DNA of 64,000 nucleotides, taken from contig NZ_QWET01000013.1 in assembly GCF_003573545.1 (NCBI RefSeq), positions 62,001 through 126,000 on the forward strand, given 5' to 3'. Numbering within the stretch: position 1 is the stretch's first letter; every line of letters starts with the position of its first letter. Position numbers and translations under genes: made by a program. Shown piece by piece: positions 1 to 64,000 of this stretch. The DNA is from Mariniphaga sediminis (GTDB lineage: Bacteria > Bacteroidota > Bacteroidia > Bacteroidales > Prolixibacteraceae). A model generated the notes under the pieces. That model was not told the DNA's origin and ran no database searches. It was given only the letters and a program-made list of their open reading frames with translations.

Positions 1-1
1 G

Positions 2-793
2 CTGATGCGGATTCTGATGACCCTGCTCCTTCCGGACACTGGTGAGGCTAAAATGAACGGATTTGATGTGATAAAGGATTTCAAAAAGATAAGGCATATT
101 GTGGGTTACATGCCCGGACGGTTTTCATTATACCAGGATTTGAGCGTGGAGGAAAACCTGAACTTCTTCGCCACAGTTTTCGGAACTACAGTAGAAAAAA
201 ACTACGACCTCATCCGCGACATTTATTACCAGATTGAACCGTTCAAAACGCGGCGTGCCGGGAAACTTTCAGGCGGGATGAAGCAAAAACTGGCGTTGTC
301 TTGTGCACTCATTCACAAACCTAAAATCCTGGTGCTTGATGAGCCAACCACGGGTGTAGATGCAGTTTCAAGAAAAGAATTCTGGGAGATGCTGAAAAAA
401 CTGCAAAAAAAAGAAATTACCATCCTGGTTTCAACACCTTACATGGACGAAGCCACCCTTTGCGACCGGGTGGCCCTGATTCAGAAAGGGAAAATACTGG
501 ACGTGGATTCGCCCCGGCGGATTACCGAAAAATTCCCGCGAAAAATCATCCGGGCCCGTTCCGACGAAATGTACCGGTTAATTAATGATTTGCGGGCATT
601 TAAAAAGGCAGAGTCTGTATTTGCATTCGGGCAGTATGCCCACTTCACAGGTATTGAGGATAATGTGGAAACGACAGAACTGGATATTTACCTCGAAAAA
701 CTAAATCACAAAAATGTATTGGTGGAAGAGATTCCGCCTGGAATTGAGGATGTGTTCATGAGTATGCAGGAGCAGGCAGTGAGCAGTGAGTAA
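2..793 (+). CDS. ABC exporter ATPase, first of two (5'-truncated)
   Basis: This is the ATP-binding subunit of an ABC-2 type exporter, equivalent to the N-terminal half of YbhF. The reading frame is open to the window edge, and the Walker A motif lies upstream of the window, so the gene is partial. Counting from the ATG at position 5, the signature LSGGMKQ is at residues 88-94 and Walker B (ILVLDEP) at 108-114; GYMPGRFSLY (34-43) stands in the Q-loop region and is typical of YbhF-like proteins. The gene heads a run of second ATPase and two permeases, interrupted by two S23-type genes. Its last codons (AVSSE) are encoded by AGTGAG repeats that also occur left of the second S23 gene, so the natural C-terminus may have been altered by an insertion. 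The family is firm; the exported substrate (drug, lipid or other) cannot be read from sequence. Confidence 0.9.
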   Translation: MMRILMTLLLPDTGEAKMNGFDVIKDFKKIRHIVGYMPGRFSLYQDLSVEENLNFFATVFGTTVEKNYDLIRDIYYQIEPFKTRRAGKLSGGMKQKLALSCALIHKPKILVLDEPTTGVDAVSRKEFWEMLKKLQKKEITILVSTPYMDEATLCDRVALIQKGKILDVDSPRRITEKFPRKIIRARSDEMYRLINDLRAFKKAESVFAFGQYAHFTGIEDNVETTELDIYLEKLNHKNVLVEEIPPGIEDVFMSMQEQAVSSE

Positions 794-799
794 GAAGAG
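778..799 (+). repeat. Left end of S23 cassette 1 (AGTGAG repeat)
   Basis: The sequence AGTGAGCAGTGAGTAAGAA starts here and overlaps the end of the first ATPase gene. It matches AGTGAGTAGTGAGTAGGAA at 1836 in 17 of 19 positions. Both copies lie just before a four-helix-bundle gene. The match is visible directly; that it is the end of a mobile unit is inference. Confidence 0.55.
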
Positions 800-830
800 T
801 TGACAAAATAAAACGTAAAGACAAATTAAT

Positions 831-1082
831 ATGGATTATAGAGATTTGCATGTATACAGGAAAGCATTCAGCCTTGTAATGGAAGTTTATGAGATTTCAA
901 AAAAATTTCTGAAAGAGGAAACATATTCACTCACGGGCCTGATGCGGAGATCGTCGTGGCCAACCTGTAGCAATGTGCAGAAGCGTATCGAAAGCGGAAT
1001 TATCCAAAGTACTTTGCCATGCAAGCTGATACATTTTATGATTTTGAATCCGGAAAAATTCGGTAGCAGCAAGATTCTGTAA
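831..1082 (+). pseudogene. Broken four-helix-bundle (S23/IVS-encoded family) gene
   Basis: The first 43 residues (MDYRDLHVYRKAF..., RRSS) resemble the start of the S23/four-helix-bundle family (TIGR02436) and of the intact relative at 1913. After about position 976 the family pattern continues in another frame: codons from 977 read AEAYRKRNYPKYF, a typical family core, and stop at 1064-1066. The shift equals a net loss of one base. The annotated frame instead runs on as non-homologous residues to a stop at 1082. The C-terminal helices are also missing or scrambled, so the gene is almost certainly dead. It sits between the two ATPase genes of an exporter, where no such gene is expected. Confidence 0.8.
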
Positions 1083-1098
1083 ACTGATCACTGACTCA
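1083..1098 (+). repeat. Right end of S23 cassette 1
   Basis: ACTGATCACTGACTCA lies directly between the broken S23 gene and the second ATPase start. It ends in the same GACTCA as the sequence after the second S23 gene (2263-2284) and loosely resembles the reverse complement of the left ends. The similarity is imperfect, so the status as a terminal repeat is tentative. Confidence 0.4.
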
Positions 1099-1100
1099 TC

Positions 1101-1820
1101 ATGGAAACTATTATTGCAGTAAAAAACCTGGTTAAAAAATTCGGAAACTTCATGGCCAACGACCACCTCACGTTTGATGTGCATAAAGGTGAAATTTTTG
1201 GGTTCCTTGGGGCAAATGGCGCCGGCAAAACAACGGCTATCCGCATTTTATGCGGACTCTCCTCTCCCACTTCGGGCGACGTGAATGTAGCTGGATTTGA
1301 TATTTACCGAGAGACGGAAAAAATCAAAAAAAACATCGGGTATATGAGCCAGAAATTTTCATTGTATGAAGATTTGACCGTTTCGGAAAACATTCAGCTT
1401 TATGCAGGAATTTATGGGATTTCAGCAAAAAAAAGAAAAGAAAAAGAAGCCGAACTGCTGAAAAAACTGGGAATGGGAGAAGCCCGCGGAAAACTAATTG
1501 CAGGACTTCCATTGGGATGGAAACAGAAACTGGCTTTTTCGGTAGCTATTTTTCATGATCCCAAAATCGTATTTCTTGATGAACCCACCGGCGGTGTTGA
1601 CCCTGTAACACGCCGAAAGTTTTGGGACCTCATTTACGAAGCAGCCAACAATGGTATTACGGTATTTGTAACGACCCATTATATGGACGAAGCCGAATAC
1701 TGCGACCGCGTTTCGATTATGGATGCCGGAAAAATAGAAGCGCTTGATACCCCGGCAAAGCTGAAAGAAAAGTACCAGGCCAGCAATATGGACGAAGTGT
1801 TTTTACAAATAGCAAGATAG
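1101..1820 (+). CDS. ABC exporter ATPase, second of two
   Basis: This ATP-binding protein corresponds to the C-terminal half of YbhF. It has Walker A (GANGAGKTT, residues 37-45), a Q-loop glutamine at 84 and Walker B (IVFLDEP, 156-162). The signature is the degenerate GLPLGWKQ (135-142) instead of LSGGQ, as is usual for the second ATPase of YbhF-type exporters. It therefore probably works as a heterodimer with the first ATPase, which has the canonical signature. At 239 residues it is a complete single domain. The start directly follows the right flank of the broken S23 gene. It should power the ABC-2 permeases encoded at 2277 and 3498. Confidence 0.92.
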   Translation: METIIAVKNLVKKFGNFMANDHLTFDVHKGEIFGFLGANGAGKTTAIRILCGLSSPTSGDVNVAGFDIYRETEKIKKNIGYMSQKFSLYEDLTVSENIQLYAGIYGISAKKRKEKEAELLKKLGMGEARGKLIAGLPLGWKQKLAFSVAIFHDPKIVFLDEPTGGVDPVTRRKFWDLIYEAANNGITVFVTTHYMDEAEYCDRVSIMDAGKIEALDTPAKLKEKYQASNMDEVFLQIAR

Positions 1821-1835
1821 CTGCTAGTAACAAGT

Positions 1836-1857
1836 AGTGAGTAGTGAGTAGGAAAGA
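1836..1857 (+). repeat. Left end of S23 cassette 2 (AGTGAG repeat)
   Basis: AGTGAGTAGTGAGTAGGAA starts 15 bases after the stop of the second ATPase and is nearly the same as the left flank of cassette 1 at 778. It contains a tandem of AGTAGTGAGT-type units. The intact S23 gene begins 55 bases further on. Confidence 0.55.
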
Positions 1858-1912
1858 TTCAGAAGTAAGATTCATCTCAAATAGCTGAAATGTTAAACTT
1901 AAATCAAGTATC

Positions 1913-2263
1913 ATGAACAAATTTAAAGAATTAAAAGTATGGCAAAAAGCAATTCAACTTGTAACAAAGATTTATTCTCGCACATCAAATTTTCCAAAAG
2001 AAGAAATGTATGGAATTGTTTCACAAATCAGAAGATGTGCTGTTTCTATTCCTTCAAATATTGCAGAAGGTGCGGGTAGAGGAGGCAAAAAGGAATTTTC
2101 TCATTTTCTGGACATTGCCAGAGGATCTTCATTTGAATTGGAAACACAATTAATCATTTCTAAAGAACTTGGATTTTTAAATCAATTCAATTTTGACAAC
2201 TTATATTCAGAACTGGATGAAATTCAAAAAATGATAACCGGATTGCAAAAAAGTATGATCTAA
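1913..2263 (+). CDS. Four-helix-bundle protein, S23/IVS-encoded family
   Basis: This is an intact 116-residue member of the S23/four-helix-bundle family (TIGR02436), first known from open frames inside intervening sequences of 23S rRNA genes. Family hallmarks visible are ELKVWQKAIQLV near the N-terminus, IRRCAVSIPSNIAEGAGR in the middle (about 38-55) and ELETQL in the third helix. The length is normal for the family. The cellular role is not established; the fold and a basic surface suggest nucleic-acid binding. It lies between an ATPase and a permease of one exporter and is flanked by sequences shared with the broken copy at 831, which suggests insertion into a pre-existing operon. Confidence 0.9.
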   Translation: MNKFKELKVWQKAIQLVTKIYSRTSNFPKEEMYGIVSQIRRCAVSIPSNIAEGAGRGGKKEFSHFLDIARGSSFELETQLIISKELGFLNQFNFDNLYSELDEIQKMITGLQKSMI

Positions 2264-2284
2264 CTACTAACGACTAATGACTCA
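2263..2284 (+). repeat. Right end of S23 cassette 2
   Basis: ACTACTAACGACTAATGACTCA starts at the last base of the S23 stop codon and contains the permease start codon (2277). It shares TGACTCA and 11 of the final 16 bases with the right flank of cassette 1 (1083-1098). The motif is built of ACTAATGACT-like units that mirror the AGTGAGTAGT units on the left. Interpretation as an element end is inference. Confidence 0.4.
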
Positions 2285-3383
2285 GTTACTCTCTTTTATA
2301 AAAAAAGAATTCTTCCACATTTTTCGCGACCCGCGAACCATGCTGATTTTGTTCGGGATTCCCATTGCCCAGCTACTGATTTTCGGGACAGTGATAAAAA
2401 GTGAAATCCGGGACGTACACATTGCCATATACGACCAGTCGAAAGATGTTACAACACAGGAAATTACCAATAAACTGCTGTCGTCAGGATATTTTATACT
2501 TGATAAAAACCTGGAAAACACCAATGATATCGATGCGATTTTCAGAAAAGGGAAGGTAAAGGAAGTGGTCGTGTTTGGAAGTAATTTCAGCGAAAAACTA
2601 ACCAAAGAAGGCAAAGCAGATGTGCAACTCATTGCAGACGCATCCGATCCAAATACCGCCCGGCTGGTGGTTTCATACACCAGCGGAATTATCAACGACT
2701 ATGTAAAAAAGATGCACCCCAACCTGGAAATGCCCTTGCAAATTCAATCTGAAGTTCGCATGTACTTTAACGAAGAAATGAAAAGCGCCTATATGTTTGT
2801 GCCGGGGGTAATGGCGCTTATTTTAATGCTCATTTCCGCCATGATGACTTCCATTTCCATCACCCGGGAAAAAGAACTCGGAACCATGGAAATACTGCTG
2901 GTATCACCCCTCAAACCGGGACAAATTATTATCGGCAAAGTACTGCCTTATCTGCTGCTGTCTATCGCCAATGCTTTTGTAATTGTTCTTATCGGCAATC
3001 TTGTTTTTGGTGTACCCATTTCCGGTAGTTTTATCCTGCTGATGCTGGAAACCATTCTGTTTATTATGATGGCCCTCTGCCTGGGAATTCTCATTTCCAC
3101 CGCTGCTAAAAACCAAATGACAGCCATGTTTATTTCGATGGTTGGACTGATGCTCCCCACTATCATTTTATCCGGATTCATTTTTCCTATTAAAAATATG
3201 CCGGAAGTTTTACAGTGGCTCAGCCACATTATGCCGGCCAGGTACTTTATCACCATCGTCCGCGGTATTATGCTCAAAGGTGTGGGAATTCTTTTTGTGT
3301 GGAAGGAGACCCTGATTCTGATTGGAATGACTCTATTTTTCATTGTGTTGAGTGTGAAAAAGTTTAAGATAAGATTGGAGTAG
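2277..3383 (+). CDS. ABC-2 type permease, first of two (YbhS/YbhR-like)
   Basis: This inner-membrane subunit belongs to the ABC-2 family and forms the export channel with the permease at 3498. It has one N-terminal membrane segment (about residues 22-38), a large extracytoplasmic domain (about 40-165) and five or six C-terminal segments. The conserved stretch TREKELGTMEILLVSPL (around 198-214) is the family hallmark. The length of 368 residues is normal. The chosen start gives MTQLLSFIKKEFFHIFRDPR, the usual N-terminus of these permeases, although the ATG lies inside the flank of the inserted S23 gene. A periplasmic adaptor and an outer-membrane channel, normally upstream, would lie outside the window. 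Confidence 0.92.
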   Translation: MTQLLSFIKKEFFHIFRDPRTMLILFGIPIAQLLIFGTVIKSEIRDVHIAIYDQSKDVTTQEITNKLLSSGYFILDKNLENTNDIDAIFRKGKVKEVVVFGSNFSEKLTKEGKADVQLIADASDPNTARLVVSYTSGIINDYVKKMHPNLEMPLQIQSEVRMYFNEEMKSAYMFVPGVMALILMLISAMMTSISITREKELGTMEILLVSPLKPGQIIIGKVLPYLLLSIANAFVIVLIGNLVFGVPISGSFILLMLETILFIMMALCLGILISTAAKNQMTAMFISMVGLMLPTIILSGFIFPIKNMPEVLQWLSHIMPARYFITIVRGIMLKGVGILFVWKETLILIGMTLFFIVLSVKKFKIRLE

Positions 3384-3497
3384 CCAATAGCTGTAAGTAA
3401 TAAAATAAAATTGTGAAGAATTTAGCATTAAAGAATAGTCTCAAGCGACAAACGTCTGGTAAAAATAACTTGAAATAAAAGCGGGAAGCATTCGTCT

Positions 3498-4616
3498 ATG
3501 AAAACGATAATATACATACTTCAAAAAGAATTCCGGCAGATATTCCGGAACAAAACCATGTTGCCTATGATTTTTGCGGTGCCATTGATACAAATGCTGG
3601 TCCTGGTTTTTGCTGCCACATTCGACATGAAAAAAATCGACATGGTGGTGGTTGACAAAGACCTGTCCGAAACATCACGGGAGCTGATTGCCAAATTCGA
3701 TGCCATTCCGTTCTATCACCTCGCCTTTGCGGTACCCGATGAAACTCTTGGTGAAGAAATGCTTTTAAGCGACGACGCTGATGCTATTCTGGTAATTCCT
3801 GCCAACATGGAACGCAGCCTCATCCGCGATGACAAAGCCCGGTTGCAACTGCTGGTAAATGCTATCGATGGAAACACCGCACAACTGATTTATGCTTACT
3901 CATCGCGAATTATTGGTCACTTTAACAGAAACCTGGTGGCCGAATGGAAAGGGATTCCTGAATTTACACCGCCCACAGAAATAAAAATGGCAGAAAGCTA
4001 CTGGTACAACACCGAACTCGACTATAAATGGTACATGGCCCCTGGCATTCTGGCTATTCTGGTTACCATCATCGGAATGTTTATGTCGGGAATGAACCTA
4101 GTACGCGAAAAAGAAATTGGCACCATCGAGCAGCTTAACGTTACGCCGGTAAAAAAATACCAGTTTATCATCGGTAAGCTGGTTCCGTTTTGGGTAATTG
4201 CCCTTTTTGACCTCGCTTTCGGACTGTTTATTGCCTGGCTGGTGTTTGATCTCCCCATCGTTGGTAGTCTGTGGTTGCTTTTCGGAATGGCTGGTGTTTA
4301 TCTCGTAGGGGTTCTTGGACTGGGACTATTCATTTCTACCATTACTGATACCCAGCAGCAGGTAATGTTTGTAAGTTTCTTTTTTATGATTGTGTTTATT
4401 TTGATGGGCGGCATTTTTACACCGGTGGAAAGTATGCCGCACTGGGCACAAACGGCAAACTTGGTCAACCCTATTTCCTACTTCATGAGAATCATGCGGA
4501 ATATCATTCTCAAAGGCTCAGGATTTATCGATTTAATGGAAGAATTTCTCTCGCTGACCGCTCTGGGAATTACCTTCCTGAGCCTGGCCATTTGGCGCTA
4601 CCGGAAAACCACATAA
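3498..4616 (+). CDS. ABC-2 type permease, second of two (YbhR-like)
   Basis: This 372-residue permease is a paralogue of the preceding gene. It shows an N-terminal segment after FRQIFRNKTMLPMIFAVP, a large extracytoplasmic loop (about 40-175), the hallmark VREKEIGTIEQLNVTPV (around 202-218) and five or six C-terminal membrane segments. The two permeases presumably form a heterodimer driven by the two unequal ATPases. A 114-base gap separates it from the first permease; unlike the two earlier junctions it contains no S23 gene or AGTGAG repeat. It is the last gene of the exporter operon. Confidence 0.92.
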   Translation: MKTIIYILQKEFRQIFRNKTMLPMIFAVPLIQMLVLVFAATFDMKKIDMVVVDKDLSETSRELIAKFDAIPFYHLAFAVPDETLGEEMLLSDDADAILVIPANMERSLIRDDKARLQLLVNAIDGNTAQLIYAYSSRIIGHFNRNLVAEWKGIPEFTPPTEIKMAESYWYNTELDYKWYMAPGILAILVTIIGMFMSGMNLVREKEIGTIEQLNVTPVKKYQFIIGKLVPFWVIALFDLAFGLFIAWLVFDLPIVGSLWLLFGMAGVYLVGVLGLGLFISTITDTQQQVMFVSFFFMIVFILMGGIFTPVESMPHWAQTANLVNPISYFMRIMRNIILKGSGFIDLMEEFLSLTALGITFLSLAIWRYRKTT

Positions 4617-4745
4617 CAAGTGTTTCATTTTTCACAATACAGGAGAAACTACGAGTCACTTTTAAAATCCGGTGGACTTTTGATATTTTTAAAGTGCATT
4701 GAAATGGCGGCTCAATGGCCTTTTTTCATCGAAACCGGCATTAAG

Positions 4746-4814
4746 ATAAAACCTTAGTGAGACCGGGAAGCTCCGAAGACATGAGGAGATCACCCGGCCG
4801 AAGTTAGGTTTTAT
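4746..4814. repeat. Long imperfect hairpin
   Basis: ATAAAACCT (4746-4754) pairs with AGGTTTTAT (4806-4814). Inside it, 4761-4767 pairs with 4793-4799 (one mismatch) and CTCC (4771-4774) pairs with GGAG (4785-4788). The stacked pattern suggests a structured RNA or a palindromic element about 70 bases long. There is no T-run after it, so it is not a simple terminator of the permease gene. Its function is unknown. Confidence 0.5.
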
Positions 4815-4866
4815 GAAGATGAAGATCCCCGGTAGGGAAAATAGATCTATTCATGTAAATCAAGAA

Positions 4867-5088
4867 TTGAACCCACTTCGGGGTTCTTTTCATACCCAAT
4901 TCATTACCATGGGTTTTACCCGTGGCTATTATTGTTTAATCCCTTTCGGGATAAAGAAATGTCCGAAGGACATAAATAAAAATAGCCCCGTGCGAAGCTC
5001 GGGGAAGGCAATGCGGGGTAAAGACGCAACCCCGGAGTGGGTTGAATTTTTGATAATCAGCGAATGTCAACTTTTGATTCGTATTATT
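4867..5088 (+). repeat. Dispersed multi-hairpin repeat, copy A
   Basis: This stretch is strongly similar to 17654-17871. Shared blocks include GGGTTTTACCCGT, TTGTTTAATCCCTTTCGGGA and GTCCGAAGGACATAAATAAA, followed by variants of a CCCCG...CGGGG hairpin and of GCAACCCCGGA-TGGGTT. Several blocks are self-complementary (GGGTTTTACCC, ATCCC/GGGAT, GTCCGAAGGAC). Both copies begin with TTGAACCC and a CCC/GGG hairpin. Position in an intergenic gap and conserved short palindromes fit a MITE- or REP-like element or a repeated structured RNA. No transposase is nearby. Confidence 0.75.
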
Positions 5089-5232
5089 CCTTCATATTCT
5101 TATCCCACTAACATTTTTAATATGTTCTGACTTTAGAAATCAAATAGGAGTGTTAGAAATGTCACGTTCATTCTGTGGGAAGTGAAATACAGGATACAAT
5201 ATTCCGCTAAAAAAACTATTCAACATTGAATA

Positions 5233-6510
5233 TCATTGATTTTCAACCCCCGGATTCTCTTGTATCATTTTAAGCGCTTCGTCAATATATATTTCACCGG
5301 TAAATTCACCCAACGAGGTGCGACTGATGTAGTTGTATCGTTCGAAACTGTTAAAATCTTCCTTCACAAGAATATAACCAAAGGCATCGTTGGTGAGGCC
5401 AAACAAAAAGGGCTGGCTGGTTTTCATATTCCGTTTCAGGTAAAAACCAATATTGGGTAACGCTTCACCGGGAATGGTAAGTACCTGCGCTTTCCCAATA
5501 TTTAACAGGTTGAGCCGGGTAGAAATCTTGCTGAAGTCCCCGGTTGGAGCAGATTCTTTTAAAAGCAGGGAATTTTGCAATGCCCACTGCATGGCCTCCG
5601 ATTCAACGGGAAATTCAATTCTTTTCGATGCGCAGAATAATTCGGGATTCTCCTGTATCCCCGCTGGGTTGATAATATCCAACGCTTCGTCGGCCAGCAG
5701 GTACCCGATACGGATGCACTCTTCCCAGTCGTTGGCTTCTTCTCCGTTTTCACGGCGATTATCAGCTGTGACCATCCCGCCCTGTGCGCTGTTCATAAAA
5801 ATGGCCACCCCGCCTGCTTTCGATTCAATCCGCTCGTACAGAGGCCCGCACAAATCGGGACTAACAAGTTTACGTTTGGTCCCCAGTATTTCGGGGTGGG
5901 TAGCATAGTTTACCAGTGTAGCAATGGTTTTTCCTTTGTTATTTCCGGATGCTGAAATACACTGAATAACCCCGCAGCGCGGATCATATAACCGGGGAGC
6001 ATAGTAGTTATACGCAATTTTACCTTTCGCTTCGCCTACCGCGGTTTTCAATACTGCCGGTTCCAGGTTTGCAATGGCTTCATTTACGGCATCTGCCATC
6101 TGACTGGCGCACCAGTCCAAATATTCCAAATCAGCACCAGTATTTCCTTTTTCATCGGTAAAGGCATATGCATCAGGAGCGCTGTGCGTATGAGTAGCCC
6201 CAATCAGAATATTTTCAGGCAGAATCCCCTTTATTAATTTCCGGGAACGATCGCCCAGCACTGCCGGCCAGCCCAGGTTGTCGATACTCACAATGGCAAC
6301 TCTCGTTTCGCCTTTTTCCAATACCAATGCCCGGACAAAAAGGTCACCCTTTTTCCCGACAGGCATTTCTGGAACGCCCATACCACCTGAAATAGGGAGC
6401 AGTTCGTGCGGTGTAACTACCCGTTTGGCAGCACCGGCTTTAAAAACCTGGGCATGCAGGGCAGATACCGAAACAAAACCGGCTATAATAATTGCTATTA
6501 AAATTTTCAT
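5233..6510 (-). CDS. Secreted ceramidase-like hydrolase (neutral ceramidase N-terminal domain)
   Basis: This 425-residue protein has a signal peptide (about 1-20, ending ALHAQ) and matches the N-terminal domain of neutral/alkaline ceramidases (PF04734). Expected metal-site motifs are present: GATHTHSAP (105-112) and YATHPE (202-207). The segment that carries the nucleophile serine in true ceramidases (GDVSPN-like) reads NSAQGGMVTADN (240-251), so a serine at that exact place is doubtful. It is also shorter than the roughly 640-residue ceramidases and lacks their C-terminal domain. Cleavage of an amide or ester in an exported lipid-like substrate is plausible; ceramide itself is unproven. It is the last gene of the minus-strand locus, 15 bases after the PHP gene. 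Confidence 0.8.
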   Translation of the reverse strand: MKILIAIIIAGFVSVSALHAQVFKAGAAKRVVTPHELLPISGGMGVPEMPVGKKGDLFVRALVLEKGETRVAIVSIDNLGWPAVLGDRSRKLIKGILPENILIGATHTHSAPDAYAFTDEKGNTGADLEYLDWCASQMADAVNEAIANLEPAVLKTAVGEAKGKIAYNYYAPRLYDPRCGVIQCISASGNNKGKTIATLVNYATHPEILGTKRKLVSPDLCGPLYERIESKAGGVAIFMNSAQGGMVTADNRRENGEEANDWEECIRIGYLLADEALDIINPAGIQENPELFCASKRIEFPVESEAMQWALQNSLLLKESAPTGDFSKISTRLNLLNIGKAQVLTIPGEALPNIGFYLKRNMKTSQPFLFGLTNDAFGYILVKEDFNSFERYNYISRTSLGEFTGEIYIDEALKMIQENPGVENQ

Positions 6511-6525
6511 TTCCTGTAGATTAAA

Positions 6526-7839
6526 TCAATAAATATAAATCGGGTTGGTATAAAGCCAGGGAGTAAGTGTACCGTTCACATCTACGTGTATCTCCATACG
6601 ATACGCACCTCTCTCCAGTGGTTTATTCCAGGTATATTCATATGTTTCTGCGGAAGTATCCACTGTTTCCCCGTTTCGCAGCAGTCTGAACCGGCCGGGC
6701 AAGGGAGAGATTGCATGCAACGAAGCAGCCTGATTTATGGATACAGAATCGCCCAAAATTCCGCTGGTTTCATTCCCTGTGTTTTTCGACCAGTACAGAA
6801 AACCTTTGGCATCGCCAAGACTTTTGAAAGCGGCATAAAGGTGTCCGCGTTTTATGTTCGAAGAGATGGAAGAAACAGACAGAGTATCAGCTAACACATA
6901 ATTGGTAATGTACCCAAAACCTTCGTTATACGTGTCAATCATAAACCGGAAAACCCAGCCGTTCTCATCCGGTTCGTGGAAAAGCCAGCTATTCCAGAAA
7001 TTAACACTGACCGTATCGAACGGGTTAGCATTGGGGCCCACCCATTGGATGAATCCATTATCCATTTTCCGGGCGCGGATATTCATATTTTCATGCGTAT
7101 CAACTGCAGAGTAGCCGAAAATCTTTCGGTGGTTATTGAGTGAATCCCAGCGTGCCAGAATGGTTTTCTGTTCATCAAATACCTCCCGCAAAGCCCAGTG
7201 CCGGTATCTTTTTCCGTTTACCAAAAAGTTGGCAATGTGAGGCAGCCACTTTTCATCTTTTACATCGGTATGAAAATTATATATCTCCATGCCCTGGTAA
7301 AAAGGATTGCCCCAATTATGTGCCTCCTCCGTATGAACGTAAACTACCATTCCGCCGGAAGAAACCACCTGTTTTATCAGGGTATCTTTATCCGTTCCCC
7401 AGTTAATAACGGCAGAGTCCAGTGGCCATACGCCCAGTTCCTTTTTTTCGCTGCCCGGTTCAATAAGCACACCATCGAACATCCCACTGTAACCGCGCGG
7501 AAAAGTATCAAGATTGCCGTGCGGATGGTCAGTCAGAAAGATAAATTCGATGCCGTTGTTTTTTGCAGCAGGAATAAGATCGTGGAGCGTTCCTTCGCTG
7601 TCATGCGACCAAAAGCTGTGAGCATGTAAGATGCCCCGGTAAGTATTAAGTTCGGTCATTCGGGGCGGTTCTTTCCGGAGTTTATTGAAGGCAGCTACCT
7701 TCTTTTCCAGCCCGGGATAAGTTACCAGATTACGCCAGATTGGAGGAATAAAAAGAACGATGAAAATAATTAGCAACATCCCAAAAAACAGGAATACAAA
7801 ATATTTCACCCCTTTAAAAAAAGAACGGAGCACTTTCAT
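6526..7839 (-). CDS. Membrane-anchored PHP-domain protein
   Basis: This 437-residue protein has an N-terminal membrane anchor (about 12-33) followed by an extracytoplasmic PHP-type metal-dependent phosphoesterase domain. Motifs visible are HAHSFWSHDSEG (72-83) and FLTDHPH (101-107), which supply the metal ligands typical of PHP proteins, and YVHTEEAHNWG further on. The last 100 residues look like a beta-rich accessory region. Known PHP proteins hydrolyse phosphoesters, but the substrate here cannot be told. It is transcribed with the ceramidase-like gene and separated from the upstream susD gene by a strong terminator at 7885-7923. Confidence 0.75.
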   Translation of the reverse strand: MKVLRSFFKGVKYFVFLFFGMLLIIFIVLFIPPIWRNLVTYPGLEKKVAAFNKLRKEPPRMTELNTYRGILHAHSFWSHDSEGTLHDLIPAAKNNGIEFIFLTDHPHGNLDTFPRGYSGMFDGVLIEPGSEKKELGVWPLDSAVINWGTDKDTLIKQVVSSGGMVVYVHTEEAHNWGNPFYQGMEIYNFHTDVKDEKWLPHIANFLVNGKRYRHWALREVFDEQKTILARWDSLNNHRKIFGYSAVDTHENMNIRARKMDNGFIQWVGPNANPFDTVSVNFWNSWLFHEPDENGWVFRFMIDTYNEGFGYITNYVLADTLSVSSISSNIKRGHLYAAFKSLGDAKGFLYWSKNTGNETSGILGDSVSINQAASLHAISPLPGRFRLLRNGETVDTSAETYEYTWNKPLERGAYRMEIHVDVNGTLTPWLYTNPIYIY

Positions 7840-7884
7840 TATAACATGATTATTCTTTTATGAAAAGTCAAAAGCAACAGAGGC

Positions 7885-7923
7885 AAAAAAAATGAAGCAG
7901 GCAGTATTATTTGCCTGCTTCAT
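7885..7923 (-). terminator. Intrinsic terminator between susD and the PHP gene
   Basis: On the minus strand a perfect 12-bp stem (7912-7923 with 7892-7903) with an 8-base loop is followed by eight T residues. It lies 19 bases after the susD-like stop codon. It should end most susC-susD transcripts, leaving the PHP and ceramidase-like genes to read-through or their own promoter. Confidence 0.88.
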
Positions 7924-7942
7924 CTAAGTGGTTACATCTTAT

Positions 7943-9595
7943 TTAGTAAGGTTTTCCCGTACCCTGTAATAACCACATTTTCGACCAGGCACTATTGTTG
8001 CTCGGGTCATTCCCTTTGTATTGAGTAGGTTCCAGCCGGGAAATAGCTTCTTCAGCATTTACTGTATTTTTAGCTATTTCATCTGCATAATGATAGTAGA
8101 AACGAAGTGGCAGCGCCTCTCTCCTGGCTGATTCTCCTGTTTGCAATTCCGGCAAACCCGTTCTCCGCCAGTCAAACCAGGACTCAGCCGCAGCTGTCCA
8201 GCTTGCTATCCACTTTTGTTCAATAATACTTTCCAGCCCCGAATAGGGAGCGCCAGCAATATACCCATCGAATGCATCGCCAAGGCCCCAGGCATTAAAT
8301 GATTCCTGAATTCCAGAAGCATAATGCTCATCAGGACTTCCAGAAATCCAACCATACAAGGCCGCCTCTGAAAGAATAAAATGAACTTCGGCAGCTGACA
8401 TAAGCCGCATCAGCAATAAATCTCCGTTGGTTTCTTTATACATGTCATTTAACTGCGAACAATGCGGATTATAGACGGCCTGATCGAGATTGGGATTTAG
8501 ATTGTACTGAGGAGCCGCATAAATTGATGGAGGTATTCCTACATATTCCGTGTCGAAGTCAACACCAACCCCCCATGCTTCGGTATAATCATCAATAATA
8601 TCCTGTGAAACCTCCCGGATACCATTTACAATCCTGTCAATTTCTTCTCCCTCAACTTTTTGAAGCGGAATCTCAATTTTATTGGCATAAACACCCAGAC
8701 GTGGGTCGTTTAGTTCCTGCATGGCTTCTACCAATGTAGCGCACATTTTTACGCGAAAATAGGCTCCTCTGGGGTCTGTATCATAAACGGTATTTGTAGG
8801 CCAGGAGTCAGAAGGTGATGACCCGATATAGTCTATTGTTGCATCATCAGATGCACTCGTAATTACCGGGTATGTACCGGGATCTGAGGCGATTTTACTA
8901 ATTCCTTCCTGGGCAATGCCAGATTCTTTTTCCGAAAGCCGCATGTAATAACGCAAAGCCAGGGAATTAGCCAGTTTTCTCCATTTTGATGCACTGCCGC
9001 TATATATTAAATCCTGTGTCGGGACAATATTCATATAAGCTTCCTCCCCTTTTGACAGAAGGGTGTTGGCATTTTCCAAATCAGCCAGAATTCCAAGATA
9101 TATATCCTTTTGCGGATCAAATACAGGTTTAAAATATCCTTCACCCTCTTCAGCTTTCAAGGCTTCGGTGTAAGGTGCATCACCCCACAAATCGGCTATT
9201 AATCCAAAAGTATAAGCTTTCATGACCAAAGCAACTCCCTGGTGAAATTCATACTCTCCCTCAATTGCTTTCTTATGGAACTCATCAATATTTCTTAGAA
9301 TTCCGTAGTATCCCGACCAGCTTTTACTACCAATACCCCAGTCATAATCATTATGCCCACCTGACCAACCGTCTTTCTGGGTATGCTGCATTACACCGGC
9401 AATATCGCCAACTCCCAGGCCGACAACCTGCTGGCCAATTCCTACAACAAAAGTGGGCATTAAAAGGTTAAGATCGGCAATGGCCGGATCTGCTCCGTTT
9501 GGATTGATATTCAGTTCATCGAGATCCTTGCAGGAGAAAAAAGAAGCAAGGATTATAGTCAATGCAACTACGAAACTGTTTTTTATTTTATTCAT
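7943..9595 (-). CDS. SusD/RagB-like outer-membrane lipoprotein
   Basis: This 550-residue protein is the surface substrate-binding partner of the SusC-like transporter encoded just upstream. A lipoprotein signal ends at the cysteine in SFFSCKDLDELNINPNG (about residue 22). The alpha-helical SusD fold is indicated by motifs such as LWGDAPYTEAL, KWRKLANSLALRYYMRLS and a C-terminal EQKWIASW...SWFDWRRTGLP. It resembles the SusD-like_2 branch (PF12771). It follows the transporter gene by 18 bases, so the two are translated from one transcript. The nutrient it binds is unknown; neighbouring enzymes are esterase/amidase-like rather than glycoside hydrolases. Confidence 0.95.
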   Translation of the reverse strand: MNKIKNSFVVALTIILASFFSCKDLDELNINPNGADPAIADLNLLMPTFVVGIGQQVVGLGVGDIAGVMQHTQKDGWSGGHNDYDWGIGSKSWSGYYGILRNIDEFHKKAIEGEYEFHQGVALVMKAYTFGLIADLWGDAPYTEALKAEEGEGYFKPVFDPQKDIYLGILADLENANTLLSKGEEAYMNIVPTQDLIYSGSASKWRKLANSLALRYYMRLSEKESGIAQEGISKIASDPGTYPVITSASDDATIDYIGSSPSDSWPTNTVYDTDPRGAYFRVKMCATLVEAMQELNDPRLGVYANKIEIPLQKVEGEEIDRIVNGIREVSQDIIDDYTEAWGVGVDFDTEYVGIPPSIYAAPQYNLNPNLDQAVYNPHCSQLNDMYKETNGDLLLMRLMSAAEVHFILSEAALYGWISGSPDEHYASGIQESFNAWGLGDAFDGYIAGAPYSGLESIIEQKWIASWTAAAESWFDWRRTGLPELQTGESARREALPLRFYYHYADEIAKNTVNAEEAISRLEPTQYKGNDPSNNSAWSKMWLLQGTGKPY

Positions 9596-9613
9596 GATAA
9601 TAAATTTTAGCGT

Positions 9614-12600
9614 TTAAAAAGAAAAACCCAGTTTAAACCCAATAGGAACAACCCAGGGTTCAGCATTGTATCTTTCAACTCCCTGGTTGAACCTGCCGTT
9701 TCCTTCTGCCTGATAAGCCCTTTCCGGATCAACTCCCATTTCAGAATCTTTCGTCCACAAAATAATATTGCGGCTGTATAATGAAAGATTTATATCCTGC
9801 ATACCCAGTTTCTGCGAGAACTTTTGAGGTACCATATAAGTTAATGATACTTCCCTTAGCTTCACATAATCTGCATCAAACAGGTTGGCTTCACCTATAT
9901 CCCATGGATAGCTCACCACATAAGGCAAAAACACAGTGCCTTCACCTCCCAGGTTTTCCTGTTCCAAAATAAATTTCCCGTTTTCATCGTGGTAGCCAAT
10001 TACCCCCGGAGCAAAAGTTCCGTCGTAAACAGTCACTCCACTGAAACTTTCCGGAAATCCTCCAAACTCAGGGGTAGGTCCTCCAACTGGTCTTAAATCA
10101 TCGCCCAGTAACAATTGTTCTTTGTTGGCAAGAACCCAGTCACGCAATGCACCGCTGGCAGCGCCGCCCAAATCTCCCGGATGAACCAGTCCGTCGAGCC
10201 ATACTTTTGACATGGAATCTTCAGATAAATATCGGAATGACTGAGACACGTACTGACCTCCAGATCGCCAGTCAAAAGTCATGTTTAAAGTAAAATTTTT
10301 GTATGTCAGGGAAGATTGTAGTCCCATAATAAAATCGGGGTTATAGTTTCCTACTTTGGAATATTCATCTTCCCCCTGCCATTCGGCGTCAAGTCCACTT
10401 CCAAGTATTGGAAATCCATAATACTCTGAATCAGGGTCAGTTACCCGCATCACCTTCCGGGAGTATAAATTACCTACACGTCCGTCATGATAAATATCAT
10501 CAGAAGTATTCATGAGACCATCAGGGCCAGCACTATTCCCTTTTACATAACCTATATTTCTAACTCTTGCCTGATCCCAGAATTCAACAAACTCCAATTC
10601 TTCTGATAATTCCAGTATCCTTGTGTCATTTTTCGTAAAATTAAGATTGAGGTCCCATTTCCAGTCCCTTGTTCTTACAGGAGTCAATCCTATCATAAAT
10701 TCCAAGCCTTTGCTTTGCAACAATCCCGCATTTATATTAATACTGCTAAAACCTGTTGATCCTGCAAGAGGAACATAAAATATCTGGTTCCGGTTGTCGA
10801 TGGTATAATATGTTCCTTCAAACCGTAGCCTATTTGAAAACAATCTGATATCTGTTCCAATTTCCCATGACGTTGCTATCTCCGGCTTAAGGTTAGGACT
10901 AAGCAGCCCACTAGCTTTTGCTAACCTGACTGCGTCACCCCACTGGCCTGCATCACCGTAGGTTGCTTCTAACCTGTATGGGTTTGTATCGTTTCCTGCC
11001 TGAGCCCATCCTCCTCTAATTTTTAACATATCAACCCGGTCTCCCAGATTTAAGATCTGATCGGCCATTAAACTTAGCGATGCTGAAGGATAAAAGAAAG
11101 AACGTTTACTTGCAACAAGAGTACTCGCCCAATCATTTCTGGCTGTCAGGTCTATATAAGCAATTTCTTTCCAGGCCAGGTTTGCCAAGGCATATAGACT
11201 ATTCATTTGTCTTTGGCTTTTGTAACTGGAGTAAACCAAAGATCCTGAACTAATATTTCCTACAGTGAACAGGTTGGGTACACTCAACCCTGACCCCGAC
11301 TTGGAAGAATTACTTACACTTTGCGATTTCGCATAACGGACATTTCCTCCGGCCGATGTTGTTAAAGCGAAGCCATTCCAGGAATCTTCATAAGTAAACA
11401 AAAAATCCATATTACGTTCCAGGCTAACCGAGCTAACAATTCCATAAGCACCGTTGTTGGGCTCTTTCGTATAGCCGGGAGCTATTTTGGTCTCACGTAC
11501 GTCGTCTGTTTTATTCAGTACCATGCGTCCCATCAAGCTTAATTTGGACGATATCTCCCAGGTGGCCATTATATTGCCATATACCCTGTAACGGTCAAAA
11601 CTATTGTTTACATCGTTAGCAAGAAAATACGGGTTTTCGTGTCCCCCCGAAACACGTTTTATATCGTTGCCCGAACCGTAGTCCTTTAATTTTGTGATAT
11701 CAATATTGGAAGGATGAGAATAGACCCATTGCAGTGGATTTGTTCCCCGGTTGGAAGCGGGTCTGTTATCAGCCCAGCTATTGGTAAAGTTGATATCAGA
11801 GCTAATGGTAAGATTTTTTCGTGGGGTTGAAGAAGCAGACAACGACAAACTGTTTTTGTTGAGATCGGAATTGGGAATCAACCCATTGTGAACCATGTTT
11901 GTAACCCCCAACCGGTAATTAACAGCTGATGAACTGCTTGAAATTGAAGCCCCGTTGGTTGTGGTAAAAGCATAATCGTTAATAAAATTTCTGAAATTGT
12001 TGGGATAAGAAACAACTTCCGTAGGAACACGCACTCCATTAGCATCTAAAGGAGAATCCCATTGTACAGCCCAATAGCCTTTGTCATTTTCCGGCCCGGC
12101 CCCTGTTCCTTCAATAGGATTTATTTCCGGCAACACACCACCTCCCACATTTTCAGGGCGATACGAGAAAAAACCGGATGCAAATTGGGTATGTACTCCC
12201 AGAAATCGAACCGGGAAGTCCATAACGGTATTGGAAGTAACTGATACCTTTAATCCTCCCTCTTGTGCTTTTTTAGTAGTAATGAGCACGACCCCGTTCC
12301 CCGCACGGGAGCCGTATAAGGCGGTAGCATTCGGGCCTTTAAGGACAGAAACACTTTCAATACTTTCCGGATCGAGGTCGGCAATCGCGTTTCCATAATC
12401 CACACGGTTATCAGATCCAAAACCACCCACATTGTTTACGGTATTAGACATGGGCACACCATCCACCACAAAAAGGGGCTGGTTATCATTACTTATTGAG
12501 GTAGCTCCCCGAATAACCATATTTACAGAAGAACCAGCTCCCCCCGTTGAACTGATGGTTACCCCGGAAACTTTTCCTGCCATAGAATTTAATACATTTT

Positions 12601-13048
12601 CCTGGGCAACTCTGGTTAACTCTTCACCGCTGACTTTTCCTACAGAAAACCCCAGTGATTTTTCTTCGCGTTTTATCCCCAAGGCGGTAACAACCACTTC
12701 TTCCAAGGCTTCAATACTTACCTCCATTACAATATTGATAGTACTTCTGCCCTGCACAGCAACTTCTTGCGTTTTAAATCCGATAAAAGAAAAAACCAGT
12801 GTTGCATCATTCGCTACTTTTAGGTTGTAATTTCCATCCATATTGGTAACAGTACCCGCTGCGGCACCTTTAACTGCTACGCTGACTCCGGGAAGGGTAA
12901 GTCCATCCTCAGCAGAGGTTACCGTTCCTGTTACATTTATTGTCTCCTGGGCAATGGCATCAACAGCAAAAAGGTTGATGAGTATTCCCAACGACAATAT
13001 ACAGGCGAAAATTCGGCCATTTATATGTATTACTTTTTTTATTTTCAT
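9614..13048 (-). CDS. SusC/RagA-type TonB-dependent outer-membrane transporter
   Basis: This TonB-dependent transporter of 1144 residues has a signal peptide (ending AIAQE), a carboxypeptidase-like domain (TVTSAEDGLTLPGVSVAVKG to about residue 110), a TonB box region (EEVVVTALG), a plug domain (NMVIRGATSISNDNQPLFVV and PESIESVSVLKGPNATALYG) and a beta-barrel ending in aromatic FKLGFSF. I place the start at the ATG at 13048 (MKIKKVIHING), because the longer frame begins with TTG and overlaps the upstream stop. It imports a substrate together with the SusD-like lipoprotein. No anti-sigma or hybrid two-component regulator is adjacent, which is unusual for Sus-like loci. Confidence 0.96.
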   Translation of the reverse strand: MKIKKVIHINGRIFACILSLGILINLFAVDAIAQETINVTGTVTSAEDGLTLPGVSVAVKGAAAGTVTNMDGNYNLKVANDATLVFSFIGFKTQEVAVQGRSTINIVMEVSIEALEEVVVTALGIKREEKSLGFSVGKVSGEELTRVAQENVLNSMAGKVSGVTISSTGGAGSSVNMVIRGATSISNDNQPLFVVDGVPMSNTVNNVGGFGSDNRVDYGNAIADLDPESIESVSVLKGPNATALYGSRAGNGVVLITTKKAQEGGLKVSVTSNTVMDFPVRFLGVHTQFASGFFSYRPENVGGGVLPEINPIEGTGAGPENDKGYWAVQWDSPLDANGVRVPTEVVSYPNNFRNFINDYAFTTTNGASISSSSSAVNYRLGVTNMVHNGLIPNSDLNKNSLSLSASSTPRKNLTISSDINFTNSWADNRPASNRGTNPLQWVYSHPSNIDITKLKDYGSGNDIKRVSGGHENPYFLANDVNNSFDRYRVYGNIMATWEISSKLSLMGRMVLNKTDDVRETKIAPGYTKEPNNGAYGIVSSVSLERNMDFLFTYEDSWNGFALTTSAGGNVRYAKSQSVSNSSKSGSGLSVPNLFTVGNISSGSLVYSSYKSQRQMNSLYALANLAWKEIAYIDLTARNDWASTLVASKRSFFYPSASLSLMADQILNLGDRVDMLKIRGGWAQAGNDTNPYRLEATYGDAGQWGDAVRLAKASGLLSPNLKPEIATSWEIGTDIRLFSNRLRFEGTYYTIDNRNQIFYVPLAGSTGFSSININAGLLQSKGLEFMIGLTPVRTRDWKWDLNLNFTKNDTRILELSEELEFVEFWDQARVRNIGYVKGNSAGPDGLMNTSDDIYHDGRVGNLYSRKVMRVTDPDSEYYGFPILGSGLDAEWQGEDEYSKVGNYNPDFIMGLQSSLTYKNFTLNMTFDWRSGGQYVSQSFRYLSEDSMSKVWLDGLVHPGDLGGAASGALRDWVLANKEQLLLGDDLRPVGGPTPEFGGFPESFSGVTVYDGTFAPGVIGYHDENGKFILEQENLGGEGTVFLPYVVSYPWDIGEANLFDADYVKLREVSLTYMVPQKFSQKLGMQDINLSLYSRNIILWTKDSEMGVDPERAYQAEGNGRFNQGVERYNAEPWVVPIGFKLGFSF

Positions 13049-13071
13049 AATGAATAAATTTAAAACAGGTT

Positions 13072-14043
13072 TCAATTAACGACGTCGAAACTGAGTACCA
13101 GGGCATTCGTGTTTATGCCAATAATCTGGACAGGATCTGAGCCTGCTGCCATAAACATTATTAATTGCATGCGTGAATCGGAAATGGATTTTACTATTAC
13201 TTTACGCTGAAAATCGCGGAATCCGATAAACTCTGTACCCGAAAAATCCAATGTCATCACATTATTGAAAGTGAGAGAATAGGTGGGTGGGCTATAAACA
13301 GAAGACACCGTAAAGTCTTCATTTTCAGAAAAAGTAAACGTAGCTCCGGTTTGAGGAGTGTATTTTGCAATACAAAGTCCATAGTCCTTTCCATTTGCAT
13401 TGACAACATTATCATAACTTCCTCCGCTTAATACCAATTCGTATACGAGACCACCAAAAGAAGCGCCATCTTCTTTTACATCATGCTCATAGCTGCCGTC
13501 ATAGTGAAAGGTAAACTCGTCCTTGTAAACATCACCCATTGCAAACTGAGCACTGAATATTCCATCAGATAACGGTTTTGGAGTACCCTCTACAACACTT
13601 AAGTCAGCATCAGCATTGGCAAAGTAATCTCCTGCCGCAACATGACCAGATGTCAGCTTCCAGGTTTTTCCGTTGTAACCATCGGCGGTATGATCGCCGG
13701 TCAGCAGTGCATAGGGTGTAAGTTCAATGGCCAGGTTCACTTCTTTGGCAACCGAATTTCCGGCACCATCACTGGCCGTTAATGAGGCCACATAATAACC
13801 GCCTTCCTCGTAAACATGGACCGGATTTTTTTCTGTACTGGTGTTTCCGTCACCAAAATTCCACGTCCAGTTTTCAGCGCTGTGGGTGAGTGCAGTAAAT
13901 GCTACCTGTTTTCCGGCAATACTGTGAAAAATTTCCGCGGAAAGAGGGAAAGTCGGTCGGGATTCATCTTCTTTACATGACGATAACACACACATCGTCA
14001 GAATAGAAAAGATCAAGATCAAAAATTTTAGTTTTCGTTTCAT
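13072..14043 (-). CDS. PKD-domain lipoprotein
   Basis: This 323-residue lipoprotein (signal ending VLSSCKEDES) carries one PKD domain (about 33-108) with the hallmark WNFGDGNTSTEKNPVHVY. The rest has a beta-rich pattern without a recognised catalytic motif. PKD proteins in Sus-like loci usually act as surface ligand-binding proteins. It lies upstream of susC, 23 bases from the ATG preferred there; in many such loci the accessory lipoprotein instead follows susD. The exact ligand is unknown. Confidence 0.8.
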   Translation of the reverse strand: MKRKLKFLILIFSILTMCVLSSCKEDESRPTFPLSAEIFHSIAGKQVAFTALTHSAENWTWNFGDGNTSTEKNPVHVYEEGGYYVASLTASDGAGNSVAKEVNLAIELTPYALLTGDHTADGYNGKTWKLTSGHVAAGDYFANADADLSVVEGTPKPLSDGIFSAQFAMGDVYKDEFTFHYDGSYEHDVKEDGASFGGLVYELVLSGGSYDNVVNANGKDYGLCIAKYTPQTGATFTFSENEDFTVSSVYSPPTYSLTFNNVMTLDFSGTEFIGFRDFQRKVIVKSISDSRMQLIMFMAAGSDPVQIIGINTNALVLSFDVVN

Positions 14044-14129
14044 AGTTCAAATTATTGGTTAATCTTCTACTTATTTACGCATTCTTCAATAGAATGTTAA
14101 AATATTTTAAAACAAATATCTGTCAACGG

Positions 14130-15482
14130 CTACAGAACTTCATTCTCATCGGCTACAAACATCCGTGTACTTATAGAATAAATGTCGCCGTTTTTATCGG
14201 GATACAAAAGGTCAATGTAAAATGCTCGGAACCCGGATTCGGGATAACTAAGGGTAACTTCAACCACGCTGTTTTCTCCTTTTGGCAAGTCTTTTTTTAT
14301 GAACTCGTTATCCCTGAAATCCCGGTCATCCGAATCTACAGTCCATAAAACCACACCCGCAAGTTCTTCTTCCGAAGCATTGACATGCAGGAGAATTTCG
14401 CGCCCGTTTTCTTTAATTTCCCAGCTACATTCAGGGTATCCTTTCCTTTCAAGTGTTTCACCGAAAAAAGCACTCAAAGCCTGAACAGCCTGCTTCTTAT
14501 CTCCCAGACCATGGCCTGCGTTGGGAACATAATGAAGGTAATTTTCACCGGGAATTTGATCTAAATAATTTTTAACTGCATCTACAGGCCAATATTCATC
14601 GTTGGTCCCGTTAAAGATTAGTTTGGGCATGGTCAATTTTTTCCGGTAAGAATACGGATCGATCATAGTTGTAATTTCCTGCCCGTCGGGAGTATTCACA
14701 TCCTGTGCTATTCCCAGCCTTACATAATCTGCAATCTGAATACTGTAATCCCCCCATGCTTTCACATGATAATCAATATTCACGGGCATGTTCAGCATGT
14801 CGATCACCATTGGGGCAATGGCTTCCACGCGTGGATCGCTGGCGCCGGTGAGCCAGGTGGTCCATCCCCTTTTCGATGCTCCGGAAACCACAAACCTGTT
14901 AATTTCGTGCTTTAAGGTCTGCGACGAAAATTCCTGAACAGCATCCATTGCCCGGACAGCGCTTTTTACCATCGGGAACAACAGTGGCCAGGTCAAGTCT
15001 TTATCATTCCTGTAGTTGTGGAGGGTTAAAGAAATAATCTCATCTTCGGTAAGATCATCAAAAAGTGGCTGGTTCGGGACCTGGAAAACCACGACTACCA
15101 AAGCATTGTTCTTTTGTGCGACCATTCCCATCATCTGAATGGTGCCATCGTCTGGTTTTTTCCAGTTTGGCATTTCATTTTTGTTACTTCCTCCCGTAAT
15201 AAAGAGGAGCGCGCCATCGTAATCAATTTTCTCCGGCACAATTACCGCAACCTGATGCTTCCAGGTATATTCCCGCCATTTTTGGGAAGTCACCATCAGG
15301 TTGTAAACTTTTAGTCCGTTTTGTTCATAAGAATCGGCCAGTTCCCATTCAAACGATTTGTCGTTGTTTGCCAGGTAGGATTCCAAAGCTGTTTCCGGTG
15401 TTACAGCCCGGTTAGACGAACAACCCCACATCAGGGAGAGAACCAGCAATAGAATTACTGAGAGTTTAATAGTTCTGTTCAT
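14130..15482 (-). CDS. PhoPQ-activated pathogenicity-related (PqaA-like) hydrolase, lipoprotein
   Basis: This protein belongs to the PhoPQ_related family (PF10142), which has an alpha/beta-hydrolase fold. The nucleophile elbow is GASKRGW, followed by GASDPRVEAIAPMVIDMLNM. A probable acid and histidine are in GTNDEYWPVDAVKNYL and YVPNAGHGLG. The start at 15482 (MNRTIKLSVIL) gives a lipoprotein signal ending in MWGCSSN; the longer frame adds 13 residues without a signal. The family is thought to act on ester or amide bonds, but the natural substrate is not established. It is the first gene of the SusCD locus, 86 bases before the PKD gene, and a promoter-like TATATTTG lies just upstream. Confidence 0.85.
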   Translation of the reverse strand: MNRTIKLSVILLLVLSLMWGCSSNRAVTPETALESYLANNDKSFEWELADSYEQNGLKVYNLMVTSQKWREYTWKHQVAVIVPEKIDYDGALLFITGGSNKNEMPNWKKPDDGTIQMMGMVAQKNNALVVVVFQVPNQPLFDDLTEDEIISLTLHNYRNDKDLTWPLLFPMVKSAVRAMDAVQEFSSQTLKHEINRFVVSGASKRGWTTWLTGASDPRVEAIAPMVIDMLNMPVNIDYHVKAWGDYSIQIADYVRLGIAQDVNTPDGQEITTMIDPYSYRKKLTMPKLIFNGTNDEYWPVDAVKNYLDQIPGENYLHYVPNAGHGLGDKKQAVQALSAFFGETLERKGYPECSWEIKENGREILLHVNASEEELAGVVLWTVDSDDRDFRDNEFIKKDLPKGENSVVEVTLSYPESGFRAFYIDLLYPDKNGDIYSISTRMFVADENEVL

Positions 15483-15518
15483 AGGTATTCTTTTAAAGTG
15501 AATTCTGTTGCTTGATAC

Positions 15519-15526
15519 CAAATATA
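15519..15526 (-). promoter_or_regulatory. Promoter -7 box of the SusCD locus
   Basis: Read on the minus strand this is TATATTTG, a perfect match to the Bacteroidota -7 consensus TAnnTTTG, 36 bases before the ATG at 15482. No good TTG box is visible at the expected -33 position, so an activator may be needed. Confidence 0.5.
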
Positions 15527-15622
15527 TACAGAATACCTGTTCTTTTCTTGTTGAAAATTGTTTTTTTTACATGGAATTTTAACACAAAAGAAAAGATGGA
15601 GTAGTAAAAATACTTTTCGTGG

Positions 15623-16225
15623 TTAAAAAGTAATTATTCTTTCTGCACTTACTACCGGCATTTCATTTAAATCCTGCAGGGCATTAATCAGGCCTACTTT
15701 GGAGTATTTGGGAAGATTTTCCAATGTTATTCTGCACTCAAAAATTTTCTTTTCATGAAGCAACCGGGCTCTTTGAGTACCGGGCAAAAGCGGCGTATCG
15801 GGCGTCCACCAGCGTAATCCGTCAAAAAATACCACATTGGCAGTAAAACTGTCCGTAACACACCCGTTTTTTACAATCAGGATATCGTCGCAATCTCCCC
15901 GCTGCGCAAATAATTCCTCCAGCAATCTCCGGTCAGTATATTTGAAATCATAATTAACTGAAGAGTCTTTTACTAACCTCAAACTATCAACCGGTCGGTA
16001 CTGATGCGGCAGAAACTCAATCTTTTCAATTTTGCCCGCATAAATCACTCTGCAACGAAAAAGGCCATTTTTACACTTATTTGGGATTTTAAGGATTTCT
16101 TCGAGGTGTATTGTATCTTTCAAACCATAATAATTCCTTCGGGCCTGGTCGAAACGAGCCTGGTGAAACGGAAGATTAAACAGTTTTCCGTCTTTACATT
16201 TGATCGTCTCAAGCAATAGGGACAT
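15623..16225 (-). CDS. pabC: Aminotransferase class IV, aminodeoxychorismate lyase-like
   Basis: This 200-residue protein is a PLP-dependent fold type IV enzyme. The PLP lysine is probably K95 in NYDFKYTDR, and NGCVTDSFTANV (120-131) matches the cofactor phosphate region. Its start overlaps the end of pabB by 17 bases, which points to 4-amino-4-deoxychorismate lyase, the step that releases p-aminobenzoate for folate. It is shorter than the roughly 270-residue E. coli PabC, as is common for pabB-linked versions in Bacteroidota. A branched-chain or D-amino-acid transaminase is less likely in this context. Confidence 0.8.
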   Translation of the reverse strand: MSLLLETIKCKDGKLFNLPFHQARFDQARRNYYGLKDTIHLEEILKIPNKCKNGLFRCRVIYAGKIEKIEFLPHQYRPVDSLRLVKDSSVNYDFKYTDRRLLEELFAQRGDCDDILIVKNGCVTDSFTANVVFFDGLRWWTPDTPLLPGTQRARLLHEKKIFECRITLENLPKYSKVGLINALQDLNEMPVVSAERIITF

Positions 16226-17180
16226 ACACCTTCTTTTTCATTTCTTCATACTCGGTTTCCGCATGGCTCATAAACGTGATACCGCCACCGCTTTTGTAAA
16301 CCAGGTGTCCGTCCTGATTCTCCAAAAAACGAATCAGCACACAACTGTCCAGGTTTTTCCCGTCAAATACTCCAAAAACACCCGTATAGTAACCTCTTTC
16401 GTAGTTTTCAGCTTTTTGTATAATTTCCACTGTTTTTTTCTTCGGAGCTCCGGACACAGACCCTGCAGGTAACATCGCAAACAGGATATCGCCAATTCTA
16501 GAGGCGTAGTTTTCCGGCAAAGCCCCTGTGATTTCAGAACTTACCTGCCACAAATCTTTTTGGGCGGTATGAATTCGTTCCAGGTACCTAAACCTTTCCA
16601 CGGTAACATTTTCAGCCACCAGACTCAGGTCATTACGAATCAAATCAACTATCGTATTGTGTTCTGCCAGTTCCTTCGAATCGGAAAGAATCAGCTCCTC
16701 GGCTTTTTCCGTTTCCGCATCAATGGTCCCTTTCATGGGAAACGATGCAATTTTTCCGTTTTTAATTTTCACAAAGGATTCCGGAGAGAAACAGACAAAT
16801 TGATTCTCCAGCAAGATTTTGTATGGTGCTTCACTGAGGTAAAAAATTTCTTCCAGGGACAGGTTGGTTTCAACCGGTGTGGGTTGGGTAAAATTTAACA
16901 AGTAGGTGTCTCCCTTATGGATATGTTCCAGGACTACGTCAAATCCTTTTTTATATGTTTCAAAGGTGACAGGATACGAATTCCACTGCTTCAATTCAGG
17001 TGTTTCCGGGGGATGAACAAAATTAATAGTACCTGGTGTTTCCCATTTTATTTTTCCCCTGGCTTCTTTCCATGAAAAAATCAGCGGTTGCTCCATTAGA
17101 AAATCAATCAAAAAAACAAAAGGTTCTCTCTGACTTCCAAAGAGATTCATCTGTTCTTGTATGGTTTTCCCTTTTTTCAT
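16209..17180 (-). CDS. pabB: Aminodeoxychorismate synthase component I
   Basis: This chorismate-binding enzyme makes 4-amino-4-deoxychorismate from chorismate and ammonia in the folate pathway. The motif PMKGT (148-152) carries the lysine characteristic of PabB, where anthranilate synthases have alanine. Other family motifs are DLIRNDLS (179-186) and PAGSVSGAPKKKT (238-250). At 323 residues it lacks much of the N-terminal domain of the roughly 450-residue E. coli enzyme, as in other short PabB proteins. The glutaminase subunit PabA is not encoded here. Confidence 0.9.
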   Translation of the reverse strand: MKKGKTIQEQMNLFGSQREPFVFLIDFLMEQPLIFSWKEARGKIKWETPGTINFVHPPETPELKQWNSYPVTFETYKKGFDVVLEHIHKGDTYLLNFTQPTPVETNLSLEEIFYLSEAPYKILLENQFVCFSPESFVKIKNGKIASFPMKGTIDAETEKAEELILSDSKELAEHNTIVDLIRNDLSLVAENVTVERFRYLERIHTAQKDLWQVSSEITGALPENYASRIGDILFAMLPAGSVSGAPKKKTVEIIQKAENYERGYYTGVFGVFDGKNLDSCVLIRFLENQDGHLVYKSGGGITFMSHAETEYEEMKKKVYVPIA

Positions 17181-17396
17181 GAGCGTCCAAAGGTAAAAAA
17201 AATTGATTCACCATGACTGTGAAGAAAGTATGACTTTCCGGCAAAACAACAGGGTACAAAAACAACCAGCCCCCTCTATCTCAAAGTCGCGATTGTTGGG
17301 ATACCCGGTTCAGGAAACAAAAAAATTTTAAACTATTGAAGTAATCTCCCGTTTATTACAGAAAGAAAAGACAATTCATAACTTCATTATTTTAGG

Positions 17397-17600
17397 ATGA
17401 AAAAAGTAGGACTCGTATTACTTTTTGTGGGCCTGATCGGGTTACTGTATTTTGGGTACCAGGCTATTCAGGATTCCGAAAGTTTTAATGTTTTGGGGGT
17501 GGATGTGGCTGTTAGCAAAGCAGACTGGACACCCGTTATTTTTAGTGGCGCTATTACTCTTTTGGGAATAATCCTGGCCCTTGCGAGGAAAAAGCGCTAA
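17397..17600 (+). CDS. Small membrane protein, two membrane segments
   Basis: This 67-residue protein has two hydrophobic segments (about 4-22 and 46-62) separated by a short polar loop and ends in ARKKR, placing the C-terminus in the cytoplasm. It resembles short DUF3185-like membrane proteins, but I cannot assign a family firmly. It stands alone: a 216-base gap lies before it and a repeat element after it. Function unknown. Confidence 0.65.
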   Translation: MKKVGLVLLFVGLIGLLYFGYQAIQDSESFNVLGVDVAVSKADWTPVIFSGAITLLGIILALARKKR

Positions 17601-18030
17601 TTTTTCTCCATTTTTGGTCTCATACAGGTTTACCTTATTATTCGAACCAAAGGTTGAACCCTCTGCAGGGGTCGTCTCACACCTACCTCACTACAACGGG
17701 TTTTACCCGTAGCTATTCAAAATAATTGTTTAATCCCTTTCGGGATAAAGAAGTGTCCGAAGGACATAAATAAAAATAGCGCCGTGCGAAACTCGGGAAA
17801 GGCAATTCGGTGTAAAGATGCAACCCCGGATTGGGTTAATTTTCTGACAATCAGCTAATATTAACTCTTGAATAGTTTCCAGGTAGTTCAACTTTGCTCA
17901 AAGGCTGTACAAAAAGGCACATAAAAAAAAGAGGAACTCTTTAGTCCCTCTTTCTGAAAATACTGCAAAATCAAATGTGCGGATTGCCACCCCTGCCCGA
18001 TGAACAGGCAGGCACACCTCCGCAGCCTCT
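17601..18030. other. Non-coding stretch with dispersed repeat
   Basis: These 430 bases hold copy B of the multi-hairpin repeat (17654-17871). The rest, up to the stop codon of the E1 gene, has no convincing gene; open frames here are in the wrong strand or made of repeat. A short inverted pair, AAAGAGGAACTCTTTA, at about 17929-17944 may help end the E1 transcript. Confidence 0.6.
17654..17871 (+). repeat. Dispersed multi-hairpin repeat, copy B
   Basis: This is the second copy of the element at 4867-5088, in the same orientation. It shares TTGTTTAATCCCTTTCGGGA, GTCCGAAGGACATAAATAAA and GCAACCCCGGA blocks. An extra six or so bases occur after GTAGCTATT. Changes in one arm of the CCCCG/CGGGG hairpin (GCCGTGCGAAACTCGGG) weaken that stem, so copy B may be older or decayed. 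Confidence 0.75.
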
Positions 18031-20499
18031 TTATATGCCTTTCGCGTTCCTGTCCAACTGTTCTTCTTCGGTAAAGTCGTTTTCAGGGGAGTACCCCGCC
18101 AACGGAAGAATACGTTCATGAATGGCATCTACAATCCATTCCGGCTGAGGGAAGAAGTAATCTTCCAGCTCGTGGGCCGGTGTAATCCAGTTGCGGGATC
18201 CTACTACTACCGGCGGAGCATCGAGGTAATCGAAGGCCAGTTCGGTAATATTCGAAGCCAAATCACGCATAAATGAACCGCGCGCTGAAGCGTCGCCTGA
18301 AATAACAATCCGTCCGGTTTTTTTGATTGATTCGATGACCGTGTCGTAATTAAACGGCACCAACGATCGGGCGTCTATAACTTCGGCAGAAAGGTTATAT
18401 TTTTCTTCTAAAATTTTAGCGGCATCCATTGCCCGGTAAAGTGTAGCGCCAATTGTAAGAATGGTCACATCACTACCTGCTTTTTTAACATCGGGCTCGC
18501 CAATCGGAATTTCGTAGTACCCTTCCGGTACCCCCTCTTCGTGGAACATTTCGCCAATGTCGTAAATTCGCTGGCTTTCAAAGAATACTACCGGATCGGT
18601 TCCCTGCAAAGCAGCATTCATCAACCCTTTAGCATCGTAGGGCGAAGCCGGGAATACCACTTTTAACCCCGGAATGTGTGCGGCAAGTGCTGTCCAGTCC
18701 TGCGAGTGCTGTGCTCCGTACTTGGAGCCTACCGAAACCCGGATAACCACCGGCATTTTCAATACATTTCCACTCATGGCCTGCCATTTCGGGAGTTGGT
18801 TAAATACTTCATCGCCGGCCCGTCCGAGGAAGTCGCAATACATAATTTCGGGAATTACACGACCGCCACACATGGCGTAACCGATTGCGGTACCTACAAT
18901 GGCTCCCTCCGAAATGGGCGAGTTGAAAAGACGGTGGTAAGGCAATGCTTCGGTAAGGCCGCGGTAAACGGCAAATGCACCACCCCAGTCACGGTTTTCT
19001 TCCCCGTAGGCTATCAATGTAGGATCTTTGTAAAACCTATCCACAATAGCTTCAAAAATTCCGTCGCGCAAGGCATAGGTTTTTATTTTAGAATGCGGTT
19101 TTCCGTTCGCGTCAAACATGAACCGCTCTTTTTTGGTAAGCTGTTGTACCCTTGGATTCTCTTCCATTGGATGATTCACTTCGGGCTCACGATCTTCCAT
19201 CCTGTCAACCGATTGGTCGCTAAACATCATTTCGCCAATCAGGTTCGGATATTTTTTCATATCCATGCGCGGCGAAACATCATCGTCGATAGCCAACTTC
19301 AGTGTTGAAGTAATTAAACTTTCCGTTTCACTTTTAATCTGTTCCAATTCTTCTTTGGTGGCAATTCCGGCATTTACCAGCTCATTGCCAAACCACACGA
19401 TAGAATCCTGGCTTTCCCAGGCTTCCACTTCCTCTTTCGAACGGTACGAAGAAGCATCGGAAGGAGAATGCCCGCTGTATCTGTAGGTCAGTACATCAAG
19501 AAGCACCGGACCACGTTTTTCATCTATAATTTTTTTCTTGCGACGGTAAGCGTCGATAACAGCCAGTGGGTTGTACCCATCCACGCGCTCGGCATGCATC
19601 TGGTCTTTATTCAAACCGGCGCCGATGCGGGCTGCCACTTCATACCCCATGGTTTCCCCACATGTTTGGCCACCCATTCCATACTGGTTGTTTACAATAT
19701 TGATAATAAGCGGTAGTCCGCCTTTCATATCATCGTCCCACAAGGTTCTGAACTGATCCATGGTGGCGAATGTCAATCCTTCCCAAACAGGGCCGCACCC
19801 CATGGAAGCATCGCCGATGTTAGCCACTACAATTCCTTTTTTGCGGTTCACTTTTTTGAACAGCGCAGCCCCCACTGAGATATCGCCTGAGCCCCCCACA
19901 ATGGCATTATTGGGATAAACGCCAAACGGTGTAAAAAAGGCATGCATAGAACCGCCAAGTCCTTTATTAAATCCTGTTTCGCGCGCAAAAACTTCTGCCA
20001 GTGTTCCGTAAAGCAAAAACTTTACTGCCAGCTCTTTGGTTGTGCCGGTGTGCCCTGCTTTCACCGGTGCCAGCGTGACCCCGTCAAAATGGGTTTCCAT
20101 GATTTTTTCCAGCGTTTCATCGTCGAGCTTTGCAATGGCCGACAAACCTTTGGCCAGAATTTCGCCGTGACTGCGGTGCGATCCAAAAATAAAGTCCTCC
20201 ACATCAAGGGTGTAGGCCATACCCACTGCCGCAGCTTCCTGTCCGATGGAAAGGTGGGCAGGGCCGGGATGATTGTATGGGACCTCGTTGTATTCACCCC
20301 TTGTTTTAATGAGGTTCAACATGGTTTCAAACTCACGGATTACCACCATGTCATTAAATATGCGCAGAAAATCTTCCTTTGTAAAGTTTTCCTTTTCCTG
20401 CTCAATTGTTTTATTGTATTGGTTTACCGGAATGGGATTAAATTCCAGTTGTTTTGATTTCCTGACCTCGTCAGGATTTATGAATTGATTTTTAGGCAT
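18031..20499 (-). CDS. 2-oxoacid dehydrogenase E1, alpha and beta subunits fused
   Basis: This 822-residue protein is the thiamine-diphosphate-dependent E1 of a pyruvate or branched-chain 2-oxoacid dehydrogenase complex. The alpha part is about residues 40-420, with the thiamine-binding motif GDASMGCG...NN (229-271). The beta part is about 475-810 and includes [13 protein letters not shown] and [16 protein letters not shown]. The two subunits, separate genes in many bacteria, are fused here, as is known in Bacteroidota. The E2 gene lies 24 bases upstream in the same operon; no E3 is present. The exact oxoacid cannot be settled from sequence. Confidence 0.92.
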
Positions 20500-20523
20500 T
20501 ATTTAAACTTTTAACATTCAACT

Positions 20524-21813
20524 TTAAACGGATAAGTTCTCAATCTGATCTTTAATCTCCGCAAGGAAGCGGGTAGCTTCACCGCCGTCGAGGGCCTGGT
20601 GATCGTAAGTGAGCGACAGTCCTATCATGGGGACAAAAGCGTAAACGCCATCCTCAATTTGCTTCGGACGCGGAATAATGGTACAAACGCCCAAAATAGC
20701 CGTTTGCGGCAGGTTAATGACCGGTGTAAATATTTCGACACCGTAGTTCCCCAGATTTGAAACCGTAAAGGTAGCGGCTTCCGGGCTCAACAGGTCTGGA
20801 TTAACGTTTCCATTCCGGGCCTGTGTAGCCAATTGTTGCAGTTGGTAAGAAAGTCCGGTTATGGAAAGATCATCGGCATTTTGAAGCGCCGGAACCATTA
20901 ATCCGCGTTCAGTATCCACCGCCAATCCGAGATGCACTTTCTTAAACCATTTCATTTTGTCGCCCAGGTAATGTGTATTTACCTGCGGAAACTTCTCCAG
21001 CGCACGAATAACAGCAAAACAGACCAAATCGTTGATTGTTACATTCTGGGAAACATTTCCATCGGCGTATTCTTTCTTATATTTCTTGCGTAATTTTAAA
21101 ATCTGCCGGGCATCAGCGCTAAGATGGTGTGTAAGCTGTGCCGAATTTTGCAGTGACTGATGCATAGCTGAAGCAATCAGCTTGCGAATGTTCGGAATGG
21201 ATTTTACTTCGAAATCCGCACCGGTTTGCAACACTTTCGGGGCAGCAGGTTTTACAGCCGGTTGAACTGGTTCCGGTGTTGCTGCCTTTGGTGTTGCTAC
21301 CACTTCGCCAGCCTTTTGTGCCGCTACTTCCACATCGCGCGCAATAATGCGGCCACGCGGCCCGGAACCTTTCAGCGACTGAACATTCACGCCCATCTTT
21401 TCCGCCATGTTCTTTGCCAGCGGAGAAATACGGATACGCCTTTCTTCATCCGTTTCTTCCACATCGAATTCAATTACTTTGGACGATTCTTCATCCTTTT
21501 TTTCCTGCTCCGGCTCATCTTCCTTAACTACCGAAGCACCTTCATTTCCTGGAGCAAACTCATCTGTACTCTCTCCTTCTTTCCCAATAACCGCTACATT
21601 GGTAAGCACCGGCACTTCATCTCCCTCTTCAAAGAAGGCAGCCAGCAAAATACCATCGGCTTTGGCCTCTTCTTCAAAAGAGGCTTTGTCGGTTTCATAA
21701 GAAAAAAGCAAATCGCCTTCACTCACTTCCTCCCCCACCGACTTGTACCATTGTCCCATTATACATGATTCAACAGATTGGCCCTGGCGGGGCATTAATA
21801 CGGGTATTGCCAT
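20524..21813 (-). CDS. 2-oxoacid dehydrogenase E2 (dihydrolipoamide acyltransferase)
   Basis: This 429-residue protein carries one lipoyl domain (1-80; lipoylated lysine K43 in ETDKASF), an acidic linker, a peripheral-subunit-binding domain (about 132-170, RISPLAKNMAEKMG...GPRGRI), an Ala/Pro-rich linker and a catalytic acyltransferase domain (about 205-429). The active-site motif is DHQALDGG, a variant of DHRxxDG. It passes acyl groups from the fused E1 to CoA. It is the first gene of a two-gene operon divergent from a GntR-type regulator, whose operator-like palindromes lie in the shared 222-base gap. Confidence 0.93.
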   Translation of the reverse strand: MAIPVLMPRQGQSVESCIMGQWYKSVGEEVSEGDLLFSYETDKASFEEEAKADGILLAAFFEEGDEVPVLTNVAVIGKEGESTDEFAPGNEGASVVKEDEPEQEKKDEESSKVIEFDVEETDEERRIRISPLAKNMAEKMGVNVQSLKGSGPRGRIIARDVEVAAQKAGEVVATPKAATPEPVQPAVKPAAPKVLQTGADFEVKSIPNIRKLIASAMHQSLQNSAQLTHHLSADARQILKLRKKYKKEYADGNVSQNVTINDLVCFAVIRALEKFPQVNTHYLGDKMKWFKKVHLGLAVDTERGLMVPALQNADDLSITGLSYQLQQLATQARNGNVNPDLLSPEAATFTVSNLGNYGVEIFTPVINLPQTAILGVCTIIPRPKQIEDGVYAFVPMIGLSLTYDHQALDGGEATRFLAEIKDQIENLSV

Positions 21814-21888
21814 TTTTTTTAAATTATTTTAATCAACTTGTTAATACAAATATGCTCAATTAGATTCTCAGTTATTGCAAATCTATCA

Positions 21889-21954
21889 ATCATTATTTAT
21901 TCTAAAATACCTATTAAATATAAGGTATTTAAATTATCAGTTTCAAATAATGAT
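21889..21954. promoter_or_regulatory. Nested inverted repeats in the divergent E2/gntR promoter
   Basis: An outer pair ATCATTATTT (21889-21898) and AAATAATGAT (21945-21954) encloses an inner pair AAATACCT (21905-21912) and AGGTATTT (21923-21930); all arms are perfect. No T-run follows, so operator sites or DNA looping are likelier than termination. The position between E2 and the gntR gene suggests control of one or both. Confidence 0.55.
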
Positions 21955-21981
21955 TTTGGACGGTGTAAAAGTAAAAATAAT

Positions 21982-21999
21982 AACTTGTAAATACAAGTT
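21982..21999. promoter_or_regulatory. GntR/HutC-type operator
   Basis: AACTTGTA-AA-TACAAGTT is a palindrome with perfect 8-base arms. The core GTAAATAC is close to the HutC-subfamily consensus GTnTAnAC, and the gene 37 bases downstream encodes a HutC-type regulator. It overlaps the probable -33 region of that gene, so auto-repression is likely. Confidence 0.7.
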
Positions 22000-22023
22000 G
22001 TCGTAATATTTTAAATTATTTTT

Positions 22024-22031
22024 TAACTTTG
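22024..22031 (+). promoter_or_regulatory. -7 box of gntR, nearly leaderless
   Basis: TAACTTTG matches TAnnTTTG and ends four bases before the gntR ATG. A TTG at 21998-22000 lies 23 bases upstream, slightly further than usual. Transcription would start at or beside the start codon. Confidence 0.6.
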
Positions 22032-22035
22032 AGGC

Positions 22036-22746
22036 ATGATGGAAAACGTACCACAATACAGAAAGCTATACGAACTGCTTCGGAAACACATTCTTTCCGG
22101 GGTATATGAAGAAGGAAGTTTACTCCCTTCTGAAAATGAATTGTGCGCCGTTCACGGCATGACCCGTCCTACTGTTCGGCATGCACTTGACACGTTGGTT
22201 AAAGACGGCCTCATTCTGAAAAAGCAGGGAAAAGGAAGTATTGTGCGGAAACCCCCTCAAAATATAGGCATTTTGTCTATTTCAGGAACTGCCTCAGCCA
22301 TCGGAGTCCGCTACCTAAAAACGGATATTCTGCAAAAACCTGAAATCAGACAATGGCCCGAAACATTTGCTTTTAACTTATCGGAAGTCGAAAAAGAATC
22401 AGGATGTATTTTTATGGAACGGCTCCGGTATGTAGACGGCAAACCGGTTTTTTACGACATCAACCACCTTCCGAACATGAACCTGCCACGATTTACCAGC
22501 CGGTCATTTGAGAACAAGTCACTTTTCGAAGTGTTACGTAAACATTACCAGGTAACCATCCTGGGCGGCGAACAGCAATTGAAAGCCATTATTCCCGACA
22601 AAAAAATCAGGACGTTACTGCGGCTAAAAAACGGGCAGCCTGTACTTTACATCAAACGAAAACTATTCACGAACAAGGAAGGGTTTAACATCTATTCCAC
22701 CATCTATTTTAATTCGGAAACACACACCATTTTCGGTTCATTCTAA
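22036..22746 (+). CDS. GntR-family regulator, HutC/UTRA type
   Basis: This 236-residue transcription factor has an N-terminal winged helix (about 5-70: YRKLYELLRKHILSGVY, GSLLPSENELC, TRPTVRHALDTLVKDGL) and a C-terminal UTRA ligand-binding domain (about 85-236). HutC/UTRA proteins are usually repressors released by a small metabolite. A matching palindrome is at 21982-21999 in its own promoter, and it is divergent from the E1-E2 operon, so it probably controls itself and possibly that operon. The inducer is unknown. Confidence 0.92.
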   Translation: MMENVPQYRKLYELLRKHILSGVYEEGSLLPSENELCAVHGMTRPTVRHALDTLVKDGLILKKQGKGSIVRKPPQNIGILSISGTASAIGVRYLKTDILQKPEIRQWPETFAFNLSEVEKESGCIFMERLRYVDGKPVFYDINHLPNMNLPRFTSRSFENKSLFEVLRKHYQVTILGGEQQLKAIIPDKKIRTLLRLKNGQPVLYIKRKLFTNKEGFNIYSTIYFNSETHTIFGSF

Positions 22747-22763
22747 TTTTCCTGTCAAAAATT

Positions 22764-22794
22764 TTTGTCTCTTTTTATCTAAATCCTATTTTTG
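22764..22794 (+). promoter_or_regulatory. Promoter of the alpha/beta hydrolase gene
   Basis: TTTG at 22764-22767 and TATTTTTG at 22787-22794 are separated by 19 bases, a good match to the Bacteroidota TTTG-N19-TAnnTTTG promoter. It lies 110 bases before the hydrolase frame. Confidence 0.65.
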
Positions 22795-22903
22795 CCCAAG
22801 TTTCAGTTTCGGAACTGAATATCAGAAAACAGAAATAAAAAAGAAAAAATGGCGGATTGAAAACAAGGTACGTCATTTCATTGTAAAATGAAACAGGTAA
22901 ATT

Positions 22904-23812
22904 TTGGGAAACGAAATTGAATTTACGGAAATATCCGAACCGTTAAACATAAGGGGGGAACAAGCCACTTTTGTAAATGAAAAATACGGTGATCACCCGC
23001 GTAATACATTCGACATTTGGCTTGCTAACTCTGAAACCCCCACCCCGCTTGTCATCTATATTCACGGTGGTGGTTTTACCGGCGGCGACAAATCCAAATA
23101 CTTTGGCTCAGAAGATTTGGTCCGTTTTCTGGACGCGGGAGTTTCTGTGGCCACCATAAACTACCGGTTTATGACCGAAGCACCTTATGGAATTAAGGCC
23201 AGTTTTAATGACTCCAAGAGGTGTCTGCAATATATCCGACATCATGCGGCAAAGTATAATATTGACAAAACACGGATAGCCTGCTCGGGCGGCTCAGCCG
23301 GTGCCGGAACAGCTTTGTGGCTGGCTTTTAGCGATGAAATGGCCGACCCCGGGAATCCCGATCCGGTATTGCGAGAATCTACACGCCTCACCTGCGCAGG
23401 GGCATTTGCAACGCAATCAACTTACGATATTTTTCAATGGGAAAAAATTGTGGGAGTCCCCATGTCGGAAACCCCGAAGAAGCGGCAGGCCATCGCGACG
23501 GCTTTTGGATTGAAAACGGTGAACGGCACGGATTTACTCGAGTACAAAGAAATCAGGAACGAACTCGACTTCCTTAATAAAATGGATAAAAACGATCCGC
23601 CTATTTTTGTCTATAACAAACATAAAAACGGCATTCCTTCCAACGATGATGAGTTAAACCACCATCCTCTTCACGCCAAAGCCATAAAAAATAAAGCAGG
23701 AGAAGTTGGCCTCGAAGCAGTTGTGTATGCCCCGGAAATAGGAATTATCGATCCATCGGGAAAAGACCTGGTAGAATTTTTTCTGGAAAAGTTCTTTCCG
23801 GAGAATGAATAA
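22904..23812 (+). CDS. Alpha/beta hydrolase (esterase), HSL-like, non-ATG start
   Basis: This protein of about 302 residues is an alpha/beta hydrolase with the oxyanion motif YIHGGGF and nucleophile elbow GGSAGAG, typical of the hormone-sensitive-lipase/carboxylesterase group. The acid and histidine are less clear. The frame has no ATG before residue 87, an in-frame stop is at 22898, and the best start is TTG at 22904 (ATT at 22901 is possible). Many relatives are secreted and have a signal peptide, which is absent here, so an original start may have been lost by mutation. It has its own promoter-like sequence. Substrate unknown. Confidence 0.75.
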   Translation: MGNEIEFTEISEPLNIRGEQATFVNEKYGDHPRNTFDIWLANSETPTPLVIYIHGGGFTGGDKSKYFGSEDLVRFLDAGVSVATINYRFMTEAPYGIKASFNDSKRCLQYIRHHAAKYNIDKTRIACSGGSAGAGTALWLAFSDEMADPGNPDPVLRESTRLTCAGAFATQSTYDIFQWEKIVGVPMSETPKKRQAIATAFGLKTVNGTDLLEYKEIRNELDFLNKMDKNDPPIFVYNKHKNGIPSNDDELNHHPLHAKAIKNKAGEVGLEAVVYAPEIGIIDPSGKDLVEFFLEKFFPENE

Positions 23813-24027
23813 ATATTCGCCCAAAATGTATACTTTCTCAAAATTCTTCATAAAAAGATAAAAAACCAATAAATTCCTTCTTTCGCATAAAACACTACAA
23901 AAAAGCCACTTACAGCTATTCTCACAAAAAAGGAAGAGATGTAAAAAAAATTTGATTGGCTACAGGTGCCATTTGTGCAAAAAAAATACATCTTTGTGAC
24001 CGGTAAACAGATTAAAATCATTTAAAA

Positions 24028-25350
24028 ATGAAAGTCTTAAAATTTGGCGGAACATCAGTTGGCTCGCCTGAAAATATGCGGGCTGTAATGGAAATAATTA
24101 CCGACGGCGAGAAAAAAATCGTTGTGCTTTCAGCTATGTCGGGCACCACTAATGCTTTAGTGGAAATTGCAGATCTTCTGTGGAAAAAGAACAGGGAAAC
24201 TGCCGGGATTCTCATTGGGGATCTTGAATCGGGCTACAAAAAGGTAGTAAAAGAATTGTTTGAAAAAGACGAAAATAAAAAGAAAGGGATGAAGATTATC
24301 AAATCTTCGTTTAACACCATAAAATCTTTCACTTCCGGAAGGTTTACCAAGGTAGGTGAAAATACCATTTTGGCCCAGGGCGAGCTCATTTCGACCCAAC
24401 TTTTTACCCTGTTACTGAACGAAGAAGGATACCAGGCGAAATTGCTCCCTGCCCTTGACTTTATGCGGATCGACGAAGACAAAGCTGCTGACTCGCAATA
24501 CATTGGCAACCATATAGACAAGGTTATAGAAGAAGTTGGAGATGCCGATTATTACATCACACAAGGGTACATCTGCCGGAATGCTGATGGAGATATTGAC
24601 AACCTGCAGCGTGGCGGCAGCGATTATACAGCTTCATTGATTGGCGCAGCCATAGATGCCGAAGAAATTCAAATCTGGACTGATATTGACGGGTTTCATA
24701 ATAACGATCCACGGTACGTGGAAAATACAAAAAAAATTGATCAGCTTTCATTTTATGAAGCGGCTGAGCTGGCTTATTTCGGGGCAAAAATACTGCACCC
24801 GCAAACCGTGTTTCCGGCGAGGGTACAAGATATCCCGGTACGGTTGAAAAACACCCTGAATCCTTCTGATTCCGGTACTCTTATCACTTCAAGAACAGCA
24901 GGAACAGGTATAAAAGCGGTGGCTGCAAAAGATGGAATTACAGCCATAAAAATTCGTTCTGATCGTATGTTAATGGCCTATGGATTTCTCAAAAACGTTT
25001 TCAGGATTTTCGAGAAATACAAAACGCCCATCGATATGATCTCCACTTCAGAAGTGGCCGTTTCCCTTACTATCGACAACACGGAACGTTTGAAAAAAAT
25101 TCTCAATGATCTCGATAAATTCGGAACGGTAGAAGTAGATCATAACATGACAATTATTTGTATTGTAGGTGACATTATCGGCGAGGAAAAAGGCTTTGCT
25201 TCAAAACTTTTCAATGCCCTGGACGGTATCCCCATCCGAATGATTTCTTATGGAGGAAGCCGCTACAATATTTCGGTGCTGGTACCAAACTCGCACAAGG
25301 AAATAACATTGCAGGCACTGAGCCAAAACCTGCTGAATAACGGCGATTAA
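24028..25350 (+). CDS. lysC: Aspartate kinase
   Basis: This 440-residue enzyme phosphorylates aspartate, the first step to lysine, threonine and methionine. The N-terminal kinase domain starts with MKVLKFGGTSVG and contains the substrate motif LQRGGSDYTASLIGAA (about 191-206) and WTDIDGFHNNDPR (about 216-228). Two ACT domains fill about 300-440. It is monofunctional, not fused to homoserine dehydrogenase. It stands alone, with 215 bases upstream in which I see no riboswitch. Confidence 0.93.
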   Translation: MKVLKFGGTSVGSPENMRAVMEIITDGEKKIVVLSAMSGTTNALVEIADLLWKKNRETAGILIGDLESGYKKVVKELFEKDENKKKGMKIIKSSFNTIKSFTSGRFTKVGENTILAQGELISTQLFTLLLNEEGYQAKLLPALDFMRIDEDKAADSQYIGNHIDKVIEEVGDADYYITQGYICRNADGDIDNLQRGGSDYTASLIGAAIDAEEIQIWTDIDGFHNNDPRYVENTKKIDQLSFYEAAELAYFGAKILHPQTVFPARVQDIPVRLKNTLNPSDSGTLITSRTAGTGIKAVAAKDGITAIKIRSDRMLMAYGFLKNVFRIFEKYKTPIDMISTSEVAVSLTIDNTERLKKILNDLDKFGTVEVDHNMTIICIVGDIIGEEKGFASKLFNALDGIPIRMISYGGSRYNISVLVPNSHKEITLQALSQNLLNNGD

Positions 25351-25449
25351 AACAGAAGAAGCTGCTTTCTGCATTTTCCGGTACGGTAAGGAAAAAGTTT
25401 TCCGGGGAATCGGCTTAAAAAGTTAATTTTACGGCCAGTTTCTTTGCCA

Positions 25450-26370
25450 ATGAAAAATAAAGAATTACTGGCCTACGGGTCGGCGCTGGGCGCAGCATTT
25501 TTTTGGGGCTTCTCCTTTGTGTGGTTTAAAATTGCCTACCTGGCATATCAGCCCATTACGGTGGTGCTTTTCAGGCTTGTTATTTCGGCTGCACTTATCT
25601 GGGTTATTGCCTGGGTTTTGAAACGGCTGCAAAAACCCACAAAAAAAGATTTGGGCCTGTTTGCCCTGATGGCATTTTTCGAGCCCTTCATCTATTTTTT
25701 GGGAGAAAGTTATGGATTGTTGTATGTCTCTTCCACAGTGGCTTCGGTTATTGTGGCTACCATTCCGCTTTTGTCGCCCATTGCCGCCTGGTATTTTTTC
25801 CGGGAAAAGGTTCGCTGGAAAAATATAGCCGGATTTATCTTTTCCTTTTTGGGGGTAGCCCTTGTGGTACTCGACCGTTCTTTTCGGTTCGACGCTTCTC
25901 CACTGGGAATAGGACTTGAGTTTGTTGCGGTTTTTGGGGCTATCGCCTACTCTATCGTATTACGGTATGTGGTTCCGCGCTACAACACACTCACCATTAT
26001 TGCTTACCAGAACCTTATAGGTATATTCTTGTTTTTACCTGTTTGGTTTTCAGTAAGTTTTAATGATTTTCTGGCTACTCCCTTCCATCCGCAGGCATTC
26101 AGGGCCATTGTACTGCTTGCGGTTTTTTCATCTACCCTGGCGTTTGTGTTTTTCACCCAAAGCATCCGGCAAATCGGGGTAAACCGTTCCAACACTTTTG
26201 TAAACCTTATTCCGGTTTTTGTGGCCATTCTCTCCTTTTTTGTTTTGAAAGAAAAGTTAGGCGTACAACAAATAGTTGGTATCCTGGTGGTAATCGCCGG
26301 GCTATTCCTGGCTCAGACCCGAAAAAAGAAACTACCTAAACAAAAAAATATTGAAGTACATTCTATCTAA
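25450..26370 (+). CDS. EamA-family (DMT) transporter
   Basis: This inner-membrane protein of 306 residues has about ten membrane segments arranged as two EamA repeats (about 5-140 and 150-290). It belongs to the drug/metabolite transporter superfamily, whose members often export amino acids or metabolites. I start it at the ATG at 25450, since the longer frame begins with TTG two codons earlier. It ends 3 bases before the next gene, so the two are probably co-transcribed. Substrate unknown. Confidence 0.9.
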   Translation: MKNKELLAYGSALGAAFFWGFSFVWFKIAYLAYQPITVVLFRLVISAALIWVIAWVLKRLQKPTKKDLGLFALMAFFEPFIYFLGESYGLLYVSSTVASVIVATIPLLSPIAAWYFFREKVRWKNIAGFIFSFLGVALVVLDRSFRFDASPLGIGLEFVAVFGAIAYSIVLRYVVPRYNTLTIIAYQNLIGIFLFLPVWFSVSFNDFLATPFHPQAFRAIVLLAVFSSTLAFVFFTQSIRQIGVNRSNTFVNLIPVFVAILSFFVLKEKLGVQQIVGILVVIAGLFLAQTRKKKLPKQKNIEVHSI

Positions 26371-26373
26371 AAA

Positions 26374-26871
26374 ATGCAGCAGATAAACTACAAAACACCG
26401 GAAGAGCTTCAGTTTCTTACTGAAAAAAGCAGGCAGGAAACGGCCTCATTCATCAGGAAATTAAAAAAGAAAAAGCCCAAAAATCTGGACGATGTAGTAC
26501 ACGAGCTGCACCACGAAGCATTTGACTCATTCAGTTGCCTCGATTGCGCCAACTGCTGTAAAACCATTGGCCCCCGGCTCACAAACAAGGACATTGACCG
26601 GCTGGCCAAACATTTAAAACTGAAACCTTCCGTTTTTCTGGAACAATATGTAAAAACCGATGAAGATGGCGATTTTGTTTTTAAAGAGCGACCATGTCCC
26701 TTTCTGCTTCCCGACAATTATTGCATGGTGTATGCCAGTCGCCCCAAAGCCTGCCGCGAATATCCGCACACGGACAGAAAGCGTTTTTTGCAAATACTAA
26801 ATTTGTCGCACAAAAACTGTGAAACCTGCCCTGTGGTTTATGAAATCTTTGAGGAGTTGAAAAAAAAGTAA
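26374..26871 (+). CDS. YkgJ-family cysteine-cluster protein
   Basis: This 165-residue cytoplasmic protein has the cysteine pattern of the YkgJ/CxxCxxCC family (PF03692): SCLDCANCCK (about 57-66), CPFLLPDNYCMVY and ACREYPH, plus two C-terminal cysteines (NCETCPVV). Such proteins are thought to bind zinc or an iron-sulfur cluster; no reaction is established. It follows the EamA transporter by 3 bases. Confidence 0.88.
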   Translation: MQQINYKTPEELQFLTEKSRQETASFIRKLKKKKPKNLDDVVHELHHEAFDSFSCLDCANCCKTIGPRLTNKDIDRLAKHLKLKPSVFLEQYVKTDEDGDFVFKERPCPFLLPDNYCMVYASRPKACREYPHTDRKRFLQILNLSHKNCETCPVVYEIFEELKKK

Positions 26872-26887
26872 TATTTCAATACATTTG
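26857..26887 (+). promoter_or_regulatory. Promoter of porQ
   Basis: TTG (26857-26859) and TACATTTG (26880-26887) are 20 bases apart, close to the ideal Bacteroidota promoter. The -33 element lies inside the end of the preceding gene, and the porQ start codon is 28 bases after the -7 box. Confidence 0.7.
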
Positions 26888-26915
26888 GCGTTTTAAGAGG
26901 ATATACAAAAAGCGA

Positions 26916-27938
26916 ATGAACCGGAAAATTTACCTGATTACTCTTTATATATTATCTGCTTTTATTGGCAGGGCCCAAATAGGAGGTGAAACAACGTACC
27001 AGTTTCTGGAGCTAACCAACTCAGCCAGGATGGCTGCTTTGGGAGGGACACAGATAGCCCTTACAGATACTTCGGATCTTAACCTGCCATTTCATAACCC
27101 GGCATTGTTACACCAGGGCATGCACCATAATGTTCTGGTTAACTATGTCAACTACTTTGTAGATATTAACTACGGTTATGCATCGTATGCACGTAAATAT
27201 GATGGAATCGGGAATTTTGCATTGGGAATGCACTATATTAATTACGGCGATTTTAAAGAAGCCACCGAACTGGGAATACTTACGGGAAATTTTTTTAATG
27301 CAGCCGAATATGCCCTGAACATGATCTACTCCAACCAGTACAAACGGCTTAGTTACGGAGCCAATCTTAAACCTGTTTTTTCGGTTTTTGAAAGTTACCG
27401 CTCGTTTGGCCTGGCAGCCGATTTAGGGATCAACTTCAGCAGCAAAGACAGCCTTACCCATGTGGCTTTGGTAGCAAGAAATATTGGCGGACAGATTACT
27501 ACCTACTACAATAACGGGGATCGCGAACCCATTCCATTCAACCTGCAGGCAGGAATCAGTACCAGGCTCAAATATGCTCCGGTTGTTTTTTCACTCACCA
27601 TGCAGCACCTTACCAATTGGGATTTGGCATGGAATGAAGATGCAGAAGAGGAAAACCTCGAAAACTGGTATGAACGGCAGGAAAGTTTTGCCAAACAAAT
27701 CATGAGGCATGCCGTATTTGGCATTGAAATACTTCCATCCGACAATTTTACAATCCGGGCGGGGTATAACTACCAGCGGCGACAGGAGTTGAAATTTAAG
27801 GAACGCCTTTCCACGGTGGGGTTTTCACTTGGGTTCGGGCTAAAAATAAAAAGGTTCCGGCTCGACTTTGCCACTTCCCGTTTTCACCTGGCCGGTTCTT
27901 CCAACCTGCTTTCTCTTGCCATAAATCTGAATGAATAA
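26916..27938 (+). CDS. porQ: Type IX secretion system protein PorQ
   Basis: This 340-residue outer-membrane protein has a signal peptide (ending FIGRAQ) and the PorQ/PorV-like beta-barrel pattern. Typical are QFLELTNSARMAALGG (about 30-45) and DLNLPFHNPALLHQGMH. PorQ belongs to the attachment complex of the type IX secretion system, found only in Bacteroidota, which exports proteins with a conserved C-terminal domain. Other Por genes are not adjacent, as is usual for this dispersed system. It is followed by cmk, as seen in other Bacteroidota. Confidence 0.9.
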   Translation: MNRKIYLITLYILSAFIGRAQIGGETTYQFLELTNSARMAALGGTQIALTDTSDLNLPFHNPALLHQGMHHNVLVNYVNYFVDINYGYASYARKYDGIGNFALGMHYINYGDFKEATELGILTGNFFNAAEYALNMIYSNQYKRLSYGANLKPVFSVFESYRSFGLAADLGINFSSKDSLTHVALVARNIGGQITTYYNNGDREPIPFNLQAGISTRLKYAPVVFSLTMQHLTNWDLAWNEDAEEENLENWYERQESFAKQIMRHAVFGIEILPSDNFTIRAGYNYQRRQELKFKERLSTVGFSLGFGLKIKRFRLDFATSRFHLAGSSNLLSLAINLNE

Positions 27939-27980
27939 CTTTAATTAAAAGACAACCGGGTCTGATTTAAAATCCTTTTT

Positions 27981-27988
27981 TATCTTTG
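27981..27988 (+). promoter_or_regulatory. -7 box of cmk
   Basis: TATCTTTG fits TAnnTTTG and lies 17 bases before the cmk start codon. No clear TTG is found at -33. Confidence 0.5.
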
Positions 27989-28005
27989 TCCTAAAAGCAA
28001 AACTA

Positions 28006-28704
28006 ATGACCGAAAAAAAGATTGTAATTGCCATCGACGGGCATTCATCGTGTGGAAAAAGTACATTGGCCAAATCGCTGGCCCGTGAATTGGGATACGT
28101 ATACATTGACAGCGGCGCCATGTACCGGGCAGTTACTCTTTACGCCCTGCGTAAAGGCTTGTTTTTAAACGGCCAACCCGACAGGGAAAAGGTCATTTCC
28201 AGGTTGAAAGAGATAAAAATTACTTTCGACTGGGATGAAAAAGCAGAAAAGAACACGACGTTCTTAAATGGTGAAAATATTGAAGAGGAGATTAGGCAAC
28301 TGGAAGTTTCGCAAAACGTGAGCCCTGTCAGCACCATTGCCGAAGTGCGTCATGAAATGGTGAAACAACAACGCGAAAATGGAAAAAGCAAGGGAATTGT
28401 GATGGATGGCCGCGATATTGGCACCGTAGTTTTTCCCGATGCTGAGTTGAAAATTTTTATGACGGCATCGCCAAAAATAAGGGCACAGAGGCGCTACCTC
28501 GAGCTAAAAGAAAAAGGACTGGAAGTTGATTTTGACGAAATACTCCAAAATGTAGAACAGCGTGATGCCATCGACTCCGGCCGCGAGGTAAGTCCCCTGA
28601 AAAAGGCAGACGATGCCATTGTGCTCGACAACAGTAACCTCACGCGTGAAGAACAGTTGCAATGGAGTTTGAACAAAGCAAGAGAAAAAATGGAGGAGAA
28701 ATGA
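28006..28704 (+). CDS. cmk: Cytidylate kinase
   Basis: This 232-residue enzyme phosphorylates CMP and dCMP with ATP. It has the P-loop GHSSCGKST (12-20), YIDSGAMYRAVTLYAL (about 31-46), GRDIGTVVFPDA (about 135-146) and a family-typical RAQRRYLELKEKG. The stop codon overlaps the start of ispH (ATGA at 28701-28704), so the two are translationally coupled. Confidence 0.95.
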   Translation: MTEKKIVIAIDGHSSCGKSTLAKSLARELGYVYIDSGAMYRAVTLYALRKGLFLNGQPDREKVISRLKEIKITFDWDEKAEKNTTFLNGENIEEEIRQLEVSQNVSPVSTIAEVRHEMVKQQRENGKSKGIVMDGRDIGTVVFPDAELKIFMTASPKIRAQRRYLELKEKGLEVDFDEILQNVEQRDAIDSGREVSPLKKADDAIVLDNSNLTREEQLQWSLNKAREKMEEK

Positions 28705-29564
28705 GAGTTGAAATTGACCAACGTTCCGGTTTTTGTTTTGGTGTAATTAAAACCATTCGATCTGCCGAGAGCGAACTGAAACACAGCAACAAGTTATATT
28801 GTCTTGGCGACATTGTTCACAACGGAATGGAGGTAGAGCGCCTCGAAAAAATGGGGCTTCATTCTGTTTCAAGAGAGGAATACTATCAGTTAAAAGATTG
28901 CAAAGTACTCATCCGGGCGCACGGCGAACCCCCGGAAACTTACGAACATGCCCGGAATAACAATATTGAACTGATTGACGCCACCTGCCCCGTAGTTCTG
29001 ACACTTCAGGAAAAAGTAAAAGGATCGTACGAAAAAAGCAAGGCGCAAGACGGGCAGATAGTTATTTTCGGAAAAAAGGGACATGCTGAAGTAATTGGCC
29101 TCGACGGGCAAATAGATAACAAGGCGATTGTTCTGGAGAACATAAATGACGTAGAACAGATAGACTTTTCGCGTCCCGTATCCCTTTACTCCCAGACAAC
29201 CAAAAGAGTAGAAGATTTTTATGCCATTGCCGACAAGGTGAAAACAAGCATGAAGCCAGGCATTCCGGTGGAAATTAAAGATTCTATCTGCCGGCAGGTT
29301 TCCAACCGCGTACCGCACCTCAAAAAATTTGTGCTTAATTTCGACCTCATACTGTTTGTGGCCGGCCATAAAAGTTCCAACGGAAAATATTTATACACCA
29401 TTTGTAAAGAAGAAAACCCGAGGACTCATCACATTTCGCGCACTTCCGAAATTGACCCTGCATGGTTTGAAAATGCTGAATCGGTAGGAATTTGCGGTGC
29501 AACGTCCACGCCCAACTGGCTGATGGAAGAAGTAGCCGACTGGGTCACCCAGCGATTCGATTGA
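28701..29564 (+). CDS. ispH: 4-hydroxy-3-methylbut-2-enyl diphosphate reductase
   Basis: This 287-residue iron-sulfur enzyme makes IPP and DMAPP in the last step of the MEP isoprenoid pathway. The three cluster cysteines are C12 (SGFCFGV), C96 (DATCPVV) and C197 (DSICRQV). The start at 28701 is preferred over an upstream ATG at 28662, because it gives the conserved N-terminus MRVEIDQRSGFCFGV and the 4-base overlap with cmk. The cmk-ispH pairing is seen in other bacteria. Confidence 0.95.
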   Translation: MRVEIDQRSGFCFGVIKTIRSAESELKHSNKLYCLGDIVHNGMEVERLEKMGLHSVSREEYYQLKDCKVLIRAHGEPPETYEHARNNNIELIDATCPVVLTLQEKVKGSYEKSKAQDGQIVIFGKKGHAEVIGLDGQIDNKAIVLENINDVEQIDFSRPVSLYSQTTKRVEDFYAIADKVKTSMKPGIPVEIKDSICRQVSNRVPHLKKFVLNFDLILFVAGHKSSNGKYLYTICKEENPRTHHISRTSEIDPAWFENAESVGICGATSTPNWLMEEVADWVTQRFD

Positions 29565-29607
29565 TCAGGGATTTTTTTGTTTCTTTGATGAAGCAAAAAT
29601 AAGACCC

Positions 29608-32079
29608 ATGCCCGAAATGTTTGCCCAGGTTATTTTACCCCTCCCGCTGCACGATGCATTCACGTATCGTGTGCCGGAACAATGGCACGGACAAATCAGG
29701 CCAGGGCAACGGGTTGTAGTACAGTTTGGCGCAAAAAAGTTTTATGCCGCGCTGGTATTTTCCCTCTCCCAAAGCGCTCCCCAAAATATCGAAACAAAAG
29801 AGATTATTCAGCTTTTGGACGAGGAGCCGGTGGTTTTACATCAAAATTTTGAATTATGGAAATGGATGGCAAGCTACTACTGCTGCACGCTGGGCGATAT
29901 TTTCCGGGCCGCTCTTCCGCCAGGGTTAAAACTGGAAAGCAAATCGAAAATTATGCTGACCGGCAACGAGGAAGAACACCCGGTTTCTGAAAAAGAATTC
30001 CGTATTCTTGAGCAGGTTAAGCAGGATGTTTCCTCCCTTGAGATACTGCAAAAAAAGCTGGGAAATAATTTTTCTTACTCGGCATTAAAATCACTTCTCG
30101 ACCGGAATATCATTCGGGTAGAGGAAAAAATAAATTCAAAATATAAACCTAAGACAGAAACGTATCTGAAATTTCACCCCCAAATAACATCGGAAGAAGT
30201 TCTGGAGCAAAAAATTGAAACGTTGCAGCGCGCAAAAAAACAGGAAGCACTGCTTTTTCTTTTCTGCGAAAAAATCCACGCCTTTCAACCGGGACAAAAA
30301 TCCTTTATCAGTAAGAAAGAATTGTTGAAAGGAGCCGAATTTAGCGCTTCTCTTTTAAACGGTCTCATAAATAAAAAAATAGTAAAATCTTTTCAGCAAC
30401 AGGTTTCGCGCATTGACGAAAAACGGGAAAAGCAAGCAGATTTGAACCTGTTAAACAGGCACCAGCAACAGGCGCTGGAAGAGATAAAGAACTGTTTTGA
30501 AAAAAATCAGGTAGCGCTGATTCACGGGATTACGGCCAGCGGTAAAACGGAAATTTACATTCACCTGATTGATGAAGTACTGAAATCAGGACGACAGGCG
30601 TTATACCTGCTTCCGGAAATTGCCCTTACCACGCAAATTATTGAGCGGCTGAAAAATGTATTCGGATCGAAAGTAGGAATTTATCATTCGCGGCTAAACA
30701 GCCAGGAGCGGGTGGAAATATGGAAAAAGGTATTACAATTCCAAACCAATCCGCAACAAGGTTACCAGGTCATTCTGGGGGCACGCTCAGCGCTGTTTAT
30801 GCCCTTTTCAAAACTGGGACTTGTTATTGTGGACGAGGAACATGAAAACTCATTCAAACAGTTTGATCCGGCGCCCCGGTACCATGCCCGCGATATGGCC
30901 GTAGTATTGGGGAAACAAAATTCGGCTCACATTTTACTTGGCTCTGCCACCCCTTCGTATGAAAGTTTTTTCAATGCACTCACCGGAAAATACGGATTGG
31001 TAAACCTCACAAAAAGGCACTCGAATGTAGAGCTTCCAGAAATAATCATTGCCGATTTAAAACGCGCATGGAAGAAAAAACAAATGCGATCGGTACTCAC
31101 TCCCGAGCTTTTTGGATTAATGGAAGAGGCGCTTCAAAACAAGGAACAGATTATTCTTTTCCAAAACAGAAGAGGATATTCTCCTTTTGTTCAGTGCTTT
31201 ACCTGCGGATGGATTCCCCGGTGCAAAAACTGTGAAGTAAGCCTCACTTATCACAAATACAAAAAAAGGCTGAATTGCCACTACTGTGGTTTTAGCATTG
31301 CCATGCCCCCGGAATGCCCTGAATGTGGTTCACCCGAAATAAAAACACGGGGATTTGGCACCGAAAAAATCGAAGATGAACTGAAACCGCTTTTTCCAGG
31401 GGTTCAGATAGCCAGAATGGACCTCGACACTACCCGGTCGAAAAACGCCTTCGAAAAAATAATCAAAAACCTGGAAACGAAAAAAACCGACATATTGATT
31501 GGCACACAAATGGTGACCAAAGGACTTGACTTCGAGCATGTAAGTGTTGTGGGCATTTTAAATGCAGACAACCTCATTAACTTCCCCGATTTCAGGGCGC
31601 ATGAGCGGGCCTACCAGCTTATTTCACAGGTGAGCGGGCGGGCCGGAAGAAAACACAGCCGGGGAAAAGTGGTGGTTCAGACCGCACAACCTGAGCACCC
31701 ATTGGTGGAAATTATCAGACGGCAGGATTACACCAACGCTTTCAGGGAACAAATGAAAGAACGCCAGCTGTTTAAATATCCGCCATATTACCGGTTTATT
31801 AAACTCATTGTAAAACACAAAAATCCGGAAAATGTAAACCGGGTAGCCGGTCAGTTGGCAGACTTGTTACGCCGGAACAGAAACATGAAAGTACTTGGGC
31901 CCGAGTTTCCGCTGGTAAGCCGTATCCAGTTGTGGTATCATAAGGAAATTTGGTTAAAAATAGATCCGCTCCTGCCACTCGATGAAGTAAAAATATTTGT
32001 CGCACAGGGAATCGAAACCGTTCGCCGGCTTAAAGAAAACAGCAGCTGCATCATCAACATTGATGTAGATCCTGCCTGA
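29608..32079 (+). CDS. priA: Primosomal protein N' (PriA helicase)
   Basis: This 823-residue helicase reloads the replisome at collapsed forks. It has an N-terminal 3'-DNA-binding domain (FTYRVPEQWHGQIRPGQRV, about 19-37), Walker A GITASGKTE (about 307-315), the DEEH box (about 409-412) and the PriA zinc-binding region with eight cysteines (CFTCGW, CKNC, CHYC, CPEC; about 531-572). Helicase motifs continue to QVSGRAGR. Length is slightly above the 730 residues of the E. coli protein, as is common in Bacteroidota. Confidence 0.96.
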   Translation: MPEMFAQVILPLPLHDAFTYRVPEQWHGQIRPGQRVVVQFGAKKFYAALVFSLSQSAPQNIETKEIIQLLDEEPVVLHQNFELWKWMASYYCCTLGDIFRAALPPGLKLESKSKIMLTGNEEEHPVSEKEFRILEQVKQDVSSLEILQKKLGNNFSYSALKSLLDRNIIRVEEKINSKYKPKTETYLKFHPQITSEEVLEQKIETLQRAKKQEALLFLFCEKIHAFQPGQKSFISKKELLKGAEFSASLLNGLINKKIVKSFQQQVSRIDEKREKQADLNLLNRHQQQALEEIKNCFEKNQVALIHGITASGKTEIYIHLIDEVLKSGRQALYLLPEIALTTQIIERLKNVFGSKVGIYHSRLNSQERVEIWKKVLQFQTNPQQGYQVILGARSALFMPFSKLGLVIVDEEHENSFKQFDPAPRYHARDMAVVLGKQNSAHILLGSATPSYESFFNALTGKYGLVNLTKRHSNVELPEIIIADLKRAWKKKQMRSVLTPELFGLMEEALQNKEQIILFQNRRGYSPFVQCFTCGWIPRCKNCEVSLTYHKYKKRLNCHYCGFSIAMPPECPECGSPEIKTRGFGTEKIEDELKPLFPGVQIARMDLDTTRSKNAFEKIIKNLETKKTDILIGTQMVTKGLDFEHVSVVGILNADNLINFPDFRAHERAYQLISQVSGRAGRKHSRGKVVVQTAQPEHPLVEIIRRQDYTNAFREQMKERQLFKYPPYYRFIKLIVKHKNPENVNRVAGQLADLLRRNRNMKVLGPEFPLVSRIQLWYHKEIWLKIDPLLPLDEVKIFVAQGIETVRRLKENSSCIINIDVDPA

Positions 32080-32146
32080 GAAGCAGGATAAACCTCTTTG
32101 GCCGGCTAAAACTATGCACGGCCTTTCCCCGATTCTCATTTTTTCT

Positions 32147-32154
32147 TAGTTTTG
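32147..32154 (+). promoter_or_regulatory. -7 box of the heptose kinase gene
   Basis: TAGTTTTG fits TAnnTTTG and ends 18 bases before the GTG start at 32173. The -33 region shows no clear TTG. Confidence 0.45.
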
Positions 32155-32172
32155 TGCTTTTTATAAAACCGG

Positions 32173-33168
32173 GTGAACGAAAAAGAAGTCAATCGAATAT
32201 TTGAACAATTCCACCAAATGCGTGCAATTGTTATTGGCGACGCAATGGTTGATACCTATATGTGGGGCACGGTAGATCGGGTATCTCCCGAAGCTCCCAT
32301 TCCTATTGTTTCTGTCACACACCGCGAAAGCCGGCTGGGCGGCGCTGCCAATGTCTCCTTAAACATCAGTGCGCTGGGCGCTGTTCCCGTATTGTTTTCC
32401 GTAATAGGCGACGATGACAAAGGGCGTAAATTCCAAAAAATGATTCGGAAGAATAACCTGCCGGAACACGGAATTTTTATGGATCCCAATAGGGTTACTA
32501 CCGTAAAAAGCCGTATCATCGGGAAAGGACAACACATTGCTCGGGTTGACGAGGAATCTACCGGGTTAATTGATGCATCGATTGAGCAGATGCTGGCTGA
32601 CGGAATAAAAAAAGAAATCGAATCCAACAAAGTCGATGTTATCATTTTTGTGGATTACGACAAAGGGGTGATTACTCCCGGTCTTTTTGAAGAAATAAAC
32701 AATGTTGCGCAGAAAAAGGGGATTCCCGTTGCCGCCGACCCTAAAAAACGAAATTTCCACCACTACCGGAACATCGATCTTTTCAAACCCAATTTTAAGG
32801 AGTTTATGGAAGGGACCGGTGTAGCCCTTGAAAAAGGAAACCTGGAGGCCTTGCGGGAAGCGGCCCATGTTTTCAGAAGAAAACAGAACTTCAAACTTAT
32901 TTTTATTACACTCTCGGAGTTAGGGGTTTTTATCAGCAACGGCGAGAAAGAACAATATTATCCGGCTGTAATCCGCCACATTTCTGATGTTTCGGGAGCA
33001 GGTGATTCGGTCATTGCGGTGGCCGGACTTACAATGGCCGCCGGATTAGCGCATGAAACTATGGCACTGATGTCGAATATAGCCGGCGGATTGGTTTGCG
33101 AAAGCCCCGGGGTGGTTACTGTCGACAAGAATCAATTGATACAGATAATGAAATCACAAAAAATATAA
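32173..33168 (+). CDS. PfkB-family heptose 7-phosphate kinase (RfaE1/HldE N-domain type)
   Basis: This 331-residue ribokinase-type enzyme matches the kinase half of HldE (RfaE domain I), which phosphorylates heptose 7-phosphate for the LPS core precursor ADP-heptose. Family motifs are GDAMVDTYMWGTVDRVSPEAP (from about residue 22), LGGAANVSLNISALGA and the catalytic DVSGAGDS (about 271-278). The start is GTG; no ATG precedes the conserved region until residue 16. The nucleotidyltransferase half (RfaE2) is not fused or adjacent. Confidence 0.88.
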   Translation: MNEKEVNRIFEQFHQMRAIVIGDAMVDTYMWGTVDRVSPEAPIPIVSVTHRESRLGGAANVSLNISALGAVPVLFSVIGDDDKGRKFQKMIRKNNLPEHGIFMDPNRVTTVKSRIIGKGQHIARVDEESTGLIDASIEQMLADGIKKEIESNKVDVIIFVDYDKGVITPGLFEEINNVAQKKGIPVAADPKKRNFHHYRNIDLFKPNFKEFMEGTGVALEKGNLEALREAAHVFRRKQNFKLIFITLSELGVFISNGEKEQYYPAVIRHISDVSGAGDSVIAVAGLTMAAGLAHETMALMSNIAGGLVCESPGVVTVDKNQLIQIMKSQKI

Positions 33169-33289
33169 ACTTTTTAACTGCTCAATTCCAGCGTCTTAAT
33201 CAGTTACTAACGAGCGATGTCAAAAAATACCTTTATGTGGTTAAGGCTAATTTATTAAATTTGAAACCGTTCATTAAAACAAAAAATTA

Positions 33290-34093
33290 ATGGGAAAAAT
33301 TATATCTCTGGCAAACCAGAAGGGAGGGGTAGGAAAAACCACTACCACCATTAACCTGGCGGCGAGCCTGGCTGTATTGGAACAGAAAGTACTGATAATT
33401 GATGCTGATCCGCAGGCAAACTCTACCTCAGGATTCGGGTTTGATGTTAAAAATGTGCAGTCGAGTATTTATGAATGTATTGTGGATGAGATTGATCCGG
33501 AAAAGGTTATTCTCAAAACCGATGTAGCCAACCTCGATATCATTCCTTCTCACATCGACCTGGTAGGTGCCGAGATTGAAATGCTCAACATGCCCAACCG
33601 GGAAAAAATACTTCGTGGGACGATCGAAAAACTAAAAGACACCTACGATTTTATTTTTATCGATTGTTCTCCTTCGCTTGGTCTGATTACCGTAAATGCA
33701 CTTACAGCATCTGATTCGGTAATAATTCCGGTGCAGTGTGAATATTTTGCGCTCGAAGGATTGGGAAAACTGCTGAATACCATTAAAATTATACAGAACC
33801 GGCTCAACCCTGAATTGGAAATTGAAGGTTTTCTTCTGACGATGTTCGACTCACGACTGAACCTTTCGAACCAGGTTTATGAAGAAGTGAAGCGTCACTT
33901 CCAGGACATGGTTTTTGAAACAGTCATTCAGCGAAATGTAAAGTTAAGCGAGGCGCCAAGTTACGGGAAACCGGTGGTACTTTATGATGCCAGTTCGCGG
34001 GGAGCAATCAACCACATGAACCTCGCCCGTGAAATTCTTCAACGAAACGGAATGACGCGCATGGCGCAGGAAAGTAAAATCATTAACAGTTAA
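33290..34093 (+). CDS. parA: Chromosome-partitioning ATPase ParA (Soj)
   Basis: This 267-residue ATPase segregates the replication-origin region with ParB. The deviant Walker A KGGVGKTTT is at about 10-18, Walker A' IIDADPQANST at about 38-48 and Walker B IFIDCSPSLG at about 122-131. It lacks an N-terminal DNA-binding extension, so it is the chromosomal type. parB follows after 12 bases. I saw no parS-like TGTTTCACGTGAAACA in the window. Confidence 0.95.
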   Translation: MGKIISLANQKGGVGKTTTTINLAASLAVLEQKVLIIDADPQANSTSGFGFDVKNVQSSIYECIVDEIDPEKVILKTDVANLDIIPSHIDLVGAEIEMLNMPNREKILRGTIEKLKDTYDFIFIDCSPSLGLITVNALTASDSVIIPVQCEYFALEGLGKLLNTIKIIQNRLNPELEIEGFLLTMFDSRLNLSNQVYEEVKRHFQDMVFETVIQRNVKLSEAPSYGKPVVLYDASSRGAINHMNLAREILQRNGMTRMAQESKIINS

Positions 34094-34105
34094 TATTATT
34101 GGGCT

Positions 34106-34966
34106 ATGGCAAAAAGGAATGCACTGGGAAGGGGCTTGGGAGCGCTTATCGACGATGCGGAGAAAATGAAGCAGGCCGGTATCAGCGAAATTGAACTTAC
34201 TAAAATTGAAGCGAATCCCTTTCAACCGCGCTCAAAATTTGACGAAGAGTCGCTTGAAGAACTGGCGGCATCCATCCGGGAGATAGGGCTCATTCAACCT
34301 ATTACCCTGCGAAAAAACGGATCCGACAGCTTTCAGATTATTGCAGGTGAACGCCGCTTCAGGGCCGCACAAAAAGCCGGAATGGAAACTATCCCGGCCT
34401 ACATCCGCCACGCCAAAGATGACGGAATGCTGGAAATGGCGCTGGTAGAAAATATTCAGCGCGAAGATTTGGATGCCATCGAAATTGCGCTCAGTTACCA
34501 GCGATTGATGGACGAACTTGAATTTACACAGGAAGACCTGAGCGGACGGGTAGGTAAAAAACGTTCCACAATTGCCAATTATCTTCGGTTACTAAAGCTT
34601 CCGGCTATAATTCAGAAGGCGCTGCGCGAAAAAGAGATCAGCATGGGACATGCACGGGCGCTTATTAATATAGAAGATGCCGATGTGCAGGAAATGATTT
34701 ACCAGCAAATCGTAAAATACGGCTTTTCGGTTCGAAGAGTAGAGGAAATTGTGCGGAGCCTCGACGAAGAAGGCCTGCAACAAAATCAATCCAGAAAAAA
34801 AGAACTACCTAAGGAATACAGGGATTACAAAGGGCAACTGGGAAAATTGCTGGGATCGCGTATTGGTATTTCGGTGAATGAAAAAGGCAAAGGGAAAATT
34901 GTAATTCCTTTTAAATCAGGAAATGACCTTGAACGAATTGTTAAAATAATTGAAAACAATAAATAA
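34106..34966 (+). CDS. parB: Chromosome-partitioning protein ParB (Spo0J)
   Basis: This 286-residue protein binds parS and, in known homologues, acts as a CTP-dependent DNA clamp. It begins MAKRNALGRGLGALI, a usual ParB start that stimulates ParA. The CTP/nuclease-like domain spans about 30-120 and includes the GERRFRAA motif; a helix-turn-helix (about 145-170, VGKKRSTIANYLRLLKLP) follows. It sits between parA and the DUF5683 gene in one operon. Confidence 0.95.
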   Translation: MAKRNALGRGLGALIDDAEKMKQAGISEIELTKIEANPFQPRSKFDEESLEELAASIREIGLIQPITLRKNGSDSFQIIAGERRFRAAQKAGMETIPAYIRHAKDDGMLEMALVENIQREDLDAIEIALSYQRLMDELEFTQEDLSGRVGKKRSTIANYLRLLKLPAIIQKALREKEISMGHARALINIEDADVQEMIYQQIVKYGFSVRRVEEIVRSLDEEGLQQNQSRKKELPKEYRDYKGQLGKLLGSRIGISVNEKGKGKIVIPFKSGNDLERIVKIIENNK

Positions 34967-34992
34967 AACACCCCTTCCTGGTTCTCTCTGCA

Positions 34993-35664
34993 ATGAAACT
35001 TCTATTTTTGGGCAAAAAATTACGAAGCGTGATTAAAAGAGGGTATCTGTTGAAAAATATACTGATAGTAATCCAGTTGTTGGCGGTACTTAACCTCCAG
35101 GCGCAACTGGTGGATACTGATACCCTGAAAACAGTGAAAAAACTCCCTCCGGTGGAAGAAGAGGAAAAAGTACACTCGCCCCGGAAAGCAACCATTTATT
35201 CAGCTATCCTCCCGGGTTTGGGACAGGCGTATAATAAAAAATACTGGAAAATCCCAATCATTTACATCGGCTTTGGAGCTATCGGGTATTTTATCGACTG
35301 GAATAACGAAAACTACCAATTGTTTAGAACAGGATACCGGCATCTTACCGACGATGATCCGGAAACACAGGATTACCTGAAAATAGAAGCGGTAAGACGA
35401 AACAATTACGATTTGAACAATCCAACCCAATTCAATAATCTAAAAACCGCACTTTCCAAACAACAGGATTATTACCGGCGTAACCGCGACTTATTATTTA
35501 TTAGTATTGTCGGATTTTACGGGCTGAATATTATCGATGCCAGTGTTGATGCCCATCTTTTCGATTTTGATATCGGGGATGATTTGACCATGAACTGGCA
35601 ACCTTCGATGTTGAATATCGATAATAATTTTATTTATTGCGTTAATTTTAGATTTAATTTTTGA
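34993..35664 (+). CDS. DUF5683 membrane/secreted protein
   Basis: This 223-residue protein has an N-terminal hydrophobic signal (about 21-38, ending LNLQAQ) and the DUF5683 pattern: PRKATIYSAILPGLGQAYNKKYWKIP, followed by hydrophobic stretches (about 89-101 and 161-180) separated by a polar segment rich in Tyr and Asn. Function is not established. Its place between parB and a lytic transglycosylase is typical of Bacteroidota and suggests a cell-envelope role linked to division or growth. Confidence 0.85.
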   Translation: MKLLFLGKKLRSVIKRGYLLKNILIVIQLLAVLNLQAQLVDTDTLKTVKKLPPVEEEEKVHSPRKATIYSAILPGLGQAYNKKYWKIPIIYIGFGAIGYFIDWNNENYQLFRTGYRHLTDDDPETQDYLKIEAVRRNNYDLNNPTQFNNLKTALSKQQDYYRRNRDLLFISIVGFYGLNIIDASVDAHLFDFDIGDDLTMNWQPSMLNIDNNFIYCVNFRFNF

Positions 35665-35667
35665 AGT

Positions 35668-37368
35668 ATGTGGAAGATTTTGGTGACGTATGTTGGAACT
35701 TTGATAATTGTTTTTTTTACACAAATACTGGCGGCGCAGGAGTCCGGAAGACCAAGAGTGGAAATGCCCCCTATAAAAAATCTGGAACCTGAACTGATAG
35801 CCAGGATTGCTCCGGCTTCTGTTCCTGAGGACTCAACAATTACAGCTTCTTCGCAAATTAGTTCCGACACCCTTTCACTTGAAAATATTTCAATCCCGGA
35901 TGAAGACCTGAACGATATTTTTTCAGAAAAAATGGATAGTCTGGTGAATACATGGTATATCAAAAATATGTTTCACTTTGATTCTTCCGAGGTCCGTTTC
36001 ACCAATGTTTACCCTACCAATCTACCCGACTCCGTGTACATAGCCCGGTTGAAAGAAACGCAACAGGTTATTGACCTGTCGTACAACAAGGTGGTTAAAA
36101 ACTTCATCCAGTTATATACCGAAAAAAGACGCGACCTGGTAGAAGTGATGCTTGGGCTTTCAGCCTACTACTTTCCCATTTTTGAAGAAACACTTGACCG
36201 TTACAATCTGCCACTCGAACTGAAATACCTTCCCATCATCGAATCGGCCCTGAATCCCAAGGCTCTCTCGCGGGCAGGCGCCAACGGGTTGTGGCAATTT
36301 ATGTATGGAACCGGCAAACAAATGGGGCTGGAAATCAGCAGTTTTGTGGATGAACGCCGCGATCCATTAAAATCCACAGAAGCAGCAGCAAAATATTTTA
36401 AATACCTGTATGATACGTATGAAGACTGGTTCCTTGCTATTGCCGCATACAATTGCGGCCCCGGCAATGTAAACCGGGCTATTCGCCGGGCGGGAAACAA
36501 GCGCAATTACTGGGAAATTTATTACAGGCTACCACGCGAAACCCGCGGCTACGTGCCTGCATTTGTCGCGGCTGTTTACGTTATGAACTATTACAAAGAG
36601 CACAACCTGCAACCACGAATGCCCGAAATGCCATTAAAAACGGATACTGTTTTCATTCATGATTTCCTGCATTTTAACCAACTGGAAGCAACGCTCAACA
36701 TAGAAAAAGAACAATTGCGTTCATTAAATCCCATGTACCGAAGGGATGTAATTCCGGCTAAACCCGGTAAACCCTATCCCCTCACCCTCCCCACTCAAAA
36801 AATTATGGATTTTATTGATTTGGATACTGCAGTTTTTGCCTACGAACGTGAAAAATATTTTCCGGACAATACACTGGTGAGCCCTTCCAGTCCTTCTTCC
36901 AATTATTTTACTCCGGCTGACGTGGAAGGAAAAGCCAAAATTTTATATACGGTAAAAACAGGCGATAATGTGGGCTTTATCTCATCGTGGTTCCGGGTAC
37001 GTACTTCCGATTTAAAGTACTGGAACAATATTCACCGAAACCTGATTCGCGCAGGACAAAAGTTGGTAATTTATGTCCCCAAAGATCAAAAGGAGAAATA
37101 CGAGAAAATAAATTCCATGACCTTTTCCCAGAAACAGGCATCCATCGGGAAATCTGCCGGTGTTTCAAGCAGCAACAAGCAGCAATCCAAACCACTGGAT
37201 CCCAATTATGAATATTACACCGTTAAAAATGGCGATACCATTTGGGATATTGCCAAACGGCACAACGGAATCTCGCCCGACGACATTGTAAGACTTAACA
37301 ACCTCGGTAACGGCACCAACCTGACCATCGGACAGAAACTAAAAATTAAGCCCAAAGGAAACATCTAA
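35668..37368 (+). CDS. mltD: Membrane-bound lytic murein transglycosylase D-like, two LysM repeats
   Basis: This 566-residue secreted enzyme cuts the glycan chain of peptidoglycan. The signal peptide ends near ILAAQE. The SLT domain covers about 170-320, with the catalytic glutamate at about residue 192 (PIIESALNP), then GANGLWQFMYGTGKQMGL and AAYNCGPGNVNRAI. Two LysM peptidoglycan-binding repeats follow (about 429-475 and 517-563, the latter with YTVKNGDTIWDIAKRH). The gene starts 3 bases after the DUF5683 stop and closes the parAB operon. Confidence 0.93.
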   Translation: MWKILVTYVGTLIIVFFTQILAAQESGRPRVEMPPIKNLEPELIARIAPASVPEDSTITASSQISSDTLSLENISIPDEDLNDIFSEKMDSLVNTWYIKNMFHFDSSEVRFTNVYPTNLPDSVYIARLKETQQVIDLSYNKVVKNFIQLYTEKRRDLVEVMLGLSAYYFPIFEETLDRYNLPLELKYLPIIESALNPKALSRAGANGLWQFMYGTGKQMGLEISSFVDERRDPLKSTEAAAKYFKYLYDTYEDWFLAIAAYNCGPGNVNRAIRRAGNKRNYWEIYYRLPRETRGYVPAFVAAVYVMNYYKEHNLQPRMPEMPLKTDTVFIHDFLHFNQLEATLNIEKEQLRSLNPMYRRDVIPAKPGKPYPLTLPTQKIMDFIDLDTAVFAYEREKYFPDNTLVSPSSPSSNYFTPADVEGKAKILYTVKTGDNVGFISSWFRVRTSDLKYWNNIHRNLIRAGQKLVIYVPKDQKEKYEKINSMTFSQKQASIGKSAGVSSSNKQQSKPLDPNYEYYTVKNGDTIWDIAKRHNGISPDDIVRLNNLGNGTNLTIGQKLKIKPKGNI

Positions 37369-37370
37369 CC

Positions 37371-37387
37371 TTTTCGGGTACCGAAAA
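37371..37387 (+). terminator. Weak hairpin after mltD
   Basis: TTTTCGG-GTA-CCGAAAA forms a 7-bp stem two bases after the mltD stop, followed by an AT-rich run but no clean T-tract. It may end the parAB-mltD transcript. Confidence 0.35.
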
Positions 37388-37488
37388 AGATATATTTTAA
37401 GAGGTGGCTAAAAAAATGGGGAAACCCTTCAAAGAATTTACCCATTCCTAAATTTTTAAGCCAAAGTCCCTGCAGATTCTTGCGGGCA

Positions 37489-37974
37489 TTACAATTTATA
37501 GTCAATGCGCATTTCGTCACAATATGAAATAAATTGATTTAGCATTTCCTGCCATTGTTTTTGATTGAACATACAAACGACTTTATTCTCCTTGTCATAC
37601 ACCAAAGTGTATTTAAATCCTAATTGTTTCATAGTCCTCACTTGTACACCCTGAATGTGCGTTACCACTTTATCCTCATTTTTATATTCTTCGGAGAACT
37701 GGTTAATTTCTGTCAAAAAACGAAATGTTTCTTTTGCGTTTCCTTTGAAATATTTCGTTTCATAAGCTCCTTTAGCCCAGTCATCAAAATAAAGTTGATA
37801 CCCCCACAATGAAAATGTGTTGATATTATTCTCCTCGGTTGATTCAATAACCTTCCAATGAGAAAGATACGTTTCGCTTACTTTATCCGAAAAAATAGTT
37901 TCCAGTTTGTAAGTCTGCGAAAATAAATTTGTAGAAATAATACAAACTGCAGCAATTAGAATTATTCTTTTCAT
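37489..37974 (-). CDS. Hypothetical secreted protein
   Basis: This 161-residue protein has a clear signal peptide (MKRIILIAAVCIISTNLFSQ) and a mature part rich in aromatic and charged residues. I do not recognise a family. It is alone on the minus strand, convergent with mltD and 252 bases from purE, and may be a lineage-specific envelope protein. Confidence 0.7.
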   Translation of the reverse strand: MKRIILIAAVCIISTNLFSQTYKLETIFSDKVSETYLSHWKVIESTEENNINTFSLWGYQLYFDDWAKGAYETKYFKGNAKETFRFLTEINQFSEEYKNEDKVVTHIQGVQVRTMKQLGFKYTLVYDKENKVVCMFNQKQWQEMLNQFISYCDEMRIDYKL

Positions 37975-38156
37975 CTTGTAATATTTTATATATTATTCAA
38001 CTTGTTGTCAATATTTTAACACCCTGCCAAACATCTCAATTTGTCATCTGATTATGATAATGTTCCAAATTATGCAACCGGGTTAACTGCGTCTAACTAA
38101 ATATATCTGTTCCACATTTTGCCGTCACAAGACCCGACACGCAGAAACAAAAAAAA

Positions 38157-38187
38157 ATTACTGCCCCTCTCCTCGGGGGGCAGTAAT
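38157..38187 (-). terminator. Intrinsic terminator of purE
   Basis: A perfect 11-bp stem (ATTACTGCCCC at 38157-38167 with GGGGCAGTAAT at 38177-38187) is followed on the minus strand by a run of T residues (complement of the A-run 38149-38157). It lies 40 bases after the purE stop. Confidence 0.88.
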
Positions 38188-38226
38188 CCCATAGAAATAC
38201 GTTTAGTACGTTTTGCGCGAACCAGG

Positions 38227-38733
38227 TTAGTTCGTCTTAAATTTATATTTTACTTCCGAAAGTTCTTGATTGGCCTTTACAATTTTCTGTTTCAGGCTCT
38301 CCTTGTAGCCAATCATTTTTTGCATCAATTCATCATTGCCGGTAGCCATCATTTGTACAGCAAGAATAGCTGCATTCATGGCGCCGTTTACGGCAACTGT
38401 GGCGACCGGAATTCCCGGAGGCATTTGCAGAATAGCCAAAATAGAATCGAACCCGGCCAAACTGGCATTTATTGGAACCCCGATTACCGGCAGCGGGGTC
38501 ATGGCGGCAATCACACCCGGCAGGTGTGCTGCCATTCCGGCGCCGGCAATTATCACCTTCACACCACGATCCTTAGCTCCTTTTGCAAAGGTTTCTACTT
38601 CTTCCGGTGTACGATGTGCCGAAAGGGCATTCATTTCAAACGGTATTTCAAACTCATCAAGCAACTTTGCCGCTTTCGACATCACATCCAAATCGGACGT
38701 ACTCCCCATGATAATGCTTACTTTTGCTTCCAT
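38227..38733 (-). CDS. purE: N5-carboxyaminoimidazole ribonucleotide mutase
   Basis: This 168-residue enzyme acts in purine synthesis, moving the carboxylate of N5-CAIR to give CAIR. Motifs: MGSTSDLDVM (10-19), SAHRTPE (39-45), GAGMAAHLPG (67-76) and AILQMPPGIPVATVAV. Length is normal for PurE. purK is not adjacent. It is divergent from hpt (purine salvage), so one intergenic region may coordinate synthesis and salvage. Confidence 0.94.
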   Translation of the reverse strand: MEAKVSIIMGSTSDLDVMSKAAKLLDEFEIPFEMNALSAHRTPEEVETFAKGAKDRGVKVIIAGAGMAAHLPGVIAAMTPLPVIGVPINASLAGFDSILAILQMPPGIPVATVAVNGAMNAAILAVQMMATGNDELMQKMIGYKESLKQKIVKANQELSEVKYKFKTN

Positions 38734-38846
38734 CTTTTCTATCTTATATTTTTAGTTAATCAATTTGTTTTGTTATTTTGTGGCATCAAAATTTTGAGGC
38801 GAAAATACAGCATAAAAGCTACTTATAAAAATAATTTTTTCCACGA

Positions 38847-39389
38847 ATGAAAAAAATCAAAATTCACAACAAAAACTTTAAACTTTTTATTTCTCATGAA
38901 AAAATCCTTTCCGCAGTTGAAAAAATAGCTGATTCTCTGAACGAAAAGCTGAAAGGGAAACAACCATTGTTCATTTGCATATTGAATGGATCGTTTATGT
39001 TTGCGGCCGATTTATTTAAAAGAATGGAGTCGGTTGAAGCTGAAATTTCATTTGTAAAGCTGGCTTCATACAAAGGTGATAAAACTACTGGCGAAGTGAA
39101 ACAACTCATCGGATTAAGTCAAAATATTGAAGGGCGTACGGTGGTAGTACTGGAAGATATTGTAGACAGCGGGATAACCATCGAAAATATTCAGGAACAG
39201 TTGCGGCAGTTGAATCCGCGCGAAGTGATTATAGCAACGCTGTTGTTGAAACCCGATGCACTAATAAAGAAAGTGCAGTTAGATTATGTTGGGATGGAAA
39301 TCCCAAACGACTTTATTGTGGGCTACGGCCTCGACTACGATGGACAGGGGCGAAACCTTGCAGACATTTTCTCTATTATTAACGAATAA
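38847..39389 (+). CDS. hpt: Hypoxanthine phosphoribosyltransferase
   Basis: This 180-residue salvage enzyme converts hypoxanthine (and often guanine) plus PRPP to nucleotides. The PRPP-binding motif VVVLEDIVDSGITI is at about 98-111, and ICILNGSFMFAADL precedes it. It starts a run of closely spaced genes: adk follows after 9 bases. Confidence 0.94.
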   Translation: MKKIKIHNKNFKLFISHEKILSAVEKIADSLNEKLKGKQPLFICILNGSFMFAADLFKRMESVEAEISFVKLASYKGDKTTGEVKQLIGLSQNIEGRTVVVLEDIVDSGITIENIQEQLRQLNPREVIIATLLLKPDALIKKVQLDYVGMEIPNDFIVGYGLDYDGQGRNLADIFSIINE

Positions 39390-39398
39390 CAAAACAAT

Positions 39399-39971
39399 AT
39401 GCTGAATCTTGTATTATTTGGTCCTCCAGGCGCAGGAAAAGGCACACAGGCCGAGTTTTTAATTAATTCTTTCGGTTTAATTCACCTGTCCACCGGAGAT
39501 TTGTTGCGCAGCGAAATAGCTGCCGGAACAGAACTTGGATTGAAGGCAAAAGCAAACATGGACAAAGGGGAACTGGTTCCCGATGAAGTCGTTATTGGAA
39601 TGATAAAAAGTAAACTGGATGCAAACCAAAATGCCAAAGGTTTTATTTTTGATGGCTTCCCCCGAACAGTCGATCAGGCCAAAGCACTCGATAACCTGTT
39701 AAACGAAAACAAAACGCCCGTTTCGGGAATGTTAAGCCTGGAAGTCGAAAAACAAGAGCTTATAGACCGACTGCTGGAACGAGGAAAAATTTCAGGAAGG
39801 GCCGACGACCAGGACCAGTCTGTTATTGAAAACAGAATCAATGTTTATAACAAAAAAACCTTGCCGTTAATTGAGTATTATAAAAAGCAGGGAAAACATT
39901 TCGGAATAAACGGAATGGGGAGTATTAGCGATATTGCAGGACGATTAAAGGAAGTAGCGGAGAATATATAA
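39399..39971 (+). CDS. adk: Adenylate kinase
   Basis: This 190-residue enzyme interconverts ATP, ADP and AMP. The P-loop [10 protein letters not shown] is at about 8-17, AMP-binding residues are in HLSTGDLLR and GFPRTVDQA, and the LID is short ([10 protein letters not shown]), so this is the short form without a zinc-type LID. It lies between hpt and obg in one operon, with 1 base to obg. Confidence 0.95.
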
Positions 39972-39972
39972 A

Positions 39973-40962
39973 ATGGTAGAATCGAATTTTGTCGATTATG
40001 TAAAGATACACTGTAAATCAGGGCACGGTGGAGCCGGTTCGGCTCATTTGCGACGCGAGAAATTTGTCCCGAAAGGAGGTCCCGATGGCGGCGACGGTGG
40101 ACGCGGGGGGCACATAATTCTCGAAGGCAACCAGCATAAATGGACCCTGCTTCACCTGAAATACAGTAAACATGTTAAGGCCGGGAATGGAAATCCCGGC
40201 GGTGCACAGCGTAAATTCGGAGCAGACGGAGAAGACATTATCCTTGAAGTTCCGCTCGGAACTATTGCCCGTGATGGAGAAACCGGTGAATTTTTGTTTG
40301 AGATTACAGAACATGGCGAGCAAAAAACACTGATGGAAGGCGGCCGGGGCGGACTGGGAAACGACCACTTTAAATCCTCTACAAATCAGACACCGCGCTA
40401 CGCCCAACCAGGAGAACCCGGTCAGGAAGGATGGAAAATACTGGAACTAAAAGTGTTGGCCGATGTAGGTTTGGTAGGTTTCCCCAGTGCGGGAAAATCG
40501 ACGCTGTTGTCGGTTGTTTCAGCGGCCAAACCCAAAATTGCAGACTACCCCTTTACAACCCTCACTCCCAACCTTGGAATAGTGAACTACCGCGATGAGC
40601 AATCGTTTGTAATGGCTGATATCCCCGGAATAATTGAAGGGGCCAATGAGGGAAAAGGGCTGGGATTACGTTTCCTGCGTCACATTGAGCGCAATTCGAT
40701 GCTGCTGTTCCTTGTTCCGGCCGACAGCCCGGACCACCTGAAAGAGTATCACATTCTGCTTAACGAACTGGAAAAATACAATCCCGAACTACTCGACAAA
40801 CAGCGGCTTTTGGCTATCAGCAAGTCCGATATGCTTGACGAAGAGTTGAGTAAGGAAATCAGTACTGAACTAAAAGATGTACCGCATCTGTTTTTTTCAT
40901 CGGCAACAAGATTTAACATCCCGCAGTTAAAAGACAAAATCTGGCAAATTTTGAATAGTTAA
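39973..40962 (+). CDS. obgE: GTPase ObgE/CgtA
   Basis: This 329-residue essential GTPase acts in ribosome maturation and stress signalling. The N-terminal glycine-rich Obg domain is at 1-155 ([20 protein letters not shown]), and the G domain at about 160-325 has G1 GFPSAGKST (169-177), switch [10 protein letters not shown] and G3 [10 protein letters not shown]4 is degenerate (SKSD). It lacks the extra C-terminal domain of the Bacillus-type protein. It overlaps the next start codon by one base. Confidence 0.96.
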
Positions 40963-41654
40963 TGGATTTATTACAAAAAATATTAGAATTCGACACGGAA
41001 CTTTTTTTATTTCTCAACGGTTTTCACAGCGATTTCTGGGATACTATCATGCTGATGGTCACCCGCAAAGAAACCTGGATTCCGTTTTACGCCGTAATCC
41101 TGTTTTTTATTTTTAAAATTTATAAAAGTAAATGGTGGCTTGTTTTGCTTTTGTTAAGCATAACAATCCTTTTTAGCGACCAGCTGTCTGTATTGCTGAA
41201 AGAAACAATTCAACGGTTACGGCCCGTACACAATCCTGAGCTGGAAGGACATGTACATAATGTACTGAGGAAAGGAGGGTTACACGGATTTGTTTCATCG
41301 CATGCCGCCAATGTTTTTGCCATTTTTGCTTTTACCACCCGTTTGTTCCGCAACCGGGGCTACTGGTTTCTAATTCTTTTATGGGCAGTGGTTGTCTCCT
41401 ATTCACGCATTTATTCCGGTGTGCATTACCCGCTCGATATTCTGGGCGGCGCTTTGCTTGGCTGGCTCATCGGAATGGGAACATACAAAGCGCTTATGTT
41501 TCTTGAAATCCACTTTTTTCTGTTCCGAAACCCAAAAATTGAAACAACCAACCTTTTGCCCCTGCAAATGGGAACAATATTGCTTGTTTTTTCCATCCTG
41601 ACAGCTACCATTTTTATAATGGCTTTTATCCTTCACCGCTATAATTACTTATAG
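40962..41654 (+). CDS. PAP2-family membrane phosphatase
   Basis: This 230-residue inner-membrane protein has about six membrane segments and the three PAP2 motifs: KETIQRLRP, SSHAANVFA (PSGH-like) and SRIYSGVHYPLDILGG. Relatives dephosphorylate undecaprenyl diphosphate or other lipid phosphates at the outer face of the membrane. The SSHAAN core, in place of PSGH, is seen in the BacA-independent UppP group of Bacteroidota. It is overlapped with obgE and followed directly by a MutS-like gene. Confidence 0.9.
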   Translation: MDLLQKILEFDTELFLFLNGFHSDFWDTIMLMVTRKETWIPFYAVILFFIFKIYKSKWWLVLLLLSITILFSDQLSVLLKETIQRLRPVHNPELEGHVHNVLRKGGLHGFVSSHAANVFAIFAFTTRLFRNRGYWFLILLWAVVVSYSRIYSGVHYPLDILGGALLGWLIGMGTYKALMFLEIHFFLFRNPKIETTNLLPLQMGTILLVFSILTATIFIMAFILHRYNYL

Positions 41655-43439
41655 ATGAACGAATCGTATACGTTTTATTCTCAAAAGGCAAGCACGTATT
41701 CCTTTAAATTAAAATCCGTTTCATTTCAGATAAAACGGTTTACCTGGTACCGGCTTACTTCCTTTCTACTGATTTTTATCCCTCTGACAGTTTGGGGTTG
41801 GAACGGATGGTTAACAGTGGTGGCATCGTTAATTCCTGCAGCCACCTTCTTCTTTTTAGTGAAAAAGAATATTCAGCTTGAAAAACAAAAAAAGAAGTTC
41901 CAGGTACTGAAAAAAATTACCGAAGACGAACTTCTTGCGCTGGAGCACCGGTTCAGCCATTTTGAAAACGGGGAAGATTTTCTGGACACTTCTCATTTCA
42001 ATTCATACGACCTGGATTTATTTGGCGAAGGCTCCCTGTTTCAGTTTATCAACCGCACTTCCACCCTAAGTGGCCGGCAGCGGTTAGCGGGTTGGCTGCA
42101 AAATCCTCCGCTGACCAAGTCAGAAATAGAACAAAAACAGGAAGCCATCCGCGAACTTTCGGCCATTCCCAACTGGAGGCTGTATTTTCTGGCAAACGGA
42201 CACCTGTTTAAAGAAACGGCCGAACTAAATGAAGAGATCAGGAGATGGTCGGAGACCTCTCTCAACCTGAACCGCTCCGCCGGAATCCGCCTGCTTACCG
42301 TTGTCATTCCGGTGCTGACTATCCTTTCCATAATCCCTGCCGTTTTGGGAATGACCAACCTTTTACTGTTTCTGATGATTTTTATCCAGTGGGGGTTGCT
42401 GTTTTCCATGACAAAAAGGATAACACAGTATTACCAGTTTTTTGGAAGAAAATCGGAATTACTGGGAAAGTACATGCAACTGCTGGAGTTTATTGAAGAA
42501 CGGGATTTTAAAGCGCCCTACCTGGCAGAACTTCAAAAAAAAGTGCGCAACCCTGACCGGGCAAGTCATATTTTCCGTCATTTAAAAAAATTGGTCAGCC
42601 AGTTTGAATACCGGCAAAACGTGGTGGTTACCATACTACTCAATTCTATATTTTTATGGGATGTCCGCTGTGTTTATAAGCTCTGGGACTGGCACCGGAA
42701 AAACCGGAAAAAGCTTACCGCGTGGCTTGATGTTATTGCAGAAACCGATGCACTGATTAGCCTGGCCAACCTGGCATACAATCAAACACAATTCATTTAC
42801 CCAAAAATTCATGAAGGTGGTTTTACTTTCCACGCCAAACAACTGGGGCATCCGTTGCTTCATGCAGAGAAAAGGGTCTGCAACGACCTGTCCATAACCG
42901 GCTGGTCGAAAGTGGGAATTATTACCGGGGCCAACATGGCAGGCAAAAGCACGTTTCTTCGTACAGTGGGCGTCAACCTGATACTTGGGCGCACAGGAGC
43001 GCCGGTTAGCGCGCAGGAGTTTGTCTTTACCCCGGTGAAAGTGTACACCAACATGCGGACAACCGATTCCCTGTTAAAAGACGAGTCCTACTTTTTTGCC
43101 GAACTGAAAAGAATAAAAGCAGTGCTGGACAGGTTGGAGAATGGTGAACGTATTTTTGTTATTCTCGACGAGATGTTGAAAGGAACAAACTCGGTGGATA
43201 AGTTAAACGGCTCAAAGGAATTAATTCGAAAATTGCTGGAATTAAAAGCGGTGGCCCTCATTGCAACCCACGATTTAAAAATCAGTGAAATGGAGAACGA
43301 ATACCCGCAAATGGTATTCAACAAGTGCTTTGAAATAAAACTGGAAAATAACGAAATGATTTTCGATTATCTTCTCACCGATGGCGTTACACAAACCATG
43401 AATGCTACCTTTTTAATGAAAAAGATGGGAATAATTTAG
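41655..43439 (+). CDS. MutS-family ATPase with N-terminal membrane segments
   Basis: This 594-residue protein contains only the core and ATPase parts of MutS: about 125-420 is the lever/core-like region and about 410-590 the ATPase with Walker A GANMAGKST (about 425-433), ILDEMLKGTNS (Walker B and following) and IATHDLKISEME. It lacks mismatch-recognition domain I and the Smr domain of MutS2. Hydrophobic stretches (about 30-70 and 210-255) suggest membrane attachment. Such proteins are annotated in many Bacteroidota as DNA mismatch repair MutS, but their role is unproven. It is the last gene of the hpt-adk-obg run. Confidence 0.85.
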   Translation: MNESYTFYSQKASTYSFKLKSVSFQIKRFTWYRLTSFLLIFIPLTVWGWNGWLTVVASLIPAATFFFLVKKNIQLEKQKKKFQVLKKITEDELLALEHRFSHFENGEDFLDTSHFNSYDLDLFGEGSLFQFINRTSTLSGRQRLAGWLQNPPLTKSEIEQKQEAIRELSAIPNWRLYFLANGHLFKETAELNEEIRRWSETSLNLNRSAGIRLLTVVIPVLTILSIIPAVLGMTNLLLFLMIFIQWGLLFSMTKRITQYYQFFGRKSELLGKYMQLLEFIEERDFKAPYLAELQKKVRNPDRASHIFRHLKKLVSQFEYRQNVVVTILLNSIFLWDVRCVYKLWDWHRKNRKKLTAWLDVIAETDALISLANLAYNQTQFIYPKIHEGGFTFHAKQLGHPLLHAEKRVCNDLSITGWSKVGIITGANMAGKSTFLRTVGVNLILGRTGAPVSAQEFVFTPVKVYTNMRTTDSLLKDESYFFAELKRIKAVLDRLENGERIFVILDEMLKGTNSVDKLNGSKELIRKLLELKAVALIATHDLKISEMENEYPQMVFNKCFEIKLENNEMIFDYLLTDGVTQTMNATFLMKKMGII

Positions 43440-43622
43440 GTGACAAATATATGCAGAAATCGAGTCAATGTTTATCGGGCGGAGGGTACAGGATAAAACC
43501 TGTTATGTAGCAGATTTGCTCAAAATTCATTGCAAATTTACGCAAATTTGTAAGCGCAGAATTACAAGTAGATATTAGAGAGTACAGTAATCATTTCGAA
43601 ACCGGAAAATAAAACAACAAAT

Positions 43623-44891
43623 ATGAACTCAAAAGAACAATTTTTAAAAGCCATAAATCACCGGCAACCCGATCGCGTGGTCATCGACTTTGGCTCTACA
43701 GCGGTGACAGGTATTCACGTACATGCCATTTCGCGATTGCGCAGGCATTTTGGATTGCAGCGAAAACCCATTCGTGTGATTGAACCATTCCAAATGCTGG
43801 GTGAAGTAGGCTGGGAACTGATTGACTCCATCGGCATCGACGTAATCGGTGCCTGGGGAAAAAACAATATGTTCGGATTTAACAACCATGGTCCTTATAA
43901 AGAGTGGAAAACCCCTTGGGGACAGCGGGTAATGGTACCGATGAACTTTAATGTTTCCTACAGCGAAGATGGGGATGTATTGATGCATCCCGAAGGCGAC
44001 ACTTCTATCCCGCCCTCAGCCCGAATGCCTAAAACCGGGTATTTTTTCGATGCTATTATCCGACAGAATCCCATTGAGGAGGAGAAGTTAAATGCAGAAG
44101 ACAACCTGGAAGAGTTTGGACTGATTTCCGATCAGGAGTTGGAACACTGGCGGGTAGAAATTGATAAAGCTTACTTCTCAGGGAAGGCGGTTGTTGCAGC
44201 TTTTGGCGGGACCGCGCTCGGTGATATTGCCCTGGTTCCGGGAATGCAACTGCGCAATCCTAAAGGTATTCGTGATGTGGCAGAGTGGTACATGAGCACC
44301 ATCAGCCGTCCGAAACACATTAAAAAAATCTTCGAAAAGCAGGCTGAAATTGCTATTGAAAACCTGCGTCGTATTTATGCGGTTGTAGGAAACAAAGTGG
44401 ATGCCGTATTCATGTGCGGAACCGATTTCGGTACACAGGATTCCACTTTTTGCTCGCTGGAACAGTTTGAAGAAATTTGGCTGCCCTACTATAAAAAAAT
44501 GAACGACTGGATTCACTACAACACACAATGGAAAACCTTTAAACATTCCTGCGGGGCTGTGGAACCATTTCTTGAAGGGTTTATCCGGGCCGGATTCGAT
44601 ATTCTAAACCCGGTACAAATCAATGCCGCCGGTATGGAACCAAAAAAACTGAAAGAAAAATATGGCAGAGACCTTGTTTTCTGGGGAGGCGGAGTAGATA
44701 CACAAAAAGTGTTACCTTTCGGAACTCCTCAGGAAGTAAGGGAGCAGGTGCTGAGAAACTGTGAAATTTTTATTAAAGACGGTGGTTTCATCTTTAATAC
44801 AGTTCATAATATACAGGCCAATGTACCTGTAGAAAATATAGTGGCTATGCTTGAGGCAATAAAGGAGTTTAACGGAAGAGGAAGAAATTGA
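43623..44891 (+). CDS. Uroporphyrinogen-decarboxylase-family (MtaA/CmuA-like) protein
   Basis: This 422-residue TIM-barrel protein belongs to the UroD superfamily. It has HSCGAVEPF (about 309-317), where the His and Cys resemble the zinc site of corrinoid methyltransferases, and the block FWGGGVDTQKVLPFGTP. It is not the haem enzyme HemE, which is shorter and lacks these blocks. Relatives in Bacteroidota often lie near sugar-degradation genes, but their reaction is unknown. Here a GH29 fucosidase follows after 117 bases. A methyl-transfer or demethylation role is an inference. Confidence 0.82.
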   Translation: MNSKEQFLKAINHRQPDRVVIDFGSTAVTGIHVHAISRLRRHFGLQRKPIRVIEPFQMLGEVGWELIDSIGIDVIGAWGKNNMFGFNNHGPYKEWKTPWGQRVMVPMNFNVSYSEDGDVLMHPEGDTSIPPSARMPKTGYFFDAIIRQNPIEEEKLNAEDNLEEFGLISDQELEHWRVEIDKAYFSGKAVVAAFGGTALGDIALVPGMQLRNPKGIRDVAEWYMSTISRPKHIKKIFEKQAEIAIENLRRIYAVVGNKVDAVFMCGTDFGTQDSTFCSLEQFEEIWLPYYKKMNDWIHYNTQWKTFKHSCGAVEPFLEGFIRAGFDILNPVQINAAGMEPKKLKEKYGRDLVFWGGGVDTQKVLPFGTPQEVREQVLRNCEIFIKDGGFIFNTVHNIQANVPVENIVAMLEAIKEFNGRGRN

Positions 44892-45008
44892 CCGACGCCA
44901 GGCAGAATTCAACACAGAATGAAACGACTCAAGCTTCGCAGCATATATTAAACAGAATTTGAACTTAACAACATTTTATATTGTTCACTTATTTTTAAAC
45001 CAACTAAA

Positions 45009-46385
45009 ATGAAACAAGTACCGGGAATAATCCTTTTCTTATTGTTTTTTAATTACTTAAGCGCGCAGAAATACGACGCTACCTGGGAGTCTATTGATAG
45101 CAGGCCCGTTCCGGGGTGGTTCGAAGATGTCAAGTTTGGAATTTTTATCCATTGGGGCGTTTATTCTGTACCCGCCTGGGCACCTGCCGATGCTGACATC
45201 GGTATTTATGCCAAATATTCTGAATGGTACTGGAGTAAAATCAATAGTGACACCGACGCTGGCAAACTGTTTCGTGAATACCACAACAACATGTATGGTG
45301 AAAACTTTAAATACCAGGATTTTGCAGCCGGTTTTAAAGCGCAACATTTTAATCCGAATCACTGGGCCGATGTGTTTAAAAAAGCAGGTGCCAAATATGT
45401 TGTACTTACCTCTAAGCATCATGAAGGCTTTACACTTTGGCCAAGTGATCAAAGCTGGAACTGGAACAGTGTTGATATTGGCCCGCACCGTGACCTGTGT
45501 GGCGACCTGACCGATGCCGTAAAAAGGGCCGGGCTGCACATGGGATTTTATTATTCTCTTTATGAATGGTATAATCCTCTGTACCACAATAACCTTGAAA
45601 AATATGTAGACGACCACATGATTCCGCAAATGAAAGATTTGGTCACCCGCTATGAACCAGACATTCTCTGGACCGACGGTGAATGGGATCATCCAAGTGA
45701 AAAGTGGAAAAGTACTGAATTCCTCTCCTGGCTGTATAATGAATCTCCGGTGAAAGATCGTATAGCTGTGAACGATCGCTGGGGGAAAGAAACCCGGGGG
45801 GTCCATGGCGGTTATTATACAACCGAATATGATCAGGTACACGGAAATGTTGGCATTGGAGATGTTCAACAACCATGGGAAGAGTGCCGTGGAATCGGCA
45901 CTTCTTTTGGATACAATCAAATAGAGGATCTTGATAATTATATGACGTCTGACCAACTGGTGGACTTGCTTATTGAAAAAGTAGCTGCCGGCGGCAATCT
46001 GCTACTCGATATTGGGCCAACTTCCGACGGTCGAATTCCGGTCATTCAGCAGCAACGCCTTCTCGACATGGGCACCTGGCTCACTATTAACGGAGATGCC
46101 ATTTATGGAACCCGCAAATGGGAAGGAGCCACAAACAATAATTCCCCAAATGTATATTTCACAAAAAAAGGGAACAACCTATATGTAATATGTACTGAAT
46201 TTCCTGAAAAACCAGTTTTAGTAAAAGGAATAAAAAAGGCTGAAAAAATTTCGCTCCTTGGTTTTGACGGTAAAATACGGGCTAAAAAATCGGGAAATAC
46301 ATTATCAATTACTCCTCCATCACTTTCTCCATTAACCAATCCCAGTCAATATGCCTGGGTATTTAGAATTGAAAATGTTGAATAA
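45009..46385 (+). CDS. GH29 alpha-L-fucosidase, secreted
   Basis: This 458-residue enzyme has a signal peptide (ending YLSAQ) and the GH29 barrel. Landmarks are WFEDVKFGIFIHWGVYSVPAW, LTSKHHEGFTLWPS and the nucleophile D223 in ILWTDGEWDHP. The C-terminal 70 residues form the usual small beta domain. It releases alpha-L-fucose from glycans or glycoproteins; the exact linkage is unknown. It has no Sus pair nearby. The hexokinase gene starts 12 bases after it. Confidence 0.93.
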   Translation: MKQVPGIILFLLFFNYLSAQKYDATWESIDSRPVPGWFEDVKFGIFIHWGVYSVPAWAPADADIGIYAKYSEWYWSKINSDTDAGKLFREYHNNMYGENFKYQDFAAGFKAQHFNPNHWADVFKKAGAKYVVLTSKHHEGFTLWPSDQSWNWNSVDIGPHRDLCGDLTDAVKRAGLHMGFYYSLYEWYNPLYHNNLEKYVDDHMIPQMKDLVTRYEPDILWTDGEWDHPSEKWKSTEFLSWLYNESPVKDRIAVNDRWGKETRGVHGGYYTTEYDQVHGNVGIGDVQQPWEECRGIGTSFGYNQIEDLDNYMTSDQLVDLLIEKVAAGGNLLLDIGPTSDGRIPVIQQQRLLDMGTWLTINGDAIYGTRKWEGATNNNSPNVYFTKKGNNLYVICTEFPEKPVLVKGIKKAEKISLLGFDGKIRAKKSGNTLSITPPSLSPLTNPSQYAWVFRIENVE

Positions 46386-46397
46386 AAACAAATAATA

Positions 46398-47681
46398 ATG
46401 AGCAAAGCAAAACAATTTTTAAAGGACCACAAGCTAACAGCTTCGGAAATAGATATTCAAAAACTGACCGACCTGTTTATACGTGATATGGACGCAGGCT
46501 TGCAAAACAAGGAAAGTTCGTTGATGATGATTCCCACTTATATCGAAACCGGTAAGGAACTAAAACCTAATCTGCCGGTAATTGCCGTTGATGCGGGCGG
46601 AACCAACTTCAGGACTGCGAAGGTTTACTTCGACGAAAAAATGCAACTGGTAACAGAAAACCTGAAAAACACGAGTATGCCTGCTGTTGATAAAGAATTA
46701 TCAAAAGAGGAATTTTTCGAAAAAATGGCAGAATTCCTGGAAGAATACAAAGCAGAGTCGGAAAAAATAGGTTTCTGTTTTTCTTATGCAGTTGAAATGT
46801 TTCCCAACAAGGACGGAAAACTGGTTGAGTGGAGCAAAGAAGTAAAAGCGCCTGAAGTGATTGGGGAAATGATTGGAAAGAAAACACTGGAAGCAATGGG
46901 TACCCCTGAAAAGGAGGTGGTTTTACTGAATGATACGGTTGCTACCCTGCTTGCCGGACAGGCTGCCACTGCCGCAAAATCGTATGATACCTATATTGGA
47001 TTTATTCTTGGCACCGGAACCAACACTTCCTACATTGAATCCAATAAAAACATAACCAAAACACCGAATCTCGATTTGGAGAAAAACCAGATCATTAATA
47101 TTGAATCAGGCAACTTTGACAAGGTGCCGCGCACTGATATTGATGTGCTGTTTGATAACCAAACCAAAAACCCGGGACGCTATTCGTTTGAGAAAATGTT
47201 TTCGGGAGGTTATTTTGGAGGGCTTTGCACTACTGCACTAAAAGTTGCCGCCAATGAAAATGTTTTTTCCGAAGCATCAAAAAATAACATTATTGCGTTA
47301 GCAGAACTTACTTCAGAGGAAGTGAACAAGTTTGTCTGTGGAATCAATCCGGATGAAAATATACTGGGAAAATCCCTGGTTTCCGAAGAAGATAAAACAG
47401 CAGCAGCCGAAATTATTGAAGGGATGATTGAACGATCTGCCAAACTTGTGGCGGGCAATCTTGCTGCCGTTATCTTAAAAACAGATAAAGCAAAAACGGC
47501 TGAAAAGCCAGTGCTCCTGACAATCGAAGGTACAACTTTCTACAAATTGAAAAATTTTCAAAAAATGTTTGAAGGCTTTCTCCAGGAGTTCCTTTCCGGT
47601 AAAAATGAGCGTCACTACGAGATTGTTGAAGTAGCAAACTCCAGCTTGCTGGGAGCTGCCATTGCAGGTATAGTAAATTAA
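46398..47681 (+). CDS. Hexokinase-family sugar kinase
   Basis: This 427-residue kinase belongs to the hexokinase family (PF00349/PF03727), more typical of eukaryotes but also found in Bacteroidota. The phosphate-binding motif VIAVDAGGTNFRTAKV is at about 61-76, FSYAVEMFPNKDG resembles the sugar-binding region, LNDTVATLLAG carries the catalytic aspartate, and GFILGTGTNTSYIE is the second phosphate motif. It is one polypeptide of about half the size of mammalian hexokinase. It follows the fucosidase by 12 bases and may phosphorylate glucose or another hexose released by extracellular enzymes. Confidence 0.9.
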   Translation: MSKAKQFLKDHKLTASEIDIQKLTDLFIRDMDAGLQNKESSLMMIPTYIETGKELKPNLPVIAVDAGGTNFRTAKVYFDEKMQLVTENLKNTSMPAVDKELSKEEFFEKMAEFLEEYKAESEKIGFCFSYAVEMFPNKDGKLVEWSKEVKAPEVIGEMIGKKTLEAMGTPEKEVVLLNDTVATLLAGQAATAAKSYDTYIGFILGTGTNTSYIESNKNITKTPNLDLEKNQIINIESGNFDKVPRTDIDVLFDNQTKNPGRYSFEKMFSGGYFGGLCTTALKVAANENVFSEASKNNIIALAELTSEEVNKFVCGINPDENILGKSLVSEEDKTAAAEIIEGMIERSAKLVAGNLAAVILKTDKAKTAEKPVLLTIEGTTFYKLKNFQKMFEGFLQEFLSGKNERHYEIVEVANSSLLGAAIAGIVN

Positions 47682-47687
47682 TAAAAG

Positions 47688-47726
47688 TTTATCCCTGACA
47701 GGGTTACGAGTCCTGTCAGGGATAAA
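47688..47726. terminator. Shared terminator between hexokinase and histidine kinase genes
   Basis: TTTATCCCTGACAGG (47688-47702) pairs perfectly over 15 bases with 47712-47726, with a 9-base loop. It lies 6 bases after the hexokinase stop and 10 bases after the convergent kinase stop. T-runs are short, so efficiency is uncertain, but the stem could serve both strands. Confidence 0.75.
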
Positions 47727-47736
47727 GAAAAAAGGA

Positions 47737-49413
47737 TCAGGCCAGGTACTTCGATATAACCGAAAACAAATCTTTTTGCATTAACGGTTTGGCCAGGTAA
47801 TCGGTACACCCTGCTGCCAGTGCTTTTTCCCTCTCGCTTGCAAGGGCATAAGCTGTTTGTGCAACAATAAATGCCGTTTTATCCAGTTCCTTAATCTTTA
47901 TGGCTGCTGAGTATCCATCCAGCACAGGCATTTTTATGTCCATCAAAACCATATCAATGCCGGGGTTGGTTTTATACAACTCCACAGCTTCTTTACCATT
48001 CGTTGCAAATAGTACTCTTTTACACTTACTTTCCAGCAATTCGGAAAGATAAATACGGGCCACTTCATCATCTTCAGCTACCAGTACAGTCAGTCTGTTT
48101 AACATTTCATCCGGTGTCAGAAAAACCGAAGCAGATTCTTCTACTATATCATTTTCAACACAATCTTCACACGGAATCACAAAACTGAAGGTACTCCCCT
48201 TCCCTTCTTCGGAATTTACCTCAATGTTTCCACCCAACATTTCAACATACGACCGTGAAATGTATAGTCCAAGCCCGGCGCCTCCATTTTTACCTGTACG
48301 GGAAAAACGACCGAATATATTTTCCTGATCCGCTTTTGCAATTCCCATACCGGTATCTTCCACAAAAAATTCTATCGTTTTATCCTTTTCCCTGCAACCA
48401 AAAACGATCTGCCCATTCTCTGTATATTTCAGGCTATTTCCAATCAGGTTACTAAAAACGGCGTACAATTTTTCCTTGTCGGTTGCTATACTAACATCAC
48501 GTACCTCCAAGGATGTATCTACCTTTAATTCAAGTCCTTGTTTCTCCGCCTCAGGCTGAAAAACGGCAAAAAGATATTCGAATAATTCACTTAAACTGGT
48601 CTTCACCTTGACCGGAGCTACAGCACCCGATTCAATTTTTGAAACTACAATCAAATCATCAATTATATCAAGCATCCGCTTTCCGCTGCTTCGTATAATT
48701 TCAACATATCGTTGAAGGTTCTCAGGTGTAACCTCCGGATTAAGCAAATCAGCAAATCCTATAATTCCGTTCATGGGAGTCCGAATCTCATGGCTCACAT
48801 TTACCAAAAAGGCTGAATCCAAAGGTACGTCTTCATTGAACCACCGAGATTCATCAGCAAATTTCCCCTTCAATTCCACCTCCGTCGGAATTTCAAAAAA
48901 AGCAAGACGAAACATATACTCCCCATCTGAACTTTCATCGCTGGTTATGCCAAAAAACCGTGCAAAAAAATGGTTGTTATTCGTGACAATTTTCAGATTA
49001 TAACCATCTTCAAAATTATCAGCTTTCAGATTTTTGATTAAAAAGTTATATATGTCGAGAGAATCCGAAGCAATATAACGGGTAAAATCGGTACCCTTCA
49101 ATTGGTCGCGATTGGATTGTAATAGTTTTTCGGCCTGGAAATTGGCATCAACTATTTCGTGATTACGATCAAGGATCAGATAAGATACCGGCGCATTATA
49201 AAAAAAATCGGCATAACGCTCCCTGTCTTTCAGAAGGTTTTTCAGTAGTTGATCCAACTTTTTGTCCAGCCCGGGTGGTAGCTGAGGCATCGATAATACC
49301 TGGTCAACAATCTCCTTCAAATCCCTTATATGATCCTCAAATAAACTCTTATAAACTTCCCGGGCATACTCCTCCCTGGAATTGTTTGGTGCAGTAACAA
49401 ACGCTTTTTTCAT
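47737..49413 (-). CDS. Hybrid sensor histidine kinase with PAS and receiver domains
   Basis: This 558-residue protein has no membrane segment and is probably cytoplasmic. It has an N-terminal helical region (1-68), a PAS domain (about 68-180), a HisKA domain with H208 (FLVNVSHEIRTPMNG), an ATPase domain (about 310-420, with NLIGNSLKYTENG and GAGLGLYISRSYVEMLGG) and a C-terminal receiver (about 438-555) with D492 in MDIKMPVLDG. It lacks a DNA-binding domain, so the output partner is elsewhere. No cognate gene is adjacent. The signal is unknown. Confidence 0.93.
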   Translation of the reverse strand: MKKAFVTAPNNSREEYAREVYKSLFEDHIRDLKEIVDQVLSMPQLPPGLDKKLDQLLKNLLKDRERYADFFYNAPVSYLILDRNHEIVDANFQAEKLLQSNRDQLKGTDFTRYIASDSLDIYNFLIKNLKADNFEDGYNLKIVTNNNHFFARFFGITSDESSDGEYMFRLAFFEIPTEVELKGKFADESRWFNEDVPLDSAFLVNVSHEIRTPMNGIIGFADLLNPEVTPENLQRYVEIIRSSGKRMLDIIDDLIVVSKIESGAVAPVKVKTSLSELFEYLFAVFQPEAEKQGLELKVDTSLEVRDVSIATDKEKLYAVFSNLIGNSLKYTENGQIVFGCREKDKTIEFFVEDTGMGIAKADQENIFGRFSRTGKNGGAGLGLYISRSYVEMLGGNIEVNSEEGKGSTFSFVIPCEDCVENDIVEESASVFLTPDEMLNRLTVLVAEDDEVARIYLSELLESKCKRVLFATNGKEAVELYKTNPGIDMVLMDIKMPVLDGYSAAIKIKELDKTAFIVAQTAYALASEREKALAAGCTDYLAKPLMQKDLFSVISKYLA

Positions 49414-49814
49414 AACAGAAAACCATTAATACAATACGAATATATCCATTTTATCAGAAAATGCGATACAGTAAATAAAACGATTTCAAAATTGAGTGTA
49501 CTCCGGGATTTAACATTTTTAGCATTGGTACTCATTTTCCAATGCTTTTGACAAATCACCAAATTTTCATTCCTCCCCCCAAAAAGGTAGCCCAGGGAAC
49601 AATTTCAGCCTTGATTTTGCGTTTGTGGTTAATAATATTGGGTAAGCGGGTATGTAGAACAAAATAATGGAAAAGAAAAAAGGGCAGCTCATCAGCTGCC
49701 CTCAAATGTTAACCCCCAAACACACAAGCAATACAGAACGTATTGCCTTACAAATGTAGCAAAACTTTTTCATTTACAAAACCTTCACATTTTTTTCTGG
49801 AAAAAAAAATCATT
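49414..49814. other. Intergenic stretch between histidine kinase and glycerol genes
   Basis: These 401 bases hold the terminator of the glycerol operon (49681-49702) and a perfect 8-bp inverted repeat AGCATTGG/CCAATGCT at 49521-49546 with a 10-base loop. The latter lies upstream of the kinase gene and could be an operator. I see no other gene or signal. Confidence 0.6.
49681..49702 (-). terminator. Intrinsic terminator of the glpK operon
   Basis: AGGGCAGCT (49681-49689) pairs perfectly with AGCTGCCCT (49694-49702) around a 4-base loop. Read on the minus strand it is followed by TTTTTCTTTTCC. It lies about 110 bases after the facilitator stop codon. Confidence 0.85.
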
Positions 49815-50564
49815 TCAGCAATTGCAAATGATAAAATAATGTACAAGAGATGCCAGGCCCGCTCCTGCAACCGGGCCCAAAACAGGTATCCAGGAGTACT
49901 GCCAGTCAGTATTGTCTTTATTTTTTAATGGCAGCAGGGCATGAACTATTCGCGGCCCCAAATCACGAGCAGGATTAATAGCATATCCGGTAGTTCCCCC
50001 CAGGCTAAGCCCGATGGAAAATACCACCAACGCCACAGGCAGCGCTCCCAATGACCCCAACCCTACTTTTGTACTGCCACCTAAACTCTGGTATTCCAGT
50101 TGAGGTAAAGTAATCAGTAATACAGCCAAAACAAGAACAAAGGTTCCTACCGCTTCAGAAAAAAAGTTATTACGAAAATGCCGGATGGCAGGTCCTGTGC
50201 AAAAACAGGCTTTTTTTGCCCCGGCGGTAGCAGTAATGCTAAAATGATGCCGGAAAAATACATAAACAGATAATGCCCCCAACATAGCACCAAGCATTTG
50301 AGCCAGAATAAATGGCGCAACTTTAGCCCATTCGAATAAACCGCTAAACGCCAACCCCAACGTAACGGCGGGGTTAATATGGGCTCCGCTGATATCAGCA
50401 GTTGACAAAACAGCAACAAACACAGCCATAGCCCATCCTGCTGTAATAACAATCCATCCGCTACCCTGACTATGCGTTTTATCCAGATTAACATTGGCTA
50501 CGACACCATTGCCCAATAAAATCAAAATAAATGTACCGAGAAATTCTCCAAAAAATTCTATCAT
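49815..50564 (-). CDS. glpF: MIP-family glycerol facilitator
   Basis: This 249-residue channel has six membrane segments and two NPA motifs: NPAVTLGLA and NPARDLGPR. The aspartate after the second NPAR is the mark of glycerol-conducting aquaglyceroporins rather than water-only aquaporins. It lets glycerol diffuse through the inner membrane. It follows glpK by 44 bases on the same strand, so glycerol is trapped as glycerol 3-phosphate as it enters. Confidence 0.93.
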   Translation of the reverse strand: MIEFFGEFLGTFILILLGNGVVANVNLDKTHSQGSGWIVITAGWAMAVFVAVLSTADISGAHINPAVTLGLAFSGLFEWAKVAPFILAQMLGAMLGALSVYVFFRHHFSITATAGAKKACFCTGPAIRHFRNNFFSEAVGTFVLVLAVLLITLPQLEYQSLGGSTKVGLGSLGALPVALVVFSIGLSLGGTTGYAINPARDLGPRIVHALLPLKNKDNTDWQYSWIPVLGPVAGAGLASLVHYFIICNC

Positions 50565-50608
50565 TGTTTTTCAGTATTAGTCTTTAGAAAAATAAATTTT
50601 GTCTTTTT

Positions 50609-52105
50609 TCAATGCCCCTCGTACCAGCCTTTGCTGCGTTCTACCGCTTTTCTCCAGTTAGCAATCACTTTTTTGAAAGCGTCCCTGTTTTCCGCTGGTT
50701 GAAACCGTCGGTCAACCTGCCATTGCTTTTTCACTTCTTCCATACTTTCCCAGAAACCGGTAGCCAGGCCAGCCAGATAGGCAGCTCCCAATGCCGTCGT
50801 CTCTGTCACCTTTGGCCTTACGACATCGGTAGCAATGGCGTCGGCCTGAATTTGCATCAGCAGGTTATTCACTACTGCGCCCCCGTCAACCCGGAGTTCA
50901 TGTAACGAAATTCCCGAATCCTTTACCATCGTCTCAATTACCTCCATGGATTGTAATGCAATGGCTTCCAACGCTGCCCGCGCAATATGGGCTTTGTTGG
51001 TACCCCGGCTCAACCCGGTGATGGTGCCCGCTGCGTACTGGTCCCAGTGTGGTGCTCCCAATCCCACAAAACCGGGCACAAATGAAACCCCGTCGCTGTC
51101 ATCCACTTCCAGGGCAAGCTCTTCAATCTCTCCTGAAGATTTGATAATCCCCAGTTGGTCGCGAAGCCACTGAACCACAGCCCCGCCAATAAAAATGCTC
51201 CCCTCAAGGGCATAGGTAGTTTTTCCTCCTACCTGCCAGGCAATAGTAGTAAGCAAATTGTGTTTTGAAGCAATGGGCTTGCTTCCGGTGTTCATCACAA
51301 CAAAACAGCCTGTTCCGTACGTATTTTTCACCATCCCTTCTCCGGAACACATCTGGCCAAACAATGCTGCCTGCTGATCCCCGGCGATGCCGGCAACCGG
51401 AATTTCCTCACCTAAAATATCTTTATCCGTATTTCCGTAAATCTCACTGCTTGGTTTTACGTTGGGCAACATTTGTTTCGGAACACCGAGTATTTCCAAA
51501 AGCTCGTCGTCCCATTGCAATGTGTGAATATTGAACAATAGTGTACGACTGGCATTGGTTACGTCCGTTATGTGAAGTTTTCCGCCAGTGAGTTTCCATA
51601 TCAGCCAGGTATCCACCGTGCCAAAAGCCAGCTTACCTGCCAGCGCCTGTTCACGGACACCTTCCACATTATCGAGTATCCACTTGATTTTTGTTCCTGA
51701 AAAATAGGCATCGAGCACAAGGCCTGTTTTTTTTGCGAAAGTGTTTTCCAACCCCCGACTTTTTAGTTCGTCACAAATACTTGCTGTACGACGATCCTGC
51801 CACACAATAGCATTATAAACCGGTTCGCCTGTTTCCCGATTCCAGACAAGGGTAGTTTCGCGCTGATTGGTGATGCCAATGCCGGCCACCTCTGAGGGCG
51901 AAACCTTTTGCTTTTCCAACACCTCGCGGGCCACTTTCAACTGTGTTTCCCAAATATCATGCGGACGGTGCTCTACCCAGCCGGGACGAGGATAAACCTG
52001 TTCGAATTCCTGTTGTGCCATTCCGGCTATTTCTCCCGAATGGCTAAACAGAATAGCCCGGTTGCTCGTAGTGCCGGAATCAAGCGAAAGAATGTATTTC
52101 TGCAT
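50609..52105 (-). CDS. glpK: Glycerol kinase
   Basis: This 498-residue FGGY-family kinase converts glycerol and ATP to glycerol 3-phosphate. Motifs: [15 protein letters not shown] (N-terminus), [33 protein letters not shown] and the FGGY C-terminal part ([15 protein letters not shown]). Length is that of E. coli GlpK. It is the first gene of glpK-glpF. A divergent gpsA lies 115 bases away and converts the same product. Confidence 0.96.
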
Positions 52106-52193
52106 GGGTTCAGATTTTTAATTTTAGAAATGATTTATGTTCGTTGAAAATACAACATTCGCGCAAATTAAAAAGAAAATTTTATAATCTTCC

Positions 52194-52201
52194 TATCTTT
52201 G
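52194..52201 (+). promoter_or_regulatory. -7 box of gpsA
   Basis: TATCTTTG fits TAnnTTTG and lies 19 bases before the gpsA ATG. No TTG is seen at the usual distance upstream. Confidence 0.5.
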
Positions 52202-52220
52202 CCGGCCGAAATAGAGGACA

Positions 52221-53219
52221 ATGAATATTAGTACAAATAAGGTTGCTGTTATCGGAAGCGGAAGCTGGGCAACGGCTTTATCAAAAATGTTGCTTGAAAA
52301 TGTAGGGCAAATCAATTGGTTTTTCAGAAAAAAAGAGACCGTTGAAAGGTTTAAAAAATTGAAAAGTAATCCGCGATATCTGCAAAGTGTAGAATTCGAT
52401 CTTGATCGCATTCAATTTTATACAAACATAAATAAAATTACCAGTGAGTCGGATATACTGGTTTTAGCTGTTCCGTCTGCCTTCCTGCCAGGAATTCTGG
52501 AAAAAGTTAAATCCGATCTCCGCCATAAATATATTTTGTCGGGTATTAAGGGTATTGTTTCGGAAGAGAACCTCCTGATGGTGGAATACCTGAACAAACA
52601 TTTTAATGTACCGTTTGAGAATATGGGCGTCATTGCCGGACCATGCCACGCAGAGGAAGTAGCCCTTGAAAAACTTTCGTACCTGACCCTCGCCGGTCTG
52701 GATGAAAGCAAAGCAGCTAATTTTGCCCGTTTGGTAAATTGCAACTACATTTTCACATCGGTTTCCGATGACATTTGGGGAACAGAATATACCTCGGTCA
52801 TTAAAAATATTATTGCTATCGGGGCGGGAATTGCCCATGGTTTACGCTACGGCGATAATTTTCATGCAGTACTGGTTTCCAACGCTATCCGTGAAATAAA
52901 ACGATTCGTTGATACCGTTCACCCCATTAACAGGGACATTAAGGATTCGGCGTATCTTGGCGATCTGATGGTAACGGTTTATTCACAGTTTAGCCGGAAC
53001 CGGATGTTTGGGACGATGATTGGGAAAGGGTATTCCGTAAAAAATGCGATTCTCGACATGGATATGGTTGCTGAAGGCTATTATGCTTCAAAGTCCATCT
53101 ATGAGATCAATAAAAAGTATGGTGTATCCATGCCTATCTCCGAAGCTGTTTACCGGATTTTGTATGAAAATGCATCTCCGAAAAGAGAGATCGAACGGTT
53201 AACAAAAAAGTTGACTTAG
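52221..53219 (+). CDS. gpsA: NAD(P)H-dependent glycerol-3-phosphate dehydrogenase
   Basis: This 332-residue enzyme interconverts DHAP and glycerol 3-phosphate, mainly to supply the phospholipid backbone. The Rossmann motif VIGSGSWATAL is at about 10-20, the catalytic lysine is in SVIKNIIAIGAGIAHG (about 195-210), and YLGDLMVTVYSQFSRNR is near 253. It is divergent from glpK-glpF, which gives this block a coherent glycerol metabolism theme. Confidence 0.95.
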   Translation: MNISTNKVAVIGSGSWATALSKMLLENVGQINWFFRKKETVERFKKLKSNPRYLQSVEFDLDRIQFYTNINKITSESDILVLAVPSAFLPGILEKVKSDLRHKYILSGIKGIVSEENLLMVEYLNKHFNVPFENMGVIAGPCHAEEVALEKLSYLTLAGLDESKAANFARLVNCNYIFTSVSDDIWGTEYTSVIKNIIAIGAGIAHGLRYGDNFHAVLVSNAIREIKRFVDTVHPINRDIKDSAYLGDLMVTVYSQFSRNRMFGTMIGKGYSVKNAILDMDMVAEGYYASKSIYEINKKYGVSMPISEAVYRILYENASPKREIERLTKKLT

Positions 53220-53255
53220 CAATTACAGCATTGCCACGTTGTTGAAAAGAATAAA

Positions 53256-53284
53256 AAAAGGGAACCCGAACCGGATTCCCTTTT
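53256..53284. terminator. Bidirectional terminator between gpsA and the lyase gene
   Basis: AAAAGGGAA (53256-53264) pairs with TTCCCTTTT (53276-53284) and, after one mismatch, CCG with CGG around the loop AAC. T-rich runs follow on both strands. It lies between convergent stop codons. Confidence 0.88.
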
Positions 53285-53292
53285 GTATTTTT

Positions 53293-54753
53293 TTACAATG
53301 ATTCTCCAAAATCTTTTTTGAATTTGGCCAACAGTTTTTCAGGCCAATCGGTTTTGGCTTTCAGGCGTCCCATAAAGAAACGCAGCAGTGGCGGTTCTTC
53401 AACCCATTCCAAACCACCAATCAACTCACGGTTATCATAGAGCCATTTTACGCGGTCAACCACAAACATGGTTTGCGAGAGGGTAAACACACGGCGCGGG
53501 AATGCAAGGCGGAGTAATTCCACATCGGCCAGAATATCATCGCCATTTTCGTCGCGAACGCTGGAGATGGTTCCCCGTTCCATTCCACGAATACCGGAAA
53601 TAATAAAAAGTGCGGAAGCCAATGCTCCGGCCGGATATTCAGCCTGAGGCACATGTGGTAAAAATCCTTTGGCATCTACGTGGCACCCCAGGGCTCCGGG
53701 AGGAGTAATTACGGGTATTCCGGCAGCGTCGAGCTGGTTTACGGCATAGGCAATAAATGAAGGCGACTGACTGATAACGGTTTCATCGCAGGTTTCGTTA
53801 ATCCCCACTGCCATTGCCTCAATTTCACGAACTGACATTCCTCCATAAGTAAGGAACCCTTCGTAAAGCACGAGCAGGTCGCGCATTTTCATGTAGAGAT
53901 CTTTGCTGTTGGTTACAATTCCGCCCCCACGTGTGGAGCTAACCTTACGGCTCGAGAAATATACAAGGTCGGCATAGCTACACATTTCCAGCAGGATATC
54001 TTTGATATTGGCATTTTTAAATTCTTCTTCCCGTTGTTTTATGAAGTAAGCATTTTCGCCAATTAAACTGGCATCCAATACCATCATCGTTTCGTTTTCA
54101 TCGCATACTTTTTTCACGTCACGCATGTTTTGCATCGAAAAAGGCTGCCCGCCAATCAGGTTGGTAGACGCTTCCATACGTACAAATGCGACGCGTTCTT
54201 TTCCGTATTCTTTGAAAACGGCTTTCAGTTTTTCAATGTCGATATTGCCTTTGAACAGTTTGCTGCTCTTAATCTCCAGAGCATCGTCAGCAAAAATCTC
54301 CAACACCTTACCACCGTTTAGTTCCATGTGTTCTTTGGTTGTTGTAAAGTGGTAATTCATTGGGATAACATCGCCTTTTTTAATGAAAGCCTGAGAAACG
54401 ATGTTTTCGGCAGCACGTCCCTGGTGTGCCGGCAACACGTAATGTTTTCCAAACACATCGCGGAGTGCCCGTTCCATGCGGTAAAAACTTTGCGACCCGG
54501 CATAAGCATCGTCGGCCTGCAGCATCGAAGAAACCTGGTTGTCACTCATGGCATTGGTGCCCGAGTCGGTAAGCATATCAAGGAAAACATCTTTTGTACT
54601 CAGCAAAAAAGTATTGAACCCTGCCTCTTCCATCGCAGCTTTGCGTTCTTCAATCGGTTTTAGAAATAACTTTTGTACGATACGTACTTTGTGTAGTTCC
54701 ACCGGAATCTGTTCGCCACTATAAAATTTAATGGCACTGTTCTGATCTGTCAT
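53293..54753 (-). CDS. Tyrosine phenol-lyase-like enzyme (tryptophanase family)
   Basis: This 486-residue PLP enzyme belongs to the beta-eliminating lyase family (PF01212) of tryptophanase and tyrosine phenol-lyase (TPL). The PLP lysine is K270 (YFSSRKVSS). Residues that separate the two enzymes all look TPL-like: T137 in HFTTTK (tryptophanase has Asp), R393 in MERG (tryptophanase EIG) and F459 in LRFF (tryptophanase His463). Y84 in AYAGSQSFY is also conserved. It should then split tyrosine to phenol, pyruvate and ammonia, not tryptophan to indole. Length exceeds both families by 15-30 residues, mainly at the C-terminus. It is monocistronic, convergent with gpsA. Confidence 0.85.
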   Translation of the reverse strand: MTDQNSAIKFYSGEQIPVELHKVRIVQKLFLKPIEERKAAMEEAGFNTFLLSTKDVFLDMLTDSGTNAMSDNQVSSMLQADDAYAGSQSFYRMERALRDVFGKHYVLPAHQGRAAENIVSQAFIKKGDVIPMNYHFTTTKEHMELNGGKVLEIFADDALEIKSSKLFKGNIDIEKLKAVFKEYGKERVAFVRMEASTNLIGGQPFSMQNMRDVKKVCDENETMMVLDASLIGENAYFIKQREEEFKNANIKDILLEMCSYADLVYFSSRKVSSTRGGGIVTNSKDLYMKMRDLLVLYEGFLTYGGMSVREIEAMAVGINETCDETVISQSPSFIAYAVNQLDAAGIPVITPPGALGCHVDAKGFLPHVPQAEYPAGALASALFIISGIRGMERGTISSVRDENGDDILADVELLRLAFPRRVFTLSQTMFVVDRVKWLYDNRELIGGLEWVEEPPLLRFFMGRLKAKTDWPEKLLAKFKKDFGESL

Positions 54754-55000
54754 TTTTATATGATTTATAATTTCAGTTTAAAAAAAAATCAAAAATAATT
54801 TCTTCAATCTGAAATCCGCTATAAAATAATCACTTGTTTACTTTTTGAACGATATTTATAATTAGTCAAAATAACGATAATTTAAAAGCCTGTAAGAATT
54901 GAATAAAAGAAGGATACAGGTTCTTAAATCAGAAAAACAGGATAAAAATCGTATAAAAAAGTGCTATCCTTTATAAAAAGGAGTATAAATCCATTGGAGA

Positions 55001-55462
55001 TTACGCGTAAATGAGTTCAAGTATCCTTTCCAGCCATTTTACATCAACAGCGTCAAAATTGGCTTTTTCTTTGCTGTCCACATCCAGAACACCGATAATT
55101 TCTCCTTCCCGGTTTTTTAACGGTACCACAATTTCGGAATTGGAACGCGAGTCGCAGGCAATGTGCCCGGGAAACAGGTGAACATCTTCCACCACCACCG
55201 CATTTTTTTGGTTAAACGCTGCCCAGCAAACCCCTTTGTTCTTCTCAAGAACCTGGCAAGCCACCGGCCCCTGATACATTTGTACAGTCATTTCTCCGTT
55301 TTCCAGTATGTAAAAACCTGTCCAAAAAAAAGTTTCCATTTTGTGGTGCAAGACGGCGACGATGGTAGCCATCCTTGCAACCGGGCTGTTACTTTTTAAA
55401 ACCAATTCACTCAGCTGGTTATATATTCGGGAATAACGACCTTCTTTTTTATTTTCTTCCAT
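55001..55462 (-). CDS. Free methionine-(R)-sulfoxide reductase (GAF domain)
   Basis: This GAF-domain protein of 153 residues reduces free methionine-R-sulfoxide. The three conserved cysteines are visible in VACQVL, GVCWAAF and HIACDSRSNSEIVVPL, as in E. coli fRMsr (MsrC). I start it at the ATG at 55462 (MEENKKEGRYSRIYNQL), which fits the family length; the longer frame adds 37 unlikely residues. It is divergent from hisS and near two thioredoxin-type genes that could supply electrons. Confidence 0.9.
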   Translation of the reverse strand: MEENKKEGRYSRIYNQLSELVLKSNSPVARMATIVAVLHHKMETFFWTGFYILENGEMTVQMYQGPVACQVLEKNKGVCWAAFNQKNAVVVEDVHLFPGHIACDSRSNSEIVVPLKNREGEIIGVLDVDSKEKANFDAVDVKWLERILELIYA

Positions 55463-55670
55463 AAAAACACTGTTCGGTTTAATCTGCGAAAGAACAAAAA
55501 AGGAATGACTTTTAAAAATCGATTTTTCCTGCAAAGTATCGACAGGTAAACCGGGAGAGCCGTAGTTTCCCAACAGGTTGCGGTAGTTTGGTCCAGCAAT
55601 TTATAAAGGTCCGGTTTAGAATGTACGATTTAAAACCGTGACACGCATTTTAAACTCACTATAATTTCCT

Positions 55671-55678
55671 TATTTTTG
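55671..55678 (+). promoter_or_regulatory. -7 box of hisS
   Basis: TATTTTTG fits TAnnTTTG and lies 24 bases before the hisS start. The -33 region has TTT but no clear TTG. Confidence 0.45.
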
Positions 55679-55702
55679 CCCCCCTGAAATAAAACATGAA
55701 CA

Positions 55703-57070
55703 ATGGCACAAAAACCGTCTATTCCGAAAGGAACCCGTGATTTTTCACCAGCCGAAGTGGTGAAACGGAATTACATTTTCAATACCATTAAAAAAGTTTT
55801 CCGGCTGTACGGCTTTCAACCCATTGAAACGCCTGCCATGGAAAACCTTTCAACCCTGATGGGAAAGTATGGTGAAGAGGGTGACAAGCTGCTGTTCAAA
55901 ATTCTGAATTCGGGTGATTTTATTTCAAAGGTGCCCAATGAACTGCTGGACAAAAAGGATTCCAATAAGCTTACTCCTAAACTTTCTGAAAAAGGGCTGC
56001 GCTACGACCTCACTGTGCCGTTTGCCCGGTTTGTAGTACAATACCGTAACGACATTGTTTTTCCTTTCCGCCGTTACCAAATGCAGCCTGTGTGGCGTGC
56101 CGATCGCCCGCAGAAAGGACGTTACCGTGAGTTTTACCAATGCGACGCAGACGTAATTGGCAGTAACAGCCTGCTAAATGAAGCAGAACTTATTCAGATT
56201 ATAGACAATGTTTTCACACAACTGAAAATCAATGCAATTGTAAAATTAAATAACCGGAAAATTCTGGCCGGAATTGCCGAAATAATTGGGGAGCATGAAC
56301 GTCTGACCGACATTACCGTTGCCATCGATAAGCTGGAAAAAATAGGAATCGAAAATGTAAACCGGGAACTGGAGGAAAAAGGTGTTTCGAAGGTAGCCGT
56401 TGAAAACCTTCAACCAATACTGGCGCTTCAAGGCAGTACCGGTGAAAAAATGGTTCAGTTGGAATCCATTCTTGCTGCTTCGGAAATTGGAATGAAGGGA
56501 GTGGAAGAGCTCAAAACGCTTTTTAATTACCTCCAGCCAATGGGGCTGAATACCGGTGTAGAACTGGATCTCACACTGGCCCGCGGGTTGAACTATTATA
56601 CCGGCGCCATTATCGAAGTAAAAACCACCGACATGGAAATGGGCAGTATTTGTGGCGGCGGACGCTACGACGATTTAACCGGCATTTTCGGACTGCCAGG
56701 AGTTTCGGGCGTCGGCATTTCCTTCGGGGCCGAACGCATTTATGATGTACTGGAACAGCTCAACCTTTTTCCACAGGAATCACCTGAAATTACCCGTGTC
56801 ATGTTTGTAAATTTCGGAGAAAAAGAAGAAGCCTACTGCCTGCCCGTTCTGACAAAATTGCGCAGCGCAGGCATCAATTCAGAAATTTATCCTGAAAGTG
56901 CCAAGATGAAAAAACAGATGAACTATGCCAATAAAAAACAAATTCAGTTTGTAGTTTTGGCAGGCGAGTCGGAAATAGCCGAACAAAAATTTACCCTGAA
57001 AAATATGCAAACAGGAGAACAGCAACTGTTAGGCACTGAAGAACTGATAAATACCATTTCCAAATCATAA
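55703..57070 (+). CDS. hisS: Histidine-tRNA ligase
   Basis: This 455-residue class II synthetase has motif 2 ([27 protein letters not shown], about 112-138), the histidine motifs [10 protein letters not shown] and GGGRYDDL, motif 3 around [12 protein letters not shown], and a C-terminal anticodon-binding domain (about 365-455). It begins [15 protein letters not shown], a normal HisRS start. A strong terminator follows at 57071. Confidence 0.95.
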
Positions 57071-57099
57071 AAAAAGCCGGGAAAAAATCCCGGCTTTTT
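57071..57099 (+). terminator. Intrinsic terminator of hisS
   Basis: AAAAAGCCGGGA (57071-57082) pairs with TCCCGGCTTTTT (57088-57099) around a 5-base loop, directly after the hisS stop. The T-tract is part of the stem, so it could act on both strands. Confidence 0.9.
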
Positions 57100-57156
57100 A
57101 TGTCGATTTTCGAAACGTTTCTGACAGAATGAGTAAAATCCTGAGTAAATAGCCTT

Positions 57157-57444
57157 TTAAATTGATTCGGTTTCTACAACTTTCGACAGGATATCGGCAT
57201 AAGGCACCAACAGGTACTTTTTACCATCAAAGTCGATTTCCGTACCCGAAAACTTTTTGTAAAGAACCTCATCTCCAGGTGCAATCTCGGCATTTTCGAT
57301 GTTGCTAACGGCAACGACTTTTCCAACTTCCTGCTTTTCTTTTGCAGAATCGGGAATAATAATTCCCGCGGCGGTTTTTTGTTCCGCACTGTCCTCAGAA
57401 AGTTCCAGCAGAACATTCTGATTAATTGGCTGTAACTCTTTCAT
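57157..57444 (-). CDS. GroES-type co-chaperonin, without adjacent groEL
   Basis: This protein of 95 residues (start MKELQPIN at 57444) has the GroES fold: NQNVLLELSEDSAEQKTAAG, a mobile-loop-like GIIIPDSAKEKQEVGKVVAV and PGDEVLYKKFSGTEIDFDGKKYLLV. Length and pattern match Cpn10. No GroEL gene follows, and the next gene upstream is a thioredoxin-like lipoprotein 29 bases away. It could be the only GroES of the genome or a second, specialised copy. Confidence 0.88.
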   Translation of the reverse strand: MKELQPINQNVLLELSEDSAEQKTAAGIIIPDSAKEKQEVGKVVAVSNIENAEIAPGDEVLYKKFSGTEIDFDGKKYLLVPYADILSKVVETESI

Positions 57445-57473
57445 TTTTACCATTCTTTAATTAACGTTTAACA

Positions 57474-57995
57474 CTAATTTGAAGTTAACAAATATTTGCT
57501 GATGTTATCTTTAAACATCTTTTTTGTATCTTCTTTTGAACGGGCAATACCTGACATCATGACTGGTTTTCCGTTTTGTGGGATGTAAAGAAAAGCAGGA
57601 ATACTGCTCACCCCGAATACCGATGCCAATTCACGTTCTTTTTCAGTATCAATTTTATACACGTAAATATCACCGGCATACTCTTTCGAAATTTCTTCAA
57701 GAATAGGGGAAGCAATTTTACATGGTCCGCACCAATCGGCATAAAAATCGATCAATGCCGGCTTATCGCCTTTATAAACCCACTCCTGCGGTGAATTTTG
57801 ATAATCCCACACTTTGTTCAGGAAAACCTCTTTGGTTAAGAGAACTGAGCCACCTGCAGTCCCTTTTTCTTCAGATACCATTTGAACGGGCGCAGAAGCC
57901 TCCGAAGTTTCACTGCTTTTGTCTTTTGCCTGGCCTGAATTACAGCTTTGTAATGTAATGGCTGCCAATGCCAGAATAAATACTACCTTTTTCAT
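57474..57995 (-). CDS. Thioredoxin-family lipoprotein (WCGPC)
   Basis: This 173-residue protein has a lipoprotein signal (LAAITLQSCNSG), a Ser/Glu-rich linker to about residue 50 and a thioredoxin domain (about 55-170) with the active site DFYADWCGPCKIASP and the cis-proline in VSSIPAFLY. It is probably a periplasmic disulfide reductase or oxidase. It lies 12 bases after the glutaredoxin-like gene, with GroES next, so the three are probably co-transcribed. Confidence 0.9.
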   Translation of the reverse strand: MKKVVFILALAAITLQSCNSGQAKDKSSETSEASAPVQMVSEEKGTAGGSVLLTKEVFLNKVWDYQNSPQEWVYKGDKPALIDFYADWCGPCKIASPILEEISKEYAGDIYVYKIDTEKERELASVFGVSSIPAFLYIPQNGKPVMMSGIARSKEDTKKMFKDNISKYLLTSN

Positions 57996-58007
57996 TTTAT
58001 TTCAATT

Positions 58008-58598
58008 TTAATTTATTCCCAATAATGAATTTATTCTCGTTTTGTCGAAACCTACAATTATTTCTCCGTTAATATCCGTTTGAGGAACCCCCTGCTGGCC
58101 ACTCCTTCGTACCATTTCCTCGGCAGCTTTCTGATCCCGCGAAACGTCTACCTCACGGTAGCGTACGCCATGCTCCTGAAAGTGCCTTTTAACAACGTTG
58201 CACCAGGTGCAGGTAGGCGTGGTGTAAACCGTTACATTCTTTTGTACCTTCTTTTCTCCGTTGGCAGAAACCAGTACTGCCGGTTTGTCAAAAATAGCAT
58301 TAAATTGTTCCGGTTGATGACATCCTTTTACAATATTCCTCAATACCCCTTTTTCAAAATGAAGGGCAGAAGGCACGCTGGTTACACCATATTCAGGATG
58401 AATATCCCTTACCTGCGCTACATCAGCGGCATAAAAAATAGTGTTATTGTCTTCCCCTTCAGCCATTTTTTCCCCTTTTTGATAATTTTCGAAAGCGCAG
58501 TCACTCTGTACCGATCCTTTTTTATATAACAACAGCCAAACATTTTCGTTCTGTGCTGTTTCATTTTTTAATTCCTGTAAAGATTCAACTTTTTTCAT
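58008..58598 (-). CDS. Fusion of thioredoxin-like and glutaredoxin domains
   Basis: This 196-residue cytoplasmic protein has an N-terminal thioredoxin-like half (about 1-105) that lacks a CxxC and keeps only one cysteine (SVQSDCAFENY), including a cis-proline motif GVTSVPSALHF. The C-terminal half (about 118-196) is a glutaredoxin/NrdH-like domain with TPTCTWCNVVKRHF and QQGVPQTDINGEIIVGFD. It starts the probable redox operon with the lipoprotein and GroES. The pairing suggests a thiol-reductase; substrate unknown. Confidence 0.8.
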   Translation of the reverse strand: MKKVESLQELKNETAQNENVWLLLYKKGSVQSDCAFENYQKGEKMAEGEDNNTIFYAADVAQVRDIHPEYGVTSVPSALHFEKGVLRNIVKGCHQPEQFNAIFDKPAVLVSANGEKKVQKNVTVYTTPTCTWCNVVKRHFQEHGVRYREVDVSRDQKAAEEMVRRSGQQGVPQTDINGEIIVGFDKTRINSLLGIN

Positions 58599-58676
58599 TT
58601 CCCAAAAATATATAATTATTTACATATATGAAATAGTCAATAACAATACCTGTGCCATTTCATTCTGTTTACAATT

Positions 58677-58709
58677 TGTCATGAAACAGGTATGACAGAA
58701 TTTTGTCAT
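58677..58709. promoter_or_regulatory. Triple TGTCAT/ATGACA sites
   Basis: TGTCAT at 58677-58682, its reverse complement ATGACA at 58692-58697 and again TGTCAT at 58704-58709 lie in the divergent region between the redox operon and the NigD-like gene. This may be an operator with two overlapping palindromes. The rest of the 295-base gap is AT-rich with long A-runs; I see no gene in it. Confidence 0.4.
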
Positions 58710-58893
58710 ATACATATTAACATTGTCCTAAAATGAAAAAGTACGGAAACGCCATTCGGCCAATAATTTTTGCCATAAAAAAAAGAAAACAAAAAAAATT
58801 AAAAAAAAAATTTCTTCTCACGCAACCCTTGTACCCCTGTTTCAATCTTTTGGGTGTATATAATATAAAGTTATTTGTAAAGGAGAGAAAGTC

Positions 58894-59622
58894 ATGAAAA
58901 AGTATGCTTTATTTATTTTATTGGGATTAATGGTTTTTACAACCAGCTGTTTAGACGATGATGGATATTCACTTGGCAGAATGTGGGTTGGTTTTGGAAT
59001 GGTTGAGCAGGTAAATTCGGACCCAATGGAATATCAAATCAACATGGATAATGGCGATAAATTAATCCCTGTTGCATCCGGTTACCGGTTACCCTGGTAT
59101 TATTACGGCACGAACGATCCGGAATCACGCCTGAAAACAGGCGACCGTATTTTAATCAATTATACCATTCTGGATGATGATGCCGGCGATGACGGTCAAA
59201 TAGAAAACTACTACATCAAGGTAAATTCGGTAAAAAAGATTCTGCTAAAAGGAATTCTCGATATCACTGAAGAGAATCAGGACAGTATCGGAAACGATCC
59301 CGTTATTGTAAAAGAGTGCTGGATGACCGACAGCCTTTTAAATTTTGAAATCAAGTATTGGGGCCGTTACGAAGTACACTACATTAACCTGGTGAAGGAG
59401 CCCGGTGAACTCACCGCAGACGACCAGCCCATTGAGCTGGAGTTGAGACACAACGACAACGGCGACATGGAAGATATTCCTTATGCCGCTTATGTTTCCT
59501 TCAACCTGGAGGAGATCCAAATCGCAGGGCTTGATTCTGTAAAGTTCAGGGTAACAAGCACTGATTACGATGATGATCTGTTTGAATATGAAGGAACGTA
59601 CCACTATGGCGATAGTGAATAA
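58894..59622 (+). CDS. NigD-like lipoprotein
   Basis: This 242-residue lipoprotein (signal ending FTTSCLDDDGYS) matches the NigD-like family (PF12667), with an N-terminal OB-like domain (GRMWVGFGMVEQVNSDPMEYQINMDNGDKL) and a C-terminal beta domain. It is rich in acidic residues. The family name comes from an accessory gene of nigrescin production in Prevotella; its biochemical role is unknown and most homologues have no bacteriocin gene nearby, as here. It is monocistronic. Confidence 0.85.
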   Translation: MKKYALFILLGLMVFTTSCLDDDGYSLGRMWVGFGMVEQVNSDPMEYQINMDNGDKLIPVASGYRLPWYYYGTNDPESRLKTGDRILINYTILDDDAGDDGQIENYYIKVNSVKKILLKGILDITEENQDSIGNDPVIVKECWMTDSLLNFEIKYWGRYEVHYINLVKEPGELTADDQPIELELRHNDNGDMEDIPYAAYVSFNLEEIQIAGLDSVKFRVTSTDYDDDLFEYEGTYHYGDSE

Positions 59623-59777
59623 TTCATGTCGTATTTCAGAAATATTCCCTTTTATACCCACTGCTTCGGGTGGGCAATGTGGCACAAAGTCTTCTCCTCT
59701 GAGATTGATGCGTGCAGGGGGAATAAACTCAATTCAATGCACTACACGACTCTAAGATGAATGTGGTACGTATCCGG

Positions 59778-59802
59778 AAAGGCGTCTTTTAAAGGCGCCT
59801 TT
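59778..59802 (+). terminator. Terminator after the NigD-like gene
   Basis: AAAGGCG (59778-59784) pairs with CGCCTTT (59796-59802), followed by a long T-run. It is 155 bases after the stop codon, so the 3' untranslated part is long. I see no gene in between. Confidence 0.75.
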
Positions 59803-59866
59803 TTTTATTTTTTTCCCTCTGTTTTTATGAGAATAAACTATCTTAGAGCATCCATTAAACAGAAAT

Positions 59867-61840
59867 ATGGAACTGACAGTTTTACCGGATATCGTCATCA
59901 TATTTGCCCTTGCAACTTTTGTAAACCTGCTTTTCACGCGGTTAAAAATTCCTACGGTAGTAGGATATTTAATGACAGGAATTATTGCCGGCCCTCATCT
60001 TCTGGCATTGGTTAAAGAAGAGCACAATATTGAACTTCTGGCTGAAATAGGAGTTGTTTTGTTATTGTTTACAATTGGACTGGAATTTTCGCTGAAACAC
60101 CTTTTAAGAATCCGGCGGATTGTATTTTTTGGCGGCCTGTTACAGGTTTCTGTTACGGCAGTTTTATTTTACCTGCTCTCCTCATTCTTCCACATGGATT
60201 GGAAAGGGGGTCTTTTCATTGGCTTTCTGGCGGCACTAAGCAGTTCGGCGCTTGTGCTGAAATTATTGCAGGAACGTTCCGAACTTACTTCCAATTACGG
60301 AAGGACAGTCCTCGGTATTCTTATCTTCCAGGATTTATTGCTGGTTCCCCTGCTACTTTTTGCCAACCTGCTGAGCAATAACTCGGTGGATATTGGCAAG
60401 GAACTGCTGGTGTTGTTTTTAAAAGCAACGGGCATTATCGGTTTAGTTTACGTCGGTAACCGTTGGTTTTTTCCTAAGGTGCTGCATTTTATCGCCCTGG
60501 CCAAAAACCAGGAGTTGTTTATGATGAGCATTTTCCTGATTTGTTTTGGCATTGCCCTCCTGACGTACAAGCTGGGGCTGTCTCTGGCATTCGGGGCATT
60601 TCTGGCCGGTCTTATGATTTCAGAGTCGGAGTACAGTCACAATGCTTTTGGGAACCTGATGCCTTTTAAAGATATTTTTACGAGCTTTTTCTTTGTGTCA
60701 ATCGGCATGTTGCTGGATCTCTCCTTTGTAGTTGACAACATCCTGCTGGTTGTCGGGAGTGTTTTGCTTCTTATTGTCCTGAAAACAATAATTGCATCTT
60801 TCACCGGTTTTATACTCGGCCACACGTTTCGCGGCATTGTTCTCATCGGGTTCGCCTTGAGCCAGGTAGGTGAATTTTCGTTCCTCCTTGCCAAAGTAGG
60901 ATTTGATGCGGCCATCCTTTCTTCCTTCAGCTACCATCTTTTTTTGGCCGTTGCCGTCATTACCATGGCGCTTACTCCCCTGCTGATGAATATTTCCCTT
61001 CCGGTTGCCAACTCCTTTTTGAAACTCCGGTTACCCGACTTTCTTGTACATGGTCTTTTTCCTTTAAAAGAAATTGATATTCCCGATTTCAAAAATCACC
61101 TCGTAATAATTGGAAAAGACTCCAGTGCCCTGAAACTTTCAGTAATGGCAAAACAATATGATATACAACATGTATCAGTAGTCTTTGATCCGACCATTGC
61201 CAAAGAAAAAATGGATAATGCCGACAATGTGGTTTACGGTGATGCCGTGAATGAACCCATTTTGCTAAAAGCCCATGTTAATGCAGCCGATGTGGTAGTA
61301 GTTTCAGTTGGCGATATCATTCCTTCCATGGCCATCATCGAAAAAGTAAAAAAAATAAACAGCAGTGCCTTTGTAATTGCCCGCGCCCGGAATATTGAAA
61401 ATGTGCCCGAACTATTTAAAATGGGTGCCGACCAGATTTTCCCGGAAAAATTTGAAATAGCCATCGACTTCTTCAACAGGGTACTGATGAAAAGACTTTA
61501 TCCGCAGAAGGAGATAAACCGGATGCTGGCGCATATCCGAAGTATGAGCCTGGGAACATTTAGTGAAAAGGACATGGTAAACCAACCATCCATCCTTGAC
61601 GAACTTCCCAATGTCAATATTTCAGCCATATCAGTGGAAGAAAATTCATTCGCTGCCGGAAAGAACCTCGGAGAGACAGATCTGAGAAAAAGAACAGGAG
61701 TTACCTTACTTGCGATTAAAAGAGGTGACGAAATTATTGAACGCCCAACGCTCAAAACAATGTTTTTGCCGGGAGATACTGCCTATGTTTTGGGAGACCC
61801 TGAGCAGGTCAATCTTGCAGTGGAATTATTTTCGCCTTAA
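59867..61840 (+). CDS. CPA2-family cation:proton antiporter with TrkA domains
   Basis: This 657-residue protein has twelve or thirteen membrane segments (about 1-390), a TrkA-N/RCK nucleotide-binding domain (about 405-525, HLVIIGKDSSALKLSVMA) and a TrkA-C domain (about 570-655). It resembles KefB/KefC and Na+/H+ exchangers of the CPA2 group, which move K+ or Na+ against protons and are gated by cytoplasmic ligands. No KefF/KefG ancillary gene is near. The conserved signature GYLMTGIIAGPHLL is at about 34-47. Confidence 0.92.
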   Translation: MELTVLPDIVIIFALATFVNLLFTRLKIPTVVGYLMTGIIAGPHLLALVKEEHNIELLAEIGVVLLLFTIGLEFSLKHLLRIRRIVFFGGLLQVSVTAVLFYLLSSFFHMDWKGGLFIGFLAALSSSALVLKLLQERSELTSNYGRTVLGILIFQDLLLVPLLLFANLLSNNSVDIGKELLVLFLKATGIIGLVYVGNRWFFPKVLHFIALAKNQELFMMSIFLICFGIALLTYKLGLSLAFGAFLAGLMISESEYSHNAFGNLMPFKDIFTSFFFVSIGMLLDLSFVVDNILLVVGSVLLLIVLKTIIASFTGFILGHTFRGIVLIGFALSQVGEFSFLLAKVGFDAAILSSFSYHLFLAVAVITMALTPLLMNISLPVANSFLKLRLPDFLVHGLFPLKEIDIPDFKNHLVIIGKDSSALKLSVMAKQYDIQHVSVVFDPTIAKEKMDNADNVVYGDAVNEPILLKAHVNAADVVVVSVGDIIPSMAIIEKVKKINSSAFVIARARNIENVPELFKMGADQIFPEKFEIAIDFFNRVLMKRLYPQKEINRMLAHIRSMSLGTFSEKDMVNQPSILDELPNVNISAISVEENSFAAGKNLGETDLRKRTGVTLLAIKRGDEIIERPTLKTMFLPGDTAYVLGDPEQVNLAVELFSP

Positions 61841-63132
61841 TGAACTGTTTTTACCAGCTTATTCCCAATCGGGCAACTTAAACACTTTCTATTCTCGCAA
61901 TGTTTATTTTTCAACTGTAGCAACGCTTGGGTTTCAAAGGCAGAACGGGCCTCAACCCCCAGTTTTTTCCACTTATTTATAATGGTATTCTTTTCCGGCT
62001 GGAGTTTCTCCAGAAAATCGAGTGACCGGTTTTTCAGATGATGCCTGTTTTGCCGCTCGCCATATACAAACAGAAATGGCACAACCACATTTACAATCAG
62101 TGTATCAATGGAATTTTCGCCCAGCTCTTTCACATGCTTCCGGGGAGAGAGTTTATTGAAACGGTAGTGGTTATCCCAATACTCCGAAGCCTTTACCCTG
62201 AACAGCTCTCTCAGATCTTCCACCTTTTCTGTATCCACAATTTTGGAAAAAAGTCCCTGTGAATGATAGACCAGTGCCGCCAGTTGCGAAATACGAATGG
62301 TCGGAAAATTGACAGGACGCAACCGCATAAACTTCCAAAGGTGGGCTTCCACCGGGGCCAACTGGTACTTTTTGTGCAGAAACCCAAATTCTTTCCGAAG
62401 TTCGAGAAAATAGTCATCGCCCAAAAGTTCTTCGTTTAGCAGTCCTGAAGCTCCAAAAAGCAGAGCCTCCAGTTGGAAAAGACTGTTTTTATGTTTAGCC
62501 AGAATATGTAACGGCACTGCCTTGGCCAGCAAACCGAAGGGAACTGAGTTGACTTTGAAGCCAAACATGCGGGCCAGCATCTGGTAGAATGTTTCATTCC
62601 AATTATACTGGTTTTGCTCTAACCCCCGGATTATTTCCCCGGTTTTGTCTTCCAACCGTTCAATCATCAGGCGGTTGAATCCAAGGCGAAGCACAACAGG
62701 ATCGAAGTGATAGAATTGTTCTTCGCAGGCAATCCAGGTTTTGGCATCCAGTAGTTTCTGATAATTTTGCGTGAATTGCTCCGGCCAGGAAAATTCAAGG
62801 GAGGCAATTTCAGTCCCGTTTTCGCGGAAAACCTTTTTATCTGCCAGTTCCACTACATGTAAAATAACATTTTCATAAGCCTTGTCGCCTGTGTGGGCAT
62901 GCCTTTCCCAGTCTGAAACTTTTTTATGAATCTCAATATTCCCGGCCCAGACGGTTTCGCCAATCTTAACTTTTGCATTAAAAAAATCTGGCCCGGAATC
63001 ACTGTTTCTCCTTCCTGTATTCAAAATCTCTAATGGCTCACCCCCTGTCGTTTTCAGGTTTTCAGAAAAAAAAAGCCGGTTTTCCCAGATAAAATGGAGA
63101 AATTCTTCAGGAATAGGTTTTAGTGTGTTCAT
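61837..63132 (-). CDS. DUF2851-family protein
   Basis: This 431-residue cytoplasmic protein matches DUF2851, a family found almost only in Bacteroidota. Recognisable stretches are EEFLHFIWENRLFF, GRRNSDSGPDFFNAKVKIGETVWAGNIEIH (about 40-69) and CENRKCLSCPIGNKLVK at the C-terminus, where three cysteines could bind metal. The GPDFFNA...GNIEIH block resembles a nuclease-like core, but this is a guess. It overlaps the antiporter stop by 4 bases on the opposite strand. Function unknown. Confidence 0.88.
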   Translation of the reverse strand: MNTLKPIPEEFLHFIWENRLFFSENLKTTGGEPLEILNTGRRNSDSGPDFFNAKVKIGETVWAGNIEIHKKVSDWERHAHTGDKAYENVILHVVELADKKVFRENGTEIASLEFSWPEQFTQNYQKLLDAKTWIACEEQFYHFDPVVLRLGFNRLMIERLEDKTGEIIRGLEQNQYNWNETFYQMLARMFGFKVNSVPFGLLAKAVPLHILAKHKNSLFQLEALLFGASGLLNEELLGDDYFLELRKEFGFLHKKYQLAPVEAHLWKFMRLRPVNFPTIRISQLAALVYHSQGLFSKIVDTEKVEDLRELFRVKASEYWDNHYRFNKLSPRKHVKELGENSIDTLIVNVVVPFLFVYGERQNRHHLKNRSLDFLEKLQPEKNTIINKWKKLGVEARSAFETQALLQLKNKHCENRKCLSCPIGNKLVKTVH

Positions 63133-63165
63133 TTTTATTCTTGTTCGATTGAAGAATAAAAATAG

Positions 63166-63696
63166 TTAATTTTTTAGTTTCTGAAAGATGTCCCACAACA
63201 CAATCCCGGCGCTTACTGACACATTGAAAGAGTGTTTGGTACCATACTGAGGAATTTCGATGGCGCCATCGCACCGGTTCACCACCTTTTGCTGAACGCC
63301 TTTTACTTCATTGCCAAAAACCAGGGCAAGTTTCCCATTATCAGGGGGCAAAAAACAGGGAAGAGAAATACTGTTTTCCACCTGTTCTACGGCAAACACT
63401 TTATATCCGTTTTCATGCAGTTTCGCCACCGCATCCTCCGTTTTCTCAACATATTCCCATTCTACCGATTTTTCTGCATCCAAAGCGGTTTTATGAATTT
63501 CCTTATTGGGAGGTGTGGCAGTGATCCCACACAGGTAAATTTTTTCCAGCAGCAAAGCATCGGAGGTACGAAAAACCGAACCGATATTATTGCAACTGCG
63601 AATATTGTCGAGCACAACAACCAGCGGCGTTTTAGACGCTTCTTTAAACTCTTGTTCCGACAGGCGGTTTAGTTCATTCACCTTACGTTTTCGCAT
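63166..63696 (-). CDS. TrmH-family (SpoU) RNA methyltransferase
   Basis: This 176-residue SPOUT methyltransferase has the three SpoU motifs: NIRSCNNIGSVFRTSDA (about 31-47), LVFGNEVKGV (about 129-138) and IPQYGTKHSFNVSVSAGIVLWD (about 148-169). These form the trefoil knot that binds S-adenosylmethionine. It probably 2'-O-methylates tRNA or rRNA ribose; the site is unknown. It lacks an N-terminal substrate-binding extension. It is 33 bases upstream of the DUF2851 gene on the same strand. Confidence 0.92.
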   Translation of the reverse strand: MRKRKVNELNRLSEQEFKEASKTPLVVVLDNIRSCNNIGSVFRTSDALLLEKIYLCGITATPPNKEIHKTALDAEKSVEWEYVEKTEDAVAKLHENGYKVFAVEQVENSISLPCFLPPDNGKLALVFGNEVKGVQQKVVNRCDGAIEIPQYGTKHSFNVSVSAGIVLWDIFQKLKN

Positions 63697-63791
63697 GATT
63701 AAATAGTATTTTCAGACAGATTACTGCGTATTAATGTTTTGAAATGCGCGATTGTAAATCACGCAATATGGACAAAAAAGAATCAAGCAGG

Positions 63792-63998
63792 TCACCAGTT
63801 TACGTTGGCCCGGCAGACCGGCATAGTCATACAGCGCGCGCCCCCACCGCCCCGTGCCAGTTCCGAACCTGCAATGGTAACAACACATTTCCTGTAATTG
63901 TCTGTATTCACTTTTCCGCTAATTATATCCGATGCCCGAAAAATCTCAAAGCCATTTTTGTTTAATTCTTCCAACGTATGGACATTCCTTTCGTACCC
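63792..63998 (-). CDS. Arginine deiminase-family protein (C-terminal end only)
   Basis: The frame is open from the window edge to a stop at 63792-63794 and encodes about 68 residues. It contains YERNVHTLEEL and SELARGGGGARCMTMPVCR, where the cysteine is the usual C-terminal nucleophile of arginine deiminases and related guanidino-group hydrolases. Only this tail is in the window; the start lies beyond position 64000. Arginine deiminase is most likely, but a dimethylarginine-hydrolase relative is possible. Confidence 0.75.
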   Translation of the reverse strand, partial: GYERNVHTLEELNKNGFEIFRASDIISGKVNTDNYRKCVVTIAGSELARGGGGARCMTMPVCRANVNW

Positions 63999-64000
63999 GA

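Follow-up and report, generated by a model that had tools for sequence, protein, structure and literature searches.

S23 sequences in an ABC exporter operon

The ABC exporter operon at the beginning of a 64,000-nt stretch of contig NZ_QWET01000013.1 from Mariniphaga sediminis (hereafter the window) raises the question of how sequences of the S23 four-helix-bundle family came to lie between the genes of a protein-coding operon. S23 genes are best known from rRNA inserts, and the intervening sequence (IVS) of 23S rRNA is cut out by RNase III. Both S23 units of the window are located in exporter operon junctions, not in a 23S rRNA helix.

All features are encoded on the forward strand. The ATPase 1 gene (2–793) starts before the window, and its last residues and stop codon fall inside the left arm of cassette 1 (774–793), which consists of AGTNNNN-type repeats. 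This is followed by an S23 sequence recognized by profile search and blastx ("gene 1", 831–1082) and by a right arm (1083–1098) that ends 2 nt upstream of the start codon of ATPase 2 (1101–1820). The left arm of cassette 2, AGTAACAAGTAGTGAGTAGTGAGTAGG (1826–1852), lies 5 nt downstream of the ATPase 2 stop codon and precedes an S23/four helix bundle gene of 116 aa ("gene 2", 1913–2263; PF05635, TIGR02436), whose right arm (2264–2284) overlaps the start codon (2277) of the ABC-2 permease 1 gene (2277–3383); the ABC-2 permease 2 gene (3498–4616) comes next.

The original prediction assigned an S23 gene to each of the two junctions. S23-family sequence is indeed present in both, but only gene 2 is intact, matching all 106 positions of PF05635 with 147 bits, whereas the 83-aa frame of gene 1 reaches 35.7 bits (cut-off 33.8) over positions 1–47 of 106 only. 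Compared to the same-clade copy of genome G011, gene 1 has kept the first approximately 50 residues and the C-terminal NPEKFGSSK, while most of the middle is gone, and its best blastx matches include intact same-junction S23 copies from five relatives. Gene 1 is therefore a remnant with an internal deletion. A probable third remnant, overlooked in the original prediction, is suggested by AGT heptads and an S23-like stretch (blastx E 8e-4) in the HlyD/ATPase 1 junction just upstream of the window. The permease 1/permease 2 junction of the window gave no S23 match; the junction before permease 2 carries S23 in three relatives (G003, G012, and G016).

As predicted, the left flanks AGTGAGCAGTGAGTAAGAA (778–796) and AGTGAGTAGTGAGTAGGAA (1836–1854) agree at 17 of 19 positions, and TGACTCA is found at 1092–1098 and at 2278–2284, in the latter case over the permease 1 start codon (2277). 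However, as the S23 genes of the two junctions fall into separate clades, the match between the left flanks reflects the common repeat word AGTNNNN. The proposal that left and right flanks are inverted repeats of each other holds for most of the 140 loci described below but only modestly for the window itself. For the arms of gene 2, the score was reached by 9 of 3000 shuffles with 160 nt per side and by 94 of 3000 when the gap was scored by itself, and for those of gene 1 by 173 of 3000 with 160 nt per side and by 32 of 3000 with short flanks. The cassette 2 arms have a predicted duplex energy of −20.7 kcal/mol. In a coarser scan of the window, which covered 31 intervals separating ORFs of 150 aa or more, p ≤ 0.02 was reached twice, in both cases outside the S23 junctions. 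The strong case for arm pairing comes from other loci. A group I/II intron or another catalogued RNA was set aside, as Rfam gave no match at the gathering threshold across the 64-kb window.

Same-junction copies in orthologous operons

A permease match was obtained in 35 of 40 genomes (M. sediminis included), and 26 operons could be read in 25 genomes, while those of G007, G035, and G037 were only partly on a contig. Eight of the 26 orthologous operons contain 14 intact S23 copies. Junctions holding an intact copy measure 444–566 nt and are mostly short elsewhere. Copies at the same place in other genera, which were expected to speak against mobility if no empty sites existed, are found alongside orthologous junctions lacking S23.

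In the S23 tree, which was entered by 136 rows of a 141-row set (see below), and in sequence comparisons, gene 1 groups with the ATP1/ATP2 copies and gene 2 with the ATP2/PERM1 copy of G011, and recent insertion of two sister copies into the window was set aside. Since their closest relatives are same-junction copies of other genera, the S23 copies of the window do not look fresh but old. Judged from this tree, same-junction copies appear to have been inherited across genera, which implies that movement is rare there; no recent insertion was seen in between-species comparisons within Bacteroidota. Furthermore, S23 was probably duplicated within one exporter operon. Within same-junction clades, S23 is under purifying selection (dN 0.14 and dS 1.12 for the G000/G011 pair; many further pairs have a saturated dS).

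The clustering of same-junction copies across genera could also be expected if S23 were a resident operon gene with a regulatory stem, subject to lineage-specific loss, whose arms co-vary through quasi-palindrome correction during replication. Against this, G010 carries in the same ATP1/ATP2 junction a copy from another S23 clade with unrelated arms, which the tree shows to be an independent insertion.

Complementary arms with a 7-nt period

In one genome scan, at least 593 stretches matched and the best 80 were kept. After removal of duplicates and of genes with less than 250 nt of flank, 180 S23 domain hits yielded 141 rows; one gene occurred twice, leaving 140 genes, mostly from Bacteroidota but also from several other phyla, for the analysis of arm pairing. 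The control comparison, period, tree, and left-arm stop count used the 141-row set. As anticipated, the two flanks of a locus proved complementary in most of the 140 loci: the mean score was 19.17 for matched and 10.88 for mismatched loci, with a maximum of 11.72 in 2000 permutations, a statistic that ignores the relatedness of loci. Significant arms were found for 68 of 140 genes at p ≤ 0.01 and for 99 at p ≤ 0.05, compared to 1 and 10 of 178 control genes; 41 of the 140 had none at p ≤ 0.05. Among representatives with less than 60% identity (n = 100), the scores were 19.54 and 10.73, with 50 and 72 genes significant at the two thresholds.

The arms share a 7-nt period. The excess self-match at lags of 7, 14, and 21 nt amounted to 0.075, 0.049, and 0.035 upstream and to 0.075, 0.059, and 0.044 downstream of S23, and to at most 0.012 around control genes. 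S23 genes with 7-nt arms occur in several phyla; the arm words differ between loci, and period and pairing are what they have in common. Within a single Flavobacterium junction (145 genomes with nadD, 30 loci returned, both genes readable in 28), 12 orthologous S23 cassettes showed covariation between arms, with 58 of 10,000 permutations reaching the matched score, and 25 of 10,000 reached the RNA duplex energy of the same cassettes; these permutations likewise take no account of relatedness. Furthermore, stop codons are enriched in left arms (0.1025 per position compared to 0.085 in shuffles; reached in 0 of 2000 shuffles), a count covering the 43 of 69 significant arm pairs with arms of at most 60 nt.

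Across 40 genomes (M. sediminis included), the number of AGTNNNN arrays correlates with S23 copy number (rho 0.78), and the 10 genomes without S23 had 3 array matches altogether. Genome size correlated with S23 count at 0.56 and with array count at 0.49. However, the arrays correlate equally with the count of PDDEXK_3 genes (rho 0.77), and we therefore rejected them as specific to S23; a reversed control pattern, also a heptad, was often as frequent. PDDEXK_3 (GxxExxY) genes have comparable paired arms with a longer period of about 9–10 nt. It is conceivable, albeit speculative, that both belong to a broad class of mobile cassettes whose ends are set by repeat period and mutual pairing, the period depending on the cargo protein.

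Both neighbors are co-oriented with S23 for 116 of 128 copies (216 of 324 control genes), and both are opposite for 1 of 128. This bias would be expected if an excised S23 hairpin RNA were copied and inserted in sense by a reverse transcriptase. bAvd, a relative of S23, acts with a reverse transcriptase in diversity-generating retroelements, and S23 matches its profiles weakly (PF22296, E 4e-7; NF033474, E 1.4e-5). Both scores lie below the curated bAvd/DivGenRetAVD cut-offs (30.9 vs 40 bits for PF22296 and 25.3 vs 80 bits for NF033474). The orientation bias is equally explained by selection for S23 expression, and antisense copies exist between co-oriented genes (L256 and L259), for which reason purely RNA-level insertion in sense was dropped as the default. 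We consider RNA-level movement improbable.

Filled and empty sites on cyanobacterial plasmids

Evidence for insertion comes from cyanobacterial plasmids, where sites with and without a cassette were found with flank identities of up to 98%. Over 7 plasmid sites, exact target duplications of 5 nt were present at 2, a 3-nt duplication at 1, and none at 4. Empty alleles were taken from some of the listed records, at site 1 from 1 of 6. At this site, the empty allele reads AAAAA-GTAAT-TAACAAA and the filled allele has GTAAT on each side. At site 3, TTCTA is duplicated relative to an empty copy that the strain carries on a second plasmid; two further, more diverged empty copies lack the duplication. 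Filled alleles at four sites lack 11–42 nt of the empty allele, and plasmid site 2 was rearranged beyond reading. Moreover, L258, L262, and L265 can be aligned over their whole length as members of one cassette family, and each of the three lies among different genes. A phage-borne unit was set aside after a tblastn search with a single query against 50,697 phage records (E 1e-5) revealed no S23 match.

These pairs largely contradict a resident gene; two sites with exact 5-nt duplications and the end-to-end homology of cassettes in different contexts also speak against it. The left arms of L258 and L269 differ by 14 nt, i.e., by exact heptads, as quasi-palindrome correction would allow, and such correction may shape the arms after insertion; as an account of the whole, we regard the resident gene as very unlikely.

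MITEs and REP/REPIN-RAYT systems are small, non-autonomous, intergenic, and bounded by inverted repeats, with fixed ends that are recognized by a transposase. The S23 cassette resembles them in the first four respects, and it could be a MITE-like DNA element that depends on the transposase of an ordinary IS acting in trans, with S23 as a passenger. In line with this, short duplications of the target occur at 2 of 7 sites, the unit lacks a recombinase, and 11 of 13 S23-less Flavobacterium gmk/nadD gaps of 40–300 nt contain hairpins (z ≤ −3). However, unlike those of MITEs and REP/REPINs, the ends of S23 cassettes share period and pairing instead of sequence and vary between loci, and a gene is carried that is under purifying selection. 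Furthermore, 7-nt arms accompany S23 in several phyla, and a longer period accompanies PDDEXK_3 cargo. A MITE-like element is thus an unlikely explanation, though the least unlikely of the three alternatives.

Taken together, paired arms and empty sites support, for the family, the original prediction that the S23 gene plus flanks forms an IVS-like mobile cassette able to enter operons, and we state this architecture and mobility with high confidence.

Comparison with rRNA inserts and heptamer arrays

The IVS of Coxiella burnetii, as described in PMC4990558, is 428 nt long and has terminal inverted repeats whose loop contains an S23 ORF, with tandem GACAGAT heptamers just upstream of the ORF whose number varies among strains. 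It is sporadically distributed and was earlier suspected to be mobile, and its S23 was reported to be probably not expressed and decaying. Size, an S23 ORF within complementary termini, and heptamers ahead of the ORF are thus shared with operon cassettes. Unlike the IVSs, the cassettes lie in mRNA operons instead of 23S rRNA helices, and their S23 is under purifying selection; target duplications and empty-site pairs, seen for plasmid cassettes, are not described for the Coxiella IVS in the passages of PMC4990558 considered.

Heptamer arrays are known from Xanthomonas and Nostoc, with inverted pairs reported in Xanthomonas (PMC4692102), and as TAACTGA repeats from Beggiatoaceae, cyanobacteria, and Bacteroidetes (PMC4679880). 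Like the cassette arms, they are mostly intergenic, near genes, and extensively variable in length. These sources treat them as repeats, G-quadruplex sites, or regulatory sites; "S23" and "IVS" are absent from PMC4692102 and "23S" from PMC4679880. By analogy, these arrays may represent arms without S23.

Proposed mechanism

Our preferred explanation, which we regard as probable as a whole including its mechanism, is that the S23 unit is a mobile insertion cassette of approximately 400–550 nt in which the S23 gene sits between two degenerate 7-nt-repeat arms complementary to each other. It would enter as DNA via a staggered cut near a stop or start codon within an operon. Insertion would be tolerated because a 7-nt repeat spans all three frames, so that the left arm tends to terminate reading frames entering from upstream. 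Arm pairing in the mRNA would be a second reason, as it can place the S23 gene in the loop of a stem like that of the 23S rRNA IVS; such an mRNA-level stem appears somewhat more plausible than not. As the ends have no fixed sequence, we infer that the paired structure with bound S23 protein is the target of the mobility machinery, although the role of S23 as a putative mobility factor is tentative. After landing, the cassette would be inherited, with drifting repeat number and arms that stay paired, and S23 may be lost by internal deletion, as at 831–1082.

Significance

The S23 gene and the heptamer repeats belong to a single unit whose insertion points are defined, and the origin and role of both therefore become testable. 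This addresses long-standing questions about where 23S rRNA IVSs, the S23 gene, and scattered degenerate heptamer repeats come from and what they do. If the broad class proposed above exists, the cargo protein would recognize the paired arms and might contribute to their renewal. Members or decay products of this class would then include 23S rRNA IVSs, cyanobacterial heptanucleotide repeats, the TAACTGA arrays, those of Xanthomonas, and many operon hairpins that lack S23. Movement can readily be assayed with the empty/filled plasmid pairs, and cutting of the stem can be sought in the natural mRNAs of the exporter operon. Finally, many genes annotated as "four helix bundle protein" within operons may be insertions and not functional partners of their neighbors.

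S23 sequences in the exporter operon

The exporter operon, inside which the window starts, has the order TetR, TolC-like, HlyD-like, ATPase1, ATPase2, permease1, and permease2, with the TetR, TolC, and HlyD labels of the genes upstream of the window assigned from sequence alone. While the original prediction placed two S23 genes here, only the one between ATPase2 and permease1 (1913-2263) is intact, encoding 116 aa (PF05635, 147 bits; TIGR02436). The 83-aa frame between ATPase1 and ATPase2 (831-1082) matches S23 family positions 1-47 only and lacks most of the middle part, and is therefore considered a decayed copy; the top blastx matches all fall within a single S23 clade and include intact same-junction copies in five relatives. 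Furthermore, the HlyD/ATPase1 junction directly before window position 1 (G000:C5, approximately 61662-61875; L046:4663-4876) probably carries a third, weaker remnant, judging from AGT heptads and a frame like the S23 N-terminus (blastx E 8e-4).

The flank matches first noted at the two copies are exact, but their inverted pairing, judged in the window alone, is modest: with 160 nt per side, the score was reached by 9 of 3000 shuffles for the intact gene and by 173 of 3000 for the decayed one, and neither junction stood out when 31 gaps were scanned more coarsely. The arms of the window junction have a predicted RNA duplex energy of -20.7 kcal/mol, and about 11 base pairs are expected to join one end to the other. 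Downstream of the operon, a separate inverted repeat (4746-4814) has 22-nt arms that are 77% complementary and 25 nt apart.

Orthologous operons with and without S23 genes

We compared 26 orthologous exporter operons from 25 genomes, three of them in part only. As the original prediction anticipated, operons lacking the gene exist, with no S23 match in 17 of the 26. Fourteen intact copies were found in 8 operons, at the HlyD/ATPase1, ATPase1/ATPase2, ATPase2/permease1, and permease1/permease2 junctions, every one in operon sense. Junctions with an intact copy measure 444-566 nt; many S23-less junctions are shorter than 100 nt or overlapping, and some contain other sequence or hairpins (strong, z≤-3, in 6 of 22 junctions of 60-300 nt). 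The arms typically begin at or just upstream of the preceding stop and finish at the next start, and in several cases the C-terminal residues of the upstream protein are now repeat-encoded (e.g., 774-793 in the window).

Same-junction copies group across genera in a tree of 136 rows and 121 columns, in which many forks are unsettled: ATPase1/ATPase2 copies from five genera (99/95), permease1/permease2 copies from three genomes (98/95), and the ATPase2/permease1 copies of the window's genome and G011 (100/91). Same-junction copies are under purifying selection (e.g., dN 0.14 and dS 1.12 for the latter pair), with dS saturated in many other pairs. The ATPase2/permease1 copies of G012 and G005 fall outside the junction groups. 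The HlyD/ATPase1 copy of G011 is nearest to that genome's own ATPase1/ATPase2 copy (96/76) and probably arose by duplication within the operon. The ATPase1/ATPase2 copy of G010 comes from a distant clade, is bordered by (CAATTGA)n arms, and represents a separate insertion event at this junction.

Paired arms with a 7-nt period

The S23 family was present in 30 of 40 genomes, the window's own included, with up to 17 copies; a scan of named genomes matched at least 593 stretches, of which the 80 best loci were used. On inspection by eye, the two flanks of S23 loci in the window's genome carry repeats and their complement, respectively, in words that vary from locus to locus. In a set of 140 S23 genes, mostly from Bacteroidota, with 250 nt per side (141 rows, one gene appearing twice), complementarity averaged 19.17 between flanks of the same locus vs 10.88 between different loci (maximum of 2000 permutations, 11.72), and 100 representatives below 60% identity gave a similar picture (19.54 vs 10.73). 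Against first-order shuffles, pairing reached p≤0.01 in 68 and p≤0.05 in 99 of the 140, compared to 1 and 10 of 178 other genes from the same loci, so that the inverted-repeat reading stands at the family level. Upstream as well as downstream, flank self-match was highest at lags 7, 14, and 21, clearly exceeding all other lags from 3 to 24; these peaks were absent from the control genes. Moreover, upstream flanks are G-richer and downstream flanks C-richer than controls. S23 genes sit between mutually complementary arms whose repeat period is 7 nt.

The gmk/nadD junction of Flavobacterium, readable in 28 of 30 loci, held S23 with TAG/AGT heptad arms in 12, a DoxX-like gene in 2, and no long frame in 14; strong hairpins (z≤-3) occur in 11 of 13 S23-less gaps of 40-300 nt. 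Across the 12 orthologs, arm words shift jointly on both sides: the matched complementarity was reached in 58 and the matched RNA duplex energy in 25 of 10000 permutations (relatedness ignored). The DoxX-like gene (L207 and L217; one of the two genes matched this label) fills a junction that elsewhere has S23 or a bare hairpin.

Heptad repeats also occur in the window's genome without an S23 gene. At L012/L013 (G000:C38), AGTTCAAAGTTTAAAGTTC and its complement form a heptad hairpin in the spacer that separates the end of a 16S rRNA gene from two tRNA-like sequences (rRNA and tRNA labels by eye), with no S23 gene present. A long AGTNNNN array (L015, G000:C45:91803-91854) lies in a gap adjoining a permease-like gene, with no S23 frame seen there, approximately 2.7 kb from an S23 cassette of the same contig. 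In the S23 alignment, five invariant residues (Q38, R41, S45, N49, and E52) are 3-4 apart and would thus share one face of one helix.

Empty and filled sites on plasmids

With one query, 29 of 72,556 plasmid records, the majority of them cyanobacterial, gave an S23 match. STRR repeats are known from cyanobacteria. Searches with the flanking DNA of several of these loci returned similar plasmids without S23. At site 1, the empty allele reads ...AAAGTTAAAAA-GTAAT-TAACAAA..., and the filled allele has GTAAT on either side of the cassette (flank identity approximately 98%). At site 3, the empty allele ...AGG-TTCTA-GGTTATG... corresponds to TTCTA on either side (91-93%); this empty copy lies on another plasmid that the strain carries, where the next junction is filled by a different S23 cassette, and the duplication is absent in two other, more diverged empty copies. 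Among seven sites, 2 have an exact 5-nt duplication, 1 has 3 nt, and 4 have none; at these four, 11-42 nt present in the empty allele are missing from the filled one.

Between two filled copies of site 1, the length of the left arm differs by exactly 14 nt, i.e., two heptads, and a related plasmid (L268) retains a shortened S23 remnant there, a decay of the same kind as in the window. The cassettes of L258, L262, and L265 align end to end despite different neighbours, with the homology of L262 to the other two plasmid records restricted to the cassette. The proposed small mobile cassette is upheld for the S23 family; of the copies in the window, one is intact and apparently old, and one or two are decayed. 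On a Pseudanabaena galeata plasmid (L264:889-3053), a CRISPR operon has an S23 cassette between its cas6 and cas4 genes; the arms of this cassette are very long and made up of AGCTAAA-type heptads.

Proposed mechanism

A 7-nt repeat runs through all three frames, so that a stop triplet in its word closes all three. In 43 arm pairs, left arms have 0.1025 stops per position vs 0.085 in shuffles (reached by 0 of 2000), and closure of every frame occurs in 53% of left arms, compared to 23% of right and 26% of shuffled left arms. Frame closure by the left arm would make insertion close to a gene end survivable, and in the transcript, the arms are predicted to pair with the S23 gene enclosed. Neighbours on both sides are co-oriented for 116 of 128 S23 copies vs 216 of 324 control genes, and both opposite for 1 of 128 vs 20 of 324; since antisense copies were found, orientation is a bias rather than a rule.

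A second cargo family and the relation to intervening sequences

In G016, the ATPase2/permease1 junction (L051) contains a PDDEXK_3 (GxxExxY) gene instead of S23, between CACAGAG-type arms. PDDEXK_3 loci in relatives (L226-L255) have paired arms at p≤0.05 in 19 and at p≤0.01 in 15 of 29. In this set, matched arms scored 19.7 vs 12.0 when permuted (maximum of 5000 permutations, 16.4), and a weaker self-match rise (0.018-0.038) appeared at lags 8-10, with none at lag 7 in the 29 loci. The period is approximately 9-10 nt, and thus two unrelated cargo families seem to have a common cassette plan with different periods.

A report on the 23S rRNA intervening sequence (IVS) of Coxiella describes tandem GACAGAT heptamers, in strain-dependent number, ahead of the S23 ORF, and a 28-bp stem cut by RNase III in vitro (PMC4990558). 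The operon cassette has the same plan, including the heptamers before the S23 ORF. Heptamer repeats have also been described in Xanthomonas, where inverted pairs are present, and Nostoc (PMC4692102), as has the repeat TAACTGA (PMC4679880). Among the titles and abstract openings listed in searches of a library that covered few subscription journals, none connected S23 genes with paired heptamer arms inside operons, which is weak evidence of absence. The S23 cassette belongs to the IVS kind, with possibly a wider class behind it.
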